Program-made: the position numbers and the translations under genes
The notes under the pieces: generated by a model
The model's input: only the letters and a program-made list of their open reading frames with translations
Told to the model about the DNA's origin: nothing
Database searches by the model: none
Assembly (NCBI GenBank): GCA_026225235.1
Contig: JAMFSK010000128.1
Location: forward strand, 62,001 to 126,000
Origin: Burkholderiales bacterium
Lineage (GTDB): Bacteria > Pseudomonadota > Gammaproteobacteria > Burkholderiales > Burkholderiaceae
Length of the DNA: 64,000 nt
Reading direction: 5' to 3'
Shown: one piece after another, positions 1 through 64,000 of the stretch
Position numbering within the stretch: the first letter of the stretch is position 1
Layout: the number at the start of each line of letters is the position of its first letter

Positions 1-844
1 CGTTGCCGATCCGCGCGAACAGATTGCCGAGCAAGCCGACACTGAAGGTATGGATCTTGAAGAGATCAAGCGAAAACAGCGGCGCTGCATGGCGCGAGGC
101 ATGCAAACCATACGCCGTCAAAAAGGCCATGCTTGCAATCAGCAACATCAGCACGGTCGCGTGCTCGAAGCCGAGTTCGGCAAGCCCGTCGAGCGAGAAA
201 GAGATCGCCAGCATGAACAAGGCCAGCAACACGTAGCCGCTCATGTCGAAACGCGCGAGCCCGCTGATCTTGCTGTTCGGCATGTAGAGGACGGTCGCAA
301 TGCCGCCGACGATACCGACTGGCACATTGATGAGAAACACCCAATGCCACGAGAAGGTTTCCGTCAACCAGCCCCCGAGCGTTGGCCCGATCAGCGGCCC
401 GACCATGCCGGGAATCGCGACGAAGCTGAGCGCCTGAAGATAGCGCTCCTGCGGGAAGGAACGTAATACGGCCAGCCGGCCGACCGGCAGAAGCATCGCC
501 CCGCCGACGCCCTGCACGACACGCGCGATCACGAGGAACTCAAGCGAATGGGCGGCGGCGCAGAGCAAGGAGCCAATCACGAACAGGACAATCGCGGTCT
601 GGAAGATCCGGCGGGTGCCGAAACGGTCGGCGAGCCAGCCCGAAGCGGGGATCACCACGGCCATCGTCAGTGAATAGCCGATGATGACTGACTGCATCCG
701 CAACGGGCTTTCGCCGAGGCTATGGGCCATCGGCGGAAGCGCCGTGTTGACGATGGTCGAGTCGAGCGTCTGCATGAAGAAGCCGACCGCGACCACCCAC
801 AACATGATGTTCAGCGATCGGTCATGCGCCGTATTGTCGGTCAT
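1..844 (-). CDS. mdtD: MdtD-like DHA2 family MFS drug efflux transporter (3' part cut by window edge)
   Basis: This is an inner-membrane proton-driven drug exporter of the DHA2 (14-helix) major facilitator family. I translated it from the reverse strand, because the ORF track misses it where it runs off the left edge. The start reads MTDNTAHDRSLNIMLWVV, followed by FFMQTLDSTIVNTALP and GWLADRFGTRRIFQ, the conserved loop motif between helices 2 and 3. The motif RVVQGVGGAMLLPVGRL and the run GMVGPLIGPTLGGWL are typical of the family. Alignment from memory with E. coli MdtD is close throughout. About 281 of roughly 460-470 residues are present, and the C-terminal half lies outside the window. 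It follows the MscS-like gene in the same direction after 63 bases that hold a strong hairpin. No adaptor (EmrA-like) gene is adjacent, which fits an MdtD type. Substrate is unknown. Confidence 0.88.
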   Translation of the reverse strand, partial: MTDNTAHDRSLNIMLWVVAVGFFMQTLDSTIVNTALPPMAHSLGESPLRMQSVIIGYSLTMAVVIPASGWLADRFGTRRIFQTAIVLFVIGSLLCAAAHSLEFLVIARVVQGVGGAMLLPVGRLAVLRSFPQERYLQALSFVAIPGMVGPLIGPTLGGWLTETFSWHWVFLINVPVGIVGGIATVLYMPNSKISGLARFDMSGYVLLALFMLAISFSLDGLAELGFEHATVLMLLIASMAFLTAYGLHASRHAAPLFSLDLFKIHTFSVGLLGNLFARIGN

Positions 845-847
845 CGT

Positions 848-893
848 GCATGCGCGCGGAAAAAGAAACCCTGATTTTACGCCGCGCGCATGC
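848..893 (-). promoter_or_regulatory. 12-bp perfect stem-loop directly before the mdtD start codon
   Basis: GCATGCGCGCGG and CCGCGCGCATGC form a perfect 12-bp stem around a 22-base loop that is A/T-rich. On the minus strand the stem ends three bases before the mdtD ATG, and almost the whole gap between the MscS-like gene and mdtD is this structure. There is no ribosome binding site outside the stem and no T-run after it. Translational control of mdtD or a weak attenuator after the channel gene are both possible. Confidence 0.5.
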
Positions 894-907
894 GGCCGTG
901 GACCCGC

Positions 908-1717
908 CTAAACCTGGCGCCGAACAAGCGGCGTTTCGGGGGTCGGGTAGCCGGCCTTCGAAAAGGTTTCGATGATCGTGCGATTGGTGTCGAAGTAGAC
1001 TTGCCAGTAGTTGGCGTTATCCGAATACGGGCGCACCGCGAGCAGGGGACCTTCTGGGGTGAACGACAGCACTTCGACGTCGGGTGCGGGCGTCGACTTG
1101 ACGTTTGGAATCTCGCTGATTGCCGTTTTGAGGCGCGCCATCGCATCGATCGGGTCGACGCCGTTGGCGATCTTGGCGGTCAACTCGACGCGGCGGTAAG
1201 GCTGCGCGCTGTAGTTGGCAATCGTATCTGAGAATATCTTGTTGTTGCCGATGATCGTCGTGACATTGTCGGGGGTCAGCACGGTAGTGCCGAACAGCCC
1301 GATCTCGGTCACCGTACCGGTCACGCCACCGCCCGTGATGAAGTCACCCACTTTGAAAGGTCGCAACACCTGCAGGAACAGGCCCGCGGCAAAGTGGGCG
1401 AGCAGGCCGCCCCAGGCCGCCCCGATTGCCAGGCCGAGGCCAGCCAGCAACGCGGCGAACGAGGTCGTCTGAACCCCGAATATCTGCAGGATTGCCAGCA
1501 CCAGCATCAGCGTGAGCAGACTGGCGAGAATCGAGCCGAGGTAGTGCGCGAGCGTCGGATCGACCCGGCCGTTGCGCGCGAGCATCTTGCGCATCAGGCC
1601 GATCACCAGGCCGATGACCCAGCGCCCGATAATCCAAAGAACGATGGCGGCGACGACCTTGATGCCGAAGTCGATCCCGCGGGTCACCAAAAAGAGGCGA
1701 ATGGTTTCCAGATTCAT
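908..1717 (-). CDS. MscS-family small-conductance mechanosensitive ion channel
   Basis: This is an inner-membrane channel that opens on membrane tension to release solutes during osmotic downshock. From the chosen start MNLETIRLF the protein has 269 residues, about the length of E. coli MscS (286). There are three N-terminal hydrophobic segments. The pore helix TM3 is the Gly/Ala-rich stretch SFAALLAGLGLAIGAAWGG, followed by the beta domain containing LRPFKVGDFI and GLFGTTVLTPDN. The family motif PNxxI is changed to VTTIIGNNKIF. The ORF track extends 23 residues further upstream, but that part is low in hydrophobicity and lacks a ribosome site. It is probably co-transcribed with the downstream mdtD gene. 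Confidence in the family is high; conductance and exact subtype cannot be told. Confidence 0.9.
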   Translation of the reverse strand: MNLETIRLFLVTRGIDFGIKVVAAIVLWIIGRWVIGLVIGLMRKMLARNGRVDPTLAHYLGSILASLLTLMLVLAILQIFGVQTTSFAALLAGLGLAIGAAWGGLLAHFAAGLFLQVLRPFKVGDFITGGGVTGTVTEIGLFGTTVLTPDNVTTIIGNNKIFSDTIANYSAQPYRRVELTAKIANGVDPIDAMARLKTAISEIPNVKSTPAPDVEVLSFTPEGPLLAVRPYSDNANYWQVYFDTNRTIIETFSKAGYPTPETPLVRRQV

Positions 1718-1989
1718 GGCTTTCTCGCAGAGGAATGAAGGTTGTCCAACGACCACCGGAAATCTGCTACGACCCCTACCTGCCATCTACATCACGAGCA
1801 TCGCGGCGCACCGCCTGCCTGCGCGTCGGCACGGCATCCAGCCGAGTTATAAGCCACGTCACGGAGTCCGCGCAACACAATCCGTTGTCGCGCTAATTAT
1901 CCCGGGCATGCGGCCCCCTCGCCCACCGCGTCGCAGAATATCAGTTAATGTAGCGGTCGTCCTACCCATCCTCGAGGTCCGTCGTCATC
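1718..1989. other. Divergent intergenic region between MscS-like gene and ggt
   Basis: About 270 bases without a convincing reading frame. It must hold the promoters of the two divergent genes. I see no clear sigma-70 hexamer pair, hairpin or repeat. Confidence 0.4.
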
Positions 1990-3642
1990 ATGCTGGGCGC
2001 CTTTTCGCATCACTCTCCCTACCCGTCCCGCCGCAGTGTCGTCTATGGCCGTGGCGGCATGGTTGCGACTTCGCAGCCGGTCGCCGCCCAGATCGGGCGC
2101 GACATGCTCGCACGCGGAGGCAACGCAGTCGATGCGGCGATCGCCACCGCCGCGGCGCTGACGGTCGTCGAGCCGACCAGTTGCAGCATCGGCGGCGACG
2201 CCTTCGCACTGGTCTGGATGCGCGACCCGCAGACGGGCCGCGGCGAACTGCACGGACTCAATGCAAGCGGCCCCGCGCCGGCTGCGCTGACACTCGAAAA
2301 GATTCGCGGCGCCGGCCATGAGACGATGCCGATGCACGGCTGGATACCCGTGACCGTGCCGGGGTGCCCATCGGCCTGGATCACGTTGTCACGACGTTTC
2401 GGCAAGCTGCCGTTCAAGGACCTGCTCGCGCCGGCGATTGCGCTCGCGCGCGACGGTTTCGCGGTCAGCCCGGTCATCTGCCAGCTCTGGCAGAAGGCCG
2501 AGCAAGCGTTTCGCGCCGATGACATGCTGCGCAAGATGGCCGGCGACGAGGTCGCACAGCACTGGTTCGAGGTTTTCGCGCCCAACGGCCGTGCACCGCT
2601 GCCCGGCGAAATCCAGCGTTGGGAAGATCAGGCACGCACGCTCGAGGAGCTCGCGGCCACTGAATGCGAGAGCCTCTACCGCGGCGAACTCGCGCGTGCA
2701 ATCGACACATTCTCGCGGCGAACGGGTGGCTATCTGCGAGCGGACGATCTCGCGAGCTACGAGCCGCAATGGGTCAAACCGATTTCCATCGACTACCGCG
2801 GCTACCAGGTGTGGGAGATCCCGCCGAATGGCCAGGGCCTGGTGGCCCTGCTCGCCTTGAATATCCTCAAGGGCTTCGACGACCTGCGCGGCCGCGACGA
2901 TCCGGTGACCTTGCATCGGCAACTCGAAGCGATGAAGCTCGCGTTCGCGGACGGGCAGCACTACATCACTGAACAACACCGGATGAAGATGCCGCTCGAG
3001 GCCCTGCTCAGCGACGACTATGCAGCGCAACGGCGCGCACAGATCGGTGCGCTCGCGGGCGATCCCCTGCACGGACAGCCGGTGGCTGGCGGTACGGTCT
3101 ACCTCGCGACAGCGGACAGTGACGGCAATATGGTCTCGTACATCCAGAGCCATTACCGCGACTTTGGCTCGGCGATGATCGTACCTGGCACGGGTATCGT
3201 GCTGCAGAATCGCGGCGCGGGTTTCAGTCTCGACCCCGGGCATCACAACGCTTACGCACCGGGCAAGAAGCCATACCACACGATTATCCCGGGCTTCCTG
3301 ACCCACAATGGCGAGGCGCTCGGGCCCTTCGGCGTGATGGGGGCATTCATGCAGCCGCAGGGGCATGTGCAGGTGCTGATGAACATGATCGACTTCGGGC
3401 TCAACCCGCAAGCCGCGCTCGACGCGCCACGCTGGCAGTGGTTCGGCAAACGGCGTTTCGGGCTCGAACAAGGGTACTCGAATGCGCTGGTCCACGAAAT
3501 GGCTGCGCGCGGTCATGATGTCTATGTCGACCATCATTCGACCGACTACGGCCGCGGCCAGATCATCTTGCGCGACCCCGTTACCGGCGTGCTCTGCGGT
3601 GGGACTGAGCCGCGCACGGACGGGACAGTGGCGGTGCTGTAG
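1990..3642 (+). CDS. ggt: Gamma-glutamyltransferase family protein
   Basis: An Ntn-hydrolase that cleaves or transfers the gamma-glutamyl group of glutathione and related amides; family members are made as a precursor that cuts itself into two subunits. The 550-residue length fits. The N-terminal motif GMVATSQPVAAQIGRDML and the run GGNAVDAAIATAAALTVVEP are typical of the large subunit. The expected cleavage and nucleophile threonine is T369 in GGTVYLATADSDG, followed by DGNMVSYIQS and the small-subunit run FGVMGAFMQPQGHVQ. No Sec signal peptide is visible, unlike periplasmic E. coli Ggt, so it may be cytoplasmic, as in the subgroup with divergent substrate (for example acylase-like or oxoproline-related members). 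Single gene, no operon partner. The start has only a weak GAGG upstream; M24 is an alternative. Confidence 0.88.
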   Translation: MLGAFSHHSPYPSRRSVVYGRGGMVATSQPVAAQIGRDMLARGGNAVDAAIATAAALTVVEPTSCSIGGDAFALVWMRDPQTGRGELHGLNASGPAPAALTLEKIRGAGHETMPMHGWIPVTVPGCPSAWITLSRRFGKLPFKDLLAPAIALARDGFAVSPVICQLWQKAEQAFRADDMLRKMAGDEVAQHWFEVFAPNGRAPLPGEIQRWEDQARTLEELAATECESLYRGELARAIDTFSRRTGGYLRADDLASYEPQWVKPISIDYRGYQVWEIPPNGQGLVALLALNILKGFDDLRGRDDPVTLHRQLEAMKLAFADGQHYITEQHRMKMPLEALLSDDYAAQRRAQIGALAGDPLHGQPVAGGTVYLATADSDGNMVSYIQSHYRDFGSAMIVPGTGIVLQNRGAGFSLDPGHHNAYAPGKKPYHTIIPGFLTHNGEALGPFGVMGAFMQPQGHVQVLMNMIDFGLNPQAALDAPRWQWFGKRRFGLEQGYSNALVHEMAARGHDVYVDHHSTDYGRGQIILRDPVTGVLCGGTEPRTDGTVAVL

Positions 3643-3802
3643 ATGTAGGTCTATGAGCGAAGCGAGGCGCCAAGAAAACAGAGCCCCGCTCCAGGACGCT
3701 GCTAAGGAGCGCCTGTCGCGCTCGCAGCGCAGTGTGCTGCGGCTAAGAATTGGCGGCTGCGTCCAGCTTACGGTACGTTTGCTGAACGCAGCGCCGCCGC
3801 GT

Positions 3803-5188
3803 TCAATTTCGCTGAAACGCGTACACCGAACCGATCCCAAGCAGCGCGGTCAGTGCATCGAGGGCGCCACGCGATTCGTCCAGCAACTGCGGATCGGCCA
3901 GATCCTCAACGCTGAGTCGGTCGCGATAATGACGCTCGACCCAGGCGCCAAGCGTCTCGAACAACGCATTGTTCATCCAGACCCCCGGTGCAACGGCGGC
4001 GATCTCGCTCGCATTCAGCGCCACGCGCAAACGCAGGCAGGCAGGCCCCCCGCCATTACGCATGCTCTCACGCAGGTCGAATACGCGATGCTCCGCGATC
4101 GGACCACCCGAGGCGATCAGGTGATCCAGGTAGGCGGCCACCCGCGGGTTCTCCATGCACTCCTGCGGCATAATCAGCAACTGACGGCCGTCCGGACGCG
4201 CGAGCAGCTGGCTGTTGAACAGATAAGACGACACTGCATCGCCCACGCCCACCTCGGCCTCCGGTACCTCGACCACGTGGAATTCCGTGCCCTGACTGCC
4301 AAGCTTGTCGCGCAGCGACTGGTAGACCAAGGCCTGTTCGACAAAAGCGTGCTCATGGCAAAACAGCACTTGCTGGTTTCCGACCGCGATCACGTCGTTG
4401 TGGAATACGCCGGCATCGATCACGTCGGGCCGTTGCTGAGCGAACACCGCCACGTCGGCACCGAGACCGTGACGCCGCGCGATCGCGTGGCTCGCCTCGA
4501 GGGTCTGCCGGGCCGGATAGCGCACGGGGGCCACGGCACCTCCGTACGCACGGCGCCCGTACACGAAAAACTCGACGCCCCGCGCACCATAGTCCCCACA
4601 GAACCGCGTGTGATTGGCCGCGCCCTCGTCGCCGAGCGCCGGGGTCCCCGGCAAGGCGGAATGCACCGCGAAATGAGGTTCCGACCGAAACAAGGCCGAG
4701 AGCAAATGCTGCGTCGTGCCGTGCTCGATCGAGCGATGCAGGTTGAAGGCAAGGTTGGCCGGCGTGAAATGGACGCGCCCGTCGGCTGTATCGGCGGACG
4801 GACTGACCGTGGCGGCATTGGCGGCCCACATCGCCGAAGCAGAACTTGCAGCCGCGAGCAACTCCGGCGCCTCCGTCGCAGCTCGACGGATCACTTGCGA
4901 ATCGTCGCCGCTGAACCCAAGCGTGCGCAGAAGACCCACCGAGGGTCGCTCATGCGGCGGCATCACAGCCTGCCGATAACCCAGATCGGCGAGCGCTTTC
5001 ATCTTGAGCAGGCCTTGCAAGGCGGCCTGCTTCGGATTGGCGACCCGCTTCTCGTTCGACTGCGACGCCACGTTGCCGAACGACAGGCCTGCGTAGTTGT
5101 GAGTTGGCCCGACGAGGCCGTCGAAATTCGCTTCAACGGCATGCGTGCCGCGTGAATCCTGCGTCGCTTGAGGTGTCCCTGCTTGCAT
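3803..5188 (-). CDS. astB: N-succinylarginine dihydrolase
   Basis: Second step of the arginine succinyltransferase (AST) pathway: it hydrolyses N2-succinylarginine to succinylornithine, releasing two ammonia and CO2. The protein reads [20 protein letters not shown] near the N-terminus, the hallmark of AstB. It also has [11 protein letters not shown] (catalytic Glu region), [17 protein letters not shown] (catalytic His), and [14 protein letters not shown] with the nucleophile cysteine at about residue 384. The usual length is about 445; the 461 here includes a 15-20 residue polar N-terminal extension, so a downstream start is possible. It lies 43 bases after astA on the same strand, clearly one transcript. 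astD, which usually sits between astA and astB, is absent, and astC and astE are not in the window. Confidence 0.96.
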
Positions 5189-5231
5189 CGTCTGGTTCCG
5201 GATCTATCTGATCAAAGGTCGTGGGTCGCGC

Positions 5232-6278
5232 TCAGGCGTGCAAGCCCGCTGCAGCCGCGGCGGGCGTGGGTTGCGCGAGCACACGGACGGCCCCGCCCGG
5301 CCCGATTTCGAGCGCCCCGACCTGCTCGTCGGTCAACGCGATCGACTCGCCGTCACTGCGCGCCGCGGCAATGATCACGCGGAAATTGTCGATCGACAGA
5401 TTCGAGACCAGGCAACGCAATTCGCTCGCCTCGGCATCGACCTCGCCCACTCGCAACACACGGCTCGCTCGCACCGTCCGCAAATCCGAGATATGGCATT
5501 CGAGCACCGGGCCCGCATCGAAAATATCGACGTGGTTCTCATAGCGCAACCCTTCGGCTTCGAGCATCCGGCGCGCCGGCAGCGTATCGGTATGCGTGAC
5601 GCCAATGCAGGCCTGCGCGGCCTCGGGCAACAGGCGCACATACACCGGATGGCGCGGCATGAGTTCGGCGATAAATGCCTTCTTGCCTTGCGCGCTCAGG
5701 TAATCGGCTGCATTGAAATCGATCTGGTAAAAATGCGAGCCGAGTGCCTGCCAGAACGGCGACTCGCCCCGCTCGTCGAAATGCCCGCGCATCTCGGCGC
5801 ACACGCGCTGCGGAAAGCGGTCTTCAAATTGAGCGAGAAACATGAAGCGCGAGCGCGAGAGCAAGCCGCCCGCTCCGCCCGCCCGCGAACGCGGGCTGAG
5901 GAATAGAGAACACAACTCGGCGTAACCGGTCAGGTCATGGGAGATGGTCAGCAAAGGAGTGCGCGACCAGACGTTGAGCTCTTTGCTCGCATGGACGGCC
6001 GTACTGACCCGATAGTTATAGAACGGCAACTCGAGGCCGACCGCCGTTTCGAGCCCGCAGACGCCGACCACGTCGCCGCTCAGGCTGTCCTGCATCACGA
6101 ACAGATAACCTTGCTCGTACAGCGGCGCCTCGCCACGCACCGTCCGCTGCGCACGCTCAATGCGCGCACCCAGCGCGGCACGATCCGGCTTGAGTGTCGT
6201 CAGACCGGGCCCGGTTTCATTGGCGAGTGCCAGCAGCGACTCGAGATCGGACGTATGGACACTGCGAACAACCATCAT
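5232..6278 (-). CDS. astA: Arginine N-succinyltransferase
   Basis: First step of the AST arginine catabolic pathway: transfers succinate from succinyl-CoA to the alpha-amino group of arginine. The start MMVVRSVHTSDLESLLALA follows AGGAG eight bases upstream. The motifs GPGLTTLKPDR, YLFVMQDSLSGDVVGVCGLE and CSLFLSPRSRAGGAGGLLSRSR are typical of the AstA family (a distant acetyltransferase fold). So is GHFDERGESPFWQALGSHFYQIDF. The 348-residue length agrees with the family (about 340). It is the promoter-proximal gene of the astA-astB pair. Many Burkholderiales have two AstA paralogues (alpha and beta subunits); only one is here. The gene upstream in the same direction is an unrelated c-di-GMP enzyme, 133 bases away. 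Confidence 0.96.
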   Translation of the reverse strand: MMVVRSVHTSDLESLLALANETGPGLTTLKPDRAALGARIERAQRTVRGEAPLYEQGYLFVMQDSLSGDVVGVCGLETAVGLELPFYNYRVSTAVHASKELNVWSRTPLLTISHDLTGYAELCSLFLSPRSRAGGAGGLLSRSRFMFLAQFEDRFPQRVCAEMRGHFDERGESPFWQALGSHFYQIDFNAADYLSAQGKKAFIAELMPRHPVYVRLLPEAAQACIGVTHTDTLPARRMLEAEGLRYENHVDIFDAGPVLECHISDLRTVRASRVLRVGEVDAEASELRCLVSNLSIDNFRVIIAAARSDGESIALTDEQVGALEIGPGGAVRVLAQPTPAAAAAGLHA

Positions 6279-6411
6279 TCTCGTTTCTCCTGCTCGATCG
6301 GGAGGGACGGTTCATCCCGGATTGCGCCAGCGGTTTGTGACCCCTGGGCAAAACAACCGGAATGATAAGCGACGAGCGGGTTTGAAAGGAAATCGGCCGA
6401 TCAGGGCCAGG

Positions 6412-8856
6412 CTAGACGTCGAAGCGGAACAACTGGGGCTCGTCACCCACCACGAGTTCGTTCATCGGCGAACGAAATGGTGAGCGCAGCAAAGGCACGA
6501 CCTGGTCGGGGGGCACCGGCTTGGAGAACAGGTAACCCTGCGCGTAACCGCAGCCGCTCGCACGGAGGATCGCGAGTTGCCCGGTCGTCTCGACACCCTC
6601 GGCGACCACGCCATAGCCCAGCCCCTTGGCCAGCATGATGACGCCGCGTACGATCCCGGCCCGCGACGTGCGCGTCTCGAGTTCACTGACGAAGGAGCGG
6701 TCGATCTTGAGCCGGTCGATCTCATAGGTATCGAGATAGGACAGGCTCGAGTAGCCCGTGCCGAAGTCATCGATGGCGATCCGGATTCCGTAGTTGCGCA
6801 GGGCCTGCAACTGCGCGAGGGTCCGGCTCGCGTTCTGGACCAGGGAGCTTTCCGTGATCTCAAGTTCAAGCCAATGAGGCTCGATGTCGTGACGGGCCAG
6901 CGTGTCGAGCACCATCGAGACAAAGTCGCCACTCGCGAACTGCTGCGCCGCGACGTTGACCGACATCGCGACCAGCGGCACGTTGGCCGCGCGCCAGGCC
7001 GCGAGTTGAGCAAGCGCCATGTTCAGCACATATTCGCCAAGGCGGCTGATGAGGCCATGCTGTTCGGCAACCGGGATGAACTCCGAAGGCATGAACAAAT
7101 GCCCCTGTGCGTCGCGCCAGCGCACCAGCGCCTCGAGCCCGGTCAACTGGTTGGTCGGCAATGCATATTGCGGTTGGTACACAAGGTAGAGCTCGTTGTC
7201 GGCAAGCGCACGCCGCAACTTGTTCGACATGCCGAGGCGCGCCTCGATCTCGCGGCCGAGCGATGGCTCAAAAAAGCGGGCGCAGTTGCGGCCGTCGCCT
7301 TTCGCGAGGTACATCGCTGCGTCCGCGCAACGCAGCAGATCGGACGCCGAACGTGCGTGACTCGGGCACAGGGCAACGCCGATGCTGCCGTCGACATGCA
7401 GTTCGCTCGCGCCACTGAGCACGGGTTCGCCGATCGCCTCGAGCACATTACGGCACAAGGCCTCGATCTGCGACAGTTCGTAGCCGCTGACCGCGATGAC
7501 GAACTCATCACCACCATAACGGGCGATCAACACGTCGCGCGGCAGCCGTTCACGCAAGCGCGTCGACACTTCGCGCAATACGGCATCCCCTGCCGCATGG
7601 CCCAGCGTATCGTTGATGAACTTGAAATGGTCGAGATCGAGAAACAGCACGGCGCAAGATCCGTCCTCGAGCGAAGTTTGCTCGAGCATCACATCGAGGC
7701 GTTCAAGCAACTCATTGCGATTGGGCAGGTGCGTCAACGTATCGAACTTGGCCTGCTGTCGCAGGCGCTCACGCGACGCGAGCAGTTCGCGCACATCATT
7801 GAGCACGCAGACGAAATGCGCCGGCGCCGAGCCGCCATCAGCGACCGCCGAGATGCACAGCTGCACCCCGACCGGGTCACCCGACTTGCTCCTGAGTTGC
7901 ACGAGCTTGCGGTACTGGCCCGTCTGCGCGAGTGTCGCACGCATCTCGGCCACATCCGCGCCGTCTGCCAGGAGCTCGCCGTTCATCCCCAGCAGTTCCT
8001 CGCTTGAATAGCCGAGCATTTCTGTAACGGCAGGGTTTACATATTCGATTCGTTCAGCACCGTCCACCGCGCGGCTGATGAGTACGCCATTGGGGCTGTC
8101 TTCGAGCGCCTGACTCAACAGCCGCAGCTGATGATCGGACATCGCCAGGGTGCGCATCGCATCGAGTTCTGCCTTGCGCGTCGCGACAAAACGCGAGAAC
8201 AGGAAGACCATGAACACATTGGTCACGATGACGGTCGCAAGCAGGATGCCGACCACCCAGTACGACCAGCCGAACACGCTCTCCATCGCGCGTGTGACGC
8301 GCAGGTTTTCGACGGCGCGCTCGCGGGCGATTTCGTTGAGCACGGCATTGAGCCGTACATTGAGCGGCATGAGTCCGGCCGTGCCGCCGCTCATAAGCGC
8401 CTCGCTTCCACGCAAGCGATCGAGCGTCGCACGGGCGGACTCGAGGTATTGCATGGCGAGGTCACGCAGGCTCAGACCATCCTGAGTCACGGCGCGTTCG
8501 GGTTCGAGCGCCCTCAGCGCAACGAGCGACTCGCGGGCGGCCTGATAGCGTTGGGTTTCCAGACCGCGCTCACCGATCACGATGGGGGCGGCGATACCCG
8601 ACGAGACGACGGAGTTGACCTGAAGCAAGGTGTCCTGCAGCGAATCGAGCGCCTGCTTGACGGCCGCCGTATGGACCAGTTCGGCCTGCGAGCTACGCTC
8701 GGACTTGATGCAGATGAAGGCCACGCTCGCATCGAAGGCGGTCGCGACCATGATCAGGATCAGGACATAAGTCCAGCCTGTATTTGGCGACCGGGCCGCG
8801 CGCCATGGCGAATTGAAAGTTAGCCGCATGCAAGACTCGTCGGACACTGACTGCAT
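6412..8856 (-). CDS. Membrane PAS-GGDEF-EAL c-di-GMP signalling protein
   Basis: A predicted inner-membrane sensor that makes and/or degrades cyclic di-GMP. Order of parts: helix 1 (about 27-50), a helical periplasmic sensor rich in Glu/Arg/Ala (about 50-195, CHASE3-like in character), helix 2 (about 197-222), a PAS domain (about 245-365, LEDSPNGVLISRAVDG), GGDEF (about 370-530) and EAL (about 545-800). The GGDEF signature is intact at residues 448-452 (RYGGDEFVIAV), and the EAL motif is intact at 575-577 (GLEALVRW), with ELEITES and DDFGTGYSSL further on. The product-inhibition site expected as RxxD before GGDEF reads LPRD, so its first arginine is replaced. Both activities look possible from motifs; the net activity cannot be read. 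Transcribed alone, toward astA. Confidence 0.93.
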   Translation of the reverse strand: MQSVSDESCMRLTFNSPWRAARSPNTGWTYVLILIMVATAFDASVAFICIKSERSSQAELVHTAAVKQALDSLQDTLLQVNSVVSSGIAAPIVIGERGLETQRYQAARESLVALRALEPERAVTQDGLSLRDLAMQYLESARATLDRLRGSEALMSGGTAGLMPLNVRLNAVLNEIARERAVENLRVTRAMESVFGWSYWVVGILLATVIVTNVFMVFLFSRFVATRKAELDAMRTLAMSDHQLRLLSQALEDSPNGVLISRAVDGAERIEYVNPAVTEMLGYSSEELLGMNGELLADGADVAEMRATLAQTGQYRKLVQLRSKSGDPVGVQLCISAVADGGSAPAHFVCVLNDVRELLASRERLRQQAKFDTLTHLPNRNELLERLDVMLEQTSLEDGSCAVLFLDLDHFKFINDTLGHAAGDAVLREVSTRLRERLPRDVLIARYGGDEFVIAVSGYELSQIEALCRNVLEAIGEPVLSGASELHVDGSIGVALCPSHARSASDLLRCADAAMYLAKGDGRNCARFFEPSLGREIEARLGMSNKLRRALADNELYLVYQPQYALPTNQLTGLEALVRWRDAQGHLFMPSEFIPVAEQHGLISRLGEYVLNMALAQLAAWRAANVPLVAMSVNVAAQQFASGDFVSMVLDTLARHDIEPHWLELEITESSLVQNASRTLAQLQALRNYGIRIAIDDFGTGYSSLSYLDTYEIDRLKIDRSFVSELETRTSRAGIVRGVIMLAKGLGYGVVAEGVETTGQLAILRASGCGYAQGYLFSKPVPPDQVVPLLRSPFRSPMNELVVGDEPQLFRFDV

Positions 8857-9003
8857 TAATCCGCATAGAGCGGTATCGCTTCAACCTTCATTTACGGCAG
8901 ATTTGCAGAAAAATGGAGTAGATAATGCTCCGGAATTACCCTGACTAATCGAGTAAATACGCGGCCTGGCGGGCCAGAGTGCCGTCTGGGAAGCGACAAG
9001 CAA

Positions 9004-9046
9004 CGATAAAACGCAAAACGCCCGTGCGGGGATTCCGCAGCGGGCG
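9004..9046 (-). terminator. Rho-independent terminator of the formate/nitrite channel gene
   Basis: On the minus strand CGCCCGCTGCGG pairs with CCGCACGGGCG (one bulged base) around a short loop and is followed by TTTTGCGTTTT. It lies about 80 bases past the stop of the channel gene. The opposite strand also has CTTTTTC after the stem, so it could work both ways. Confidence 0.8.
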
Positions 9047-9123
9047 CTCCTTTTTCAAACACGAGTTTGAACGTCAAACGGCCCATTGCGCGTATCAAAC
9101 GCGCAGGCCGTTGCTTCGCTATG

Positions 9124-9948
9124 TCAATGGGTGCGGGCCGGGCTGACGTTGCTGGTCGGCACACGGGTCTTCGACGGATGGCCGATGCCGCCGTCCTGGA
9201 ACCAGTAGCCAAGGGCCATGAACACACCGCCACCGGCCAGATTGCCAAGGGTGACGAACAGCTCGTTGTGGACCGCGCCGGCAAGCGTGATTTCGGCCGG
9301 GTGATCGACCATCAGCGCGAGGGCGAACACGAACATGTTCGCGACGCTGTGCTCAAAGCCGCAGGCGACAAAGGCAAACACGGGCCAAAAGATCAGGCCC
9401 AGCTTGGCGCCATCGTTATTGGTACGTGCAGCCATCCAGATCGCCAGACACACGAGCCAGTTGCACAACAGGCCACGTGCAAACAGAGCCGGGCCCGGCG
9501 CGGCCATCTTCCCTGCGGCGATCTTCATGAACACGGGCAGACCGTCGGTCAGCAGCACACCACCGCCAGCCATATGAAGCAGCGCTGCCAGGATGACCGC
9601 GCCGATCAGGTTACCGATCCAGCAGACTACCCACACCAGCACGACCCCACCGATGCCGGTTTGTCCCCGCAGTGCGGCAAGCGGCATATACATCGCCGTG
9701 CCCGTGAACAGATCCGAGCCGGCAAAGACCACGATCGTCAACGCGCAGGCAAACACGCCGCCCATGACAAGGTGTACATAAGCCGGATCGACGTGCGCGC
9801 CAACCGAAATCATGAGGATGTCACCGAAGCCGATATAAGCTCCGGCCATGGCGGCGCCGATCAGGAACGCAAGCGGCGAGCGAAGGATGGTCGACACCTT
9901 GTGCGCGCCGACCTTTGCGAAATTATCGATGCTTTCTGCGTACATCAT
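9124..9948 (-). CDS. Formate/nitrite transporter (FNT) family channel
   Basis: A pentameric six-helix inner-membrane channel for formate, nitrite or similar small monovalent anions. The protein is 274 residues, normal for the family. It carries SPLAFLIGAAMAGAYIGFGD, FAGSDLFTGTAMYMPLA (the conserved half-helix constriction), and GFEHSVANMFVFALAL, whose histidine is the central pore residue of FocA/NirC channels. GGAG lies just upstream of two adjacent ATG codons, so the start may be at 9948 or 9945. It is divergent from a YdeP/FdhF-type molybdopterin oxidoreductase, with a perfect FNR-type box 77 bases before this start codon. That suggests oxygen-limited expression and a link to formate or nitrite. 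Formate versus nitrite cannot be decided from the sequence. Confidence 0.93.
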   Translation of the reverse strand: MMYAESIDNFAKVGAHKVSTILRSPLAFLIGAAMAGAYIGFGDILMISVGAHVDPAYVHLVMGGVFACALTIVVFAGSDLFTGTAMYMPLAALRGQTGIGGVVLVWVVCWIGNLIGAVILAALLHMAGGGVLLTDGLPVFMKIAAGKMAAPGPALFARGLLCNWLVCLAIWMAARTNNDGAKLGLIFWPVFAFVACGFEHSVANMFVFALALMVDHPAEITLAGAVHNELFVTLGNLAGGGVFMALGYWFQDGGIGHPSKTRVPTSNVSPARTH

Positions 9949-10024
9949 TGCTCCGTTATAAGGTCTCCCCTGCTCGACCGCGAACAGGGTGGTTGATTCA
10001 GGCGCAAGAATAGATCGGCAGAGT

Positions 10025-10038
10025 TTGATTTACATCAA
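10025..10038. promoter_or_regulatory. Perfect FNR/Anr box (TTGAT-N4-ATCAA)
   Basis: The sequence TTGATTTACATCAA matches the full FNR/Anr consensus on both half sites. It stands between the divergent FNT channel gene (77 bases before its start) and the ydeP-like gene (182 bases before its start). I could not place an unambiguous -10 at the spacing expected for a class II site, so which gene it controls is open. Confidence 0.75.
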
Positions 10039-10220
10039 CGAATTCGCAAGTTCTCGCGCGAAGCGCGCTCGCTTAAACTGTACTCCTCGCTGCAACAGCG
10101 TTCTGTACTCCTTTTTCGGCAATAGGCAGACTTAAGCTGCCAGCCTCGTATCTATTAAACGCGTTTTTTAACGGCGGCTGACAAGCTTAAACAACGCGCT
10201 TAGGCATAACAAGACATTCA

Positions 10221-12542
10221 ATGGCCAATTCGAAACACGACGCCCGCATCGAGCCTTACACGCATGCGGCAGCGGGCTGGGGTGCGCTCAAGCAGGTCGC
10301 TATCAATCTCGTGCGAGAGCGCGTGCCGGGCGCCAATTACAAGACGTTACTCAAGCAGAACCAGCCCGACGGCTTCGATTGCCCCGGCTGTGCATGGCCC
10401 GATCGCGAACATGCATCGACCTTCGAATTTTGCGAGAACGGCGTCAAGGCCGTCGCAGCCGAAGCGACAAGCAAGCGCGCCACGCCCGATTTGTTCGCCC
10501 GGTATACAGTGGCCGAGCTTATGCAGCAGTCGGACTACGAGCTCGAGTTTCACGGCCGGCTGACCGATCCGCTGGCGTACGATGCGGCCAGCGACAAGTA
10601 TCTGCCGATCGGCTGGGACGAAGCGTTTGCGCTGATCGCCCATCATCTGAAGCAGCTTGACGACCCGAACCAGGCCGCCTTCTATACGTCAGGCCGGGCT
10701 GCCAACGAGGCAGCCTTTCTGTACCAGTTGTTCGTACGGTTGTACGGCACCAATAATTTTCCCGACTGCTCGAACATGTGTCACGAGCCCACCAGCCGCG
10801 GCCTGCCGAAAACGGTCGGCGTCGGCAAGGGCACCGTCACCCTCGACGACTTCGAACACTGCGACACGCTGCTGATCTTCGGCCAGAACCCGGCGACCAA
10901 CCACCCGCGCATGCTCGGCGAGTTGCGCGAGGTCTCCCGGCGCGGGGCAACAATCGTCTCGATCAATCCGCTGCGCGAGCGCGGACTTGAGCGTTTCACG
11001 AGCCCTTCACATCCGAGCGAAATGCTCACGATGTCGAGCACCCCGATCGCCACGGTCTTCGTGCGCCCTAAACTCAGCGGCGACTTCGCCCTGATCAAGG
11101 CGATGGCCAAGTACGTGCTCGAGCGCGATGACGAGGCCGTCGAGAACGGTACCCAGCGCGTGCTCGACACTGGGTTCATCGCTGAACATACGACCGGCTT
11201 CGAGCTCTTCGCGGCCGATCTGCGCGCCGAGGACTGGGATCTGCTGATCGAGGAATCGGGCGTGCCGCGTGAAGAGATCGTCCGCCTCGCGGAGATCTAT
11301 ATCAAGGGCGAACGTGTGATCGTCACGTGGGGAATGGGTCTGACCCAGCACCGCAATGCGGTGTCGACGATCCAGATGTTGTCGAACCTGATGATGATGC
11401 GCGGCAATATCGGCCGCCGCGGTGCCGGCCTGTGCCCGGTGCGCGGCCATTCGAACGTGCAGGGCGACCGGACGATGGGGATCGAGGAGAAGCCTTCGGC
11501 CGCCTTCCTCGACCGTCTCGGCAAGGTCTTCGGCTTCGAGCCGCCACGTGAACATGGCTTTGACGTGGTCGAGACGATCCAGGCGATGCTCGAAGGCAAG
11601 GTCAAGGTATTCGTCGGTCTCGGCGGCAATTTCGCGATCGCCACGCCCGACACGCCGCGCACCTGGGAAGCGCTACGCGCCTGCGCGCTGACGGTCCACA
11701 TCACGACCAAGCTCAACCGAAGTCATCTGATTCACGGCGGCGACGCGCTGATTCTGCCGACGCTCGGCCGCACCGAGATCGACCTCCAGGACGGTGTCGC
11801 TCAGGGCGTAACCGTCGAAGACTCGATGAGCATGGTTCACATCTCCTACGGGATGAACAAGCCTGCCTCGCCGAAGCTGCTGTCGGAAACCGCAATCGTC
11901 GCGCGTATGGCCGAGGCCACCCTCGGCGACGACAAGGTCGACTGGCGCTGGTACGCGCAGGACTATGCGCGGATTCGCGATGCGATTGAACGCGTCATCG
12001 ACGGCTTCGACGATTTCAATGCACGGGTCGCGAAGCCAGGCGGCTTCCATCTCGGCGTCGCCTCGCGCGAACGCGTCTGGAAAACGGCCAGCGGCAAGGC
12101 GCAGTTCATTGCGAATGCGGTCGATACCGATACGCCCCTGCATCGCGCGCGCCAAAAGTACGGCGAGCAGTTGATGACCCTGATGACGACCCGTTCGCAC
12201 GACCAGTACAACACGACGATCTACGGGCCCGATGACCGCTATCGTGGTGTCTATGGGCAACGTCGTGTGGTCTTCATCAATCGGGCCGATCTCGACATGC
12301 TCGGTTTCGCCAACGGCGACTGGGTCGATCTGACCAGTGTCTGGGACGATACCGTCGAGCGCCGTGCCGATGGCTTCATGCTGGTCGAATATGACATCCC
12401 CCGTGGCTGCCTCGGCGCGTATTACCCCGAGACCAATCCGCTCGTGCCGCTCGACAGTTTTGCGATCGGTGCGGGAACGCCCGCATCGAAGTCGATCCCG
12501 GTCCTGCTGAGCCGCTCGCTCAAGGCGCCCCAGGCTCAATGA
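10221..12542 (+). CDS. ydeP: YdeP/FdhF-family molybdopterin-dependent oxidoreductase
   Basis: A cytoplasmic molybdenum enzyme of the family called oxidoreductase alpha (molybdopterin) subunit, related to formate dehydrogenase H; E. coli YdeP is linked to acid resistance, but its substrate is not established. The 773-residue length matches (YdeP 759). Characteristic stretches are DGFDCPGCAWPD, NNFPDCSNMCHEPTSRGLP, QNPATNHPRMLGELR, GRRGAGLCPVRGHSNVQGDR and TTRSHDQYNTTIYGPDDRY. The usual N-terminal four-cysteine Fe-S motif of FdhF is reduced to CPGCAWP plus FCENG. No selenocysteine codon is needed; the cysteine in NMCHEP occupies the likely metal-ligand region. It is preceded by a region with an FNR box and divergent from an anion channel. 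Confidence 0.93.
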   Translation: MANSKHDARIEPYTHAAAGWGALKQVAINLVRERVPGANYKTLLKQNQPDGFDCPGCAWPDREHASTFEFCENGVKAVAAEATSKRATPDLFARYTVAELMQQSDYELEFHGRLTDPLAYDAASDKYLPIGWDEAFALIAHHLKQLDDPNQAAFYTSGRAANEAAFLYQLFVRLYGTNNFPDCSNMCHEPTSRGLPKTVGVGKGTVTLDDFEHCDTLLIFGQNPATNHPRMLGELREVSRRGATIVSINPLRERGLERFTSPSHPSEMLTMSSTPIATVFVRPKLSGDFALIKAMAKYVLERDDEAVENGTQRVLDTGFIAEHTTGFELFAADLRAEDWDLLIEESGVPREEIVRLAEIYIKGERVIVTWGMGLTQHRNAVSTIQMLSNLMMMRGNIGRRGAGLCPVRGHSNVQGDRTMGIEEKPSAAFLDRLGKVFGFEPPREHGFDVVETIQAMLEGKVKVFVGLGGNFAIATPDTPRTWEALRACALTVHITTKLNRSHLIHGGDALILPTLGRTEIDLQDGVAQGVTVEDSMSMVHISYGMNKPASPKLLSETAIVARMAEATLGDDKVDWRWYAQDYARIRDAIERVIDGFDDFNARVAKPGGFHLGVASRERVWKTASGKAQFIANAVDTDTPLHRARQKYGEQLMTLMTTRSHDQYNTTIYGPDDRYRGVYGQRRVVFINRADLDMLGFANGDWVDLTSVWDDTVERRADGFMLVEYDIPRGCLGAYYPETNPLVPLDSFAIGAGTPASKSIPVLLSRSLKAPQAQ

Positions 12543-12600
12543 AGCGCTCGCGGCGGGGCCATCTGATCCTTCCGCTGTAACGTTTCAGTCTCGCTTACCG

Positions 12601-12619
12601 GGCGGCCCACAAGGCCGCC
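12601..12619 (+). terminator. Possible terminator hairpin after the ydeP-like gene
   Basis: GGCGGCC and GGCCGCC form a perfect 7-bp stem with a five-base loop, about 60 bases after the stop codon and in the convergent gap before the MocR gene. No T-run follows on either strand, so it may only assist termination. Confidence 0.3.
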
Positions 12620-12701
12620 ACGCGGCGGATGCGCTGTCGATCACGGCGCGTCCGCCTATCTCTCCCCTCCCCCTTCTCTTTCTTCGATCCCCTGCCTGCT
12701 T

Positions 12702-14099
12702 TTACAGAGCGCCGTGGTGGGCATGCACGTCTGCGTGCTGATCGAGCAGATGCGCGGTCAACTGAAGCGCTTGATCGCATTGTTCGCGATCAAGCGGCCC
12801 TCCGAGACATAGCCTCACCGCATTGGGTGATTCGAACGTCGTCGAGAACGCCGCGCTCGAGACGACCCCGACACCCTGTGCGCGCAACTGCGAGGCGAAC
12901 TCGCCCGGATGCCAGGGCTCGGGAAGCGGCAGCCACAGATGAAACGCATCGGGATGTGCCTGGTAGTCATGTCCGCGCAGATGCTCGGCCGCGAGCATCT
13001 GCCGCTCGTTCGACTCGGCGCGAATCGCGTTGAGCGCCGCTTCAGCGGTGCCATCGTTGATCCACCGCGTCGCAATCGCATTCGTCACGGGCGAGGCCAT
13101 CACGGTGGTGGCCCGCATCGCCCCGGCGAGTTGCTGGAGGCGGCGGCCGTCCGGCGGCTTCACGTAGGCGACCCGTACCCCCGCGCCCACACACTTCGAG
13201 AACCCCGCGATGTAGTAGGTCAGCTCGGGCGCCAACAACGCAAGCGGCTCGGGCATCTGGCGCGGCAGCATCGCATAGGCGTCATCCTCGATGATCGGCA
13301 CGCTATAACGCAGCGCGACATCGGCCAGCGCCTCGCGACGATGAGACGGAATGGTCGCCGTCGTCGGGTTCAACAGGGTCGGGTTGCAATAGAAGGCCCG
13401 AGGTTGAACGGTCTTGCAGGCGTCTTCGAAGGCAAGCACGCAGGGGCCGTCTTCGTCGAAAGGGAGCGGGTGCAACTTGATTCCCAGTTGCGTCGCGATC
13501 GCCTTGACGCCCGGATAGGTCAGCGCCTCAACACAGAGCACTTCGCCAGGACGCACCAGTTGCGACATCAGGCCAACCAGCACGCTGTGAATCCCCGAGG
13601 CGATCAGGATGTCGTCGGCGTGGATGCCGGGCAGCATCCGGCGCATCCAGCGCGCGCCGGCGGCACGATCGTCCTGACTTCCGCCGAAATCCTGATAGCG
13701 CAGCCACGCATACGGGTCCTGTTCGCGCAGCGCGAGCATCGCGCCCTCGCTGAGCCGGGCGAGTAACTCCGGTTGCCGGGGTTCGGGCGGCAGATTCATG
13801 CTCATTTCGGCCGCCGTGCCTGCGCGTAGCGGCAGGGAGCGACGCCGGCCGCGTACGAAGGTACCCATGCCGCTCTTCGCATCGATCAACCCGCGCCGGC
13901 TTGCCTCCGCGTAGCCACGGGCCACCGTCGTGTAGTTCAGGTTGAGCACGCGCGCCAGCTCGCGCAGCGGCGGCAAGCGGTCGCGTGCGGCGAGCCGGCC
14001 GGTCTCGACGTCTTCGGCAATGAGCTCGGCAATGAGCAAATAGGCCGGACTGCCGCCCGCTTCGATGCGTTGCGTCCAGTGATGCAAAGTTTCAGTCAT
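12702..14099 (-). CDS. MocR-type (GntR-HTH plus aminotransferase domain) transcriptional regulator
   Basis: A PLP-binding transcription factor: N-terminal winged helix of the GntR family (about 1-75, LPPLRELARVLNLNYTTVARG) joined to a fold-type I aminotransferase-like domain (about 110-460). The lysine expected to bind PLP is in YYIAGFSKCVGAGVRVAYV. I chose the start MTETLHHWTQRIEAG, because the ten residues before it in the ORF track are unlike the family. The 465-residue length is typical. It is divergent from the Nit1C cluster across 440 bases, and TTGATCGCAT motifs lie both just before its own start and before the first cluster gene. It probably regulates the cluster and itself; the effector might be PLP or an amino compound. 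It could equally be annotated as PLP-dependent aminotransferase family protein. Confidence 0.92.
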   Translation of the reverse strand: MTETLHHWTQRIEAGGSPAYLLIAELIAEDVETGRLAARDRLPPLRELARVLNLNYTTVARGYAEASRRGLIDAKSGMGTFVRGRRRSLPLRAGTAAEMSMNLPPEPRQPELLARLSEGAMLALREQDPYAWLRYQDFGGSQDDRAAGARWMRRMLPGIHADDILIASGIHSVLVGLMSQLVRPGEVLCVEALTYPGVKAIATQLGIKLHPLPFDEDGPCVLAFEDACKTVQPRAFYCNPTLLNPTTATIPSHRREALADVALRYSVPIIEDDAYAMLPRQMPEPLALLAPELTYYIAGFSKCVGAGVRVAYVKPPDGRRLQQLAGAMRATTVMASPVTNAIATRWINDGTAEAALNAIRAESNERQMLAAEHLRGHDYQAHPDAFHLWLPLPEPWHPGEFASQLRAQGVGVVSSAAFSTTFESPNAVRLCLGGPLDREQCDQALQLTAHLLDQHADVHAHHGAL

Positions 14100-14138
14100 G
14101 TCTCGGTCCTGGCGAATCAAAGATGCCAATCAAAGGGT

Positions 14139-14170
14139 TTGATCGCATCCCGTGTCGCCGTTGATCGCAT
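14139..14170. promoter_or_regulatory. Two direct TTGATCGCAT repeats upstream of the MocR gene
   Basis: TTGATCGCAT occurs exactly at 14139-14148 and again at 14161-14170, a start-to-start distance of 22 bases, about two helical turns. They lie 40 and 62 bases before the regulator start codon, a place suited to autoregulation. The same motif recurs before the Nit1C operon. Confidence 0.6.
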
Positions 14171-14433
14171 GCTTCATGCCACCGGGCGCCCCGCTTTGAG
14201 ACGCGGCGGCCTCGCTTCGCCCTCGCCCCGCGAGGCATTGCGAGCCGATCAAACGCCTGTCAGACACGCACCTTGACCTCGCATGACGCCCCCTTCCTGT
14301 GCGGGCGTGCCTGCGATCGCTTGCATCGCTGCGCCATCGGAGTGCGCCCGTTTGCTGGCCCCATGACGCGAGGGTCGCCGACTCAAGCAGAGGCGATGCC
14401 ACCACGCGGTTTTGCCTGCTCCATGATCGGAGG

Positions 14434-14455
14434 TTGATCGCATCCCCTGCGATCA
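14434..14455. promoter_or_regulatory. Palindromic copy of the TTGATCGCAT motif before the Nit1C operon
   Basis: TGATCGCA, five bases, then TGCGATCA forms a perfect 8-bp inverted repeat containing a third full TTGATCGCAT. It ends about 88 bases before the first cluster start codon. Together with the direct repeats near the divergent regulator, it is the best candidate operator for activation or repression of the cluster. Confidence 0.6.
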
Positions 14456-14459
14456 GTGA

Positions 14460-14475
14460 TGGCATGCTCCTCGCG
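14460..14475 (+). promoter_or_regulatory. Weak sigma-54-like promoter candidate for the Nit1C operon
   Basis: TGGCATGCTCCTCGCG keeps the GG-N10-GC spacing and much of the -24 element, but the -12 element is TCGCG rather than TTGCA. It lies five bases after the palindrome and about 68 bases before the first start codon. A nitrogen-control promoter would make biological sense, but MocR proteins usually act with sigma-70. Confidence 0.25.
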
Positions 14476-14542
14476 AGACAGGGCACGTGTGATCCGCTCG
14501 CGCCATCCGGTCGAGCCCCCGTTGACCTTACGGAGAACCGCA

Positions 14543-15025
14543 ATGCCAGCTGTTACTCATGCCGCCCACCAGAAAGGCGACTTTCTCGTCGACTACGAAG
14601 AGAAAGTATTCGAAGACGTCAAAGCACAACCCGGCGAGAAAGCCCTCGTCACCTTCCACACTGTCGCATTCGAAGGTTCGATCGGCTTCGTCAACTTGCT
14701 TCAGGCGACGCGCCTGCTGCGCAAGGGCTTCGAGACCTCGATCCTGCTCTATGGGCCTGGCGTCACACTCGGTGTCCAGCGCGGCTTCCCGACGTTGGGT
14801 GACGAAGCCTTCCCCGGCCATCTGAACTTCAACAAGCAGATCGTCAAGTTCATGGAGGAAGGCGGCAAGGTCTACGCCTGCCGCTTCGCGCTGCAGGCCC
14901 TGTACGGCCACGGCGAGCCTTCGCTGATCGAAGGCATCACGCCAATCAATCCGCTTGACGTGCTCGACCTGGTGCTGCTGCACCGGCGCGACAACGCGTT
15001 CATCCTCGATACCTGGACCCTCTGA
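14543..15025 (+). CDS. MSMEG_0572/Sll0783-family nitrogen starvation response protein (Nit1C member)
   Basis: First gene of the Nit1C cluster. The true start is [20 protein letters not shown], with GGAG nine bases upstream; the ORF track adds 29 spurious residues. The 160-residue protein is soluble and reads [43 protein letters not shown], and [20 protein letters not shown] recognise this as the Sll0783 family of Synechocystis, which was linked to nitrogen starvation and polyhydroxybutyrate accumulation. The fold resembles DsrE-like small proteins, and a cysteine (YACRFALQ) sits where DsrE family members often carry one; that last point is inference. Its biochemical role is unknown. Followed by the nitrilase after 18 bases. 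Confidence 0.9.
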
Positions 15026-15043
15026 CGCAAGGCGGGCATCCTC

Positions 15044-16102
15044 ATGGCCTCATCTCGTATGGTTCGCGCCGCCGCTGTCCAGATCTCACCGGACTTCGAC
15101 GCGCCCGACGGCACCCTCAACAAGGTCTGCGAAGCGATCGACGAAGCCGCCGCGCGCGGCGCGCAGATCGTCGTGTTTCCTGAAACGTTCGTGCCCTACT
15201 ACCCGTACTTCTCGTTCGTGCGGCCGCCGGTCGCCGCGGGGGCGGACCATATGCGGCTCTATGAGCGCGCCGTGACGGTGCCCGGCCCGGTTACACAAGC
15301 GGTGGCCGAACGCGCGCGTGCGCGCGGTGTGGTCGTGGTGCTCGGCGTCAACGAGCGCGACTACGGCAGCCTGTACAACACGCAACTGATCTTCGATGCA
15401 AACGGAGCGCTCGCGCTCAAGCGGCGCAAGCTCACCCCGACGTATCACGAACGCATGATCTGGGGCCAGGGCGATGGATCGGGTCTCAAGGTAGTGGAAA
15501 CGGCCGTAGGGCGTGTCGGTGCGCTCGCCTGCTGGGAGCACTACAACCCACTCGCCCGCTACGCGCTGATGGCCGCCCACGAAGAAATTCATTGCAGCCA
15601 GTTTCCCGGTTCGCTGGTCGGACCGATCTTTGCCGACCAGATCGAAGTCACCATTCGCCACCATGCACTCGAGTCGGGTTGCTTCGTGGTCAACTCGACG
15701 GGCTGGCTCAGCGACGCGCAGATCCAGGCGATTACGCCCGATACCGGCTTGCAGCGCGCGCTACGCGGCGGCTGCCACACCGCCATCATTTCGCCCGAAG
15801 GCCAGCATCTGGCGCCACCGCTGACTGAAGGCGAAGGCATGGTCGTCGCGGATCTCGACATGTCGCTGATTACCAAGCGCAAACGCATGATGGACTCGGT
15901 CGGTCACTACGCGCGGCCCGAACTGCTGAGTCTCGCGATCAACGATCGCCCCGCCACGCCGACGTTTCCAATGCAGGACCCCACCGCTAACCATGAAGGG
16001 ATCCACGATGAGCCAAGCCACGTCCTCGCTGCCAGTCGAACCAACGCTGAGCAACCGGCAACTGATGACCGAGTTGCAGTCTTCCGGGCTGCGGCTGGTT
16101 GA
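15044..16102 (+). CDS. nitC: Nit1-type nitrilase (Nit1C cluster)
   Basis: Carbon-nitrogen hydrolase that converts nitriles to carboxylates and ammonia. The catalytic triad is visible: E47 in [17 protein letters not shown]129 in [15 protein letters not shown], and C163 in [17 protein letters not shown]. The CWEH context marks a true nitrilase rather than an amidase. In Nit1C clusters this enzyme belongs to the Nit6803/Nit1 group; in Pseudomonas fluorescens NCIMB 11764 the homologous cluster is required for growth on cyanide as nitrogen source. The protein is 352 residues; its last roughly 30 residues (from [10 protein letters not shown] on) are Ala/Asp/Asn-rich and are encoded in a 95-base overlap with the radical SAM gene. 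That tail is probably not part of the fold. Strong candidate for the core activity of this operon. Confidence 0.95.
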
Positions 16103-17135
16103 TCCGGATGCGGGTGCCCCGAGCCGTCGTGGTGGAGCGGGTCCTTCGGATCACAAGGCGGTGACGATCGCCGGACGGACCTTCATGGTGCCGGTCCATA
16201 CCTCGACGGCGTGGAGTTCACCGTATGTCGCGCAGCCCCTCGACGCGTCGGGACGCAGTACGCTGATGCGCGGCACGATCCCGATCGCGACGATCGAATT
16301 TCCAAAGCAACCCCGCTTCTATCGCCTGCAGACCTTCGACGGTGTGCCGTACTCGCATATCGCCACGCTGCACAGCGCCGATGTGCTCGCGACCACAGTA
16401 CTGCAAACCTGCATCCGCTACGAGAGCCGTCGCAAGGCCTGCCAATTCTGCTCGATCGGACAGTCCCTCGCGGCGGGTCGCACGATCGCCCGCAAGACCC
16501 CTGAGCAGCTCGCGGAGGTCGCACGGGCGGCGGTGCTGCTCGACGGCGTCAAACATATGGTGCTGACGACGGGTACGCCGAACGCGACGGATCGCGGCGC
16601 AGCGATCCTCGCCGAGAGTGCGTTTGCAATCAAGGCTGCGGTTGACCTGCCGATCCAGGGCCAATGCGAGCCGCCTGACGACGACGTCTGGTTCGCACGG
16701 ATGAAGAACGCGGGCATCGACACCTTAGGTATGCATCTCGAGGCCGTGACGCCCGAAGTGCGCGCGCGGATCATGCCGGGCAAGGCGACCGTGCCTGTCG
16801 AACGCTACCTCGATGCGTTCAAGGCAGCGGTCGAGGTGTTCGGCTGGGGTCAGGTCAGCACCTACATCCTCGCCGGTCTGGGCGATACGCCCGAAGCGAT
16901 CCTGAAGATGAGCGAGCAACTGATCGCGCTGGGCGTCTATCCCTTCGTCGTGCCCTTTGTGCCGATCAGCGGAACGCCGCTCGAAAGCCATCCCGCACCC
17001 GCACCGGAATTCATGAAGTCGATCCTGCAACCGCTCGGCGGCATGCTTAACCGTGCTTCCTTGCGCTCGGCCGACATCAAGGCGGGCTGCGGCAAGTGCG
17101 GCGCATGTTCGTCGCTCGCCATGTACGAGGACTGA
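16008..17135 (+). CDS. MSMEG_0568-family radical SAM protein (Nit1C member)
   Basis: A radical S-adenosylmethionine enzyme of unknown reaction, conserved in Nit1C clusters. The start [16 protein letters not shown] has an AAGGGA ribosome site and lies inside the end of the nitrilase gene. The cluster-binding cysteines appear as C135, C145 and C148 ([18 protein letters not shown]), a CX9CX2C spacing rather than the classical CX3CX2C. Then come a GTPNATDRG stretch (SAM-binding GGE-like region), [20 protein letters not shown], and [15 protein letters not shown]. The C-terminus holds [12 protein letters not shown], a second CX2CX2C motif that may bind another Fe-S cluster or a metal. It resembles biotin synthase/lipoyl synthase-type barrels in layout. 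It probably modifies a product or partner in the cyanide/nitrile route, but substrate is unknown. Confidence 0.92.
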
Positions 17136-17136
17136 T

Positions 17137-17697
17137 ATGTACTGTGACCTGCCCGCCGTTTTCGTGCCTTCGGAATACCGCGTCAAGCAGGCGACGCAGA
17201 GATGGGAATTTGCCCAAGCGTATGGGCTGCGGCGCGAGGTGTTTTGCGTCGAGCAGCGCGTGTTCGAAAGCGACGATCGTGACGAGATCGACACCCATGC
17301 AAGGCTGCTGGTTGCGCTTGCCTGCGTGGGAGGCACACCCGATCAGGTGGTGGGCACAGTGCGTATTCACGAAGCGTCGCCCGGCGTCTGGTGGGGCTCG
17401 CGGCTCGCGGTACATCGTGCGTTCCGGCGGCATGTGGGGCTTGGCACGACCCTGATTCATCTCGCAGTCGGCACCGCACGCGCGCATGGTTGCGACACCT
17501 TCTTTGCCCATGTGCAGAAGCAGAACGCCGAACTGTTCAAGCGCCTTCACTGGAACTGGCTCGCAGACGAAATGCTGTGCGACCGGCCGCACTGCCTGAT
17601 GTCGGCGGAGGTCGACTGGTATGCTCCGTGCCACGACCCGGAGTGGGGACTGGCGGCGGGCGTGACGGCCCCCGTCGCCTTGGGAGTGCCCGCATGA
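17137..17697 (+). CDS. MSMEG_0567/Sll0786-family GNAT N-acetyltransferase (Nit1C member)
   Basis: A GCN5-type acyltransferase with the acetyl-CoA loop in RLAVHRAFRRHVGLGTTLIHLAV (the Q/RxxGxG/A region). The start MYCDLPAVFVPSEYRVK is one base after the stop of the radical SAM gene, so the two are translationally coupled. The segment LRREVFCVEQRVFESDDRDEID is typical of this branch, which resembles homoserine-lactone-synthase-like GNATs. In Mycobacterium smegmatis this domain is fused to the AIR-synthase-like domain that follows here as a separate gene with an ATGA overlap, which supports physical partnership. At 186 residues it is a single domain. The acceptor is unknown; an amine or aminonitrile-derived intermediate would fit but is a guess. 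Confidence 0.9.
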   Translation: MYCDLPAVFVPSEYRVKQATQRWEFAQAYGLRREVFCVEQRVFESDDRDEIDTHARLLVALACVGGTPDQVVGTVRIHEASPGVWWGSRLAVHRAFRRHVGLGTTLIHLAVGTARAHGCDTFFAHVQKQNAELFKRLHWNWLADEMLCDRPHCLMSAEVDWYAPCHDPEWGLAAGVTAPVALGVPA

Positions 17698-18728
17698 ATG
17701 CCTGTGACCTCGCCACCGCGCTGCGCGAGACGCGCGGCTTCGCGCACAAGCGCGATATCCACGGCGTACTCGATGCCCTCGCCGGCGCCTTGCCGGGGGG
17801 CTTGCAAGACATGCGTCAGACGGTCGCGATCGGCGACGATTGCGCAGCGATTCCCGATCCCTCGGGCCACGGCTATCTGCTGTTTGCGATCGAAGGTTTT
17901 GTCGAAGACTTTGTGAAGGCCATGCCCTGGTTTGCCGGTTATTGCGGCGTCATGGTCAACGTCAGCGATATCTACGCCATGGGCGGCCGGCCGATCGCCA
18001 TCGTCGATGCGCTATGGAGCGACGGTCTGAATGGCGCCACGCCCGTTTTGCAAGGACTCGCTGAAGCCTCGGCGCGCTATGGCGTGCCGATCGTCGGCGG
18101 CCACAGCAACAACCGCAGCGATCGCGGCCAGCTCGCCGTCGCGATCCTCGGGCGCGCCGAACGCCTGTTGACGAGTTTCGATGCGCAGCCCGGCGACAAA
18201 CTGGTGTACGCGATCGATCTGCGCGGCGCTTACCAGGAGCCCTATGCATACTGGAACGCATCGACTGAGGCACCGGCAGAACGACTGCGTGGCGACCTTG
18301 AGGTCCTCCCCTTGCTTGCGGAAGGTGGCCTATGCGATGCAGGCAAGGACATCAGCATGGCGGGCGCGGTCGGCACCGCACTGATGCTGCTCGAAGCCTC
18401 CGGCTGCGGCGCGACAATCGATGCCGACGCCATCCCCAGGCCCCTCGGCGTGCCGATGCTGCGCTGGCTCACTTCATTTCCGAGCTACGGCTTCGTGCTT
18501 AGCGTGCGGCCCGAGCGGTGCGCCGCCGTGCTCGAGCGGTTCACGGAGCGTGGTATTGCTTGTGCGGTGGCGGGTGAGGTCGACGCGTCGACACGTGTCA
18601 TGCTCCAGACGCAGCGCGAATCCGCCTTGCTCTGGGAATTCGACAAGGCACCATTTATCGGCGCAGGCCCCGCAAGACACACGGAGTCCGTCGACACGCT
18701 TGCCTCGAACGGGTGCGCCCATGTCTGA
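17694..18728 (+). CDS. Sll0787/MSMEG_0567-family AIR synthase-related protein (Nit1C member)
   Basis: Member of the PurM/AIR synthase ATP-binding superfamily (with SelD, HypE, ThiL). It starts at MNACDLATALRETRGF in a 4-base ATGA overlap with the GNAT gene; the long N-terminal part of the ORF-track entry is out-of-frame GNAT sequence. The first half carries TVAIGDDCAAIP and FAGYCGVMVNVSDIYAMGGRPIAIVDALW, matching the PurM N-terminal motif (GxDDxA, NxxDIxAMGG). Then come VPIVGGHSNNRSDRGQLAVAILG and GGLCDAGKDISMAGAVGTALM. 344 residues is usual. PurM-family enzymes activate an oxygen atom (amide or formyl) with ATP, so it may phosphorylate a carboxylate or amide made by the cluster. Substrate unknown. 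Confidence 0.92.
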   Translation: MNACDLATALRETRGFAHKRDIHGVLDALAGALPGGLQDMRQTVAIGDDCAAIPDPSGHGYLLFAIEGFVEDFVKAMPWFAGYCGVMVNVSDIYAMGGRPIAIVDALWSDGLNGATPVLQGLAEASARYGVPIVGGHSNNRSDRGQLAVAILGRAERLLTSFDAQPGDKLVYAIDLRGAYQEPYAYWNASTEAPAERLRGDLEVLPLLAEGGLCDAGKDISMAGAVGTALMLLEASGCGATIDADAIPRPLGVPMLRWLTSFPSYGFVLSVRPERCAAVLERFTERGIACAVAGEVDASTRVMLQTQRESALLWEFDKAPFIGAGPARHTESVDTLASNGCAHV

Positions 18729-19869
18729 AGCCTCGTTGGCCATCGGGCTGCTCACACATTCGGTCAATCCGCGCGGCGGAGTGGTGCACTCGCTTTCACT
18801 CGCCGAAGCACTTGCTGCGCAGGGGCACGATGTCACCTTGTTCGTGCCGGCTCGACCGGGGGAGCAACTGTTTCGTCCGGCGAAGTGCGAGGTCGCGTAC
18901 GTGCCTGTGAAAGGTCCCGAGCACGACATCGTCTCGATGGTCGAGAGCCGGATCGACGCCTACTTCATGCATCTGGAAGCGCTGCTCCGCTCACGCCGTT
19001 TCGATATCCTGCACGCGCAGGACAGTATCAGCGGCAATGCGCTCGCGACGCTGCGCGCGAGCGGCGCGATCGAACACTATGCGCGCACGGTTCATCATCT
19101 CGACGAGTTTGACGATCCGCGACTGACGGCTTACCAGCTACGTGCGTTTGTCGAAGCAGATCAACTGATGTGCGTAAGCCACCTGTGGTGCCAGCACCTG
19201 AATGACGTCTATGGTCTCCATGCTACTCAGATTCAGAACGGCGTGGATACCGTGCGCTTCACGCCGCTCGCCTCTGCTCAAGACAACGAAGTCGCAGTGC
19301 GTCTGGGGCTCGGCAATGGTCCCGTCGTGGTATCGGTCGGCGGCATCGAAGCCCGCAAGAACACGGTTCGCTTGCTTGAAGGATTTCTCGAATTCCGTCG
19401 CACCCACGTGAACGCTCAGTTGCTCATCGCGGGCGGCGCGAGTCTGCTCGATCACGATGAATACAGCCGCACCTTTCATGCGCTTGCGCTGGCCGCCGGC
19501 CTGAATGAACAGACATTGAAGATCCTCGGCAAGGTTGCGGATGACGATATGCCTTCGCTTTTGCGTCTTGCCGACGTCGTGGCGATGCCCTCGATCCGCG
19601 AAGGCTTCGGCCTGGTCGCGCTCGAAGCGATCGCCAGCGGGACGGCCGCGCTTGTCTCGCGTATCGCGCCCTTCACCGAACATCTCGGCGAGGCCGACTG
19701 CGTGTTTGTCGACCCTTTCGACCCCGCGTCGATTGCCAAGGGTCTGTCGACTGCACTGTCGTTTCACGCCGATCACGCCTCGATTCCCGCGCGATTCTCC
19801 TGGGCTGCCAGCGCGGCCCGGCACGCGCACCTTTACCGCACCCTGTTGACTCAGCCGGAGCTGAACTGA
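18721..19869 (+). CDS. MSMEG_0565-family GT4 glycosyltransferase (Nit1C member)
   Basis: A GT-B fold, retaining glycosyltransferase. The start MSEASLAIGLLTHSVNPRGG overlaps the preceding stop by eight bases. N-terminal motif SVNPRGGVVHSLSLAEALAAQGHDVTLF is the acceptor-side Rossmann start. The C-terminal half shows VVVSVGGIEARKNTVRLLEGF and the sugar-nucleotide motif SIREGFGLVALEAIASG (E-x7-E). Length 382 is normal. Glycosyltransferases occur in most Nit1C clusters; what is glycosylated is not known. No membrane segments, so it is cytoplasmic or peripheral. Translational coupling on both sides (overlap before, TGATG overlap after) argues that it is an obligatory member of the pathway. Confidence 0.92.
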   Translation: MSEASLAIGLLTHSVNPRGGVVHSLSLAEALAAQGHDVTLFVPARPGEQLFRPAKCEVAYVPVKGPEHDIVSMVESRIDAYFMHLEALLRSRRFDILHAQDSISGNALATLRASGAIEHYARTVHHLDEFDDPRLTAYQLRAFVEADQLMCVSHLWCQHLNDVYGLHATQIQNGVDTVRFTPLASAQDNEVAVRLGLGNGPVVVSVGGIEARKNTVRLLEGFLEFRRTHVNAQLLIAGGASLLDHDEYSRTFHALALAAGLNEQTLKILGKVADDDMPSLLRLADVVAMPSIREGFGLVALEAIASGTAALVSRIAPFTEHLGEADCVFVDPFDPASIAKGLSTALSFHADHASIPARFSWAASAARHAHLYRTLLTQPELN

Positions 19870-20162
19870 TGCCCGCGATGCGCTTTTATGTCCGTTGGCC
19901 CGACGGCCACACCAGCGACTGCTATTCGCCGTCCCTCGTGATCAAGGACTTTTTCTCGGTCGGCCACGCCTATGCGCTGCCCGATTTCCTCACGCGCGTA
20001 CGCGATGCGTACCAGATCGCCAATGAGCGCGTGCGAGAGAAATACGGCTTCACCTGTTCACAAGCAGGCGCCCAGCTCGATGAAATCGAAACGATCGCGG
20101 CCCGTTTTGCCAACGCGGACAACGCCGAAGTTGCCGTTGTCGAATTTTCCGAGCCGGGCTGA
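19869..20162 (+). CDS. MSMEG_0570-family nitrogen starvation response protein (Nit1C member)
   Basis: A 97-residue soluble protein, MPAMRFYVRWPDGHTSDCYSP, starting in a one-base TGATG overlap with the glycosyltransferase stop. It continues IKDFFSVGHAYALPDFLTRVRDA and EKYGFTCSQAGAQLDEIE. Recognised as the small MSMEG_0570 family that always accompanies Nit1C. The fold and function are unknown; the size and lack of catalytic motif suggest a chaperone, carrier or subunit. It contains two cysteines (C19, C63), one of them in a GFTCSQ context that could be functional. The order within the operon is the same as in other Nit1C loci as I remember them. Confidence 0.88.
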   Translation: MPAMRFYVRWPDGHTSDCYSPSLVIKDFFSVGHAYALPDFLTRVRDAYQIANERVREKYGFTCSQAGAQLDEIETIAARFANADNAEVAVVEFSEPG

Positions 20163-20238
20163 CGTCCGGTTGAACGCAAGCCGCTGCCCCGGCTGTGCCT
20201 GAACGACGGGTGTGCCCGTCTCTGCAAGGATCACCATC

Positions 20239-21630
20239 ATGCCCGCATCCGTACCCGCCGCTCACCTCGTTCGTACCGCGCCCACGCTGCCCGACCGCGT
20301 TCGCGTAGCCGTCGTCGGGGGCGGTCAGGCCGGCCTCTCGCTGAGCTATTTTCTCCAGCAGCTTGGCATCGACCATATCGTGCTCGAGAAAAACACCGTG
20401 ACGCACACCTGGCGCAGTCAGCGCTGGGATGCATTTTCGCTCGTAACGCCGAACTGGCAATGCCAGTTGCCTGGCCACCCCTATGCGGGCGACGAACCGC
20501 ATGGCTTTATGAAGAAGGATGAAATCATCGACTACCTCGATGGCTTTATCGCAAAGGTCAACGCGCCCGTGCTCGAAGGGGTCACCGTGAAGCGGATCGC
20601 GCCGCAGCCGGAAGGGGGCTATGCGGTGGCGACAAGCGCGGGAGATTTCATCGCCGATCACGTCGTGGTCGCGTCGGGCGGTTATCACCAGCCGGTTGTG
20701 CCGCGCATGGCCGAACGCCTTCCGGCTCTCGTCACGCAGGTTCATTCCGCCGACTATCGCAACCCGCAGAGTCTGCCTGAGGGTGCAGTGCTCGTCGCGG
20801 GGTCCGGACAGTCGGGTGCGCAGATTGCAGAGGACCTGCACCTCGCCGGTCGCAAGGTCTACCTTGCGGTCGGTGACGCACCGCGCTGCGCACGCTTTTA
20901 TCGCGGCAAGGATGTGGTCGACTGGCTGGCCGAGATGAACTACTACGATATGCCTGTCGATGCTCACCCGCTCAAGGAAGGCGTGCGCGACAACACCAAT
21001 CACTACGTGACGGGACGCGACGGCGGTCGCGATATCGATCTGCGCAAATTTGCCAACGAAGGGATGGAACTGTATGGACGCATCGGCGGTTTCGATGGTC
21101 AGTACTTGCAGTTCGATACGAATCTGCGCGAGAGCCTCGATCGAGCGGATACGGTTTACAACGGCATCAACAGCTCGATCGATCGTTTCATCGAGAAGAG
21201 CGGCATCGACGCGCCTGCCGGCGGTACCTACGAGCCTGTGTGGACGCCCGAGTTCGAGCGGCCGCTGCTTGACCTCGCGGCTTCGGGTATCACGTCGGTG
21301 ATCTGGTGCATCGGCTTCATGCCTGACTTTGCGTGGATCGACGTGCCGGTGTTCAATGGACGCGGTGCGCCCATTCATCGACGCGGGATCACGCAGATTC
21401 CCGGGCTGTATTTTCTGGGCTTGCCCTGGCTCTATACCTGGGGCTCCGGGCGCTTCTCGGGCATCGCGCGGGATGCTGAATTCGTCGCGACGCATATCGC
21501 AACGCAGGAAACTCAGGGTGCGCAGGCGAGCCCAGGCATGGAGGGGATCGCGGGGACGCCAGCCGGCCAGCAAACCATGGCGGCCAACCTGCCCGGTGCC
21601 CAGCCGCGTGTGTCGGCGATGGCTGGATAG
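20239..21630 (+). CDS. MSMEG_0569-family flavin-dependent oxidoreductase (Nit1C member)
   Basis: A FAD and NAD(P)H-binding enzyme of the flavin-containing monooxygenase group. The start MPASVPAAHLVRTAPTL has AAGGA eight bases upstream. The FAD Rossmann motif is VAVVGGGQAGLSLSYFL (about 23-39), and the second nucleotide site is VLVAGSGQSGAQIAEDL (about 192-208). WRSQRWDAFSLVTPNW is the typical substrate-facing loop of the group. A C-terminal GLPWLYTWGSGRFSGIA contacts FAD. Length 463; the last 35 residues are Ala/Gly/Pro-rich and probably disordered. Gap of 76 bases before it is the longest within the operon. It likely performs an N- or C-oxidation in the cluster; whether it needs the ferredoxin encoded next is open, since NADPH alone would serve most relatives. 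Confidence 0.92.
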   Translation: MPASVPAAHLVRTAPTLPDRVRVAVVGGGQAGLSLSYFLQQLGIDHIVLEKNTVTHTWRSQRWDAFSLVTPNWQCQLPGHPYAGDEPHGFMKKDEIIDYLDGFIAKVNAPVLEGVTVKRIAPQPEGGYAVATSAGDFIADHVVVASGGYHQPVVPRMAERLPALVTQVHSADYRNPQSLPEGAVLVAGSGQSGAQIAEDLHLAGRKVYLAVGDAPRCARFYRGKDVVDWLAEMNYYDMPVDAHPLKEGVRDNTNHYVTGRDGGRDIDLRKFANEGMELYGRIGGFDGQYLQFDTNLRESLDRADTVYNGINSSIDRFIEKSGIDAPAGGTYEPVWTPEFERPLLDLAASGITSVIWCIGFMPDFAWIDVPVFNGRGAPIHRRGITQIPGLYFLGLPWLYTWGSGRFSGIARDAEFVATHIATQETQGAQASPGMEGIAGTPAGQQTMAANLPGAQPRVSAMAG

Positions 21631-21672
21631 AGCCCTGCCTTTGTCACCGGAAACGTTGCAAAATGGCGGATC

Positions 21673-22005
21673 ATGCCAAGCTCCGCCCCTCTGTTCACCG
21701 TCACCATCGAGCCTGCCGGCTGGGAGTTCGATGCGCCCGCCGACGTGCCGGTCATGCAGGCCGCACGCGATGCCGGCGTAGTGCTGCCGAGTTCATGCCG
21801 CAACGGTACGTGCCGGACCTGCATGTGCCGCCTGCGCAGCGGCGAGGTCGAATACCGGATCGAATGGCCCGGCCTCGCGGCTCAAGAGAAAGCAGACGGG
21901 TGGATCCTGCCTTGTGTTGCGCACGCCATCTCGCCCCTGGTCATTCACGCACCGGCTGCTCTGCAGCAGACAGCCGAGCCACCGAAACTCAGGCCACGGT
22001 GGTAG
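21673..22005 (+). CDS. [2Fe-2S] plant-type ferredoxin
   Basis: A 110-residue electron carrier with the cysteine ligands C42, C47, C50 and C81 in SCRNGTCRTCMCRL and WILPCVAHA, i.e. CX4CX2CX30C of plant-type ferredoxins. One more cysteine (C52) follows the third ligand. It starts 43 bases after the flavoprotein stop, same strand, and ends 17 bases before the convergent XRE gene, so it is the last gene of the transcript. I do not remember a ferredoxin as a core Nit1C member, so this may be a lineage-specific addition. It may supply electrons to the radical SAM protein or the flavoprotein. Independent function is also possible. Confidence 0.9.
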   Translation: MPSSAPLFTVTIEPAGWEFDAPADVPVMQAARDAGVVLPSSCRNGTCRTCMCRLRSGEVEYRIEWPGLAAQEKADGWILPCVAHAISPLVIHAPAALQQTAEPPKLRPRW

Positions 22006-22022
22006 TTCGCCAATAACGGTTT

Positions 22023-22328
22023 TCATGGGGTGTTTCTCGAGGCGCGCAGGCGCTTCGAACTGAAGGCTTCTAATGCCTTGATCGAGACGGGCCGCGGGAC
22101 GAACAGTTCGGCTAGTTCGTCGATCAAACCCAAGGTCATGACGACCTTCAACAGCGAATCGAGTGTCGCCTGTCCCTTTCGTTCGAGATTTCGGATGGTG
22201 CCTTCCGATACGCCTGCACGAGCTGCCAATTCGGCCTGCTGCATATTTTGCGCAAGGCGGTGCTCGCGGAGGCGTATCCCAAGTTCGTGTCCAATCTCAC
22301 TGGTACTAGCTAAGTTAAACGATAACAT
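22023..22328 (-). CDS. XRE-family repressor, HipB/antitoxin-like (orphan)
   Basis: A 101-residue DNA-binding protein with a Cro/C1-type helix-turn-helix at about 17-72 (LREHRLAQNMQQAELAARAGVSEGTIRNLER). The overall layout, with an N-terminal strand-like SFNLASTSEIG and the tail LFVPRPVSIKALEAF, resembles HipB-type antitoxins that precede HipA kinases in Burkholderiales. No hipA gene follows: downstream on this strand lies only the convergent ferredoxin. The region upstream is A/T-rich compared with its neighbours and contains a long inverted repeat overlapping the start codon, consistent with tight self-repression. It may be a remnant of a toxin-antitoxin pair or a free regulator of neighbouring genes. 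Confidence 0.85.
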   Translation of the reverse strand: MLSFNLASTSEIGHELGIRLREHRLAQNMQQAELAARAGVSEGTIRNLERKGQATLDSLLKVVMTLGLIDELAELFVPRPVSIKALEAFSSKRLRASRNTP

Positions 22329-22393
22329 CTTGTTGCTTAATGCCTCTTTTCGACGGTTAGCAACAATATAATATCGTTTATGCGCCGAGTGAA
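22316..22393 (-). promoter_or_regulatory. Promoter and 21-bp imperfect inverted repeat operator of the XRE gene
   Basis: Arms at 22316-22336 and 22360-22380 match as an inverted repeat at 18 of 21 positions (outer half TAAACGATA / TATCGTTTA exact), with 23 bases between them. On the minus strand TTCACT and TATATT stand 17 bases apart (22388-22393 and 22365-22370). The -10 lies inside one arm, and the other arm covers the start codon. This is the architecture of an autoregulated XRE operator. Confidence 0.65.
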
Positions 22394-22397
22394 CCGG

Positions 22398-23231
22398 CTA
22401 CAACAACAGCGACCCGTCGATGCACGTCGTGGTCGCCCCGCCCACCCAGATGTCGTCACCGATCTGCTCGACATGCACACGCCCCAGGCGACCGAGGGCG
22501 GTGCCCTGGCTCGCGATGTAGCGCGCCTGGGCCATGCCGCTGCCGATCATCCATTGGGCCAGACTGGCGTTCAGACTGCCGGTGACAGGATCTTCAACCA
22601 TGCCATCGCCGGCGATAAAGGCGCGCACTTCAAAGTCTGCATCGCCCGCGGTGCGCCAAGGCGCGACGACGCCCAGCTTGAGCCCGGCCAACGTCACGTA
22701 GTCGGGCTTCAGCGCAAGCACGCCTGCGCGGTCATTGAGCATGACCGCCACCCATCCCGGACCGTTGTCGACCCACTGGGAGGCGACGATCTCCTCTTGC
22801 GCAATGCCCAGGCCGCGGGCAATGCGCTCGACCAGTTCGGGCTCGACCTCGCCATGCCGAAGCAGCGGCGGCGCGGCGAAAGCCAGACGCTGGCCTCCGC
22901 GTCGAATGCGCACGAGACCCACCCCGCACTCTTGCACGATCACCTCGCCACGCGGCTTGCCTCCCGCTTCGAGCCACGCGTGACAGGTACCCAGCGTCGG
23001 ATGCCCGGCAAACGGCAGTTCTCTCTCCGTCGTAAAAATTCGCACGCGATAGTCGGCCTCCGGCGTCGTCGGTTCAAGCAAGAACGTGGTTTCACTGAGA
23101 TTGGTCCAGCGTGCGAACCCAGCCATCTGCTCGTCGCTCAGCGAATCCGCACCGAGTACGACCGCCAACGGATTCCCCTTCAACGGCTCGCTCGAAAACA
23201 CGTCGAGTTGTTTGAACGCAAAATGACTCAT
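22398..23231 (-). CDS. PhzF-family isomerase-like protein
   Basis: Member of the PhzF/diaminopimelate epimerase fold family. The protein of 277 residues begins MSHFAFKQLDVFSSEPLKGNPLAVVL, where the DVF...GNPLAVV motif is diagnostic. It has NLSETTFLLEP with the family's catalytic glutamate, ELPFAGHPTLGTCHAWLE and AGDGMVEDPVTGSLNASLAQWM in the second half. Most members are not phenazine enzymes, and no phenazine genes are present, so the substrate is unknown. It follows the threonine-dehydratase-like gene by 45 bases in the same direction, so the two likely form an operon handling an amino acid derivative. Confidence 0.93.
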   Translation of the reverse strand: MSHFAFKQLDVFSSEPLKGNPLAVVLGADSLSDEQMAGFARWTNLSETTFLLEPTTPEADYRVRIFTTERELPFAGHPTLGTCHAWLEAGGKPRGEVIVQECGVGLVRIRRGGQRLAFAAPPLLRHGEVEPELVERIARGLGIAQEEIVASQWVDNGPGWVAVMLNDRAGVLALKPDYVTLAGLKLGVVAPWRTAGDADFEVRAFIAGDGMVEDPVTGSLNASLAQWMIGSGMAQARYIASQGTALGRLGRVHVEQIGDDIWVGGATTTCIDGSLLL

Positions 23232-23276
23232 CTTGGACGCCTCCTAAATAGCTTGATGAAATGACGGGCGGACCCG

Positions 23277-24296
23277 TCAAGCTTCGACGCCGCAATTGAC
23301 GAGCTCCGCAAAGCGCGCGACATCGATATTCGAACCACAGGCGATAAGACCGACACGCTGGCCATCGAGCGTCTCGCGCAACGGCCCCAGCAATGCCGCG
23401 GTCGACGCCGCCGCTGCCGGCTCGGCAACCAGCTTCATATCGCGGTACAGATAGAACATCGCGCGCCGCAACTCCTCGTCCGACACACGTACGATCTGGT
23501 CGACAAACCGCTGGCAGACAGCCAGGCTGTAGTCGAGCGTGCAAGGCGCAGCAAGACTGTCGGCAATCGTCTGGGGTGCGGCCGCGATCCGTTCGGTGCG
23601 CCCCGACAGGAAGCTGTGATACATCGCGTCCGCGCCGAACGGTTCGACACCATAAACCCTGCACTCGGGCACGAGTTGTTTGACAGCCGCCGCGATCCCC
23701 GCGCACAGCCCACCCCCACCCACGGGCACGATCACCGCGTCGAGCCCGCGAACCTGTTCGACGAATTCGACTCCGATGGTCCCCGTCCCCGCCGCCGTCA
23801 GCGGGCCATCGAACGGATGCACGATGCTGCGCGATTCAGTATGCGCGATCTGCTGCGCCCGTTCAAAGGCCTCGTGCAGGTCAGTGGTCAGCACCACCTC
23901 TGCACCCTGCGCGCGGCACCCTTCGATACGCACAGGGCTCGCGTAGTGAGGCATCAGGACCTTGGCATGAGTGCCGGCGAGTCGCGCCGCATAAGCCACG
24001 GCGAGCGCATGATTGCCCGCGCTGGCGGCAACCACACCATGTTCGCGCTCCTCATCGCTGAGGGCTTCGATGCAATTGAGCGCGCCACGCAGCTTGAATG
24101 TGCCAGTCTTCTGTAACAGTTCGAGCTTGAGCCAGACTTCGGTATCAGGCGAAAGCATGTCGGCGATCACGCCGGTTTGCCAGCGCCAGACGGGTGTGGG
24201 CAGGACCTTGCCGGCAAGCCGGTGGGCGGCCGCACGCATATCATCGAGCGTCGGATAGCGACTTAGCGCGGCCTTGTGAGCAGAGGTGTGGGACAT
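23277..24296 (-). CDS. Threonine/serine dehydratase (fold-type II PLP enzyme)
   Basis: PLP-dependent enzyme that deaminates L-threonine or L-serine, or racemises serine. I set the start at MSHTSAHKAALSRYPTLDD; the upstream 24 residues in the ORF track are Arg/Pro-rich and unlike the family. The PLP lysine is in LLQKTGTFKLRGALN, the phosphate-binding loop is VPVGGGGLCAGIAA, and ACGSNID closes the catalytic domain. ASAGNHALAVAYAA is the SxGNHxQ-like motif (His kept, Gln replaced by Leu-Ala). The 339-residue length shows no regulatory ACT-like domain, so it is a catabolic type. It is upstream of phzF in the same direction and behind a 413-base gap from the hemoglobin gene. Confidence 0.92.
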   Translation of the reverse strand: MSHTSAHKAALSRYPTLDDMRAAAHRLAGKVLPTPVWRWQTGVIADMLSPDTEVWLKLELLQKTGTFKLRGALNCIEALSDEEREHGVVAASAGNHALAVAYAARLAGTHAKVLMPHYASPVRIEGCRAQGAEVVLTTDLHEAFERAQQIAHTESRSIVHPFDGPLTAAGTGTIGVEFVEQVRGLDAVIVPVGGGGLCAGIAAAVKQLVPECRVYGVEPFGADAMYHSFLSGRTERIAAAPQTIADSLAAPCTLDYSLAVCQRFVDQIVRVSDEELRRAMFYLYRDMKLVAEPAAAASTAALLGPLRETLDGQRVGLIACGSNIDVARFAELVNCGVEA

Positions 24297-24384
24297 GGAA
24301 CAGCTCCATCGAACAGGATGTCCGGTGCGCGGTCGCGCACGGATGCCGAGCCTGGGGTCACCAGGCATCAGCAGGAGCTGCAGC

Positions 24385-24609
24385 CTAGCGACCCTGGCTA
24401 ATTCGAATCGAGGCGTGGGCGATCGCGCCCATCGCGCGGGCGATCACAAAGGCGGAAGCTGCGGCGGACGATGGAGCGAAGCGTGCATCCCGCTCGAATC
24501 CATGAGTGATTTCAGGCCCGGTCTCAACGACCTCGCAAGCGATACCGACCCGGGCATCGGCTTCGATGTCGGATTCAGGCAGCGGGAGGATCGGATAAGT
24601 GCGAGACAT
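24385..24609 (-). CDS. Possible small protein of 74 residues (uncertain)
   Basis: In the 413-base gap between the hemoglobin and dehydratase genes, the minus strand reads MSRTYPILPLPESDIEADARVG and continues ARFAPSSAAASAFVIARAMGAIAHASIRIS. The ORF track shows it as the tail of a longer frame whose first part is only the shadow of the hemoglobin gene. Composition is protein-like (acidic N-terminal half, Ala-rich possible helix at the end), but there is no good ribosome site and I recognise no family. Nothing else is seen in the gap. Confidence 0.35.
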   Translation of the reverse strand: MSRTYPILPLPESDIEADARVGIACEVVETGPEITHGFERDARFAPSSAAASAFVIARAMGAIAHASIRISQGR

Positions 24610-24709
24610 ACCCAGCAACATAGCGGCTCGACCGCCGGCTCGCAATAGACAGCCGCAAAAATTTTGGCCTGTACAGATCAGGGACTTGACGTGTACAGCA
24701 GCGCGCGTC

Positions 24710-25117
24710 TTAGCGGTCCTCGAGATCCATGGGCAAGCGTGTCGGCTGGTTGTACATCTGATAACCGTACCAGAGGCTCTCTGCAATCCGCGGCGCCAGC
24801 ACATCGGCGCGCTCTCGCATGGCGACATTGTCGAGGTCATGCGTCGTCTGATGGAACAGGCTGAGCCAGCGTTTGAACAGGCCCGGGTTGAGCCCCGGCA
24901 ATTGGGCATGCCGCGGCATGGGCGTGCCACGGTAACGCGCCGTGCCGCGCAGCGTCGACGACCAGAAGTCGACCATTTTGGCGAGATGCTGATCCCAGTC
25001 TTTCACGTGAGCGTTAAAAATCGGCGCCAGCAGCGGGTCTTCATGGACCTTCGCATAGAACGCGTAGACCAGTTCACTCACTTCTTCTTCGGTACATAAA
25101 TCGGGTGTGGCAGCCAC
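24710..25117 (-). CDS. Group III truncated hemoglobin (GTG start)
   Basis: A small heme protein of 135 residues. The frame has no ATG near the conserved start; GTG at 25117 is preceded by AGGA with eight bases spacing, giving (M)AATPDLCTEEEVSELVYAFY. This leaves out 32 unrelated residues of the ORF-track entry. Visible markers are YAFYAKVHEDPLLAPIFN (helix B tyrosine), LAKMVDFWSSTL, YRGTPMPRHAQLP and LFKRWLSLFHQTTHDL with the proximal histidine; these fit group III (CtrHb). Such globins are linked to NO, nitrosative stress or cytochrome oxidase protection. It lies downstream of flavohemoglobin on the same strand (123-base gap) and near NorR, which supports a nitrosative stress role. Confidence 0.9.
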   Translation of the reverse strand: MAATPDLCTEEEVSELVYAFYAKVHEDPLLAPIFNAHVKDWDQHLAKMVDFWSSTLRGTARYRGTPMPRHAQLPGLNPGLFKRWLSLFHQTTHDLDNVAMRERADVLAPRIAESLWYGYQMYNQPTRLPMDLEDR

Positions 25118-25240
25118 TACTTGATTCCTCGTTTTGATCGGCGCGAGTGCCGGGCACGCCGGGCGCAAGCAGCCCGCACAAGCCGTGGGAACGTCTACCA
25201 GAGCGCACCCCAAAGCGTGCCGCGTGCCGCTATCGTAACC

Positions 25241-26422
25241 TCAGTCCAGTGCCGTCGCCGGGCCGAAGAACTCGTAGTGACTCTGCGCGGCCGGCACGCC
25301 AAGCTCACGCAGGTGGTGCTTGATGGCCTTCATGAACGACAGTGGCCCGAGGAAGTAGACGTCGACATCGCGTGACGCCGGCAACCATTGGTTCAGCAGC
25401 TCGAGATCGAGCCGGCCGACCGCGTCCGGCGTCGCGTGGCTCGCGCGAAGTTCGGCATAACAGTAGAAGCGCTTGAGATGCGTGTGCCGCGCAGCCAGAC
25501 CATCGATCCACTCGCGGAAGGCATGCACACCGCCATGCCGCGCCGCATGGATGAAATGCACCGGCCGGCGTGTCTCCAGCGCGGCTTCGAGCATGGCGAG
25601 TGTCGGGGTGATACCCACGCCGCCGCTGATGAGCACCAACGGGCGTTCGCTCGCCTCGAGCGTGAAGTCGCCTGCCGGCGGATACACATCGAGTATCCCG
25701 CCCTGCACGATGGTGTCATGCAAGTACTTCGACACGGTGCCCTGCGGCTCACGCTTGACGCTGATTCGGTACGCGCCGGGGGTGCTCGCTGCCGACAGCG
25801 AGTAGTTGCGGCGCATCTCCTGACCATCGATCACGACACGCAGACCGATGTACTGGCCCGGACGGAAATCAAGCAGGGCCGCGCCATCGACAGGCTGCAG
25901 ATAAAACGAGGTAATCTCGTCGCTTTCGCTGACCTTGCGCGCCACGGTGAACTGGCGCGCGCCGCGCCAGCCGCCCGGTGCCTGGGCCTTGTGATCGTAG
26001 ATGCTGGATTCCGCGCCGATCAGCACATCGGCCAGTTGCTGATAGGCCGCGGCCCACGCTTCGATCACCGTGTCGGTCGCGATTTCCGCGCCCAGCACTT
26101 CGCGAATCGAACGCAGCAGGCAAGTGCCGACCAGCGGGTAATGCTCCGGCAAGATCTGCAGCGAGACGTGCTTGTTGACGATCTGCGAGACGAGACCGCC
26201 AAGCTGCTCCAGTTCGTCGATATGGCGTGCGTACATCAGGACCGCATTCGCCAGTGCACGAGGCTGGGCGCCCTGCGACTGGTGAGTCTGGTTGAACAGC
26301 GCTTTGACTTGCGGATATTCGTTGAAAAGCAATTGATAGAAATGGGTGGCCAGCGCCTCGCCCCCGCTTTCGAGCAGGGGAACCGTGGCTTTGACAATCG
26401 TGCGATGTTCAAGGGACAGCAT
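25241..26422 (-). CDS. hmp: Flavohemoglobin (nitric oxide dioxygenase)
   Basis: Converts NO plus oxygen to nitrate using NAD(P)H; also reduces NO slowly without oxygen. The 393 residues show a globin domain (about 1-138, MLSLEHRTIVKATVPLLES, ATHFYQLLFNEYP with the B10 tyrosine, IVNKHVSLQILPEHY with the proximal histidine). Next is a FAD domain (about 150-255, FRPGQYIGLRV, RRNYSLSAAS), then an NAD domain (about 262-393, VLISGGVGITPTLAML, VYFLGPLSFMKAIK). It is divergent from norR across 161 bases with NorR-type sites, and the truncated hemoglobin gene follows it. Regulation by NorR with sigma-54 is likely, but the -24/-12 element I can find is imperfect. Confidence 0.97.
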   Translation of the reverse strand: MLSLEHRTIVKATVPLLESGGEALATHFYQLLFNEYPQVKALFNQTHQSQGAQPRALANAVLMYARHIDELEQLGGLVSQIVNKHVSLQILPEHYPLVGTCLLRSIREVLGAEIATDTVIEAWAAAYQQLADVLIGAESSIYDHKAQAPGGWRGARQFTVARKVSESDEITSFYLQPVDGAALLDFRPGQYIGLRVVIDGQEMRRNYSLSAASTPGAYRISVKREPQGTVSKYLHDTIVQGGILDVYPPAGDFTLEASERPLVLISGGVGITPTLAMLEAALETRRPVHFIHAARHGGVHAFREWIDGLAARHTHLKRFYCYAELRASHATPDAVGRLDLELLNQWLPASRDVDVYFLGPLSFMKAIKHHLRELGVPAAQSHYEFFGPATALD

Positions 26423-26484
26423 AGTGGCATCTCGATCTGTGGAAGGCGGCGCCCAGACTGATTTTCTCCGGGCACACGCTTATA

Positions 26485-26500
26485 CTCACGTTTTGTGCCA
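26485..26500 (-). promoter_or_regulatory. Degenerate sigma-54-like promoter for hmp
   Basis: The minus strand reads TGGCACAAAACGTGAG. The -24 element TGGCAC is perfect, but the -12 region is GTGAG instead of TTGCA. It lies 63 bases before the hmp start and 43-100 bases from the NorR sites, a suitable geometry. The weak -12 keeps this tentative. Confidence 0.35.
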
Positions 26501-26542
26501 GACATTTTGTTTTTAAAAATCAATGATATGTCTGAAAATCAA

Positions 26543-26588
26543 GTCGATATGACCGGAGTCACATCGACCAGATTAGAGTCACTATGAC
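26543..26588. promoter_or_regulatory. Three NorR enhancer sites (GT-N7-AC)
   Basis: GTCGATATGAC (26543-26553), GTCACATCGAC (26558-26568) and GTCACTATGAC (26578-26588) each fit the GT-N7-AC NorR core. Three sites are also typical of NorR-controlled promoters in E. coli. The third covers the norR start codon at 26584, so NorR bound here should limit its own expression while acting on hmp from a distance. Confidence 0.75.
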
Positions 26589-28143
26589 CGCCAAAGCGCT
26601 TCTCGATATTCTGATTCCCCTGGTCGGTGATTTGTCGCGCGACATCCCGGAGCGCGACCGCTACGACCGTCTGCTCGACGCGATGCGCACGCTGTTCCCC
26701 TGCGACGCTGCCGCGCTATTGCGCCTCGAGGGCGAGATCCTCGTACCGGTTGCGATCGATGGCCTCAGCAACGACACGCTCGGACGCCGCTTTCGCGTGA
26801 GCGAACATCCGCGTCTGCAAGCGCTGCTCGCCCATCGCGGCGCCTTGCGCTTTCCGGCCGATTCGGACTTGCCCGACCCCTACGACGGGCTCGTACAGAA
26901 CCTCAGCGAGCGCCTCGAGGTGCATGACTGCATGGGGTGTGCCTTGCATGTCGCGGGGCGCCCCTGGGGACTGATGACGCTCGATGCACTCGACCGTGCG
27001 CGCTTCGACACGGTCGATGTGGCCTCGCTCGAAGCGTTCGCGAGTCTGGCTGCTGCCACGGTCAATGTGGTCGAGCACCTCGGCGTGCTCGCGAGCCGCA
27101 ACGAGCACGAGCGCCGGCGCGCCGAGGCCTACCGGATCGCCGCCTCGCAGACCGAGCACGAGATGATCGGACAGAGCGCACCGCACCGCCATCTGGTCGA
27201 TGAGATCCAGGTGGTGGGACGCAGCGAACTCACGGTACTGATCCTGGGTGAGAGCGGCGTCGGCAAGGAACTGGTCGCGCATGCCATCCATGCCGCCTCG
27301 GCGCGTGCCGACAAACCTCTGATCAGTCTGAACTGCGCCGCGCTGCCCGACACGCTCGTCGAGAGCGAGTTGTTCGGCCATGTGCGCGGTGCATTCTCAG
27401 GCGCAGTCAATGACCGGCGCGGCAAGTTCGATCTCGCCGACGGCGGAACCTTGTTTCTCGACGAGGTCGGTGAATTGCCGCTCGCGGTCCAGGCAAAGTT
27501 GCTGCGAGTCCTTCAGAGCGGTCAGTTGCAACGGGTCGGCTCCGATCGCGAACATCGCGTCGATGTCCGCCTGATTGCAGCGACCAATCGGAACCTGGCC
27601 GAAGAGGTCAAGCTCGGTCGCTATCGCGCGGATTTCTATCACCGGCTCACGGTGTATCCCTTATCGGTGCCGCCGTTGCGTGAGCGCGGCCGCGACGTGC
27701 TGCTGATCGCGGGATTTTTTCTCGAACAGAATCGCGCCAAGCTCGGGCTGCATAGCATCCGCCTCTCGCCCGACGCCCAAACTGCGTTGCTCGCTTATCC
27801 CTGGCCTGGCAATATCCGCGAACTTGAACATCTGATCGGCCGCACCGCCTTGCGTGCGCTTGCCGTGCAACCTATACGGCCGCGCATCCTGACGCTGACA
27901 GGGGCCGACCTCGACCTGCCCGCGGACACTGCCGGTGCGGGCAAGCCGAACCACGTCGCAGCACCTGGTCCAGGCGGCGATCCGGGTGTCCCGGATCTAC
28001 GCCGGGCCCTGGCCGACTACGAACGCCAGTTGATTCGCGACAGCCTCGAACGACATCAAAACAACTGGGCCTCGGCCGCGCGCGAACTCGGAATGGATCG
28101 GGCGAACCTGAGCCGCTCGGCGAAGCGGCTCGGGCTCAAGTAG
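26584..28143 (+). CDS. norR: NorR, nitric oxide-responsive sigma-54-dependent activator
   Basis: An NO sensor and enhancer-binding protein. N-terminal GAF domain (about 20-170) senses NO through non-heme iron in known NorR; the AAA+ domain (about 190-425) drives sigma-54 open complex formation; a Fis-type HTH ends the protein (NNWASAARELGMDRANLSR). Walker A is LGESGVGKELVA, Walker B is GGTLFLDEVGEL, and the sigma-54 contact loop reads GAFSGA instead of the usual GAFTGA, a conservative change. Between AAA+ and HTH is a Pro/Gly/Ala-rich linker (about 440-475). It is 519 residues, close to E. coli NorR (504). Divergent from hmp; its start codon lies within one GT-N7-AC site. No norVW or norB is present in the window, so hmp and the truncated globin are the obvious local targets. 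Confidence 0.95.
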   Translation: MTAKALLDILIPLVGDLSRDIPERDRYDRLLDAMRTLFPCDAAALLRLEGEILVPVAIDGLSNDTLGRRFRVSEHPRLQALLAHRGALRFPADSDLPDPYDGLVQNLSERLEVHDCMGCALHVAGRPWGLMTLDALDRARFDTVDVASLEAFASLAAATVNVVEHLGVLASRNEHERRRAEAYRIAASQTEHEMIGQSAPHRHLVDEIQVVGRSELTVLILGESGVGKELVAHAIHAASARADKPLISLNCAALPDTLVESELFGHVRGAFSGAVNDRRGKFDLADGGTLFLDEVGELPLAVQAKLLRVLQSGQLQRVGSDREHRVDVRLIAATNRNLAEEVKLGRYRADFYHRLTVYPLSVPPLRERGRDVLLIAGFFLEQNRAKLGLHSIRLSPDAQTALLAYPWPGNIRELEHLIGRTALRALAVQPIRPRILTLTGADLDLPADTAGAGKPNHVAAPGPGGDPGVPDLRRALADYERQLIRDSLERHQNNWASAARELGMDRANLSRSAKRLGLK

Positions 28144-28248
28144 GACGCCTTGCAAGGCTTTCGGGACAGACCATCGCATCGAGCGACGTCACCGGCACGT
28201 CGTCACGCTGCGAACCGTTTCTCAAGACAACGCGTCACGTTCGTGACG

Positions 28249-29451
28249 TCACATCGTGATGGCCACGTCGAGGCGTTTGACGAGCGCCATCAACGGGAGA
28301 TCGTCGCCGCGCGCGCCAATGATCGACAGGGCGAGCGGCCGGTCCCGCCCATCGACAAACGGAATCGTCAACTGAGGGTAGCCGCCGAACGCGGCGACGG
28401 CGTTCATCATCAGAGCATCGTGATAGAAGCCTCCGATCATCTTCCCGTCCGCCTTCGGGAGGAGCGACAACGGCGTCGTCGGCAAGACGAGATAGTGGGC
28501 GGCCAACACCGTGTCGAGCCGGGCCCGCCATTGTTCGCGAAGCCGCCGGCAGCGAGCCACCTCTTCACCATCGAGCGCTTGCAGGCGCGCGAAACGTGCC
28601 GCGATCGTCGGGCCGAAGCGCGGCTTCACTTCGGCGATCCATTCGCCGAGCGAAGCACGAATATCCGCATCCTGGAGTCGCTGGTAGACGTGCAACCAGC
28701 GTTCGCCCTCCCCTTCGAAAACCGACATGCCATCGAGGGCCCCGAGCAAACCCGCGATCTCATGCAGTCGTTCTGCGTCAACTGGCTCATTCGCGGCTCG
28801 CGCGACGAACGCCTCATCGAAGCGAACAAAGGTTTTTGAGGCCCGCGTCTCCGGACGTGCAGGCGCAACCCCGGCAAGCAGGACCTTCCCGACCGTTTCA
28901 AGCATCGGTGCCGAACGGGCGAACCATCCGACCGTGTCGAAGCACGGCGCGAACGGGAGCACGCCATCTGGCGATACGGCATCGTGAGTGGGCCGGATTC
29001 CCCACAGCCCGCAGAAGGCGGCAGGCACGCGGACCGACCCGCCGGTATCGGTGCCGAGTGCAAAATCGACTGCTTCACAAGCGACGGCGACCGCCGAGCC
29101 GCTCGACGAGCCTCCTGGCAGGGCTTGCGGCCAGCGGGGATTGACCGGCGTGCCGTAGTGAAAGTTGTCGCCCTCAAGACTGTAGGCCAGCTCGTCGGTG
29201 AGCGTCTTGCCGTCGACCGAAGCACCCGCCGCAAGCAGGCTCGCTACCGATGCCGCGTGCATAGCCGCCGGCCCGTGTGTCGCGAGCCAGTCGGGATTGC
29301 CGCCACCGGTCGTCACGCCGGCGACATCGATCAGGTCCTTGACGCCGAAGCGCAGACCGTCGAGCGGACCCGTACCCGTCGCTGCGACCCGCACGCGAGC
29401 GCCCGGCAGAAAAGCATTGAAGCGTGCGACCTCTTCGTCCGACGGGCTCAT
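28249..29451 (-). CDS. Amidase signature family hydrolase
   Basis: Hydrolyses a C-N amide bond through a Ser-cisSer-Lys triad. The lysine is in LRFGVKDLIDVAGV, and the serines are in LPGGSSSGSAVAVACEAVDFALGTDTGGSVRVPAAFCG. The start MSPSDEEVARFNAFLPG lies in a 4-base ATGA overlap with the stop of the cysteine hydrolase gene; the longer ORF-track form reads into that gene in another frame. At 400 residues it is shorter than GatA-type amidases (about 480) and nearer to amidases that act on small ureido or carboxamide compounds (AtzE/AtzF-like), though I cannot assign the substrate. Coupled with the cysteine hydrolase and divergent from a BMP-type importer, it likely releases nitrogen from an imported compound. 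Confidence 0.9.
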   Translation of the reverse strand: MSPSDEEVARFNAFLPGARVRVAATGTGPLDGLRFGVKDLIDVAGVTTGGGNPDWLATHGPAAMHAASVASLLAAGASVDGKTLTDELAYSLEGDNFHYGTPVNPRWPQALPGGSSSGSAVAVACEAVDFALGTDTGGSVRVPAAFCGLWGIRPTHDAVSPDGVLPFAPCFDTVGWFARSAPMLETVGKVLLAGVAPARPETRASKTFVRFDEAFVARAANEPVDAERLHEIAGLLGALDGMSVFEGEGERWLHVYQRLQDADIRASLGEWIAEVKPRFGPTIAARFARLQALDGEEVARCRRLREQWRARLDTVLAAHYLVLPTTPLSLLPKADGKMIGGFYHDALMMNAVAAFGGYPQLTIPFVDGRDRPLALSIIGARGDDLPLMALVKRLDVAITM

Positions 29452-30251
29452 GCCGGCTGACCCTGGAGTGCCTCGAGCACGCGCATCGAGTCGGTGACAA
29501 ACCCAAAGCACTTCTTGACGTTCCAGACGGTGGCGTCCGTGCAGAACGCGGGCGACGAGGTCGCGCAGCAGTCTTCGAGCAGCACACAGCCATATCCAAG
29601 AAAGTTGGCATCGGTCAGCGAGTGCAGCACGCACTGATCCGTGTTCACCCCCGCGAACATCACGGTACGCACTCCGAGGTTGCGCAAAATGCTGTCGAGC
29701 GGGGTGTCCCAGAAGCCGCTGATCCGGTACTTGTCGACACGGATGTCCTGCGGCTCTGGCGCCAGTTCGTCGACCACGGCGGCCGCCCAAGAGTCTTTCT
29801 CCAGCACATGGGCGCCATGCTCGGGCAAGGGCTCGCCCAGACCGATACCCGTCCCGGTCGGTTTGTATAAATGAAGCTGGTTCGGCGGCATATTGGCGAG
29901 ATCGGGGCGGTTGCCCCAGTTGACCCAGATCACCGGAACGCCTGCCGTGCGCAGTGCCGGCAGCAAGTTCTGCAATGGTGCAATGGGTGCGCGGTCGACC
30001 TCGTAGTTGCCCCCGAGATGGGCAACCCAGCCTCCTTTGGTGCAGAAGTCATTCTGCATGTCGATCACCACGATGGCCGTGCGCAGCAGGTCGACGCGCA
30101 CATTCTGCGGCTCGCAGGCGAGGGTCACCGCGACCGGTTCAGGCGCCGAGAGGGCCATGTCGACCAGCGTCGGCGTGGCCCTCCAGTGGTAGTTCGCAGC
30201 ACGGCCCAGTTGGCCGGGAAGCCCACTGGCTTCAGGTGCTTCGTGCTTCAT
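29448..30251 (-). CDS. Isochorismatase-like cysteine hydrolase (RutB/biuret hydrolase-like)
   Basis: Cysteine amidohydrolase of the isochorismatase superfamily. The catalytic aspartate is in RTAIVVIDMQNDFCTKGGW, and the cysteine is in FAGVNTDQCVLHSLTDANFLGYG; KDSWAAAVVDEL-type sequence supplies the lysine region. I chose MKHEAPEASGLPGQLG (GGAG nine bases upstream) over more distal starts. 267 residues is longer than minimal isochorismatases (about 200) and like RutB (ureidoacrylate hydrolase) or biuret hydrolase, which carry an N-terminal extension. The motif TPTLVDMALSAPEPVAVTLA belongs to that extension. First gene of a two-gene operon with the amidase, pointing to sequential hydrolysis of a ureido or amide compound. 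Confidence 0.9.
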   Translation of the reverse strand: MKHEAPEASGLPGQLGRAANYHWRATPTLVDMALSAPEPVAVTLACEPQNVRVDLLRTAIVVIDMQNDFCTKGGWVAHLGGNYEVDRAPIAPLQNLLPALRTAGVPVIWVNWGNRPDLANMPPNQLHLYKPTGTGIGLGEPLPEHGAHVLEKDSWAAAVVDELAPEPQDIRVDKYRISGFWDTPLDSILRNLGVRTVMFAGVNTDQCVLHSLTDANFLGYGCVLLEDCCATSSPAFCTDATVWNVKKCFGFVTDSMRVLEALQGQPA

Positions 30252-30463
30252 CGCATTGCGCTCCATGTCCATGAGAAGAGAAGTCGAAGAGAAAAATGGG
30301 CCGACGCCGTCACGCCATCGTATCGCCTGCCAACCGGGGCGTCGCGACACAGATCGCGGGCGTCCTAAGCGATTTCCAGGAGGATATGCGAGGTTGGCAT
30401 CGAAGTTGCATTTCATTCATGAATAACCTACTTACCCAAACCAAACGCAAGAGGAGTGCCAGT

Positions 30464-31474
30464 ATGACGATTGAATTGTTTTCGGCCCACGCCGGTTCGC
30501 GTCGCGCATGGATCAAAGGCGCGCTCGCCGCACTCGCGGCCCTCACGTTGTCGTCGGCCGCGTTCGACGCACTGGCGGCCGATCCGCTACGGGTCGGGGT
30601 GCTGATCCCGGGCTCCAAGTCAGACAAGGGGTGGATGGAATCGGGCTATGACGGTCTCGCCGCCGCTCAAAAGGAGCTCGGCCCGAAGCTCAAGACGCAG
30701 ATGATCGAAAACATCAACTATGCGGACATGGAACAGGCGCTGACCAACCTCGCCTCGAAGAATGAACTGGTGATCGGTGTCGGCGGCCAGACCCAGGCAG
30801 CTGTCATCAAGATCGCCAAGCGCTTTCCGAATGTGAAGTTCTCGATCGTCGGCGGCAACAAGGGGCAGGACATGCCGCCGAACGTCGCCGGCTATGACGT
30901 CAAGCAGGCTGAGATCGCTTACGTCGCGGGCGCTGCGGCCGCGATGCTCTCGAAGAATGGTGCGGTCAGTTATGTCGGCGGCATGGAGATTCCGTCGATC
31001 GTCAATGCCGGCAAGGAATTCGGCAATGGAGCGCGCTCGGTCAATCCGAACATCAAGTACTTCGAAAGCTATACGGGTGACTTCGACAATGTGTCGAAGG
31101 CGAAGGAAGCCACTCTCGCCGCCATCTCGCAAGGCGCCGACGTCCACTATCACATCCTGAACCTGGGCCTACGCGGCATGGAACAGGCTGCGACAGAAAA
31201 ACACACCCACATGATCGGCAGCTATACCGATCGCTGCGGCACTGACCCGCTGTATATCGCCTATACGATCACGGGCGTCGGTTACCAGGTGCAGTACGCC
31301 ATCGATCAGCTCGCAGCCGGCACTTGGCAGCCGGGCTACAAGGCATTCGGCCTGGCAATGGGACCGAAGGCCTCGGGTATTGCGGTGTGCAACGGCACGC
31401 CAGCGATGAACGACTCGCTCAAGAAAATCGAGCAGGACATTCTGAGCGGCAAGATCAAAGTCTCCGAAGGCTGA
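30464..31474 (+). CDS. BMP-family periplasmic substrate-binding protein of ABC importer
   Basis: Binding protein of the BmpA/Med/PnrA (basic membrane protein) family, which usually binds nucleosides or nucleobases. The start MTIELFSAHAGSRRAWIKG has AGGAG seven bases upstream. The signal peptide holds SRRAWIKGALAALAAL, which resembles a Tat twin-arginine motif, and ends near DALAADPLR. Mature-part motifs are GVLIPGSKSDKGWMESGYDGL, VGVGGQTQAAVIKIAKRFPNVKFSIVGG and YVAGAAAAMLSKNGAVSYVGGMEIPS. 336 residues is normal. It is the first gene of the importer operon and the one with the strongest ribosome site. Ligand is not decided; purine or pyrimidine bases or ureido compounds fit the neighbours. 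Confidence 0.93.
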   Translation: MTIELFSAHAGSRRAWIKGALAALAALTLSSAAFDALAADPLRVGVLIPGSKSDKGWMESGYDGLAAAQKELGPKLKTQMIENINYADMEQALTNLASKNELVIGVGGQTQAAVIKIAKRFPNVKFSIVGGNKGQDMPPNVAGYDVKQAEIAYVAGAAAAMLSKNGAVSYVGGMEIPSIVNAGKEFGNGARSVNPNIKYFESYTGDFDNVSKAKEATLAAISQGADVHYHILNLGLRGMEQAATEKHTHMIGSYTDRCGTDPLYIAYTITGVGYQVQYAIDQLAAGTWQPGYKAFGLAMGPKASGIAVCNGTPAMNDSLKKIEQDILSGKIKVSEG

Positions 31475-31478
31475 TCTC

Positions 31479-33263
31479 ATGACACTCCCGGCGCTCGCTT
31501 CCGCCCCAGCGGACTCACCCCCGCTCATCGATCCCGTTGAGACGGACGCACACGCCGGGGCTCGCCCCGCAGTCTCACCGCCGGTGTTAAGGCTCGAAGG
31601 GATTGGTAAACAGTTCGGCGCGTTTCATGCGCTCAGCGATGTCTCGCTCGATCTCGTACCCGGTGAAGTGCATTGCCTGCTCGGTGAAAACGGCGCCGGC
31701 AAGTCGACACTCTGCAATGTGATGTTCGGCGTGCATCAGCCCGATCAGGGTGCGATGTGGCTCGACGATGTGCCCTATCATCCGCGCAGTCCACGCGATG
31801 CGCTGGGCCACGGGATCGCGATGGTCCACCAGCATTTCAGCCTGGTCGACGATGTCACGGTGCTCGACAACCTCTTGCTCGGGCAGTCACGCGGATGGCT
31901 CAAGCGCAAGGCTCGTGCGGCTGAAGTGCGTGCGCTGGTGACCGAACTCGGGCTCGCGCTCGATCCGGATGCGGCCATTGCGGACCTGTCTGTGGGCGAG
32001 CGGCAGCGCGTTGAAATCGTCAAATGTCTGATTCGCGAACCCCGTCTGCTCGTGCTCGATGAACCGACGGCCGTGTTGTTGCCTGCCGAGATCGGCGCCC
32101 TGCTCGATGTCTGCGCACGCGTCGCGGCGCGCGGATGCGCCGTGGTGCTGGTCACCCACAAGCTCGCGGAAATCCGCAAGGTCGCGACGCGCGCGACCGT
32201 TCTGCAAAGTGGACGCGTCGTTGCGCGCTCGAGCACGCCGGCCAGGGAGATCGACCGGCTCGTTCGCGCCATGATCGACCGTCCAGCGAGCGCCGACAGT
32301 GGGTCGCCGGATGCGGCCTCGGCCCTCAGCGATGCCGCCGTCGCCGCCTCGCTCGGCGCGACCCCCGCACAAGATCCCGCTGCACCGACCGCTGCTACTT
32401 GGGCCCCATCCCATGGCGCACCTGTATGGTCGTTGACGCACTCGGCGCCAGAACCTTCAGCCCCTCCCTCCCCTGAGGGCACGCAGGAACCCTCCCCTTA
32501 CGGCCGCCCGCTCAGCGAAGAAGTCCTCCAGATCGACGGCCTGACCGTGCGCGACATACAGGGCGTCACCCGCCTCGACGATTGCACGCTGGTCGTCAAC
32601 CGGGGCGAGATCGTCGGCATCGCGGGTGTCGAGGGCAACGGCCAGAGCGAACTCGGCGCGGTGCTCGGCGGCATGATCCGGGCGAGCGCGGGACGCTTCT
32701 TTATCGAGGGGCAGGACCGTACCGCTGCGACACCGCGTGAGATCACGCAAGCGGGCGTCGGCATCGTTCCCGAAGACCGCCACGCGGTTGGCTGCGTGAC
32801 GGAGATGAGCCTGATCGACAACCTCCTGCTCAACCGTCTCGACGCGTTTTCTGCGCGCGGCTTCCTGCGCCGCCGCGCGATGCGCGACTACGCGCTGACG
32901 CTCATGGAACGCTTCGACGTGCGGGCCGCCGGCCCTGACGTACGCTTCGGCGGCCTGTCCGGCGGCAACCAGCAGAAGGCGGTGCTGGCGCGTGAACTCA
33001 CGCTCGACAAGCTCGTGTTCCTGATGGCCGCGCAGCCGACACGCGGACTCGATGTCGGCGCGGTCGCGGCGGTCTACGACCATATTCGCGCGGCCCGCGA
33101 TGCCGGCGTCGGTGTCTTGCTGATCTCGTCTGAACTCGACGAACTGATGGCCGTGGCCGACCGGATCGTCGTGCTTTACCGCGGCCGCATCATGGGCAGT
33201 TGCAAGCCCGACCCGACCCAACGCGAGCGCATTGGCGCATGGATGGCAGGCCAGACAGCATGA
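31479..33263 (+). CDS. BMP-type ABC importer ATP-binding protein (two ATPase domains)
   Basis: A fused double nucleotide-binding subunit like YufO/NupA and RbsA. Domain 1 (about 36-260): Walker A GENGAGKSTL, signature LSVGERQRVEIVK, Walker B LLVLDEPTAVL, then VTHKLAEI. Domain 2 (about 350-590): Walker A is degenerate (GVEGNGQSEL), signature LSGGNQQKAVLA, Walker B region LVFLMAAQPTRGLDVG; a weak second site is usual in this family. Between the domains lies an unusually long Ala/Pro/Ser-rich linker (about 270-345) and the N-terminal 35 residues are also Pro-rich, so the protein is longer (594) than relatives (about 510). Overlaps the first permease by four bases. Confidence 0.94.
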   Translation: MTLPALASAPADSPPLIDPVETDAHAGARPAVSPPVLRLEGIGKQFGAFHALSDVSLDLVPGEVHCLLGENGAGKSTLCNVMFGVHQPDQGAMWLDDVPYHPRSPRDALGHGIAMVHQHFSLVDDVTVLDNLLLGQSRGWLKRKARAAEVRALVTELGLALDPDAAIADLSVGERQRVEIVKCLIREPRLLVLDEPTAVLLPAEIGALLDVCARVAARGCAVVLVTHKLAEIRKVATRATVLQSGRVVARSSTPAREIDRLVRAMIDRPASADSGSPDAASALSDAAVAASLGATPAQDPAAPTAATWAPSHGAPVWSLTHSAPEPSAPPSPEGTQEPSPYGRPLSEEVLQIDGLTVRDIQGVTRLDDCTLVVNRGEIVGIAGVEGNGQSELGAVLGGMIRASAGRFFIEGQDRTAATPREITQAGVGIVPEDRHAVGCVTEMSLIDNLLLNRLDAFSARGFLRRRAMRDYALTLMERFDVRAAGPDVRFGGLSGGNQQKAVLARELTLDKLVFLMAAQPTRGLDVGAVAAVYDHIRAARDAGVGVLLISSELDELMAVADRIVVLYRGRIMGSCKPDPTQRERIGAWMAGQTA

Positions 33264-34366
33264 GCACACCTCGTCTTTCTCTCGCACCCACGACCCGTGG
33301 CAACCGCTGGCGCGACGCGCCCCAGTTGCGCACCGCCCTCGTGCTCGGCGGCGCCGCTGTGGTCGCCATCGGCGCGGCCCTGGCGCTGATCGCCCTCGTC
33401 GGCGTACCACTCGGCGATGCGCTCTCGGCTTTTGCTGACGGCGCCTGGGGCTCGGCCTACTCGATCGGTGCCTCGATCAACCGGAGCATTGCGTTTGCTC
33501 TCGTCGGCATCGGCTTTGTCCTGGCGGATCGCGCCCGCCTGACCAATGTCGGCGGCGAAGGCCAGATCGCGATCGGCGGCATTGTCGCGACCGCAGTCAG
33601 TCTGTACGGGAATGTCGCACACTTGCCGCTCGGCCTCTCGTTTGTCATTCCGATGATCGCCGCGGCGGCCGCCGGTGCGCTGTGGGGCGCTGTGCCAGGT
33701 GTGCTCAAGGCTAAGGCGGGGACGAACGAGGTGATCAGCACGCTGCTGCTCTCGTTTATCGCGGTCTGGCTGCTCTACTGGTGCGTGCAGTCCGAGGTCC
33801 TGCTGCGCCAACCGATGAACAATGCATCGACCTTGCCCGAATCGCTCGAGATTCCCGATGCGACCAAGCTACCGCAGTTGTTCAGCGGCGGCTCGATGGC
33901 GCTCAATATCGGCCTGCCGATGACGATCGTCCTGGGCATCGCGGTGGCGGTCGTTCTGCGGCGCACCCGCTTCGGCCTTCATCTGCGCGCGGTCGGCCTG
34001 AACGCCCTGGCCGCGCGCCGCGCCGGCATCCCGATCATCAGCACCGTGGTCGGCGCCCTTGCACTGGCCGGCGCGTTTGGCGGCCTCGCCGGTGCGCTGA
34101 TGCTGCAAGGCGACCAATACTCGCTGAAGGCCGGTTTCTCGTCCGGCTATGGTTTCGATGGACTGGTGGTCGGCCTGCTTGCACGAGGCTCGGTCACCGG
34201 GGTATTCGCTGCAGCGCTGCTGTTTGGCTTTCTGCGCTCGGGCGGCATCAATATGGAAATGGTGGCGCAAGTGCCCTCGGCACTGGTGCTGATCGTACAA
34301 GGCATCGTGATCGTCGCGCTGGCGGGTGGCGCATGGTGGCTCGACAAAACAGGGGCACAGCGATGA
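33260..34366 (+). CDS. ABC importer permease (BMP-type, YufP-like)
   Basis: Inner-membrane permease of the branched-chain/sugar/nucleoside permease superfamily. The start MSTPRLSLAPTTRGNRW is in an ATGA overlap with the ATPase gene; the 20 upstream residues in the ORF track belong to another frame. It has about 8-10 hydrophobic segments and the family hallmarks RLTNVGGEGQIAIGGIVAT and FGLHLRAVGLNALAARRAGI (the cytoplasmic EAA-like coupling loop), plus GFDGLVVGLLARGSVTGVFAAALLFG. 368 residues. Forms the translocation path with the next gene product. Confidence 0.94.
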   Translation: MSTPRLSLAPTTRGNRWRDAPQLRTALVLGGAAVVAIGAALALIALVGVPLGDALSAFADGAWGSAYSIGASINRSIAFALVGIGFVLADRARLTNVGGEGQIAIGGIVATAVSLYGNVAHLPLGLSFVIPMIAAAAAGALWGAVPGVLKAKAGTNEVISTLLLSFIAVWLLYWCVQSEVLLRQPMNNASTLPESLEIPDATKLPQLFSGGSMALNIGLPMTIVLGIAVAVVLRRTRFGLHLRAVGLNALAARRAGIPIISTVVGALALAGAFGGLAGALMLQGDQYSLKAGFSSGYGFDGLVVGLLARGSVTGVFAAALLFGFLRSGGINMEMVAQVPSALVLIVQGIVIVALAGGAWWLDKTGAQR

Positions 34367-35280
34367 ATGCAGGCATTGCGGCAGTTTTCGTAGGCTCGTC
34401 GATCCGCTTCGCGGCGCCATTGATGCTGGCCTCGACCGGCGAGCTGATCAGCGAGCGCGCGGGTGTGCTGAACATGAGCGTGGAAGGCATGATGCTGAGC
34501 GGTGCTTTCCTCGGCGCCGCAGGTTCATGGGCGACCGGCAATCCGACGCTCGGACTCGCGCTCGGCATGTTCGGCGTGCTGCCGATCGCGTTGCTGCAGG
34601 CGTTCCTGAGTATCACGCTGCGCGCCAACCAGATCGTCACGGGCATCGGCATCAACATCTTCGCGCTGGGCGCGACGACGCTCGCCTATCGCGAACTCTT
34701 TGGCGAGCGCTCGAGTGCGGCCATCCCGGGTCTCGCGCACTGGTCACCTCCATACCTCAGCGCAATCCGGGTGATCGGAGAGCCGATCTTCGACCAGGTG
34801 TGGCTCGTCTATTTCGGGGTTGCGGTTCTGATCGTCACTTCGATCGTGATGCGCCGCACGGCGCTCGGCGTAGCCTTGCACGCAGTCGGCGCCGCGCCGC
34901 GCGCAGTCGACCAGTCAGGCTTGTCGGTCACGCGACTGCGCTACGGCGCGGTGCTCTTCTCAGGGGTGATGTCGGGTGCTGCCGGTTGCTTTATCTCGAT
35001 CGGCGACATCCATACCTTCACGGAGGGGATGACCAATGGGGTGGGCTATCTCGCGATTGCGGCGATCATCTTCGGCAATTGGCGCATCGGCCGCACAGTC
35101 GGCGCATGCTTGTTGTTCGGTGCGGCGACCGCCTTGCAATTTCAGTTGCCGTTGCTCGGCATCGAAGTGCCAACGGCGCTGCTGATCATGCTCCCCTACC
35201 TGCTCGCCCTGGTCGCCGTGGCCGGCCTGATCGGGCGGCAGACCGCGCCGCTCGCGCTGACCCAACCGTTCCGGCGTTAG
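34363..35280 (+). CDS. ABC importer permease (BMP-type, YufQ-like)
   Basis: Second membrane subunit of the importer, 305 residues. Starts MNAGIAAVFVGSSIRFAAPLML in an ATGA overlap with the first permease. Motifs LISERAGVLNMSVEGMMLSGAF, ANQIVTGIGINIFALGATTL, TALGVALHAVGAAPRAVDQSGLSVTRL (coupling loop) and GVGYLAIAAIIFGNWRIGRTVG are typical of the YufQ/NupC-type branch. Highly hydrophobic with about eight membrane spans. The tight overlaps through the operon mean the four transport genes are made in one translationally coupled series. A TetR gene follows 49 bases later. Confidence 0.94.
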   Translation: MNAGIAAVFVGSSIRFAAPLMLASTGELISERAGVLNMSVEGMMLSGAFLGAAGSWATGNPTLGLALGMFGVLPIALLQAFLSITLRANQIVTGIGINIFALGATTLAYRELFGERSSAAIPGLAHWSPPYLSAIRVIGEPIFDQVWLVYFGVAVLIVTSIVMRRTALGVALHAVGAAPRAVDQSGLSVTRLRYGAVLFSGVMSGAAGCFISIGDIHTFTEGMTNGVGYLAIAAIIFGNWRIGRTVGACLLFGAATALQFQLPLLGIEVPTALLIMLPYLLALVAVAGLIGRQTAPLALTQPFRR

Positions 35281-35329
35281 CTTTGCTGGTTAGAATGCGG
35301 CTGAACGCCGCTCCTTCGACACGCCACTG

Positions 35330-36067
35330 ATGCCACGCAAGACAGTTACCGCTTCACCCGACCCTGCCACCCAGACCAGCCGGCAGCGTCTTGCTGCGAC
35401 GACCCGGCAGCGCATTTTCAAAGTCGCGATCAAGGAGTTCGCGGACAAGGGCTTCAGTGGCGCGCGCGTCGAAATGATCGCGAGCCGTGCGAAGGTCAAC
35501 ATCCGCATGATTTATCACTATTTCGGCGGCAAGGAAGCGCTCTATATCGAGGTGCTCGAATACGTGCTCGGCAACCTGCGCGATGAAGAGCTCAAGGTCG
35601 AGCTCGACGTCGAGCGCATCGAACCGGTCAGCGGAATCCTGCTGTTGTACGACTTCATCGAAGGGCATTTTGCCGCCCACCCCGAACTGCTGAACCTGCT
35701 GTCGTCGGAAAACTTGAACCGGGCCCGCTTCCTCAAACGTTCGAAACTGATCCCGAAGATCTCCTCGCCCGTGCTCGGCCTGCTGCGCACCCTCATCGAG
35801 CGCGGTGAGCGTTCGGCCAGCCTGCGCCTGGGGGTGGACCCCCTGCACCTGTACGTGACGCTGGTGAGCCTCGCGTACTTCCACAAGTCGAATGCCTTCA
35901 CGATCTCACGCATGTTCGAGACCGACATGCTGGCGCCGAGCTGGCAGCAAGCCCACAAGGAACAGGCGCATGAACTCGTGCGCGCGTTCCTTACGTCGCG
36001 GCCTGCACTCAGGACGAAGACCGGGGGCGCCGCCCCGCTGAGCGCGGTGGACGCCGCGACCCAGTAG
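35330..36067 (+). CDS. TetR-family transcriptional regulator
   Basis: A 245-residue TetR regulator. The helix-turn-helix lies at about 22-70 (RQRIFKVAIKEFADKGFSGARVEMIASRAKVNIRMIYHYFGGKEALY). The C-terminal ligand domain includes FIEGHFAAHPELLNLLSSENLNRARFL, close to TetR members found with nucleobase and amide catabolic genes, but I cannot name the ligand. There are about 30 disordered residues at each end. It follows the second permease by 49 bases and so likely belongs to the importer transcript; it probably controls that operon and the divergent hydrolases as a local repressor. It is convergent with the acyl-CoA dehydrogenase genes. Confidence 0.92.
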   Translation: MPRKTVTASPDPATQTSRQRLAATTRQRIFKVAIKEFADKGFSGARVEMIASRAKVNIRMIYHYFGGKEALYIEVLEYVLGNLRDEELKVELDVERIEPVSGILLLYDFIEGHFAAHPELLNLLSSENLNRARFLKRSKLIPKISSPVLGLLRTLIERGERSASLRLGVDPLHLYVTLVSLAYFHKSNAFTISRMFETDMLAPSWQQAHKEQAHELVRAFLTSRPALRTKTGGAAPLSAVDAATQ

Positions 36068-36142
36068 TCGACCGAGCCGCGCCCAGACGCGAACGGCGCC
36101 GCGGCCTGCGAGCGGCCTCGTTGAGAAGCCCCCTTGGGCGGC

Positions 36143-37273
36143 CTATGCGCGACCCAGCGCGATGTAGCGCTCGAGGTGATGATCTTCGTCACCGAGCTCA
36201 TGATCGATCATCACCAGACGCTTGGCATAGTGGGCGAGCGGCAACTCCCAGGTCATGCCGATACCGCCATGCAGCTGAATGCACTCCTCCGCGACATGAA
36301 TGCCGCTGCGGCCGATCGTGTACTTGGCGGCCGACAAGGCGCGCTCGCGTGCCAGGTGATCGAGCCCAATCGCCGCGGCTGCATTGATGACCGCGGAGCG
36401 CGCCTGTTCGATCTCGATCAGCAACTCGGCCATGCGATGCTGAAGCGCCTGGAAGCTACCGATGGGCAAGCCGAACTGCTTGCGCGTGCGCAGATACTCG
36501 AGCGTCGCATTACGCGCGACTTCCATCGCACCGATCGCCTCCGCGCTCAGGGCGAGAATCCCGCAACCCAGCGCACGCTCGAGCAGCGGGTAGCCCGCGT
36601 CGGCCGCACCGATCAGCGCATCGGCGCCAAGCTTGACACCGTTGAAACGGAAATCGGCAAGACGCCCGCCATCGACTTTTGCGTAATCGCGCACCTCGAG
36701 ACCTGCCGCCTCCCGAGGAACGAGAAAGAGCGAGATGCCCTGCTCGTCCTCGACCTCACCGGACGAGCGTGCCGAAACAAGTAACACATCCGCCTGTTCG
36801 CCCAGCAAGACCGCGGTCTTTGTGCCGTTGAGAACCCAGCCCTCACCCTCACGTTGCGCCCGCGTGGTGACGCGCGTCGTCTCGTAGTGGGACCCCGGTT
36901 CATCATGCGCGAGCGCGGCGATCGCACTGCCTTCGACGATCCGATCGAGCACGCCGCGCCGGGCCTCGCCCCCGGCGGCGACCAGCGCGGAGCCGACCAT
37001 CAGGGCCCCCAGGAACGGCTCGACGACCAGGCCGCGGCCAAGGCTCTCGAAGACCACCGCGATATCGAATCCGCCGCCGCCGAAGCCCCCGTCTGCTTCA
37101 TCGAACAGGGCCGCCAGCGTCCCGAGCTCGACCAGACGCGCCCACATTTGACGGTCAAAGCCTTCCTTCGAGCCGGCTGCCTTGTCACGGACGTCAAAGC
37201 GATAACGATCGGCCACGAAGCGATCGAGCGTGGCCGCGAGCATCCGGCGTTCTTCTGTATGTTCGAAGTTCAT
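36143..37273 (-). CDS. Acyl-CoA dehydrogenase, PimD-like small subunit
   Basis: FAD enzyme of the acyl-CoA dehydrogenase family, 376 residues. N-terminal helices (MNFEHTEERRMLAATLDRFV), a middle beta domain with GWVLNGTKTAVLLGEQADVLLVSAR, and C-terminal helices with YLRTRKQFGLPIGSFQALQHRMAEL and ECIQLHGGIGMTWELPLAHYAKRL. The base in the usual GYEG motif position is replaced; this pattern is seen in the small subunit of two-component types such as pimeloyl-CoA dehydrogenase (PimD). It follows its larger partner by ten bases. Together they probably form a heteromeric dehydrogenase for dicarboxylyl-, branched- or aromatic-side-chain acyl-CoA; substrate not determined. Confidence 0.92.
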   Translation of the reverse strand: MNFEHTEERRMLAATLDRFVADRYRFDVRDKAAGSKEGFDRQMWARLVELGTLAALFDEADGGFGGGGFDIAVVFESLGRGLVVEPFLGALMVGSALVAAGGEARRGVLDRIVEGSAIAALAHDEPGSHYETTRVTTRAQREGEGWVLNGTKTAVLLGEQADVLLVSARSSGEVEDEQGISLFLVPREAAGLEVRDYAKVDGGRLADFRFNGVKLGADALIGAADAGYPLLERALGCGILALSAEAIGAMEVARNATLEYLRTRKQFGLPIGSFQALQHRMAELLIEIEQARSAVINAAAAIGLDHLARERALSAAKYTIGRSGIHVAEECIQLHGGIGMTWELPLAHYAKRLVMIDHELGDEDHHLERYIALGRA

Positions 37274-37283
37274 CGTGCGCGCC

Positions 37284-38492
37284 TCACAGTCCGAGGATCA
37301 TCTTGGAGATGATGTTTTTCTGAATCTCGTTTGAGCCGCCAAAGATCGACAGCTTCCGGTAGTTGAAGTACTGCGCAGCCACACCGCGTGCGCCTTCTTC
37401 ACCGTCACCTTCTTTCGACTCGTCGGACCCCGCGCCCCACAGATCCTGCTGATCGAACATGGCCTGCGCCTCGACACCGAGCGCCCGGCGCAACAGCGCT
37501 GAAATGTCCTGACGGATCTCCGTGCCGCGGATCTTGAGCATCGAGCTTTCCGCGCCCGGCGCACCGCCGCCTGCCACCGCCGCGATTACGCGCAGGTTCG
37601 TGGTCTTCATGTTCTCGAGTTCGATTTCGACGCGCGCAAGACGTGCCGCAAACGTCGGATCCTCGGCCAGCGGCCGGCCGTGCCGCAGCCGCACTGCAGC
37701 GGCTCGCTTGACCTCGTCGAGCGCGGCGATCGAAGCGCCGACACCCGCAATATTGGTCCGCTCGTAGGTCAGCAGATATTTGGCGTAAGTCCAGCCGCGG
37801 TTTTCCTCGCCGACCAGGTTTTCGACAGGCACGCGCACGTCGGTGAAAAACACCTCGTTGACCTCGTGCTCCCCATCGAGCGTGATGATCGGACGCACAT
37901 CGATGCCCGGCGACTTCATGTCGATCAGCAGAAAACTGATGCCCTCCTGCTTGCGCATTTCCGTCGCGGTGCGCACCAGGCAGAAGATCATGTTCGCGTG
38001 CTGCGCGAGGGTCGTCCAGGTCTTCTGGCCATTGACGACATAGTGGTCGCTATCGCGCACGGCGCGCGTCTTCAGCGAGGCGAGGTCCGATCCCGCACCG
38101 GGTTCGGAGTAGCCCTGGCACCACCAGTCGGAGCCATCGAGAATGCGCGGCAGCCAGTGCCGTTTCTGGGCTTCGCTGCCGTACTTGAGCAATACCGGCC
38201 CCAGCATATTGACGCCGAAGGGCACGATGCGTGGCGCATTGGCGAGCGCGCATTCGTTCTCGAAGATAAAGCGCTCGATCGCCCCCCAGCCCGTGCCGCC
38301 GTATTCGACCGGCCAGTGATTCGCGAACCAGCCGCGCGCGTTCAGCGCCGCATGCCAGTGCTCCATATCGGACTGCGTCAGCGCATGCCCATACTTGACC
38401 TTGTCGGCCAGTTGCGGCGAGAGCGCCGTCGCCAGAAAGCCCTGGACCTCGCGCCGGAACGTCTGCTCCGCGTCAGTGAAATTCAAATCCAT
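37284..38492 (-). CDS. Acyl-CoA dehydrogenase, PimC-like large subunit
   Basis: Acyl-CoA dehydrogenase of 402 residues, starting MDLNFTDAEQTFRREVQGFLA. It contains CQGYSEPGAGSDLASLKTRAVRDSDHYVVNGQKTWTTLAQ, the FAD/substrate signature, and VPVENLVGEENRGWTYAKYLLTYERT. The C-terminus is YFNYRKLSIFGGSNEIQKNIISKMILGL, where the GGSNEIQ loop binds FAD. The insertion DLWGAGSDESKEGDGEEGARG in the last third is acidic and seems variable. It is the first gene of a two-gene operon with the PimD-like subunit. Upstream is a 505-base region without a coding gene before cspA. Confidence 0.94.
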   Translation of the reverse strand: MDLNFTDAEQTFRREVQGFLATALSPQLADKVKYGHALTQSDMEHWHAALNARGWFANHWPVEYGGTGWGAIERFIFENECALANAPRIVPFGVNMLGPVLLKYGSEAQKRHWLPRILDGSDWWCQGYSEPGAGSDLASLKTRAVRDSDHYVVNGQKTWTTLAQHANMIFCLVRTATEMRKQEGISFLLIDMKSPGIDVRPIITLDGEHEVNEVFFTDVRVPVENLVGEENRGWTYAKYLLTYERTNIAGVGASIAALDEVKRAAAVRLRHGRPLAEDPTFAARLARVEIELENMKTTNLRVIAAVAGGGAPGAESSMLKIRGTEIRQDISALLRRALGVEAQAMFDQQDLWGAGSDESKEGDGEEGARGVAAQYFNYRKLSIFGGSNEIQKNIISKMILGL

Positions 38493-38795
38493 CGATGTCT
38501 CCTGTCGTATCGCGCATGCGGCCGCCCACTCGCGAGGCGCTACATTTCCGCACGATCGATCGCTTTTATACCGCGCAGGGATGCGTTCGTCACGACTTGT
38601 CAGGCTCGACTAGGGCAAACCCCGGGGAGAAAGCGGACGATGGAGAAACGGAGAAGTCAGGCTGACACAATGGGAGAGAGGATCACCGAGGGTTGCTTTA
38701 CCGCCTTGCGGACGGCAAAACGAAATAAATGCCGATTGTTGGGCGTTATGTTGGGTTGCGCGCTGATGAGTCGTGACCTATTTGATAATGTCCGG

Positions 38796-38864
38796 CCTGC
38801 ACACACCCCGTGTGCGATTGGTCTGTTTGCCCCGCGCTGTTCCCCGACAGCCGGGGCTTTTTTT
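38796..38864 (+). ncRNA. Candidate small RNA ending in a rho-independent terminator
   Basis: In the non-coding gap between the acyl-CoA dehydrogenase operon and cspA, the plus strand has GCACAC ... GTGTGC (first hairpin) and then CCCCGACAGCCGGGG followed by CTTTTTTT, a textbook terminator. No plus-strand coding gene precedes it for over 2 kb. A GATAAT -10-like hexamer ends at 38789, though no good -35 is visible. The predicted RNA would be about 70 bases. The rest of the gap (38493-38783) shows nothing I can name. Confidence 0.5.
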
Positions 38865-38923
38865 CGACTGTCCGAATACGCCCGTCTGCCCCTTCAGGCT
38901 GGGCTCTCAGGGTCGAAATGCAA

Positions 38924-38957
38924 TAAAAAAAGGCAGACCCGCATGGCAGGTCTGCCT
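38924..38957 (-). terminator. Rho-independent terminator of cspA
   Basis: On the minus strand AGGCAGACC pairs perfectly with GGTCTGCCT around a ten-base loop, followed by TTTTTTTATT. It lies 41 bases past the cspA stop. Confidence 0.92.
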
Positions 38958-38997
38958 TTCCTCACCTCAATCATCTGCGCCCTCAGGCGCAGTCAAT

Positions 38998-39201
38998 TTA
39001 CAGCGGCGAGATATTCGATGCTTGCATGCCCTTCGGGCCACGCTTGGTTTCGTAGCTCACCTTTTGATTCTCGGCAAGCGACTTGAAGCCGTCACCGCGA
39101 ATTTCGGAGAAATGTGCGAACAGATCTTCGCCGCCTGCATCCGGCGTGATGAAGCCAAAACCCTTTGCATCGTTGAACCACTTAACTGTACCGGTATCCA
39201 T
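38998..39201 (-). CDS. cspA: Cold-shock domain protein (CspA family)
   Basis: A 67-residue single cold-shock domain that binds single-stranded RNA/DNA and acts as an RNA chaperone. Both nucleic-acid-binding motifs are intact: RNP1 as KGFGFITP and RNP2 as DLFAHFSEI. It begins [18 protein letters not shown] clear promoter lies about 140 bases upstream, giving a leader of roughly 130 bases, typical of cold-shock mRNAs where the leader folding matters for temperature response, and a strong terminator follows. Single-gene transcript. Burkholderiales have several csp paralogues, so cold induction of this copy is not certain. Confidence 0.97.
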
Positions 39202-39337
39202 GAGAATTCCTTGAAATAGATTGAGAGCTGCTCCGAATGGAGCAAGTGAGCGTCAAGGAAGAGAGAGGACAACTAGATACCGCCAGGGAAACGGGACGTG
39301 ATGCGCAGCAATCGACTTCTTGAACACTTCGACACGC

Positions 39338-39366
39338 ACATTACGTGGCGGCAACGACCGTGTCAA
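39338..39366 (-). promoter_or_regulatory. Sigma-70 promoter of cspA
   Basis: On the minus strand TTGACA (39361-39366) and TAATGT (39338-39343) are separated by exactly 17 bases. Transcription would begin near 39331, leaving a leader of about 130 bases before the cspA ATG. This is the best sigma-70 match I found in the window. Confidence 0.8.
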
Positions 39367-39465
39367 GTGCAATCCCCGATGTTTCGCGACAATGCTGCGA
39401 AAACAGCGCACACTAAACGGACGCTTGACCAATCCGGCAAGCGCGCAAGCAACAGGAGCAGTTTC

Positions 39466-39603
39466 ATGGCAAAAGGTCAAGTACGCGGCAATCGCGAGGT
39501 GAAGAAACCGAAGCAGCCGAAGAAACCGACGCCCGTATCCGCAGTCGCCGGCTCGACTCCGCTGAAAGTCCCAGCCAGCGCAGCCGCCCCCAAGAAGCGC
39601 TGA
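39466..39603 (+). CDS. Small basic conserved protein (45 residues)
   Basis: Starts MAKGQVRGNREVKKPKQPKK with AGGAG seven bases upstream, so this start is clear; the ORF track gives a 56-residue false extension. The product is Lys/Arg/Pro/Ala-rich with no hydrophobic core and likely disordered. I recall the MAKGQxRxNREVKKPK type of tiny protein as widespread in Burkholderia and relatives, without known function; nucleic acid or ribosome association would fit its charge but is only a guess. Divergent from cspA and convergent with the giant glucan synthase gene. Confidence 0.8.
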   Translation: MAKGQVRGNREVKKPKQPKKPTPVSAVAGSTPLKVPASAAAPKKR

Positions 39604-39632
39604 GAACGCATCACGCGATTCGCCCCCGTTCA

Positions 39633-39661
39633 CCCTGGCCGCTTGCTCGACACGGCCAGGG
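39633..39661. terminator. Hairpin between convergent genes (possible bidirectional terminator)
   Basis: CCCTGGCCG and CGGCCAGGG form a perfect 9-bp stem with an 11-base loop between the stop codons of the small basic protein gene and the convergent glucan synthase gene. No T-run follows on either side. Confidence 0.45.
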
Positions 39662-39673
39662 CAACCGGAACAA

Positions 39674-42600
39674 TCAAGCAGTCACGCGTCGATGGTCCAT
39701 TTGGATCTGATGGACGAGACCATCGTCGACGAGTTGTATCTCCCCGCTTTCCTGAACGATCCCATCGACTGAAACCCGCCCGACATCGTCACCGTCGGCG
39801 ATCTGTCGCACCTTGATCTCATAAGCTGTCTCGCCGAAGCGATAGTGCACCGTGAAACCGGGCCAATCGGCCGGCAACACCGGCTGCATGCGCAGACGGT
39901 TGCCCCGGACGTCCAGACCCAGCAGCGATTCGAGAATCAGGCGATACATCCAGCCCGCCGAACCGGTATACCACGTCCAGCCGCCTCGCCCCTCATGCGG
40001 GGCAACACCATAGACATCGGCTGCCATCACGTAGGGCTCGACCTTGTAACGCCCGATCGCCTCGGCTGTGCGCGTATGGTTGAGCGGATTGATCATTCGC
40101 ATCAGCGCCCACGCTTCGTCGCTCTGCCCGAGTGCGGCAAAGGCCATCGTCGCCCAGACTGCGGCGTGCGTGTACTGGCCGCCGTTTTCGCGTACGCCTG
40201 GTACATATCCCTTGATATAACCGGGCTCGAGGGTGCCGTGATCGAACGGTGGATCGAGCAACTGGATCAGGCCGACGTCGCGTCGCACGAGGTGTTGGTC
40301 GAGCGAACGCATCGCTTCGCGCGCACGGTCCGCCGGCGCGGCGCCAGAGAGTACCGACCAGCTCTGCGCGATCGAGTCGATCCGGCATTCATCGTTGCCG
40401 GCCGAGCCGAGCGGCGTGCCATCGTCGAAGTAGGCGCGTCGATACCACGCACCATCCCAGCCATGCAGCTCGAGATTGCCACGCAGGGTCTGCGCCTGCG
40501 TCTCGCAGCGGGCGGCGAATACCGGGTCGGCATGTTCGCGGGCGGTGATCGCGAAATCCTGCAGGACCTCATAGAGAAAGAAGCCCAACCAGACGCTCTC
40601 GCCGCGGCCCTGATCGCCGACACGATTCATGCCGTCGTTCCAATCGCCGCTGCCGATCAGCGGCAGGCCCTGGGCGCCGCGAGGCGAAGCATGCTCGATC
40701 GCCCTGACGCAATGCTGGTAGAGCGTTTCACGCAAGCTCGAACGCGTGGGCAAGTCGTAGTACGACTCCTCGCCCGGATTCAGCGGGCGTCCCTCGAGAT
40801 AGCCCACGGGCACATCGAGCACACTTCGATCGCCGGTCACGCGGACATAGCGGCTGGTCGCCAAGGCGAGCCAGAGATAGTCATCCGAGCATTGGGTGCG
40901 TACGCCGCGTTCAAGCGGCGGATGCCACCAGTGCTGGGCGTCGCCCTCAGGATATTGATGCGCGGCGCTGACTAGCAGATGGTCGCGTACCCGCGCCGGG
41001 CTCGAATGCACCATCGCCATCACGTCCTGCAGTTGATCCCTGAAGCCAAATGCACCGCCTGATTGGTAATACCCGCTGCGTGCCCACAGACGGCAGGCAA
41101 TCACCTGGTACATCAACCAGCCGTTGGCGAGCATATTGGTCGCGACGTCAGGCGTCTCGACCTGAACCTTGCTAAGTGTGTGCGTCCAATGCGCACGCAC
41201 CGCCTCGAGTGCACGCGCCGCCGCGGCCGCGCCGCGCGGTCGCTGAAGCAGTTCCCTGCCGGTCTGGGTATCGCGACCGGCGCCGAGCCGGAAGACGATC
41301 TCATAGCTGTCTTCCTCGCCAAGCTCAAACACGGTCTGCACCGCTCCGCACGGATCGAAACCGGCACCGGTGCGGCCCGACAAGCGTGCCCGCGACATCG
41401 CGGCCGGCGCGCCAAGCGTGCCGTTGCGGCCGATGAACTCTGTCCGATTACCGGTCACACTTCGCGTCGGTGCGTCGGCATCAAAGAACGCCACCGCGTC
41501 ATTGAATTCGATCGAATAGCGATTGCGTGCCGAAAGCGTACCCGACAGCGGATCATATTCAGTCACGACATGCAGCGCCGACTTGTCGCGCAGGTCGCCC
41601 AGCACCCACTCGACATAGCCGGTTGCCGACATCTTGCGCGGCCGGCCGGAGCGATTGCGTACCTTGAGCACCGAGTATTTGATCGGCGCATCGAGCGCGA
41701 CATACACCCACAGCTCACTGCGAATGCCATCTTCCTCGTGTTCGAAGACGCTGTAGCCGAAGCCATGGCGTGTCGTATAGCCACCGGTGCCCGGTCTCGG
41801 CAACGGGGTAGGCGACCAGTACCGGCCCGTCTCCTCATCGCGCAAATAGAAGGCCTCACCGCTCGTGTCGCCGACCGGATCGTTGTACCAGGGCGTAAGG
41901 CGGTACTCATGGGCGTTTTCATTCCAAGTGTACGCCCCGCCGCTTTCGGAGATCACCGTGCCGAAGCCCGGGTTCGCAAGCACGTTGGACCACGGCGCCG
42001 GCGTCGCACCGCCGGGCCGCAGATGGATCACATATTCCGAACCGTCGGGCGAAAAGCCGCCGTACGGATTGGCCAGCACCAGACTGTTGTCAGGGCGCTC
42101 GGCGCGCGCAGGCCGCGACAGCGTCGCGTCGATCAAGCTGGTGCGCACCGGTTCACGCGTGAGTTCGCGAGTCGGCTCAAAGCGCGGCAGCGGTGTTTCA
42201 GCCCGGCGTCGATAGAGTTGTTCGGCCAGGCTCCCGCGACTGTCGGCGACGACAATACGCGCGACAGACTGCATGAGGATGCGATCCTCGCGTGAGAGCT
42301 GCTGCGCCGGCCGCACAAAGATGCCGCCCGGCCGGTCGATCAGGGTCGCTTCGACACCCGACGCGATCAGTCCCATGATCAGGTCCTGCAAATGTTGCCG
42401 GTAGCCCGCGTGATCCTCATTCCAGATCACGAGGTCGACTGCGAGTCCCTTGAGGCGCCAGTAGGCATGGGCCTGCACGAGTTGGCGCACCAGCTCGATG
42501 TTGGCGGACTCGCTGATCTGCAGCAGCACGATCGGCAGGTCACCCGAAATCGCCTGACCCCAGAGGCCGGACTGACTACGTTGATTGGCGACCAGCAGAC

Positions 42601-45600
42601 TCGTCTCCGCGCGCATCGAAGCGTTCGCATAGAGGATCGACGCCGCCATCTGTTCGTAAAGCTGCGCATCGGACAGCGAGACATTGAGCTGACGCAGCGA
42701 GACCTGGCTATGGGTCCAGGCCAGATCGAAAACGCGGTCGGCCAGATGGCGATCGCGATACTTGTCGATCAGTTGCACACAGGCCTCTCGGCTCGCGCCC
42801 AGGCCGGTGACAAAGTCCACGGTGGCAGTCTGGCCGGCATCGAGAGTGAGGCGGCAACGAATCGCGACAATCGGGTCGAGCACGGAACCGGCGCTGTCAG
42901 ACAGGCGTCCATCGCCGCTATCGCGTCCCTTGCCGCCAACGTCCATGGCAGCCGGGTTGGCAAGCGTGCGGCCACGCCCGATAAAGCGGGCTCGGTCCGT
43001 CTCGTACGAAATCGCATCGATATCGGCGCCATGCACCGCGAGCACATGACACATCCATGGCACGACCTCGTCACTCGAGCGCGGCCGGCGGGTACAGATG
43101 ATGGCCTGCAGCGGCCGCACCAACTCGGTCTGAACAAACAGTTTGTTGAAAGCCGGATGCATCGCATCGGCTATCGCGGGGGCGAGCACGACCTCCGCAT
43201 AGCTCGTGATTTCGATGGTCCGCCTCACGCGCGAACGGTTGGTCACGTGAATGCGCCGCAGCTCGATATCGTCCTCGGGCGAAACGACAATCTCAGTGTG
43301 GGCATCGAACTCACGCTCGCGCACCCGAAACTCAGCACGCGAGTCGGAAAAGATCGCCTCGAAAAGCTCGGGCTTGACACAGGTCGGTTGATGCGCGGTC
43401 GACCAGAACGCCCCACTCGTCACGTCGCGCAGGTAGCAGAACATGCCCATGTCGTCGCGGGTGATGTCCTCGTGCCAGCGCGTGACAGCAATATCGCGGC
43501 ATCGGCTGTAACCGCCGCCGGCGCTGCTGACCATCACGTGGTATCGCCCGTTGGAGAGAAGCTGTACCGCCGGGCGCTGCAGATCGGGATCGGTGAACAC
43601 TCTGAGTTGCGTGTCGGGCGACCGAATCGCCGCATCCGCATCGGAGAAGACCGCCGCGTGAAGATACGGCGACGCGGCTTTGGGCAGGCGCTCCTGGAGC
43701 AACAGCGCGGCTGCCTGGAATTGCGGATCGGAAACGAAGCGCCGCTGCATCGGCTGGCCCAGCAACACGCTTGCGAACGACAGCAGGCTCATGCCCTGGT
43801 GATGCGCCATGAACGAGCGGATCACCGTCGAGGTTTGCCCTCGCGGCAGACGTGCCGGCGTAAAGTCGACCGCCTCATACAGCCCGAAACGGCCCGCGAG
43901 TCCGTCATCGGACAGCCGCTCGAGATTGCGGCAGGCTGCATCGGGGGCGACCATCAAGGCTAGCGCCGACGAGTACGGCGCCACCACGATATCGTCTCCG
44001 AGCCCGCGCTTGAGCCCGAGCCCCGGCACACCGAACGCGCGGTATTGATAATTGAACTGGGCGTCGAGTACGTTATATCCCGATTCGGAGACACCCCAGG
44101 GAATGCCAAGCTGGCGGCCATACTCGATCTGCCGTGCGACAGCGGCGCGGCAGGTCTGCTCGAGCAGCGTGCCATCGAGAGTCGGCATCACGAGCATCGG
44201 CATCAGATACTCGAACATCGAGCCCGTCCATGACAACAGCACAGGGGTTCCCCCCGCCGTTGTCAGCAGACGCCCCAGCCGGAACCAGCTCTCTTGCGGC
44301 AACTGGCCCTGCGCGATCGCGACGAAGTTCGTGAGCCGCGCCTCAGAGGCAAGCAGATCATAGAAGCCTGTGTCGAGGCGCCGCTCGTCGGCGTTGTACC
44401 CGATCGCCAGCAAGTGGCGTTTCGCATCATAGAGAAACTCGAAGTCCATCGTCGCGAGTTCAGCCGAGAGTTGCGCAAGCCGCCCCGCTGTGGCGACGCG
44501 GTCGGCCGCGTACCGCTGCACGGCCGTGACACGTTCTCGCTCTGCCACGGGCCAGGTCGTGGCGTCGAGGTGCGCGAGTTCGCGCCACGTCGGCAACGCG
44601 ATCTCGTCGGCCGCCCCGGTCGCCACGGCGTGGGCCGTACCGATCGACAGCTCTGTGCGTCCCACCGGTTCGCGTTCAGCCAGTGTTCTCGAGGGAAGCA
44701 CGAAATGGCTCAGTTCCTCGTCGAGATCCGCGCATTGCGCACGCAGCGCCTCACCCCAGAAAAAGACATCGCTGCCCGCGATTGCAACGGTGCGCCCGAC
44801 AATCGCGTCAGCGTCATGCGCGAGACGTCGCACTACCGCGTGTGCCGACTTCAGCGAACGAGGCGCATCGGCGAGCATGGCCAGCAGCGTCGTGCGCAGG
44901 GTATCGACGTCGCCCACGCCTTCACCGGCCGCGAGCACCGCTTCGCGCAGCACGACAAGCGTGTCACCGATCCCGTCGAGATGGCGCAGATGGAAGACCG
45001 GCTCGTCAGGAAGCGCGAGCAGGCCGGGCCGAAGGGTCAGCAGATGCCCCGCTAGGTTGCCGCTGTCGACAGTCGACACATAGTACGGACGCAGCGGCTT
45101 CAGGCTGACCGTGTCGTACCAGTTGTAGAAGTGCTGGTGATACCGTTCCAGCGTCACCATCGTCGCAAACGTACGGTCGAGGCGATCCAGCAAACGCCCC
45201 CCGCTCAGATAGCCGAAATCGTAGGCGGCGAGGTGAGCGAGCAGCGAGAGACCGATATTCGTCGGCGATGTCCGGTTCGCCACGACGGCCACGGGCTGTT
45301 CCTGGATATTGTCAGGTGGCAGCCAGTTGTTGTCGGGTCCAACGTAGTGATCGAAAAACGCCCAGGTCTTGCGGGCGAGCGTGCGCAGAAACACACGCTC
45401 CTTCGCCGAGGGAACAAATACCGCGCGCGATGGCGGTCGACTGATCCGCCAGGCGATCGCCGGCGACGCGATCCACATCAGGATCAAGGGTGCGGCCAGC
45501 CCGAACGGCGCGCCGGTCATGATCAGCGCTAGCGCCACGACAATGCCGAGTGCAGGACCTGCCCACATCGCCCGATACAGGCCTTCGAGCGTGTCATCGC

Positions 45601-48571
45601 CTGCGCGTTCGACCTCGCGCGAGGCGTTCCATTGCAAGAGCAGGCGGCGGCTCACGATCATGCGCCACAGCGTCCGGCCGATCGCGTCAATGCTATAGAA
45701 AGCCTCGTGCACCAGCCATACCAGCCCGAGCACACTTTGCGCCAAATGCTGCGAGGTCCCGCGCAGCGACACCGCCAGGTGCTGCCGCAGGGTCAGGCCA
45801 TCGCCGTTGCGAACCAGCGTGAGCAGGGCCATCAGCACGATCGGGCCAAACACGAACGCCAGGATCACCTGCGTCCATCGAGACGGATTCTCGATGCCGA
45901 ACCATCCGATCAGGAACATCGCGACGAGCGAAACCGGCACGAGGCTGCGGCGCAGGTTGTCGGTGATTTTCCAGCGCGACAGCGCAGACAAGGGGTTGCG
46001 TTCCAGACCCCGTGCCTGCGTGGGCGCCCACGGAAACACCCATTGAATCAGTTGCCAGTCACCCCGAATCCAGCGGTGACGGCGCTTCGCATCGCTCGCA
46101 TAGCGTGCCGGATACTCTTCATAAAGCTGCACGTCGCTGAGCAAGCCCGAACGGGCAAAACAGCCTTCCACGAGATCGTGGCTCAGGATGCGGTTATCGG
46201 GGAAACGGCCCTCGATCGCATGGTCGAACATGTCGATCTCATAGATGCCCTTGCCGATAAACGAGCCTTGCTTGAACAAATCCTGATACACATCCGACAC
46301 GGTGCGCGTGTAAGGATCGATACCCGCGTCACTGCCGAACAGGCGCGCATACCGTGAGCGTGCCGTGCTCGGCAGGCTCACGCCCACGCGGGGCTGCAGG
46401 ATCGTATAGCCCGACACGATACGGCGCTTTTGTTCGTCGTAGACGGCCCGGTTCAGCGGGTGGGCGATCGCGCCGATAAATTGCCGGGCGGCGTCGCGCG
46501 GCAACTGGGTGTCCGTGTCCAGCGTGATCACATATCGGACGGTCGGCAGCGCCGCAATGTCCCCGACAATCAAGGCAAAACGATGCGCGCCCGTGCCACG
46601 CAACAGGGCATTGAGCTCGGCGAGCTTGCCGCGCTTGCGCTCGTGCCCGATCCAGGCCTGCTCGCCCGCAGCCCAGCGGCGGGGCCGGTGGAACAGGAAA
46701 AACCGATCAGGCGCCCGCGGCGCGGGGGTCTGTGTTTCAGACGGTGCCTCGAGACGCAACCGGTGCAGCGAAGCACCGTCGCCATCGACAGCGTGTGCGC
46801 CCTCCCCTACACTCCCGCGCCCACTGCCGTCCTCGAAGCCCCGGTATTTCTCGTTGAGCGCCTCGATCAATTCGCGCGCGCGAAGCAGCAGGGGGCCGTC
46901 CTGCTCGAGCGTTTCGGTCGGCGCATCCATGAAATCGGTGAGCAAGGCAAAGTGCAGATGGGCTTCGCGATTGGCGAGAAAGCGCACTTCGAGGCCTTCG
47001 ACCAATTCCTCAAGATCGGAGGCGCTCGCGATCAGTGTCGGTATGACCACCAGCGTGCGCGCTTCGGCGGGCACCCCCTCGCTATAGTCGAGACGCGGCA
47101 GCACATCGGGGCGCACCGTCAGCATGACGAGCCAGTTGACCAGCGTCATCGCAACGCTGCCGGTAAACAGCAAGACCGGAATCGCCAGCAACGCCAGCCC
47201 ATATCCGTGCATACCGCTTAGCGCGGCCAGGTGATAAAAGGGGATGCCCAGCAGCACCGTCAGCGCACCTGCCATCCCGAGATAGATCGAGAGCGGCGAT
47301 TGTTCCAGTTCCCGCTCCCACGTTTCGGAGAGCGTCACACGAACGCCAATCAAGCGTTCGAGTTCCCACAAGCCTGCACCCACGAGGTAGTAGCCGATGT
47401 GCGCCTGCGCGGCCCCGGCCAAATCGCCGGAAGCTGAGGTGGCGGCAAGCTGTAGTGCCGCACGGGCGACGGCTTCTTCCGAGAGTGAACTGTTGCGCGA
47501 TAGGCGCTCGACTACGTGGCGGTAGTGATCACGCGTCGCGAACTCCATGGCGCCATAGACTCCGGCCGGGTCGGAGCGCATGACCTGTTCGACCGTACTC
47601 ATGCGCTCCACAAATTCACGCCAGTCCGCTGCCACAAGTGAGCGCAGGCTGCCAATGCAATTGCTGATCGAGACCTGGTCGGCTGCCTGCTGCTGCGCCT
47701 CGACCTGCACCAGCTGCTCGATCGTCAGGCCCGATTCGGACAACAGTTGTTCGATCCAGGTCAGCGGCAAGGCAAGCGTCGCGCTTTGCCCCTGCAGCCG
47801 TCGCGCCAGCTCGGCAACAAAAGAACTGGCCATGGGCGGATCGGAACGCGCCATGTCGGCCACGCTCAGCACGACGCTCTTCGGATCGCGCTCGGCCGTC
47901 TCGGTCATCCGGTCCGCCCAGCCGACTGCCAGGTTCCGGTCACTGAGGTCGGACATCACCCGCGTGGCGACACGCCGCAGATTTTCGATCAATGCGAGCC
48001 GCAGCATGATCGGGATAGCCCAGAGCTCGCCCAGCTTGAGCGGCGTGATGGTCTGATAGGCCGCGACAAAACGGCTCAGGCTGTCGATATCAACGCGGCC
48101 GTCGCCATGCGAGATGGTTTCGAGGGCAATGTCATAGACGCGCGGTGCACCGCTCGAGGGCCCGTTGGCCAGTCGTGGCAAGGCACGGCTATACCCCGGC
48201 GGCAAATGCTTGCGCGTGGTGCGGATCTGCTCTTCGATCAGGTAGAAGTTGTCGAGCAGCCATTCAGCGGCAGGGGTCGCGCGCCGGCTCGAAAGCGTGG
48301 CTGCGGTCAGGACCTCGCAACTGCTCGCCAGCATGGCTTCGTTATCGGCCAGCCGCGCGAGCAGACCGTCCACAACCGAGGTCTCGCTCAGACGATGCTG
48401 TCGTGCCAGATGGGGGCCGTGGCGCTCCATCTGGTCTGCGCTGAACAGTTCCGAACGCAGCGCAGGCTCATCGGCCGCCGTGCCGTTCGATATTCTCCAC
48501 AGCTGAAAACGCGCTGTGAGCGCGGGGAAAAACGAAAGGCGGAGTGGGCGGAAAAGGCGAAACATGTCCAT
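39674..48571 (-). CDS. ndvB: Cyclic beta-1,2-glucan synthase (NdvB/ChvB-like, GT84-GH94)
   Basis: A giant inner-membrane enzyme of 2965 residues that makes cyclic beta-1,2-glucans from UDP-glucose; such glucans fill the periplasm, protect against low osmolarity and matter in host interaction. The N-terminal third has membrane spans (about 435-505) and a GT84 domain with TLDTDTQLPRD (D685-x-D687, metal binding) and RHRWIRGDWQLIQW (QxxRW-like). Then come more spans (about 900-1060) and a glycoamylase-like region (DTGFYDLLASEARLTNF, GVSESGYN). The C-terminus is a GH94 phosphorylase-like module with YYQSGGAFGFRDQLQD and GSGDWNDGMNRVG (catalytic Asp near 2646), which sets chain length. Rhizobial NdvB is about 2830 residues. 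The start MDMFRLFRPLRLSF is preferred. No ndvA exporter gene is near. Confidence 0.95.
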   Translation of the reverse strand: MDMFRLFRPLRLSFFPALTARFQLWRISNGTAADEPALRSELFSADQMERHGPHLARQHRLSETSVVDGLLARLADNEAMLASSCEVLTAATLSSRRATPAAEWLLDNFYLIEEQIRTTRKHLPPGYSRALPRLANGPSSGAPRVYDIALETISHGDGRVDIDSLSRFVAAYQTITPLKLGELWAIPIMLRLALIENLRRVATRVMSDLSDRNLAVGWADRMTETAERDPKSVVLSVADMARSDPPMASSFVAELARRLQGQSATLALPLTWIEQLLSESGLTIEQLVQVEAQQQAADQVSISNCIGSLRSLVAADWREFVERMSTVEQVMRSDPAGVYGAMEFATRDHYRHVVERLSRNSSLSEEAVARAALQLAATSASGDLAGAAQAHIGYYLVGAGLWELERLIGVRVTLSETWERELEQSPLSIYLGMAGALTVLLGIPFYHLAALSGMHGYGLALLAIPVLLFTGSVAMTLVNWLVMLTVRPDVLPRLDYSEGVPAEARTLVVIPTLIASASDLEELVEGLEVRFLANREAHLHFALLTDFMDAPTETLEQDGPLLLRARELIEALNEKYRGFEDGSGRGSVGEGAHAVDGDGASLHRLRLEAPSETQTPAPRAPDRFFLFHRPRRWAAGEQAWIGHERKRGKLAELNALLRGTGAHRFALIVGDIAALPTVRYVITLDTDTQLPRDAARQFIGAIAHPLNRAVYDEQKRRIVSGYTILQPRVGVSLPSTARSRYARLFGSDAGIDPYTRTVSDVYQDLFKQGSFIGKGIYEIDMFDHAIEGRFPDNRILSHDLVEGCFARSGLLSDVQLYEEYPARYASDAKRRHRWIRGDWQLIQWVFPWAPTQARGLERNPLSALSRWKITDNLRRSLVPVSLVAMFLIGWFGIENPSRWTQVILAFVFGPIVLMALLTLVRNGDGLTLRQHLAVSLRGTSQHLAQSVLGLVWLVHEAFYSIDAIGRTLWRMIVSRRLLLQWNASREVERAGDDTLEGLYRAMWAGPALGIVVALALIMTGAPFGLAAPLILMWIASPAIAWRISRPPSRAVFVPSAKERVFLRTLARKTWAFFDHYVGPDNNWLPPDNIQEQPVAVVANRTSPTNIGLSLLAHLAAYDFGYLSGGRLLDRLDRTFATMVTLERYHQHFYNWYDTVSLKPLRPYYVSTVDSGNLAGHLLTLRPGLLALPDEPVFHLRHLDGIGDTLVVLREAVLAAGEGVGDVDTLRTTLLAMLADAPRSLKSAHAVVRRLAHDADAIVGRTVAIAGSDVFFWGEALRAQCADLDEELSHFVLPSRTLAEREPVGRTELSIGTAHAVATGAADEIALPTWRELAHLDATTWPVAERERVTAVQRYAADRVATAGRLAQLSAELATMDFEFLYDAKRHLLAIGYNADERRLDTGFYDLLASEARLTNFVAIAQGQLPQESWFRLGRLLTTAGGTPVLLSWTGSMFEYLMPMLVMPTLDGTLLEQTCRAAVARQIEYGRQLGIPWGVSESGYNVLDAQFNYQYRAFGVPGLGLKRGLGDDIVVAPYSSALALMVAPDAACRNLERLSDDGLAGRFGLYEAVDFTPARLPRGQTSTVIRSFMAHHQGMSLLSFASVLLGQPMQRRFVSDPQFQAAALLLQERLPKAASPYLHAAVFSDADAAIRSPDTQLRVFTDPDLQRPAVQLLSNGRYHVMVSSAGGGYSRCRDIAVTRWHEDITRDDMGMFCYLRDVTSGAFWSTAHQPTCVKPELFEAIFSDSRAEFRVREREFDAHTEIVVSPEDDIELRRIHVTNRSRVRRTIEITSYAEVVLAPAIADAMHPAFNKLFVQTELVRPLQAIICTRRPRSSDEVVPWMCHVLAVHGADIDAISYETDRARFIGRGRTLANPAAMDVGGKGRDSGDGRLSDSAGSVLDPIVAIRCRLTLDAGQTATVDFVTGLGASREACVQLIDKYRDRHLADRVFDLAWTHSQVSLRQLNVSLSDAQLYEQMAASILYANASMRAETSLLVANQRSQSGLWGQAISGDLPIVLLQISESANIELVRQLVQAHAYWRLKGLAVDLVIWNEDHAGYRQHLQDLIMGLIASGVEATLIDRPGGIFVRPAQQLSREDRILMQSVARIVVADSRGSLAEQLYRRRAETPLPRFEPTRELTREPVRTSLIDATLSRPARAERPDNSLVLANPYGGFSPDGSEYVIHLRPGGATPAPWSNVLANPGFGTVISESGGAYTWNENAHEYRLTPWYNDPVGDTSGEAFYLRDEETGRYWSPTPLPRPGTGGYTTRHGFGYSVFEHEEDGIRSELWVYVALDAPIKYSVLKVRNRSGRPRKMSATGYVEWVLGDLRDKSALHVVTEYDPLSGTLSARNRYSIEFNDAVAFFDADAPTRSVTGNRTEFIGRNGTLGAPAAMSRARLSGRTGAGFDPCGAVQTVFELGEEDSYEIVFRLGAGRDTQTGRELLQRPRGAAAAARALEAVRAHWTHTLSKVQVETPDVATNMLANGWLMYQVIACRLWARSGYYQSGGAFGFRDQLQDVMAMVHSSPARVRDHLLVSAAHQYPEGDAQHWWHPPLERGVRTQCSDDYLWLALATSRYVRVTGDRSVLDVPVGYLEGRPLNPGEESYYDLPTRSSLRETLYQHCVRAIEHASPRGAQGLPLIGSGDWNDGMNRVGDQGRGESVWLGFFLYEVLQDFAITAREHADPVFAARCETQAQTLRGNLELHGWDGAWYRRAYFDDGTPLGSAGNDECRIDSIAQSWSVLSGAAPADRAREAMRSLDQHLVRRDVGLIQLLDPPFDHGTLEPGYIKGYVPGVRENGGQYTHAAVWATMAFAALGQSDEAWALMRMINPLNHTRTAEAIGRYKVEPYVMAADVYGVAPHEGRGGWTWYTGSAGWMYRLILESLLGLDVRGNRLRMQPVLPADWPGFTVHYRFGETAYEIKVRQIADGDDVGRVSVDGIVQESGEIQLVDDGLVHQIQMDHRRVTA

Positions 48572-49021
48572 CGTGACCCTGGGCTGCGTGAAGACGCACA
48601 CCCCACCGGCCTGTCATGTCCCGGCTGGCGCGTGCGACATAGGTCATGGGTCGCAAACACCAATGAGCGATGGCGAGGCCTCGAGGGAGGCCATCGACGG
48701 GCGCACCGACGCCCTCGGCAGAAGCGGGACGAAACGGTGCGGCCTGCCTGACTGTATACCCTCCCCTACAGATGTAAAGACAATCCGGCAAAACGTCGGT
48801 GGCGCTACCGGCCACTCAGCGTGTGCGGCCCTTACAGGAAAGCCTTCAGGTAGACGAAACGCACTTGCGGACCGGATGACATTCGCCGCGAAAGCGCGCA
48901 TAGTCTTAAACGGTATCGAGCCGCTTCACACAAGCTAAAGCGCACGATATGACAGCGCGCAGCGCGGCCCGCCATAAGCGGGACGCAAAGAACGCTGCGC
49001 CAACCCGCTGGGGTTATTGCC
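48572..49021. other. Divergent intergenic region between ndvB and slipin gene
   Basis: 450 bases. Small frames in the track here have no ribosome site or protein-like composition. I see a short hairpin CCCGC-cataa-GCGGG at 48969-48983 in the slipin leader and no clear promoter hexamers. Confidence 0.4.
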
Positions 49022-49891
49022 ATGAATCCGATCACCTTGTTTCTTTCCGCCGCCTTTGTGCTGGCCGGTCTTCTCGTGGGTCAGTTCGTCAATTTGTATC
49101 TGGCTCCGCCACTGTTCATCATTGCCCTGCTGATCGCCCTGTCTGTCAAGGTGGCCAACGCCTGGCAAAAGTTCGTGATCCTGCGCGTCGGCAAGCTGCA
49201 CAGTGTGCGCGGCGCGGGCTTTTTCATGATCATCCCGGTGATCGACAGCGTCGTGGCGATCATCGATGAACGGATCCAGACCACCGCCTTCAACGCCGAG
49301 CAAGCCCTCACCAAAGACACTGTCCCCGTCAATGTCGATGCGATCATCTTCTGGCATGTCTGCGACGCGCAGAAAGCCGCGCTCGCGATTACCGACTATC
49401 GCCAGGCGATCGACCGCGTCGCCCAGACCTCCCTGCGCGAAATGATCGGGGAATCGATGCTCGCGACCCTGCTGTCTGACCGGCGTGCAGCCGACGCCCA
49501 TCTGCGCGACGAGATCGGCATGAAGACGGCGGAATGGGGGATCGCAGTCGGCTCGGTCGAAATTCGCGACGTCGCCATCCCGGTGGCATTGCAGGACGCC
49601 ATGTCGCGCCAGGCCCAGGCCGAACGCGAGAAGCAGGCGCGCGTGATTCTTGGCGCCGCCGAGGCCGAGATTGCCGCCCAGTTTGTCGAAGCGTCGCGGA
49701 TCTATGAAAACCACCCGGCCGCACTGCAACTGCGCGCCATGAACATCATCTACGAAACCACCAAGGAACGCGGTGCGACGATCCTGATCCCGAGCTCGAT
49801 GGTCGACAGCCTGAACCCCGCACTGACCCTCGCACTCACGGGGGCAGGTCAGGCCGGCGACCCTAAGAATCCGCTTAAGAACGCGGCTTAA
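49022..49891 (+). CDS. Slipin / SPFH-domain membrane protein
   Basis: A 289-residue membrane protein of the stomatin/slipin group. Two adjacent hydrophobic N-terminal segments (about 3-45) anchor it; the SPFH/band 7 domain (about 47-200) reads KFVILRVGKLHSVRGAGFFMIIPVIDSVVAIIDERIQTTAFNAEQ and DTVPVNVDAIIFWHV. A coiled-coil follows (MSRQAQAEREKQARVILGAAEAEIAAQFVEAS), then the conserved end RGATILIPSSMVDSLNP. Slipins form oligomers at the membrane and often pair with an NfeD protease-like partner, but no nfeD gene lies next to this one. Single-gene transcript; role probably in membrane organisation or protein quality control. Confidence 0.93.
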   Translation: MNPITLFLSAAFVLAGLLVGQFVNLYLAPPLFIIALLIALSVKVANAWQKFVILRVGKLHSVRGAGFFMIIPVIDSVVAIIDERIQTTAFNAEQALTKDTVPVNVDAIIFWHVCDAQKAALAITDYRQAIDRVAQTSLREMIGESMLATLLSDRRAADAHLRDEIGMKTAEWGIAVGSVEIRDVAIPVALQDAMSRQAQAEREKQARVILGAAEAEIAAQFVEASRIYENHPAALQLRAMNIIYETTKERGATILIPSSMVDSLNPALTLALTGAGQAGDPKNPLKNAA

Positions 49892-50131
49892 ACACGACGG
49901 AACGAGTCGGCTGCCCGCCCCCGTTCCGCGCTGCCTGACGCCGGGTAGTTTCAAACTGCCGTTCGCTCCCGGACGCGCGCCCTCTCCCGTTTTGCCCTCC
50001 ATTTTGAGTCAGATCTCGCGATTTGCATGGCGAGCTGCAGTTTCGTATCAAGTTTGTCTCGCGCCTGCCGAAAAACAGTCAAGGAAGCCAACGCACTAAA
50101 CAGCGTTTTCGACATTCGACGGAGCAAGCCA

Positions 50132-50512
50132 GTGAAGCAGCGCGCGGGTTCAGCGACTTTGATCGCCCTGGCTTTGACGGGATGTGCGCAGCTGCCTGCT
50201 GTCACCGCGACTCAGCCCGATAAGCCTGTGCCGACACCGCCGAATGAAGTACTGAGCTTTACGATTCCGCCGGACGCGCTCGGCGCGCACGATCCGCAAC
50301 TCGCCGCGGTGCTCGCCAAGGCCGGCTCGCTGGCTGCCGCGCAGAAGCGCCCGACGACGATTCGCGTGACTGCGATGGCGCAGGATTTTCGTTACCTCAA
50401 CCAGGCGATTTGGAGGGGGGTACCCGCCCAGCGTTCTGCCGAGATCAGTTTCGAGAACCTGACGGCCGGTATGAACCAGACGTATAGCGTGTCGATCAAG
50501 GCAACGCCATAA
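50132..50512 (+). CDS. Small lipoprotein of unknown function (GTG start)
   Basis: I place the start at GTG 50132, preceded by GGAG with seven bases spacing, rather than the longer ORF-track ATG. The product then begins (M)KQRAGSATLIALALTGCAQLP, a lipoprotein signal with lipobox LTGC, and the mature protein is about 107 residues. The body has FTIPPDALGAHDPQLAAVLAKAGSLAAAQKRP and ends with ISFENLTAGMNQTYSVSIKATP, a beta-strand-like finish. It resembles in size and layout the small outer-membrane lipoproteins of secretion or pilus systems (DotD/TcpQ-like), but I do not recognise the family. It opens a three-gene set with a secreted protein and a lytic transglycosylase. Confidence 0.75.
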   Translation: MKQRAGSATLIALALTGCAQLPAVTATQPDKPVPTPPNEVLSFTIPPDALGAHDPQLAAVLAKAGSLAAAQKRPTTIRVTAMAQDFRYLNQAIWRGVPAQRSAEISFENLTAGMNQTYSVSIKATP

Positions 50513-50525
50513 GGACGCGAAGCTT

Positions 50526-50903
50526 ATGAAGCGACCCAAAGCTCTGGCAGGCGTGCTGCCCGCGATCATCGCGAGCGCCGCGCTGGCTGGTCAGCCGGAC
50601 AGCAAGACACCGGCCATCGCGCCGGGCCCCGCCGCTTCGGCGACGGTAGTAGCCAACGCAGCGACAGCATCGGCCGACAAAGTATATCCGCCGCTGCCAT
50701 CGCTCACGATGCTGCCGGCGGGCAGCGATGACGATGGCTCGCCCCCGGCGGCGCCAGCAACCCGGACGTCGTCGCGCAAGCGGAACGCCTCGGCGACGAT
50801 TCGCAAACCGGATATGCCGGCGGTGCGGATGGTGGTGTCAGACGCGTCGCATGGGTATCTGGATACGGTCGAGCACCAGCTCGACCAGGCATTGCTGAAG
50901 TAG
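50526..50903 (+). CDS. Secreted/periplasmic protein of unknown function
   Basis: 125 residues with a probable Sec signal peptide (MKRPKALAGVLPAIIASAALAG). The middle is Ala/Pro/Ser-rich and likely disordered (PGPAASATVVANAATASADK), and the last 30 residues (MPAVRMVVSDASHGYLDTVEHQL) look like a conserved helix. AAGGA precedes the ATG by nine bases. It starts 13 bases after the lipoprotein stop and is followed 72 bases later by the transglycosylase gene. No family recognised. The context suggests a component or substrate of an envelope-spanning machine. Confidence 0.65.
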   Translation: MKRPKALAGVLPAIIASAALAGQPDSKTPAIAPGPAASATVVANAATASADKVYPPLPSLTMLPAGSDDDGSPPAAPATRTSSRKRNASATIRKPDMPAVRMVVSDASHGYLDTVEHQLDQALLK

Positions 50904-50975
50904 AAGACGGTGGACGCTGTGCCGCGTGAACACGCGGGGCGAACGTCAAGTTGATTTCGCGCGGAGGGATGGCTC

Positions 50976-51473
50976 GTGATGAAAGAAGCGGTCAATGTCG
51001 CGCCGGCATGGTTCAAACGCCCCATCGGGTTCCGTGTCTGGGCATGGCTGATGTTTCTTCTCGCATCGCCCTGCGGCGCCGCGCAAGCGGGAGATTGCTT
51101 CATGCAGGCCGCCGTCTATCAAGGGGTCAACCCCTCGATCCTGCGGGCGATTGCCTGGTTCGAATCGAAGGGCGATGCGACGGTGATCAATCGCAACGCA
51201 AACGGTTCGGTCGATGTGGGACAGTTGCAGATCAATTCGGTCCATTTTGGCGAGTTGGCCCGCGAAGGAGTTCCGCAGCGTGCGTTGACCGATCCGTGTG
51301 TGAATGTCTTCGTCGCATCGTGGCTGCTCAAACAGAAGATGGTGAAGTACGGCAACACGTGGCGTGCGATCGGCGCCTACCACTCGGAGTCGCCGAAGCT
51401 GCGTGATGCCTACGCACGAAGCATTCAGAAAATTCTCGTCGAGTGGGGCGAATTGCGCGAGAGCGCCGACTAG
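50976..51473 (+). CDS. Lytic transglycosylase, IagB/IpgF/VirB1-type
   Basis: A small periplasmic muramidase-like enzyme (about 165 residues) that opens peptidoglycan for assembly of secretion systems or pili. A Sec signal is present (WAWLMFLLASPCGAAQAG). The catalytic glutamate is in SILRAIAWFESKGDATVIN, followed by GSVDVGQLQINSVHF and IGAYHSES, all SLT-fold markers. The short single-domain form is that of specialised IagB/BapC/VirB1 proteins rather than the large housekeeping Slt or MltC. GTG (50976) and ATG (50979) are both possible starts, with GGAG upstream. No other secretion genes are in the window, so the machine it serves is not visible here. Confidence 0.88.
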   Translation: MMKEAVNVAPAWFKRPIGFRVWAWLMFLLASPCGAAQAGDCFMQAAVYQGVNPSILRAIAWFESKGDATVINRNANGSVDVGQLQINSVHFGELAREGVPQRALTDPCVNVFVASWLLKQKMVKYGNTWRAIGAYHSESPKLRDAYARSIQKILVEWGELRESAD

Positions 51474-51847
51474 CACCGGGAATAAATTTCAGCGTCAGCG
51501 GGTCTTTGAAGTGAAGCGAAATAGCAGGCGGGGTGAGTGGCAGGTGCAGGGGAAAGACCAGTAGGGGTGTCGTGCTTTTGGGGTAGGACCTGTTCGGCGC
51601 AGCAACTGCACGGGGGTGGAGCCTGTGCGGAACAGGGGCTGTTTGCAGCAAGAAGATCGTAGATGTTTAGTTTATTTGAGCAACAGCCGTGCGAAGTTTA
51701 GTAGTCGTCTCAGGTAGTGCCACGTTTTGGGTTGTAGATGTACGGGGTAGCGACGTAGTGGGAATGAAGGACTCCGGGGGGCGGTAACCCCTCGGGATCC
51801 TTCAAACCTTATTCCGCTCCACCGCCGGGACTGCAGGCGCGTTCAAC
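51474..51847. other. Convergent intergenic region with an imperfect hairpin
   Basis: 374 bases with no gene. An imperfect stem GAAGGACTCC ... GGATCCTTC at 51766-51803 lies between the convergent transglycosylase and phosphatase genes and may terminate transcription, though no T-run follows. The base composition is lower in G+C than the surrounding genes. Confidence 0.4.
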
Positions 51848-52594
51848 TCAGCGCGTTCGCCAGACCCAGCCCCGCCTCGATCCTGTTTGAAATCCCGCCT
51901 GATCACCAGTTTGATCTCCCCTCTGAAATTCTGATCTGCGCAATTCGATCGCCGTGAGCGGCGCGATGTCGATGCGTGTGAACGCCATAAGCGGCGCATC
52001 GAGCACATACACGATGGCAGCGCGAAGGATCGTCGCGTGTGTCACAGCGATCACGTCCGCCGGTCCTGCCAGACTCTCGAGCCACCCTCCCACTCTCGCC
52101 ACCACATCGCCAAATGATTCACCGCCGTGTGCCGCCGCAGCGGGGTCGCGGCACCATGCGGCCAGCGCGTCGGGCTCCTCGCTTGCCAGTGCCTTGAGCG
52201 AGATGCCATGCCACCTGCCATAGTCAATGTCGGCCAGCGCATCGGTAACGCTCGCGCCCAGACCCAGCACCCGGGCCGACTCGACTGCGCACGGCGCAGG
52301 ACTCGTCAACACCACACCATGCGCGCGTCCCGGCCACGCATCGAGCAGACGCATGCGCGCCGACTCCACTTCCGCCCTTCCGCGCGCGTCAAGCTCATCG
52401 CCCTCGGGGTGAATATAAGGATCGATCCCGGCAACCCACCCCGGCACGTCCCCAGAAGCAGACTCATGAACAGGTACAGGCTCCGCCTGAAACCCGGTAT
52501 ATCGCGCAGCACCTGACACGGATCGCCAGTCGGCTGGAAATCGTCCTTCCCGCATCGCCGCGGTGGCAGCATGACTGATCAGCATTACCCGCAT
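51848..52594 (-). CDS. Histidine phosphatase superfamily protein beside cobalt transport genes
   Basis: A 248-residue member of the phosphoglycerate mutase-like (histidine phosphatase) group. The start MRVMLISHAATAAMREGRF has AGGAG nine bases upstream; the 68 residues before it in the ORF track are not coding. The usual N-terminal RHG motif reads ISHAAT, keeping the phosphate-accepting histidine but lacking the arginine. Other pieces are LDARGRAEVESARMRLLD, LTSPAPCAVESARVLG, ADIDYGRWHGISL and AVTHATILRAAIVYVLDAP. Family members next to cobalamin genes (CobC-type) dephosphorylate alpha-ribazole phosphate. It is divergent from the B12-riboswitch cbtBA operon, which supports a link to cobalt or cobalamin, but activity with the altered motif is uncertain. 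Confidence 0.8.
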   Translation of the reverse strand: MRVMLISHAATAAMREGRFPADWRSVSGAARYTGFQAEPVPVHESASGDVPGWVAGIDPYIHPEGDELDARGRAEVESARMRLLDAWPGRAHGVVLTSPAPCAVESARVLGLGASVTDALADIDYGRWHGISLKALASEEPDALAAWCRDPAAAAHGGESFGDVVARVGGWLESLAGPADVIAVTHATILRAAIVYVLDAPLMAFTRIDIAPLTAIELRRSEFQRGDQTGDQAGFQTGSRRGWVWRTR

Positions 52595-52684
52595 CGTGGC
52601 GGTCTCCTTAGTCCAGATGTAGGGTCGATGACTATCTGCCCCTAGGCATGCGTCGCCGCCGGGCCAGCCCCAAAATATAGCGCG

Positions 52685-52777
52685 TAGAATACCCCCCACG
52701 AGTTTCAGAAGCCGGTGTAAATCCGGCGCGGTCGCGCCACTGTAATCCGCTGAACCCAGCTGAAAGCCAGACCTGAT
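52685..52777 (+). promoter_or_regulatory. Cobalamin (B12) riboswitch upstream of cbtB
   Basis: The leader contains GAGTTTCAGAAGCCGGTG, AAATCCGGCGCGGTCGCGCCACTGTAA and GAAAGCCAGACCTGATG, the ordered conserved blocks of the B12 element. It ends about 60 bases before the cbtB start. High cobalamin should shut down the cobalt transporter genes. Exact ends are estimated. Confidence 0.92.
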
Positions 52778-52838
52778 GTTCGTATCCTTTCTTGTCATCC
52801 GCCTAACGGGGCGCGTCTACCCCCTGGAGATTGTCATC

Positions 52839-53048
52839 ATGACCGAAGCTGTCTTCGAACCCACCATCCAGCCCCAGGCGATCCCGGCACGGGAGCTATT
52901 GCCCTGGGCCGTGTTTGTAGGGTTGTTGCTATTGCTCGCCATCTACTTTGTCGGCGCCGAAGAAGGCGCGACCTCATTGATCCCCGGGATGTATGTCCAC
53001 GAGTTCGTGCACGATGGCCGGCATCTGCTCGGCTTTCCGTGCCACTGA
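52839..53048 (+). CDS. cbtB: CbtB cobalt transporter subunit
   Basis: A 69-residue single-span membrane protein, MTEAVFEPTIQPQAIPARELLP, with one hydrophobic helix (WAVFVGLLLLLAIYFVGA) and a C-terminal metal-binding histidine motif (YVHEFVHDGRHLLGFPCH). That size and His-rich tail define CbtB, the small partner of CbtA in the predicted B12-regulated cobalt uptake system. CTGGAG lies about ten bases before the start; the ORF-track extension upstream runs into the riboswitch. cbtA follows after 12 bases. The riboswitch directly before it gives strong support to cobalt as the substrate. Confidence 0.94.
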   Translation: MTEAVFEPTIQPQAIPARELLPWAVFVGLLLLLAIYFVGAEEGATSLIPGMYVHEFVHDGRHLLGFPCH

Positions 53049-53060
53049 GGGGGCGCCCAA

Positions 53061-53810
53061 ATGGTCGGCAAATTACTGGTCCGCGGGATGCTCGCCGGCA
53101 TCGCCGCAGGGCTGCTCACGTTCGCCTTCGCTAAGGTAGGCGGCGAACCCCAGGTCGACAAAGCCATCGCGTTCGAACAGAAGGCCGATGCGGCCAAGGG
53201 CGAAGCACCGGAACCCGAGATCGTCAGCCGGGCGACCCAGGCAAGCTGGGGATTGCTGACTGGTGTCGTGGTCTATGGCACCGCCATCGGCGGCCTGTTC
53301 TCGCTGGTCTTCGCCTATGCCTACGGCCGCGTCGGCAAGCTCAACGCACGCGCCTTGTCAGCCTGGCTCGCGCTGGCCGCGCTGATCGCCGTGGTAGTCG
53401 TCCCCGATATCAAATACCCCGCCAATCCGCCGGCGATCGGCGACCCCGAGACCATCGGCATGCGCACGGGCCTGTTCTTCGTGATGCTTGCTGCATCGAT
53501 CGCGACCATGGTGCTGGCGCTCAATATCCGCCGCCACCTGCTCGCGCGTTTCGGGGCATGGAATGCATCGATCCTCGCCGGGGCGGTATTCGTCGTCGTG
53601 ATCGCGGCCATCCAGCTCGCCCTGCCCGTGATCAACGAGGTGCCGGGCGACTTCCCGGCGACGGTACTCTGGCGTTTCCGCGTGGCGGCGCTAGGCATGC
53701 AGCTCGTGCTGTGGACCACCATTGGGCTGCTGTTCGGCTGGCTGACTGAACGCAGCGAGCGCGCCTCATTACAGGCGCGTGCTCCCGCGAACGGGCTCAG
53801 GCACGTCTGA
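53061..53810 (+). CDS. cbtA: CbtA cobalt transporter subunit
   Basis: A 249-residue inner-membrane protein with about five hydrophobic segments: LLVRGMLAGIAAGLLTFAFAKVGGEP at the start, then WGLLTGVVVYGTAIGGLFSLVFAYAYGRVG, WLALAALIAVVVVPDIKYPANPPAIGDPETIGMRTGLFFVML, and two more. The sequences VVPDIKYPANPPA and GEPQVDKAIAFE are conserved in CbtA. It is co-transcribed with cbtB from the B12-riboswitch leader and provides the translocation core for cobalt uptake. It overlaps nothing downstream; the uronate dehydrogenase gene begins 112 bases later and is probably a separate unit. Confidence 0.94.
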   Translation: MVGKLLVRGMLAGIAAGLLTFAFAKVGGEPQVDKAIAFEQKADAAKGEAPEPEIVSRATQASWGLLTGVVVYGTAIGGLFSLVFAYAYGRVGKLNARALSAWLALAALIAVVVVPDIKYPANPPAIGDPETIGMRTGLFFVMLAASIATMVLALNIRRHLLARFGAWNASILAGAVFVVVIAAIQLALPVINEVPGDFPATVLWRFRVAALGMQLVLWTTIGLLFGWLTERSERASLQARAPANGLRHV

Positions 53811-53922
53811 CAGGCGGGGTTCCCTCGGAGCCGCCGGCTGGCTTTGGGGGAGCCGCCCCTTAAGGCGCTTGAATGCCGCACTTGGATGCCCCCCCCCGGT
53901 TTCCGCACTCAACTCCCGTCTC

Positions 53923-54723
53923 ATGAAAAAAATTGCATTGAGTGGTGCCGCAGGACAATTGGGCACCGTGCTGCGTGCAACGCTGGTTGCACAGGGCAGG
54001 GATCTTCGCTCGGCCGGCGGGCCCGCACCCGCGACACCCCTCGCTCCCCTGGTGCCGGGTGAAGATGTGATGCAAGGCGACCTGCGCGACCCACAAGTCG
54101 TCGACCAGTTACTGCAAGGCGTCGACGTGCTGATTCACCTCGCAGGAACCAGCGTCGAGCGGCCGTTGCCGGAAATCATCGAGAACAATTTGCGCGCGCT
54201 GGTCGAGGTCTATGAGGGCGCGCGCCGCCACAAGGTCCGTCGGATCGTCTTCGCGAGCTCCAATCACGCGATCGGCATGTATCCCGTCGAAGACACGCTC
54301 GCGCTCGACTGCGCATTCCGGCCCGACAGCCTGTACGGACTCAGCAAGGCATGGGGCGAGTCGCTCGCGCGCATGTACTGGGACAAGCACGGTATCGAAA
54401 GCATCTGCGTGCGTATCGGCAGCTGCGTCGAACGCCCTACCGAATTCCGGCACCTGAGCACGTGGTTCGGGCACGAAGACCTGGTCCACTTTGTGGATCG
54501 GTGCATTCATGCGCCGGCGGTCGGCTTCCTGGTGGTATGGGGCGTGTCGAACAACACGCGCAGCTACTGGGACAACACCGGCTCGGAGCCGCTCGGCTAT
54601 CAGCCGCGGCAGAATGCCGAAGACTATGCGGCCGAGATCCTCGCGCAACCGAACCCGCTTGATGCCACCGCCCAACGTTTCCAGGGCGGCAGCTTCGCGA
54701 GTCAGGATTTCACGGCAGAGTGA
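53923..54723 (+). CDS. udh: Uronate dehydrogenase (NAD-dependent)
   Basis: Short-chain/epimerase-fold enzyme that oxidises D-galacturonate or D-glucuronate to the aldaro-lactone. The chosen start MKKIALSGAAGQLGTVLRATL begins directly with the NAD-binding Gly motif (GAAGQLG); the 48 upstream residues in the track are low-complexity. Characteristic are VDVLIHLAGTSVERPLPEIIENN, FASSNHAIGMYPVED, and the catalytic YGLSKAWGE (YxxxK). Further on are RIGSCVERPTEFRHLSTWFGHEDLV and NNTRSYWDN. 266 residues, like Udh of Pseudomonas and Agrobacterium (about 265-275). It is convergent with KDG kinase and overlaps it by 14 bases at the 3' ends; both could serve hexuronate or aldarate breakdown. Confidence 0.9.
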   Translation: MKKIALSGAAGQLGTVLRATLVAQGRDLRSAGGPAPATPLAPLVPGEDVMQGDLRDPQVVDQLLQGVDVLIHLAGTSVERPLPEIIENNLRALVEVYEGARRHKVRRIVFASSNHAIGMYPVEDTLALDCAFRPDSLYGLSKAWGESLARMYWDKHGIESICVRIGSCVERPTEFRHLSTWFGHEDLVHFVDRCIHAPAVGFLVVWGVSNNTRSYWDNTGSEPLGYQPRQNAEDYAAEILAQPNPLDATAQRFQGGSFASQDFTAE

Positions 54724-55726
54724 CACCCGATACGGAAGACACTGTCCGGGCCGGCTCATGCAATTGAGCCGGCGTCAGCAAGCCCATCAGTTCCTCACGT
54801 GTCGGCAAGCCCTCGCAGTCACCCACGAACTGCACCACCCGTGCGCCAATCACGGTGCCACGTGTGACCGCCTCGGGTAACGTCAGGCCATCGAGCAAGC
54901 CGCTGATCACCCCGACTGCAAAACCATCGCCGGCACCCACCGTATCGATCACCTTGCTCACAGGCTGCCCCGTCACAACACCTTCTTCCGAGCGATCGGC
55001 GAAGTACGCACCGAGCGGCCCCAGCTTGATCACCACCGAGGCCACGCCCAGGTCCAGATAGAAGCGCGCGATGTCCGTGGGTTCGGTCCAGCCTGTCAGC
55101 AAGCGCCCTTCTTCAAGGCCCGGCATCACGAGACCGCTGTAGGCCGCGAGCAGATTGGTCCGCTCGATCATCGTCGGCACCGAGGGCCACAGGCGCGGGC
55201 GCAAATTCGGATCGAACGACACAGTCTTGCCCGCCGCCTTCGCCTCGCGCGCGAGATACGTGGTGAGTTCGCGCGCAGAGTCCGAAATCGCGGCACTGAT
55301 CCCCGTCAGATGAACATGTCGGCCCTGCAGACAATAGTCCGCCGCATAGTCGGCCACGCCAAGCTGGCTGGCGGCCGATCCCCGCCGGAAGTATTCGACC
55401 CGCGGATCGCTGCCGTCGTCACTGCGCGTCTTGAACATCAGCCCGGTCGGAAAAGCCGCATCAACCGCGACGTGTGAGCGATCGATGCCCTCCTCGTCGA
55501 GCGCGGCGAGCAGAAAACGGCCCAGCGAATCGTTGCCGACCCGGCTCAGGTAGCCCACGCCAAAACCGAGCCGGGCGAGCCCGATGGCCACATTGAGTTC
55601 GGCGCCGGCCGTAATCTTTCGAAAGTCCTCGCCCTGCTCAAGCGGCCCGCTCTGCTGAGCGACAAACAACGCCATGGCTTCGCCACAGGTAACCACATCG
55701 AGCGGGGATCGGACAGAACGGGGCAT
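54710..55726 (-). CDS. kdgK: 2-keto-3-deoxygluconate kinase (PfkB family)
   Basis: Ribokinase-type sugar kinase that phosphorylates 2-keto-3-deoxygluconate before aldol cleavage. The N-terminal motif DVVTCGEAMALFVAQQSGPLEQ and ITAGAELNVAIGLARLGFGVGYLSRVGNDSLGRF (PfkB signature 1) are clear. The C-terminal DTVGAGDGFAVGVISGLLDG is signature 2, with the catalytic Asp. The start could be MPRSVRSPLDVV (used here) or MSFISFLRLRPY 39 bases upstream at 55765. 338 residues is usual for the subfamily. It overlaps the end of udh on the other strand, and no KDPG aldolase is near. Confidence 0.9.
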   Translation of the reverse strand: MPRSVRSPLDVVTCGEAMALFVAQQSGPLEQGEDFRKITAGAELNVAIGLARLGFGVGYLSRVGNDSLGRFLLAALDEEGIDRSHVAVDAAFPTGLMFKTRSDDGSDPRVEYFRRGSAASQLGVADYAADYCLQGRHVHLTGISAAISDSARELTTYLAREAKAAGKTVSFDPNLRPRLWPSVPTMIERTNLLAAYSGLVMPGLEEGRLLTGWTEPTDIARFYLDLGVASVVIKLGPLGAYFADRSEEGVVTGQPVSKVIDTVGAGDGFAVGVISGLLDGLTLPEAVTRGTVIGARVVQFVGDCEGLPTREELMGLLTPAQLHEPARTVSSVSGVTLP

Positions 55727-56166
55727 GGCGTAGGGACGAAGACGAAGGAAGGAAATGAACGACATCCTGATAACGCCCGCTCATGGAGGGGTGATTTCAG
55801 AGTCGTTTCTGATGTGTTTCAGCGCCCCGGCATACTAGCACGCGTGCATGGGCCGACTCGCCCGCCCCCTGCGCATATGCCCAGCAAAGTGGCGTGTGGA
55901 AAAGGCTACCGACGCTTGCCTGGAAACAGGAAAAAACACCGCTGCGCAAACCTTGCCCGCCGCCCCCAAAGCCCTGTCGCAGCGGCCGCAAGGCCATGTC
56001 GTATAACGACGCGCTCAGGTATCATGGCACCCTGAAAAAGCTCAGTCAGCGCCATCGCGCTGCGGCATAAACAGGGAGTTCCGCCCCACGTCGCCCGCCG
56101 GGTTGTGTCTGTCTCTCCGACTCCAGGCGGCTTCGTAGCGGGCCAGATTCTCTGCAGGGAACAGCA
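55727..56166. other. Divergent intergenic region between kdgK and the hybrid kinase gene
   Basis: About 440 bases. The only frames are short and without ribosome sites. AGGGA before the TTG start of the kinase is the one functional signal I can point to; no promoter is obvious. Confidence 0.4.
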
Positions 56167-59100
56167 TTGGACAAGCCGACCGAATCCACGACTTCCACCA
56201 AGAACGCCGAAGCGCGCTCCGAAGCCGCCTTCGAGGGGCCCGCTTTTCTCGCCGGTGGCGGCGAAATGGGCGCGCTCATGCGCGCGCGCGACTGGGGCGC
56301 GACGTCGCTCGGCGTGCCCTCGCAGTGGCCGCAAAGCCTGAAGACGGCGATCGGCATCATGCTGACCTCACGCCAGCCGATCTGGATCGGCTGGGGCGAA
56401 GAACTGCTGTTCTTCTACAACGACCCCTACAAAGCCATCATCGGCGGCAAGCATCCCTGGGCGCTCGGTCTGCCGACCCGCACCGTCTGGAGCGAGATCT
56501 GGGGCGACATCGGCCCGCTACTCGCCACCGCGCTGACCGGCCTCGAAGGCACCTTCGTCGAAGAAAAGCTCCTGATCATGGAGCGTAACGGCTACCCCGA
56601 GGAGACTTACTACACCTTCTCGTATAGCCCGGTGCCGGACGACGACGGCACGACAGGCGGCATCATCTGTGCGAACAGCGACGACACCGCCCGCGTGCTC
56701 GGTGAACGCCAGTTGAGCCTGCTGCGCGAACTTGCGACCTCGGCCGTCGAGGCACGTACTGGGCGGCAAGCTTCCGAAGCGAGCGTGCACGCGCTGTCTG
56801 CCAACCCGCATGACGTGCCGTTCGCGATGCTCTATCAGCGCAAAGCAGACGGCGATCTTGCCCTCGTCGCGACGACCGGTATCGGGCGCGATCATCCCGC
56901 GGCACCCGCGCGTCTGAGCCACACCGATCACAGTGTGTGGCCGCTCGATGTCCTCGATGCATCCGAACGGAAAGATGAGATCACGGTCGTCTCCGACCTC
57001 GAGCGCCGCTTTGGCACGTCGTTGCCAACGGGCCCCTGGAGCCGCCCGCCGAGGCAGGCAGCGATCTTGCCGATTACGGCGCCTGGAGGCACCGGCAAAG
57101 ACAGCGTGCTAATCGTCGGCCTCAACCCATGGCGGCTCGTCGACGCCAGTTACACGCGCTTCCTCGATCTCGTGGCGGGACAGCTCGCAAGTGCAATTGG
57201 CTATGCGCAGGCCTATGAGCAAGAGCGCGAACGCGCTGAAGCGCTCGCCGAACTCGATCGTGCGAAGACCGCCTTTTTCTCGAATATCAGCCACGAATTC
57301 CGCACGCCGCTGACACTGATGCTCGGGCCGCTCGAGGAGTTGCTCGCCAGGCCGGCACTCGCCGACGACGATGTCCGTTCGCTTGTCGACGTTACCCATC
57401 GCAATGGCCGGCGGCTGCTCAAACTCGTCAACGCACTGCTCGACTTCTCGCGGATTGAAGCGGGCCGCGTCGACCTGCATGCGACAGCGACCGACGTGTC
57501 GTCGTTCACGGCCGAGCTGGCCTCGCTGTTCCGCTCGACGATCGAGCGCGCCGGCCTGACGCTCGTGGTCGACTGTGTCGCGCTCGACCGTCCGGTCATG
57601 CTCGACCGGGAGATGTGGGAGAAAGTGATCCTGAACCTGATGTCCAACGCGTTCAAGTTCACGCTCTCCGGCACGATCACCATGCGGGTCGCGCGATCGA
57701 CGGCGCGCGCCCACGATGCGTCCGACAGCGTTGAGATCAGCGTGAGCGACACCGGTATCGGTATCGAGGCGCACGAGCTGCCACGCCTGTTCGAACGGTT
57801 CCACCGCATCTCTGGCGTCAATGGTCGCTCAATCGAGGGCAGCGGCATCGGTCTCGCCCTCGTGCAGGAGCTCGTCAAAATGCAGGGCGGGACGATTCGC
57901 GTGAGCAGCGCGCCCGGCGTGGGCACCGCCTTCACGATTGTCATGCCACTGGCCCCCGCCGATCAAGGCGGCGCCGTACCCCAGCCGCCAGGCGACGCAA
58001 GCGCGAGCATCGACGCGCACGAATACGTCGAGTCAGCGCAACGCTGGCTGGTGGATATCGATGACGGCGATGCCTCCATGACGCGCGCGCTGAGCGTGCC
58101 GGCCTTCGAAGAATCGACCCTGCAGCGTCAGCCCACGGCCACCGAGGTACCGGCTGGGTCGATCGCGACGATCCTGGTGGCCGACGATAATGCCGACCTG
58201 CGCGACTATATGCGGCGCATCCTGAGCAGCGCTGGCTACAGCGTCGCCGTCGCGGTAGACGGACAGGAAGCCCTCGAGATGGCGCAGACCCTCGCACCGG
58301 ATCTGGTCGTCTCCGACGTCATGATGCCGCGTCTCGACGGCTTTGGCCTGCTGCGTGCGCTGCGCGCCAAAGCGGAACTCGCGGACACCCCTGTGCTGCT
58401 GCTGTCGGCGCGCGCCGGCGAAGAAGCCACGGTCGACGGCCTCGAGGCAGGCGCCGAAGACTATCTCGTCAAGCCGTTCTCGGCCCGCGAGATGCTGGCC
58501 CGCGTGGCCAGCAATCTTCAACTGGCCCAGCTGCGGCGCACCACTGAACAGAGCCTGCGCGATGAGGCCCATACGCTCGAAATGCTCAATCGCGCCGGCA
58601 CGGCAGTCGCCGCCGAACTCGATCTCGATCGCGCGGTACAGATCGTGACCGATGCGGCGACCGAGCTCACGGGCGCCGCCTTTGGCGCGTTCTTCTACAA
58701 CGTTTTCAACGAGCGCGGCGAAAGCTACACGCTCTATGCGCTATCGGGCGTCGAACGCGAGGCCTTCTCCAAGTTTCCGATGCCCCGCAATACCGAGATC
58801 TTCGCGCCGACTTTCAGCGGCGCAAGCATCGTGCGCTCCGACGACATCACGCAAGACAGCCGCTACGGCAAGAACCATCCGCATCACGGCATGCCGGAGG
58901 GCCATCTGCCGGTGCGAAGCTATCTGGCCGCCCCGGTGATCTCGCGTACCGGCGACGTGCTCGGCGGCTTGTTCTTCGGCCATCCCGAGCCGGGCAAATT
59001 CGATGCGCGGGCAGAACGGATCGTCGTCGGCATCGCTGCCCAGGCCGCCGCCGCGATCGACAACGCACGCCTGTTCGGCAATGCCCAGTTCGAGATTCAC

Positions 59101-61113
59101 GAACGGGCGAAGGCAGAAGTCGCGCTGAGGACATTGAACGAGACACTCGAGCAACGCGTGAACGAAGCCGTCGCGGAACGTGATCGGCTCTGGGAGCTCA
59201 GTGAAGATCTGCTCGTCATCGCCGATTTCGACGCGCGACTGCTGAGGGTTAGCCCTTCGTGGGCACGCACGCTCGGCCACGAGGTCGCCGCGCTGCTGTC
59301 GCGTCCCTACCTGGACTATGTGCACCCCGACGACGCCAAAGGCGTGAGTCTGGCACTCGGGCGCTTGCGCGATGAAGGCAACGCTGTGCGCTCCGAAAGC
59401 CGCACCCGTGCCGCCGACGGCTCATGGCGATGGATCGCCTGGACCTTGTCTCTCGATCACGACTCAGGCCAGATTCATGGCGTCGGCCGCGACGTGACCG
59501 CCGACAAAGACGCGCGCGATGCCCTGCGCCACGCTGAGGAAGCCTTGCGCACCGCGCAGAAAATGGAAGCGATCGGCAAGCTCACGGGCGGTGTCGCGCA
59601 CGACTTCAACAACCTGCTGCAGGTCATCGGCGGCAACCTGCAACTGCTCTCCAAGGACGTGGCCGGCACCGACAAGCCGGAGCAGCGCGTGCGTAACGCG
59701 CTTGCCGGCGTCGCGCGCGGCGCGAAGCTCGCCTCGCAGCTGCTCGCCTTCGGACGACGTCAGCCACTCGCGCCAAAGGTCGTGAACCTTGGCCGCTTTG
59801 TGCGTGGACTCGACGATATGTTGCGGCGCGCGCTGGGCGATGGCATTGAAATCGAGACCATCGTCACGGGCGGTCTGTGGAACACGCTTGTCGACCCGTT
59901 CCAGGTCGAGAACGCCTTGCTGAATCTCGCGATCAACGCGCGCGACGCGATGAAGGGACATGGGCGGCTGACCATCGAGGCCGGTAACGCCGCACTCGAT
60001 GACTCCTATGCGAGCATGAACCCCGACGTCACGCCGGGCCAATATGTGATGATGGCGGTTACCGATACCGGATCGGGCATTGCGCCCGAGTTAATGGAGC
60101 GGGTATTCGAGCCCTTCTTCACGACCAAGCCCGAGGGCCAGGGCACCGGCCTGGGCCTGAGCATGGTCTACGGTTTCGCCAAGCAGTCCGGGGGCCATCT
60201 CAAGCTTTACAGCGAGGTCGGCCAGGGGACGACTGTGCGCATGTACCTGCCGCGTGTACGCCAGGAGGAAGACCTCGTCACCGAGGTCGACTCCGGCCCT
60301 GTGCGCGGTGGCACCGAGACCGTGCTGGTGGCGGAAGACGATGAAGATGTGCGCGCGACGGTGGTCGAGCTGCTTGCCGATCTCGGCTACCGAGTCCTCA
60401 AGGCGAAAGATGCGCAGAGCGCGCTGGCGATTGTCGAAAGCGGAGTGCCGATCGATTTGCTGTTCACGGACGTCGTGATGCCCGGCCCGTTGCGAAGCCC
60501 TGAGCTCGCGCGCAAGGCCCGGGAACGCCTGCCGGACATCGCCGTGCTCTTTACTTCAGGCTATACGGACAACGCGATCGTGCATGCAGGCCGGCTTGAC
60601 GACGGTATCGAGCTGCTAAGCAAGCCCTATTCGCGAGAAGCCATGGCACGCAAGATCCGCCACGTGCTGCGCAATCAGCAACAGCGCAATGCAGCGAGCA
60701 CGATCCTCGCCGAACAGCGTAGCGCGAACCCAAGCGTGGCGCCGAACCTGCGCAGCCTGCGCATCCTCCTCGTCGAGGACGATGAGCTGGTCCGGGCAGG
60801 CACGATGGAGATGCTGAAGACGCTGGGGCTGGATATTCTCGAAGCGAGAGATGGGACGAGTGCGATGAACATGCTGCAGGCGCATCCAATCGACGTCCTG
60901 ATCGCCGACGTCGGCCTGCCCGACATTTCGGGGATCGACCTTGCCGCCAATGCACTGCGGCATCGGCCGCATTTGCGGGTGATCTTTGCGTCAGGCTACG
61001 ATGTGGTGCTGACCGACGACAAACGTGCGTCGCTCAGCACGTCATTGTCCTTGCGCAAGCCCTACAACCTCGATGACCTGTTGCACGCACTCGAAAAACA
61101 ATCGGTCCGCTAG
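56167..61113 (+). CDS. Double hybrid sensor histidine kinase with three receiver domains (TTG start)
   Basis: A soluble 1648-residue signalling protein. Order of parts: a PAS-like N-terminus (about 40-175, PIWIGWGEELLFFYNDPYKAI); GAF (about 185-355); transmitter 1 with H-box SHEFRTPLTL (His about 376) and ATPase (NLMSNAFKF, DTGIGI, GSGIGLALV); receiver 1 (VVSDVMMPRLDGF, Asp 717). Next is GAF 2 (about 800-975, followed by a coiled coil), PAS (about 1010-1125), and transmitter 2 with GGVAHDFNNLLQV (His 1145) and ATPase (NLAINARDAM, FTTKPEGQGTGLGLSM). Receiver 2 (LLFTDVVMP, Asp 1435) and receiver 3 (VLIADVGLP, Asp 1581) close the protein. No membrane span. Start TTG with AGGGA six bases upstream; the first internal ATG would cut 33 residues. 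No response regulator gene is adjacent. Confidence 0.93.
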   Translation: MDKPTESTTSTKNAEARSEAAFEGPAFLAGGGEMGALMRARDWGATSLGVPSQWPQSLKTAIGIMLTSRQPIWIGWGEELLFFYNDPYKAIIGGKHPWALGLPTRTVWSEIWGDIGPLLATALTGLEGTFVEEKLLIMERNGYPEETYYTFSYSPVPDDDGTTGGIICANSDDTARVLGERQLSLLRELATSAVEARTGRQASEASVHALSANPHDVPFAMLYQRKADGDLALVATTGIGRDHPAAPARLSHTDHSVWPLDVLDASERKDEITVVSDLERRFGTSLPTGPWSRPPRQAAILPITAPGGTGKDSVLIVGLNPWRLVDASYTRFLDLVAGQLASAIGYAQAYEQERERAEALAELDRAKTAFFSNISHEFRTPLTLMLGPLEELLARPALADDDVRSLVDVTHRNGRRLLKLVNALLDFSRIEAGRVDLHATATDVSSFTAELASLFRSTIERAGLTLVVDCVALDRPVMLDREMWEKVILNLMSNAFKFTLSGTITMRVARSTARAHDASDSVEISVSDTGIGIEAHELPRLFERFHRISGVNGRSIEGSGIGLALVQELVKMQGGTIRVSSAPGVGTAFTIVMPLAPADQGGAVPQPPGDASASIDAHEYVESAQRWLVDIDDGDASMTRALSVPAFEESTLQRQPTATEVPAGSIATILVADDNADLRDYMRRILSSAGYSVAVAVDGQEALEMAQTLAPDLVVSDVMMPRLDGFGLLRALRAKAELADTPVLLLSARAGEEATVDGLEAGAEDYLVKPFSAREMLARVASNLQLAQLRRTTEQSLRDEAHTLEMLNRAGTAVAAELDLDRAVQIVTDAATELTGAAFGAFFYNVFNERGESYTLYALSGVEREAFSKFPMPRNTEIFAPTFSGASIVRSDDITQDSRYGKNHPHHGMPEGHLPVRSYLAAPVISRTGDVLGGLFFGHPEPGKFDARAERIVVGIAAQAAAAIDNARLFGNAQFEIHERAKAEVALRTLNETLEQRVNEAVAERDRLWELSEDLLVIADFDARLLRVSPSWARTLGHEVAALLSRPYLDYVHPDDAKGVSLALGRLRDEGNAVRSESRTRAADGSWRWIAWTLSLDHDSGQIHGVGRDVTADKDARDALRHAEEALRTAQKMEAIGKLTGGVAHDFNNLLQVIGGNLQLLSKDVAGTDKPEQRVRNALAGVARGAKLASQLLAFGRRQPLAPKVVNLGRFVRGLDDMLRRALGDGIEIETIVTGGLWNTLVDPFQVENALLNLAINARDAMKGHGRLTIEAGNAALDDSYASMNPDVTPGQYVMMAVTDTGSGIAPELMERVFEPFFTTKPEGQGTGLGLSMVYGFAKQSGGHLKLYSEVGQGTTVRMYLPRVRQEEDLVTEVDSGPVRGGTETVLVAEDDEDVRATVVELLADLGYRVLKAKDAQSALAIVESGVPIDLLFTDVVMPGPLRSPELARKARERLPDIAVLFTSGYTDNAIVHAGRLDDGIELLSKPYSREAMARKIRHVLRNQQQRNAASTILAEQRSANPSVAPNLRSLRILLVEDDELVRAGTMEMLKTLGLDILEARDGTSAMNMLQAHPIDVLIADVGLPDISGIDLAANALRHRPHLRVIFASGYDVVLTDDKRASLSTSLSLRKPYNLDDLLHALEKQSVR

Positions 61114-61141
61114 GGCCTCGAACCGATTGTTACCGCGTGCT

Positions 61142-61190
61142 GGCAGGCCGGTGTGGCACAACCCCGCCACACCGGCCTGCCTTTCTCGTG
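61142..61190. terminator. Strong bidirectional rho-independent terminator
   Basis: GGCAGGCCGGTGTGG and CCACACCGGCCTGCC form a perfect 15-bp stem around a ten-base loop, between the convergent hybrid kinase and catalase genes. On the plus strand TTTCTC follows. The stem alone should stop or protect transcripts from both sides. Confidence 0.85.
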
Positions 61191-61191
61191 C

Positions 61192-62667
61192 TTAGACGCT
61201 GACTGCAGAGTCAGCCTGCACACCCTGCGGTTCGAGCCTGGCGATCGCCTGCGCGACACCCGCGCCGTAGGCCGCATCGGCCTTCGTGCAATGCTCGATA
61301 TGCAGTTGCTGCACCGGCTTCGAAACGCCGTGCAAGGCGCGGGCCGTATTCTCAAACAGGACTTGCTGCTGAGCCGGCGTCATCAACCTGAACAGCGCGC
61401 CCGGCTGCGAGTAATAGTCCTCGTCGACCCGGTGATTCCAGTGATCCGCGGCCCCTTCGACGCTCAGCGGCGGTTCACGGAAGTCCGGCTGCTCTTGCCA
61501 TTCACCCCTCGTATTCGGCTCATACGGCGTCGCGCCACCCATATTCGCATCGACACGCATCAGCCCGTCGCGGTGGTAGCTGTGCACGTACTTCGCCCCA
61601 CGCGGCGCATTCACCGGGATCTGATGGAAGTTCACGCTCAGGCGATAACGCTGTGCGTCACCGTACGAGAACAGACGACCCTGCAACATCTTGTCCGGCG
61701 AGAAGCTGATACCCGGCACCACATTCGCCGGCGCAAACGCAGCCTGCTCGACATCGGCAAAGTGATTGTCCGGATTCCGGTTAAGTTCGAATACGCCAAC
61801 TTCGATCAACGGATAGTCCTTCTTCGACCAGACCTTCGTCAGGTCGAACGGGTTGACGTGATACGAACCCGCTTCATTCTCCGGCATGATCTGGACTGAC
61901 AGCGTCCAGCGCGGGAAGTCCTTTTTCTCGATGCTTTCATAGAGATCGCGATGATGCGTCTCACGATCGCGACCGACCAGCGCTTCCGCCTCGGCATCCG
62001 TCAGGTTCTCGATGCCCTGGTGTGAACGAAAATGGAACTTGACCCAGAACCGTTCGTTCGCGGCATTAATAAAGCTGAAGGTATGGCTGCCGAAACCGTG
62101 CATATGACGGAAGGTCTTCGGAATGCCCCGCTCGCTCATGACGACCGTGATCTGGTGCAATGCTTCGGGAAGCTGCGTCCAGAAGTCCCAGTTGTTCTCC
62201 GCGCTGCGCAGGCCCGTGCGGGGGTCGCGCTTGATGGCGTGGTTGAGGTCGGGGAACTTCAGGGGATCGCGCAGGAAGAACACCGGCGTGTTGTTGCCGA
62301 CCAGGTCCCAGTTACCTTCCTCGGTATAGAACTTCAGTGCAAAGCCGCGGATGTCGCGCTCTGCATCGGCGGCGCCGCGTTCGCCCGCCACGGTCGAGAA
62401 GCGTGCGAACATTTCGGTCTTCTTGCCGACTTCGGAGAAGATCTTGGCCCGCGTGTACTTCGTGATGTCATGGGTCACCGTGAACGTGCCAAAGGCGCCC
62501 GAGCCCTTGGCATGCATCCGGCGTTCAGGAATGACTTCACGGTCGAAATGGGCGAGCTTTTCGAGAAACCAGACATCCTGGAGCAACATCGGGCCGCGCG
62601 GCCCTGCCGTCTGGACATTCTGGTTGTCGACGACCGGCGCGCCGAAGGCAGTGGTTAACTTGGTCAT
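61192..62667 (-). CDS. katA: Monofunctional heme catalase (clade 3 type)
   Basis: Decomposes hydrogen peroxide. The start [25 protein letters not shown] is the typical small-subunit catalase start; the 27 residues before it in the track are not conserved. The catalytic histidine lies in [17 protein letters not shown], the asparagine in [18 protein letters not shown], and the heme tyrosine in [14 protein letters not shown]. The proximal region also has [15 protein letters not shown]. 491 residues fits the small-subunit (about 55 kDa) NADPH-binding type. It is preceded on the same strand by a 38-codon mini-gene with a Fur-box-like site, and ends at a strong shared terminator. Confidence 0.96.
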
Positions 62668-62812
62668 GTGGAGGTCTCTGTTATGGATGGGTCGTTTCAC
62701 GATTCGCCGCGGGGGCTTGTCGCCAATGTGTTCGAGCATATCGGTCAAAGGTCCGCAGCGTGTTTGTCATTTCCTAACGCTGCGATAGCCGCCGCCCGGC
62801 CCGAGTGACGGA

Positions 62813-62929
62813 TCAGGCCTGGACGACCCGATTCGCGAGAAGTTCGACGAACAGGGTACGCAACGTCGACCAGTTGTGGCCTGCCGCCTCTGTGCCCGGT
62901 TCGCGTTGAGCGTTGTCCTTGTCTTTCAT
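62813..62929 (-). CDS. Possible 38-residue protein upstream of katA
   Basis: Not in the ORF track. The minus strand reads MKDKDNAQREPGTEAAGHNW followed by STLRTLFVELLANRVVQA and a stop, with GGGAG seven bases before the ATG. It is hydrophilic at first and ends in an amphipathic, helix-like stretch. It sits 21 bases after a Fur-type box and 145 bases before the katA start, so it may be the first cistron of the katA transcript. No family recognised; iron- or peroxide-linked regulation is inferred from position only. Confidence 0.5.
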   Translation of the reverse strand: MKDKDNAQREPGTEAAGHNWSTLRTLFVELLANRVVQA

Positions 62930-62950
62930 GATCTTCTCCCGAAAAGTGTA

Positions 62951-62965
62951 TGAGAGTCATTCTCA
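62951..62965 (-). promoter_or_regulatory. Fur-box-like palindrome before the katA mini-gene
   Basis: The minus strand reads TGAGAATGACTCTCA, matching the 7-1-7 Fur consensus TGATAATGATTATCA at 12 of 15 positions and forming a nearly symmetric site. It stands 22 bases before the mini-gene start codon, where repression by Fur would block transcription of the mini-gene and possibly katA. Confidence 0.55.
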
Positions 62966-63035
62966 CAAAAGGACCGGCACCCGTCACATTGATTGATCAA
63001 ATGCCCTGCATAGCGAGGCCCAATCGCCGGCCAGC

Positions 63036-63998
63036 CTATTGAACCCCGAACCCGCCCTCCAAGGCACCGCGCAGGTAAGTCACGAAGGCCGTGACCGCGC
63101 GCGGCACGTGGGCCGAATACGGACGCACCACAAAAAGCTGCTCGGCGAAGGCACCGACCGGTTTCCAGTCCGGCAGGATTCTCACCAGCCGCCGCGCGCG
63201 CAAAGCGGCCTGCGCGCTGAAGTCCGGCATCAGGGCAATGCCAAGGTCATCGAGTGCTGCATCGCGCAAGGCCTCGCTGTTATTCGCCGCAAACGAGCCG
63301 CGAATCGGCACGGTGATCCGTTCCGGTCCCGACTTGCGCTTTTTGATCCGTTCGAAGGTCCAGGCCGGCGCGTCCTGTGCGCGCGGATAGAAAAGGCAAT
63401 CGTGGGTCGACAATTCCTCGGGGGACACCGGCTTGCCGCGTCGCCGCAGATAGGCCGGCGTCGCGACGATGACCGACTGCGTGCTGCACAAGGTCCATGC
63501 GACATGCGTCTCGGGCGCCGCCGCGCTATGCCGAATTGCAAGATCGAAGCCCTCGGACGCGAGCGAGCTCAGGCGGTCGGAGAGTTCGAGCTGAAGGCGG
63601 ACTTCGGGGTTTTCGTGCAGGAAAGCGGCGAGGCGCGGCACCAGTTGCTGCCGTGCGAAAGCCACAGGAGCAGTGACGCGCAACAAGCCACGCGGCACCC
63701 CGGCGAGATCGCGCACACTCGCAAAACTCTCGGCGATCTGCTCGTAATGCGTGCGCGTGTCGTCGACCAGGCGCTGGCCCGCTTCGGTCAGCCGCACGCT
63801 GCGCGTGGTGCGCTGCACAAGCGTGACACCCGCCGCGCGCTCGAGCTCGACGATGCGCTGACTCATCGCGGCCTTGCTCACGCCCAGGCGCGCCGCCGCG
63901 CTGGTGTAACTGCCCTGCTGTTCGAGGACGGCGAGCCAGTGCAAATGGATCCAAAGATCGTCAACCGTCTGGTTTTTCATGGGGTCATTGTTTGCCAT
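63036..63998 (-). CDS. LysR-family transcriptional regulator
   Basis: 320 residues with an N-terminal winged helix (HWLAVLEQQGSYTSAAARLGVSKAAMSQRIVELERAAGVTLVQRTTRSVRLTEAG) and a periplasmic-binding-like effector domain (VPRGLLRVTAPVAFARQQLVPRLAAF, FDLAIRHSAAAPETHVAWTL). The second domain motifs place it in the common CrgA/DsdC-like LTTR group often adjacent to a divergently transcribed target gene. That target would lie beyond the right edge. The start may be MANNDPMKNQ (63998) or MKNQTVDDLW (63980); with two bases left in the window I cannot exclude a further upstream start. Same strand as the katA mini-gene, but a Fur-type site separates them. Confidence 0.9.
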   Translation of the reverse strand: MANNDPMKNQTVDDLWIHLHWLAVLEQQGSYTSAAARLGVSKAAMSQRIVELERAAGVTLVQRTTRSVRLTEAGQRLVDDTRTHYEQIAESFASVRDLAGVPRGLLRVTAPVAFARQQLVPRLAAFLHENPEVRLQLELSDRLSSLASEGFDLAIRHSAAAPETHVAWTLCSTQSVIVATPAYLRRRGKPVSPEELSTHDCLFYPRAQDAPAWTFERIKKRKSGPERITVPIRGSFAANNSEALRDAALDDLGIALMPDFSAQAALRARRLVRILPDWKPVGAFAEQLFVVRPYSAHVPRAVTAFVTYLRGALEGGFGVQ

Positions 63999-64000
63999 AC

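Follow-up and report, generated by a model that had tools for sequence, protein, structure and literature searches.

When the Nit1C gene cluster was described in 2005, its upstream regions were remarked to have no identifiable conserved binding sites (PMC1199592). The question raised by the locus studied here is whether a ten-base word, TTGATCGCAT, repeated between a Nit1C cluster and a divergent mocR gene, represents a regulatory site of this kind and, if so, for which regulator. We analyzed a 64,000-nt stretch of Burkholderiales bacterium contig JAMFSK010000128.1 (GCA_026225235.1; genome of 6.1 Mb), hereafter the window. A first-pass annotation of the window had proposed a MocR operator composed of a 22-bp direct repeat and a palindrome, with a role in autoregulation and in control of the cluster. 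The gene identities behind this proposal were confirmed: the mocR product carries both domains that define the MocR subfamily (Pfam PF00392 and PF00155), and the Nit1C set nitB-nitC-nitD-nitE-nitF...nitH is complete, with seven family models above cut-off (Table 1). Beside mocR (9124-12542), a NirC/FocA-like formate/nitrite transporter gene is divergent from a gene for an FdhF/YdeP-type molybdoenzyme. Formate handling near mocR would fit a nitrilase/cyanide cluster; no FdhF/YdeP-type molybdoenzyme was found in the flanks of the relatives' clusters.

Table 1. Genes and candidate regulatory elements of the mocR-Nit1C locus (window coordinates)
Feature	Position	Strand	Remarks
mocR	12702..14099	-	GntR-type wHTH and class I/II aminotransferase-like domain, EhuR/EnuR-like; divergent from nitB
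MocR box A1, exact TTGATCGCAT	14139..14148	+	mocR-proximal; candidate operator box
MocR box A2, exact TTGATCGCAT	14161..14170	+	22 bp (two helical turns) from A1
NtrC-like palindrome TGCGCC-ATCGGA-GTGCGC	14330..14347 (core 14331-14345)	+	129 bp upstream of -24 element
MocR box B1, ATGATCGGAG	14423..14432	+	11 bp upstream of B2; missed by the first-pass annotation
MocR box B2, exact TTGATCGCAT	14434..14443	+	start exactly 26 bp upstream of sigma-54 -24 element
Inverted arm TGCGATCA	14448..14455	-	window-specific, doubtful function
Sigma-54 promoter TGGCATG-N4-TCGC (-24/-12)	14460..14474	+	83 bp upstream of nitB ATG
nitB (MSMEG_0572/Sll0783 family)	14543..15025	+	TIGR04044, 294 bits
nitC, Nit6803-family nitrilase	15044..16102	+	TIGR04048, 582 bits
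nitD, radical SAM protein	16011..17135	+	TIGR04043, 607 bits
nitE, GNAT acetyltransferase	17134..17697	+	TIGR04045
nitF, AIR-synthase-like	17694..18728	+	TIGR04049, 474 bits
MSMEG_0565-family glycosyltransferase	18721..19869	+	Nit1C cluster member; TIGR04047, 459 bits
nitH, flavin-dependent oxidoreductase	20248..21630	+	TIGR04046, 672 bits

Three exact copies of TTGATCGCAT, all on the plus strand, lie within 305 bases, precisely where they had been reported (boxes A1, A2 and B2). Dinucleotide shuffles yield an expectation of 0.26 copies per 64 kb, at least three copies would fall in a given 305 bp with a probability of ~3e-10, and this 10-mer alone among those of the window has three copies within such a length. 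The 10-mer has 53 exact copies genome-wide, but nowhere else are they clustered within 305 bp. Its frequency speaks for chance repetition of a common word, but this explanation has virtually no probability left given the clustering, and the conservation across species described below already refutes it. A fourth exact copy, absent from the first-pass annotation (12771-12780), lies inside the 3' end of mocR in codons for Cys-Asp-Gln; it was rejected as a site, being probably incidental.

The first two copies are indeed direct repeats near the MocR start, spaced by 22 bp from start to start. When up to three mismatches are allowed, this pattern has 3 matches in 6.1 Mb, two of them at this locus (0 and 2 mismatches); the third (C130:109224, 3 mismatches) was set aside because the number of such matches is close to the chance expectation. 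A weaker partner with 2 mismatches, located 22 bp 3' of the third copy (14456-14465), proves to be the sigma-54 -24 element. On the minus strand, just upstream of the mocR ATG (14112-14135), the near-copies TTTGATTGGC and TTTGATTCGC point toward mocR and are 13 bp apart; they resemble MocR boxes in reverse orientation, at a spacing that recurs among relatives.

Scanning one genome per species, we found 65 MocR relatives with 51-66% identity, nearly all encoded beside Nit1C, whereas no other MocR of the genomes tested exceeds 38%. These proteins thus appear to form an orthologous group that goes with Nit1C. TGATYGSA boxes are present upstream of nitB in 65 of the 66 dereplicated beta- and gammaproteobacterial MocR-linked clusters, with at least two boxes in 62; a box lies no more than 70 bp upstream of the -24 element in 61 of 64. 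Conversely, all five clusters without MocR lack boxes on both strands; four of these have a divergent NitA-type enhancer-binding regulator, and one comes from a genome without a MocR match. The association has a Fisher p of 5e-7, although this value is only a guide, since relatives are not independent and several of the controls are closely related. Conservation of the motif upstream of orthologous Nit1C clusters with a MocR was the refutation test attached to the original proposal, and on this comparison (65/66 vs 0/5) the motif is upheld. The sole boxless MocR-linked cluster has a MocR with only 45% identity that is not divergent. In that locus (L083, ~1340-1400), a long inverted repeat, ATTTAATTGTATGCATGCAATTAAAT, is located just upstream of the sigma-54 promoter and is possibly a MocR operator of a different type.

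The comparison also reveals the structure of the array. In 47 dereplicated beta/gammaproteobacterial regions, 178 TGATYGSA boxes are on the nitB strand and 14 on the opposite strand, compared to ~4 and ~3 in shuffles; the enrichment over shuffles is ~49-fold. The spacings between boxes peak at 11, 13 and 22 bp. The 22-bp repeat of the first-pass annotation is present but is just one of three recurrent spacings, and it was dropped as the defining one because 11 and 13 bp are commoner among relatives; similar 22-bp pairs occur in L004, L005, L007, L015, L030, L041 and L081. In ten relatives (genomes of 3.5-10.8 Mb), tandems of similar spacing have 1-3 matches per genome, most of them at nitB, and the 11-bp tandem of boxes B1 and B2 is the only match to TGATYGS-N3-TTGATYGSA in the 6.1 Mb genome. 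Boxes proximal to mocR are found in 38 of 45 relatives. Thus, boxes repeated at one or two helical turns lie near both the regulator gene and its putative targets and are conserved in orthologues, as is expected of a MocR operator.

The perfect palindrome beside the Nit1C promoter region, TGATCGCA (14435-14442)-N5-TGCGATCA (14448-14455), exists as described, but its role as an operator did not withstand the comparison. The inverted arm is matched at 8/8 positions only in the window; elsewhere it reaches at best 6/8, in 5 of 37 representatives and mostly shifted (by 3 bp in Paraburkholderia-type relatives), most relatives being little above background, and the conserved boxes are direct repeats. 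We therefore abandoned the palindrome as the main operator. The original model, i.e., a palindrome plus 22-bp repeat through which MocR regulates itself and nit1C with no special promoter, draws on the presence of both elements and on the prevalence of the direct-direct-inverted arrangement, which at 32% of regulons is the most frequent structure of MocR motifs (PMC5320631). Nevertheless, we consider it improbable because reverse boxes are rare, a sigma-54 promoter is conserved at nitB, and boxes are gone from mocR where this gene has been relocated.

This promoter, which starts 26 bp downstream of the start of the third copy, had been overlooked. The window sequence, TGGCATGCTCCTCGC, retains the invariant GG and GC of TGGCAC-N5-TTGC but has TCGC rather than TTGC at -12. 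A TGG...GC anchor, nearly always TGGCAY with NTGC, is present in 83 of 84 nitB upstream regions and is common to MocR- and NitA-type clusters, whatever the neighboring regulator, so its assignment as a near-universal sigma-54 promoter of nitB is well supported. The positions of boxes relative to TGGCA peak at -26 (35 of 47 relatives) and -37 (22 of 47), and the conserved order upstream of nitB is TTGATYGSNNN, TTGATCGCAT, N16, TGGCAY-N5-TTGC. Accordingly, comparison shows that the boxes hold a fixed position against the predicted promoter. Two more sigma-54-like sites, TGGCATCGAAGTTGC (+) and TGGCACTCCTCTTGC (-), are located face to face elsewhere in the window (30395-30461).

Changes in gene order separate the two roles proposed for MocR. 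In one genome (G191), a porin-like gene is inserted between mocR and nitB, yet the boxes remain. In seven genomes, mocR is at the far end of the cluster; boxes are kept at nitB, and no box was found in the 500 bp upstream of the relocated mocR. Methyloversatilis and its relatives (L138-L144) show this arrangement, with mocR at the downstream Nit1C end, its own boxes gone and those of the nitB promoter kept. Control of nitB thus appears to be the conserved function, whereas autoregulation is probably confined to divergent arrangements: plausible in this window, as had been proposed, but not general, given that the boxes are gone from mocR in 7/7 relocated cases. Taken together, the tracking of boxes with mocR strongly supports the motif as a MocR recognition element, with TTGATCGCAT as a member of a conserved array of tandem binding sites, and also supports the proposed MocR control of the Nit1C cluster; the protein bound is presumably MocR itself. 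The same observation bears on the alternative that an unlinked sigma-54 activator uses the boxes as its enhancer sites. Their placement upstream of a sigma-54 promoter with no activator gene nearby would agree with this, but box presence follows mocR, the boxes reach to -26 from the -24 element, too near to it for enhancer sites of the usual sort, and an NtrC-like site is present in addition, so that we regard this alternative as very improbable.

In alphaproteobacterial clusters, the MocRs have ~43-51% identity, and the boxes are altered and more scattered. At loci L093-L103, the boxes drift to TTGAATG/TTGTATG as the MocR wHTH changes from L..NY to Q..DF; MocRs with Q..DF pair with TGWATG boxes, and those with L..NY pair with TGATYG. 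As a recognition code, this covariation was rejected and is only suggestive, because it is confounded with clade and a protein with L..DY retains TGATYG.

A sigma-54 promoter requires an enhancer-binding ATPase, and the MocR lacks such a domain. A NitA-type adjacent enhancer-binding protein was not found at this locus; the only such gene near the cluster encodes NorR (743 bits), ~5 kb past Nit1C. The norR gene is divergent from that of the flavohaemoprotein Hmp (26584-28143 and 25241-26422); NorR and Hmp are a nitric-oxide detoxification pair that likewise uses sigma-54. With this NorR as query, no enhancer-binding protein gene was detected near the cluster in 56 long loci of relatives, and a NitA query gave one more distant match. 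A candidate activator site, missed by the first-pass annotation, is the NtrC-like palindrome of Table 1. The window copy agrees with a TGCACC-N5-GGTGCA-like consensus at 10 of 12 positions and, taken alone, is at the chance level (0.5 expected in the window). Such palindromes occur in 28 of 49 MocR-type regions against 0.9 expected (-70 to -220), at distances near -127, -138, -149, -160 and -171 that keep helical phase, with which the window copy at -129 agrees. The enrichment is strong in beta/gammaproteobacterial relatives, and nine alphaproteobacteria are at background. An exact NtrC site combined with an exact sigma-54 promoter has no match in this genome. Thus, given the degenerate window site, the alphaproteobacterial background and the missing exact pattern, the activator may not be NtrC. 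The genome does encode an NtrC-like protein (430 bits over 263 of 463 NtrC positions, interrupted by a contig end), and nitrogen control of Nit1C has a precedent in Mycobacterium smegmatis, where msmeg_0572, the nitB orthologue, is preceded by a region to which the global nitrogen regulator GlnR binds (PMC4222082). NtrC as the activator, and its input at nit1C, are what the site distribution leads us to infer.

The array and the adjoining promoter suggest that MocR acts as a gate on a promoter that nitrogen starvation turns on. We consider it reasonably probable that NtrC and sigma-54 drive the nit1C promoter and that MocR gates it in a pathway-specific manner, with the tandem boxes as its sites. 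Under this model, each TTGATCGCAT box would be recognized by one monomer of the EhuR-like MocR encoded in divergent orientation, and the boxes would be read head to tail, 11, 13 or 22 bp, i.e., one or two helical turns, apart. The central pair (14423-14443) would adjoin the promoter that transcribes nitBCDEF...H. When nitrogen is limiting, an enhancer-binding protein (most likely NtrC, at the palindrome) would loop to sigma-54 RNA polymerase, and MocR, located between enhancer and promoter, would hold the promoter off. Release would follow when a signal compound of nitrile/cyanide metabolism, an amine or an amino acid, forms an aldimine with the PLP of MocR, as in EnuR. The outcome would be an AND gate that requires nitrogen starvation together with substrate; autoregulation through the boxes next to mocR (14139-14170) would come in addition, but only where mocR and nitB are divergent. 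The repressive sign and the nature of the effector are proposed by analogy. GabR and PdxR are MocRs that can activate, so repression is not a given.

Conversely, MocR could be an architectural co-activator that bends the DNA between enhancer and promoter, its ligand-bound form being needed for nit1C expression. IHF is commonly located between enhancer and promoter at sigma-54 promoters, and here the box pair lies between the NtrC-like site and the -24 element at fixed helical phase. Activation by known MocRs such as PdxR also speaks for this possibility, as does the view that a head-to-tail MocR dimer lends itself to binding spaced direct repeats and looping the DNA (PMC5320631). We nonetheless regard it as rather unlikely because EnuR, the nearest characterized relative, is a repressor and the cio MocR of Pseudomonas pseudoalcaligenes is a putative one. 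Whichever the sign, it is likely that MocR controls the sigma-54 promoter and replaces or supplements a dedicated enhancer-binding activator, i.e., a regulator swap in which a PLP-dependent amine sensor would gate enhancer-promoter looping.

The closest characterized MocR type is the ectoine-catabolism repressor EnuR/EhuR/EutR: the product scores 390 bits against the NCBIfam EhuR model NF052286, below its cut-off of 480, and six Nit1C-linked relatives score 327-445 bits. The translation contains a GFSK motif (SK/AK in relatives) with a candidate PLP-binding lysine. EnuR is a PLP-dependent repressor whose documented operator, located over a sigma-70 promoter, has the inverted repeat ATTGT-N6-ACAAT (PMC8739950). 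The system described here shares with this type an ATTG-like half-site and, putatively, PLP-dependent control of a neighboring catabolic cluster. It differs in having tandem TTGATCGCAT direct repeats, a promoter of the sigma-54 class and nitrilase genes in place of ectoine genes; the EnuR/EhuR inverted repeat was not found at the locus, which has direct TTGATYGSA repeats instead. Direct repeats spaced by full helical turns are familiar from other MocR operators (PMC5320631). The operators of GabR, TauR and PdxR share this arrangement but differ in box sequence, in the 11/13-bp tandem spacing and in the sigma-54 context. In Pseudomonas, the sigma-54-dependent NitA adjoins nit1C (PMC11049912). 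Like the MocR studied here, NitA is a divergent regulator of nit1C, and NitA-like clusters have the sigma-54 promoter at the same position; however, NitA is a Fis-family enhancer-binding protein, whereas MocR has no AAA+ domain and NitA-type clusters have no boxes. The putative repressor MocR of cio/nit4 in P. pseudoalcaligenes CECT5344 (PMC8567248) is similarly linked to cyanide and nitrilase metabolism, but it controls cio/nit4, and nit1C of that strain has NitA.

Of the publications that name both MocR and Nit1C, those consulted concern this different, cio/nit4 MocR. In the open-access literature searched, we found no description of a MocR acting at a sigma-54 promoter and none of a MocR beside Nit1C; it should be noted that the supplementary tables of Suvorova and Rodionov could contain the group. 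The present comparison now supplies predicted upstream sites for Nit1C, namely MocR boxes, a sigma-54 promoter and an NtrC-like enhancer. Two unrelated regulators, MocR and NitA, appear to alternate on one promoter architecture, where MocR would have to act without its usual sigma-70 contacts. These findings predict that cyanide and nitrile assimilation would be under combined nitrogen and substrate control in Burkholderiales and beyond.
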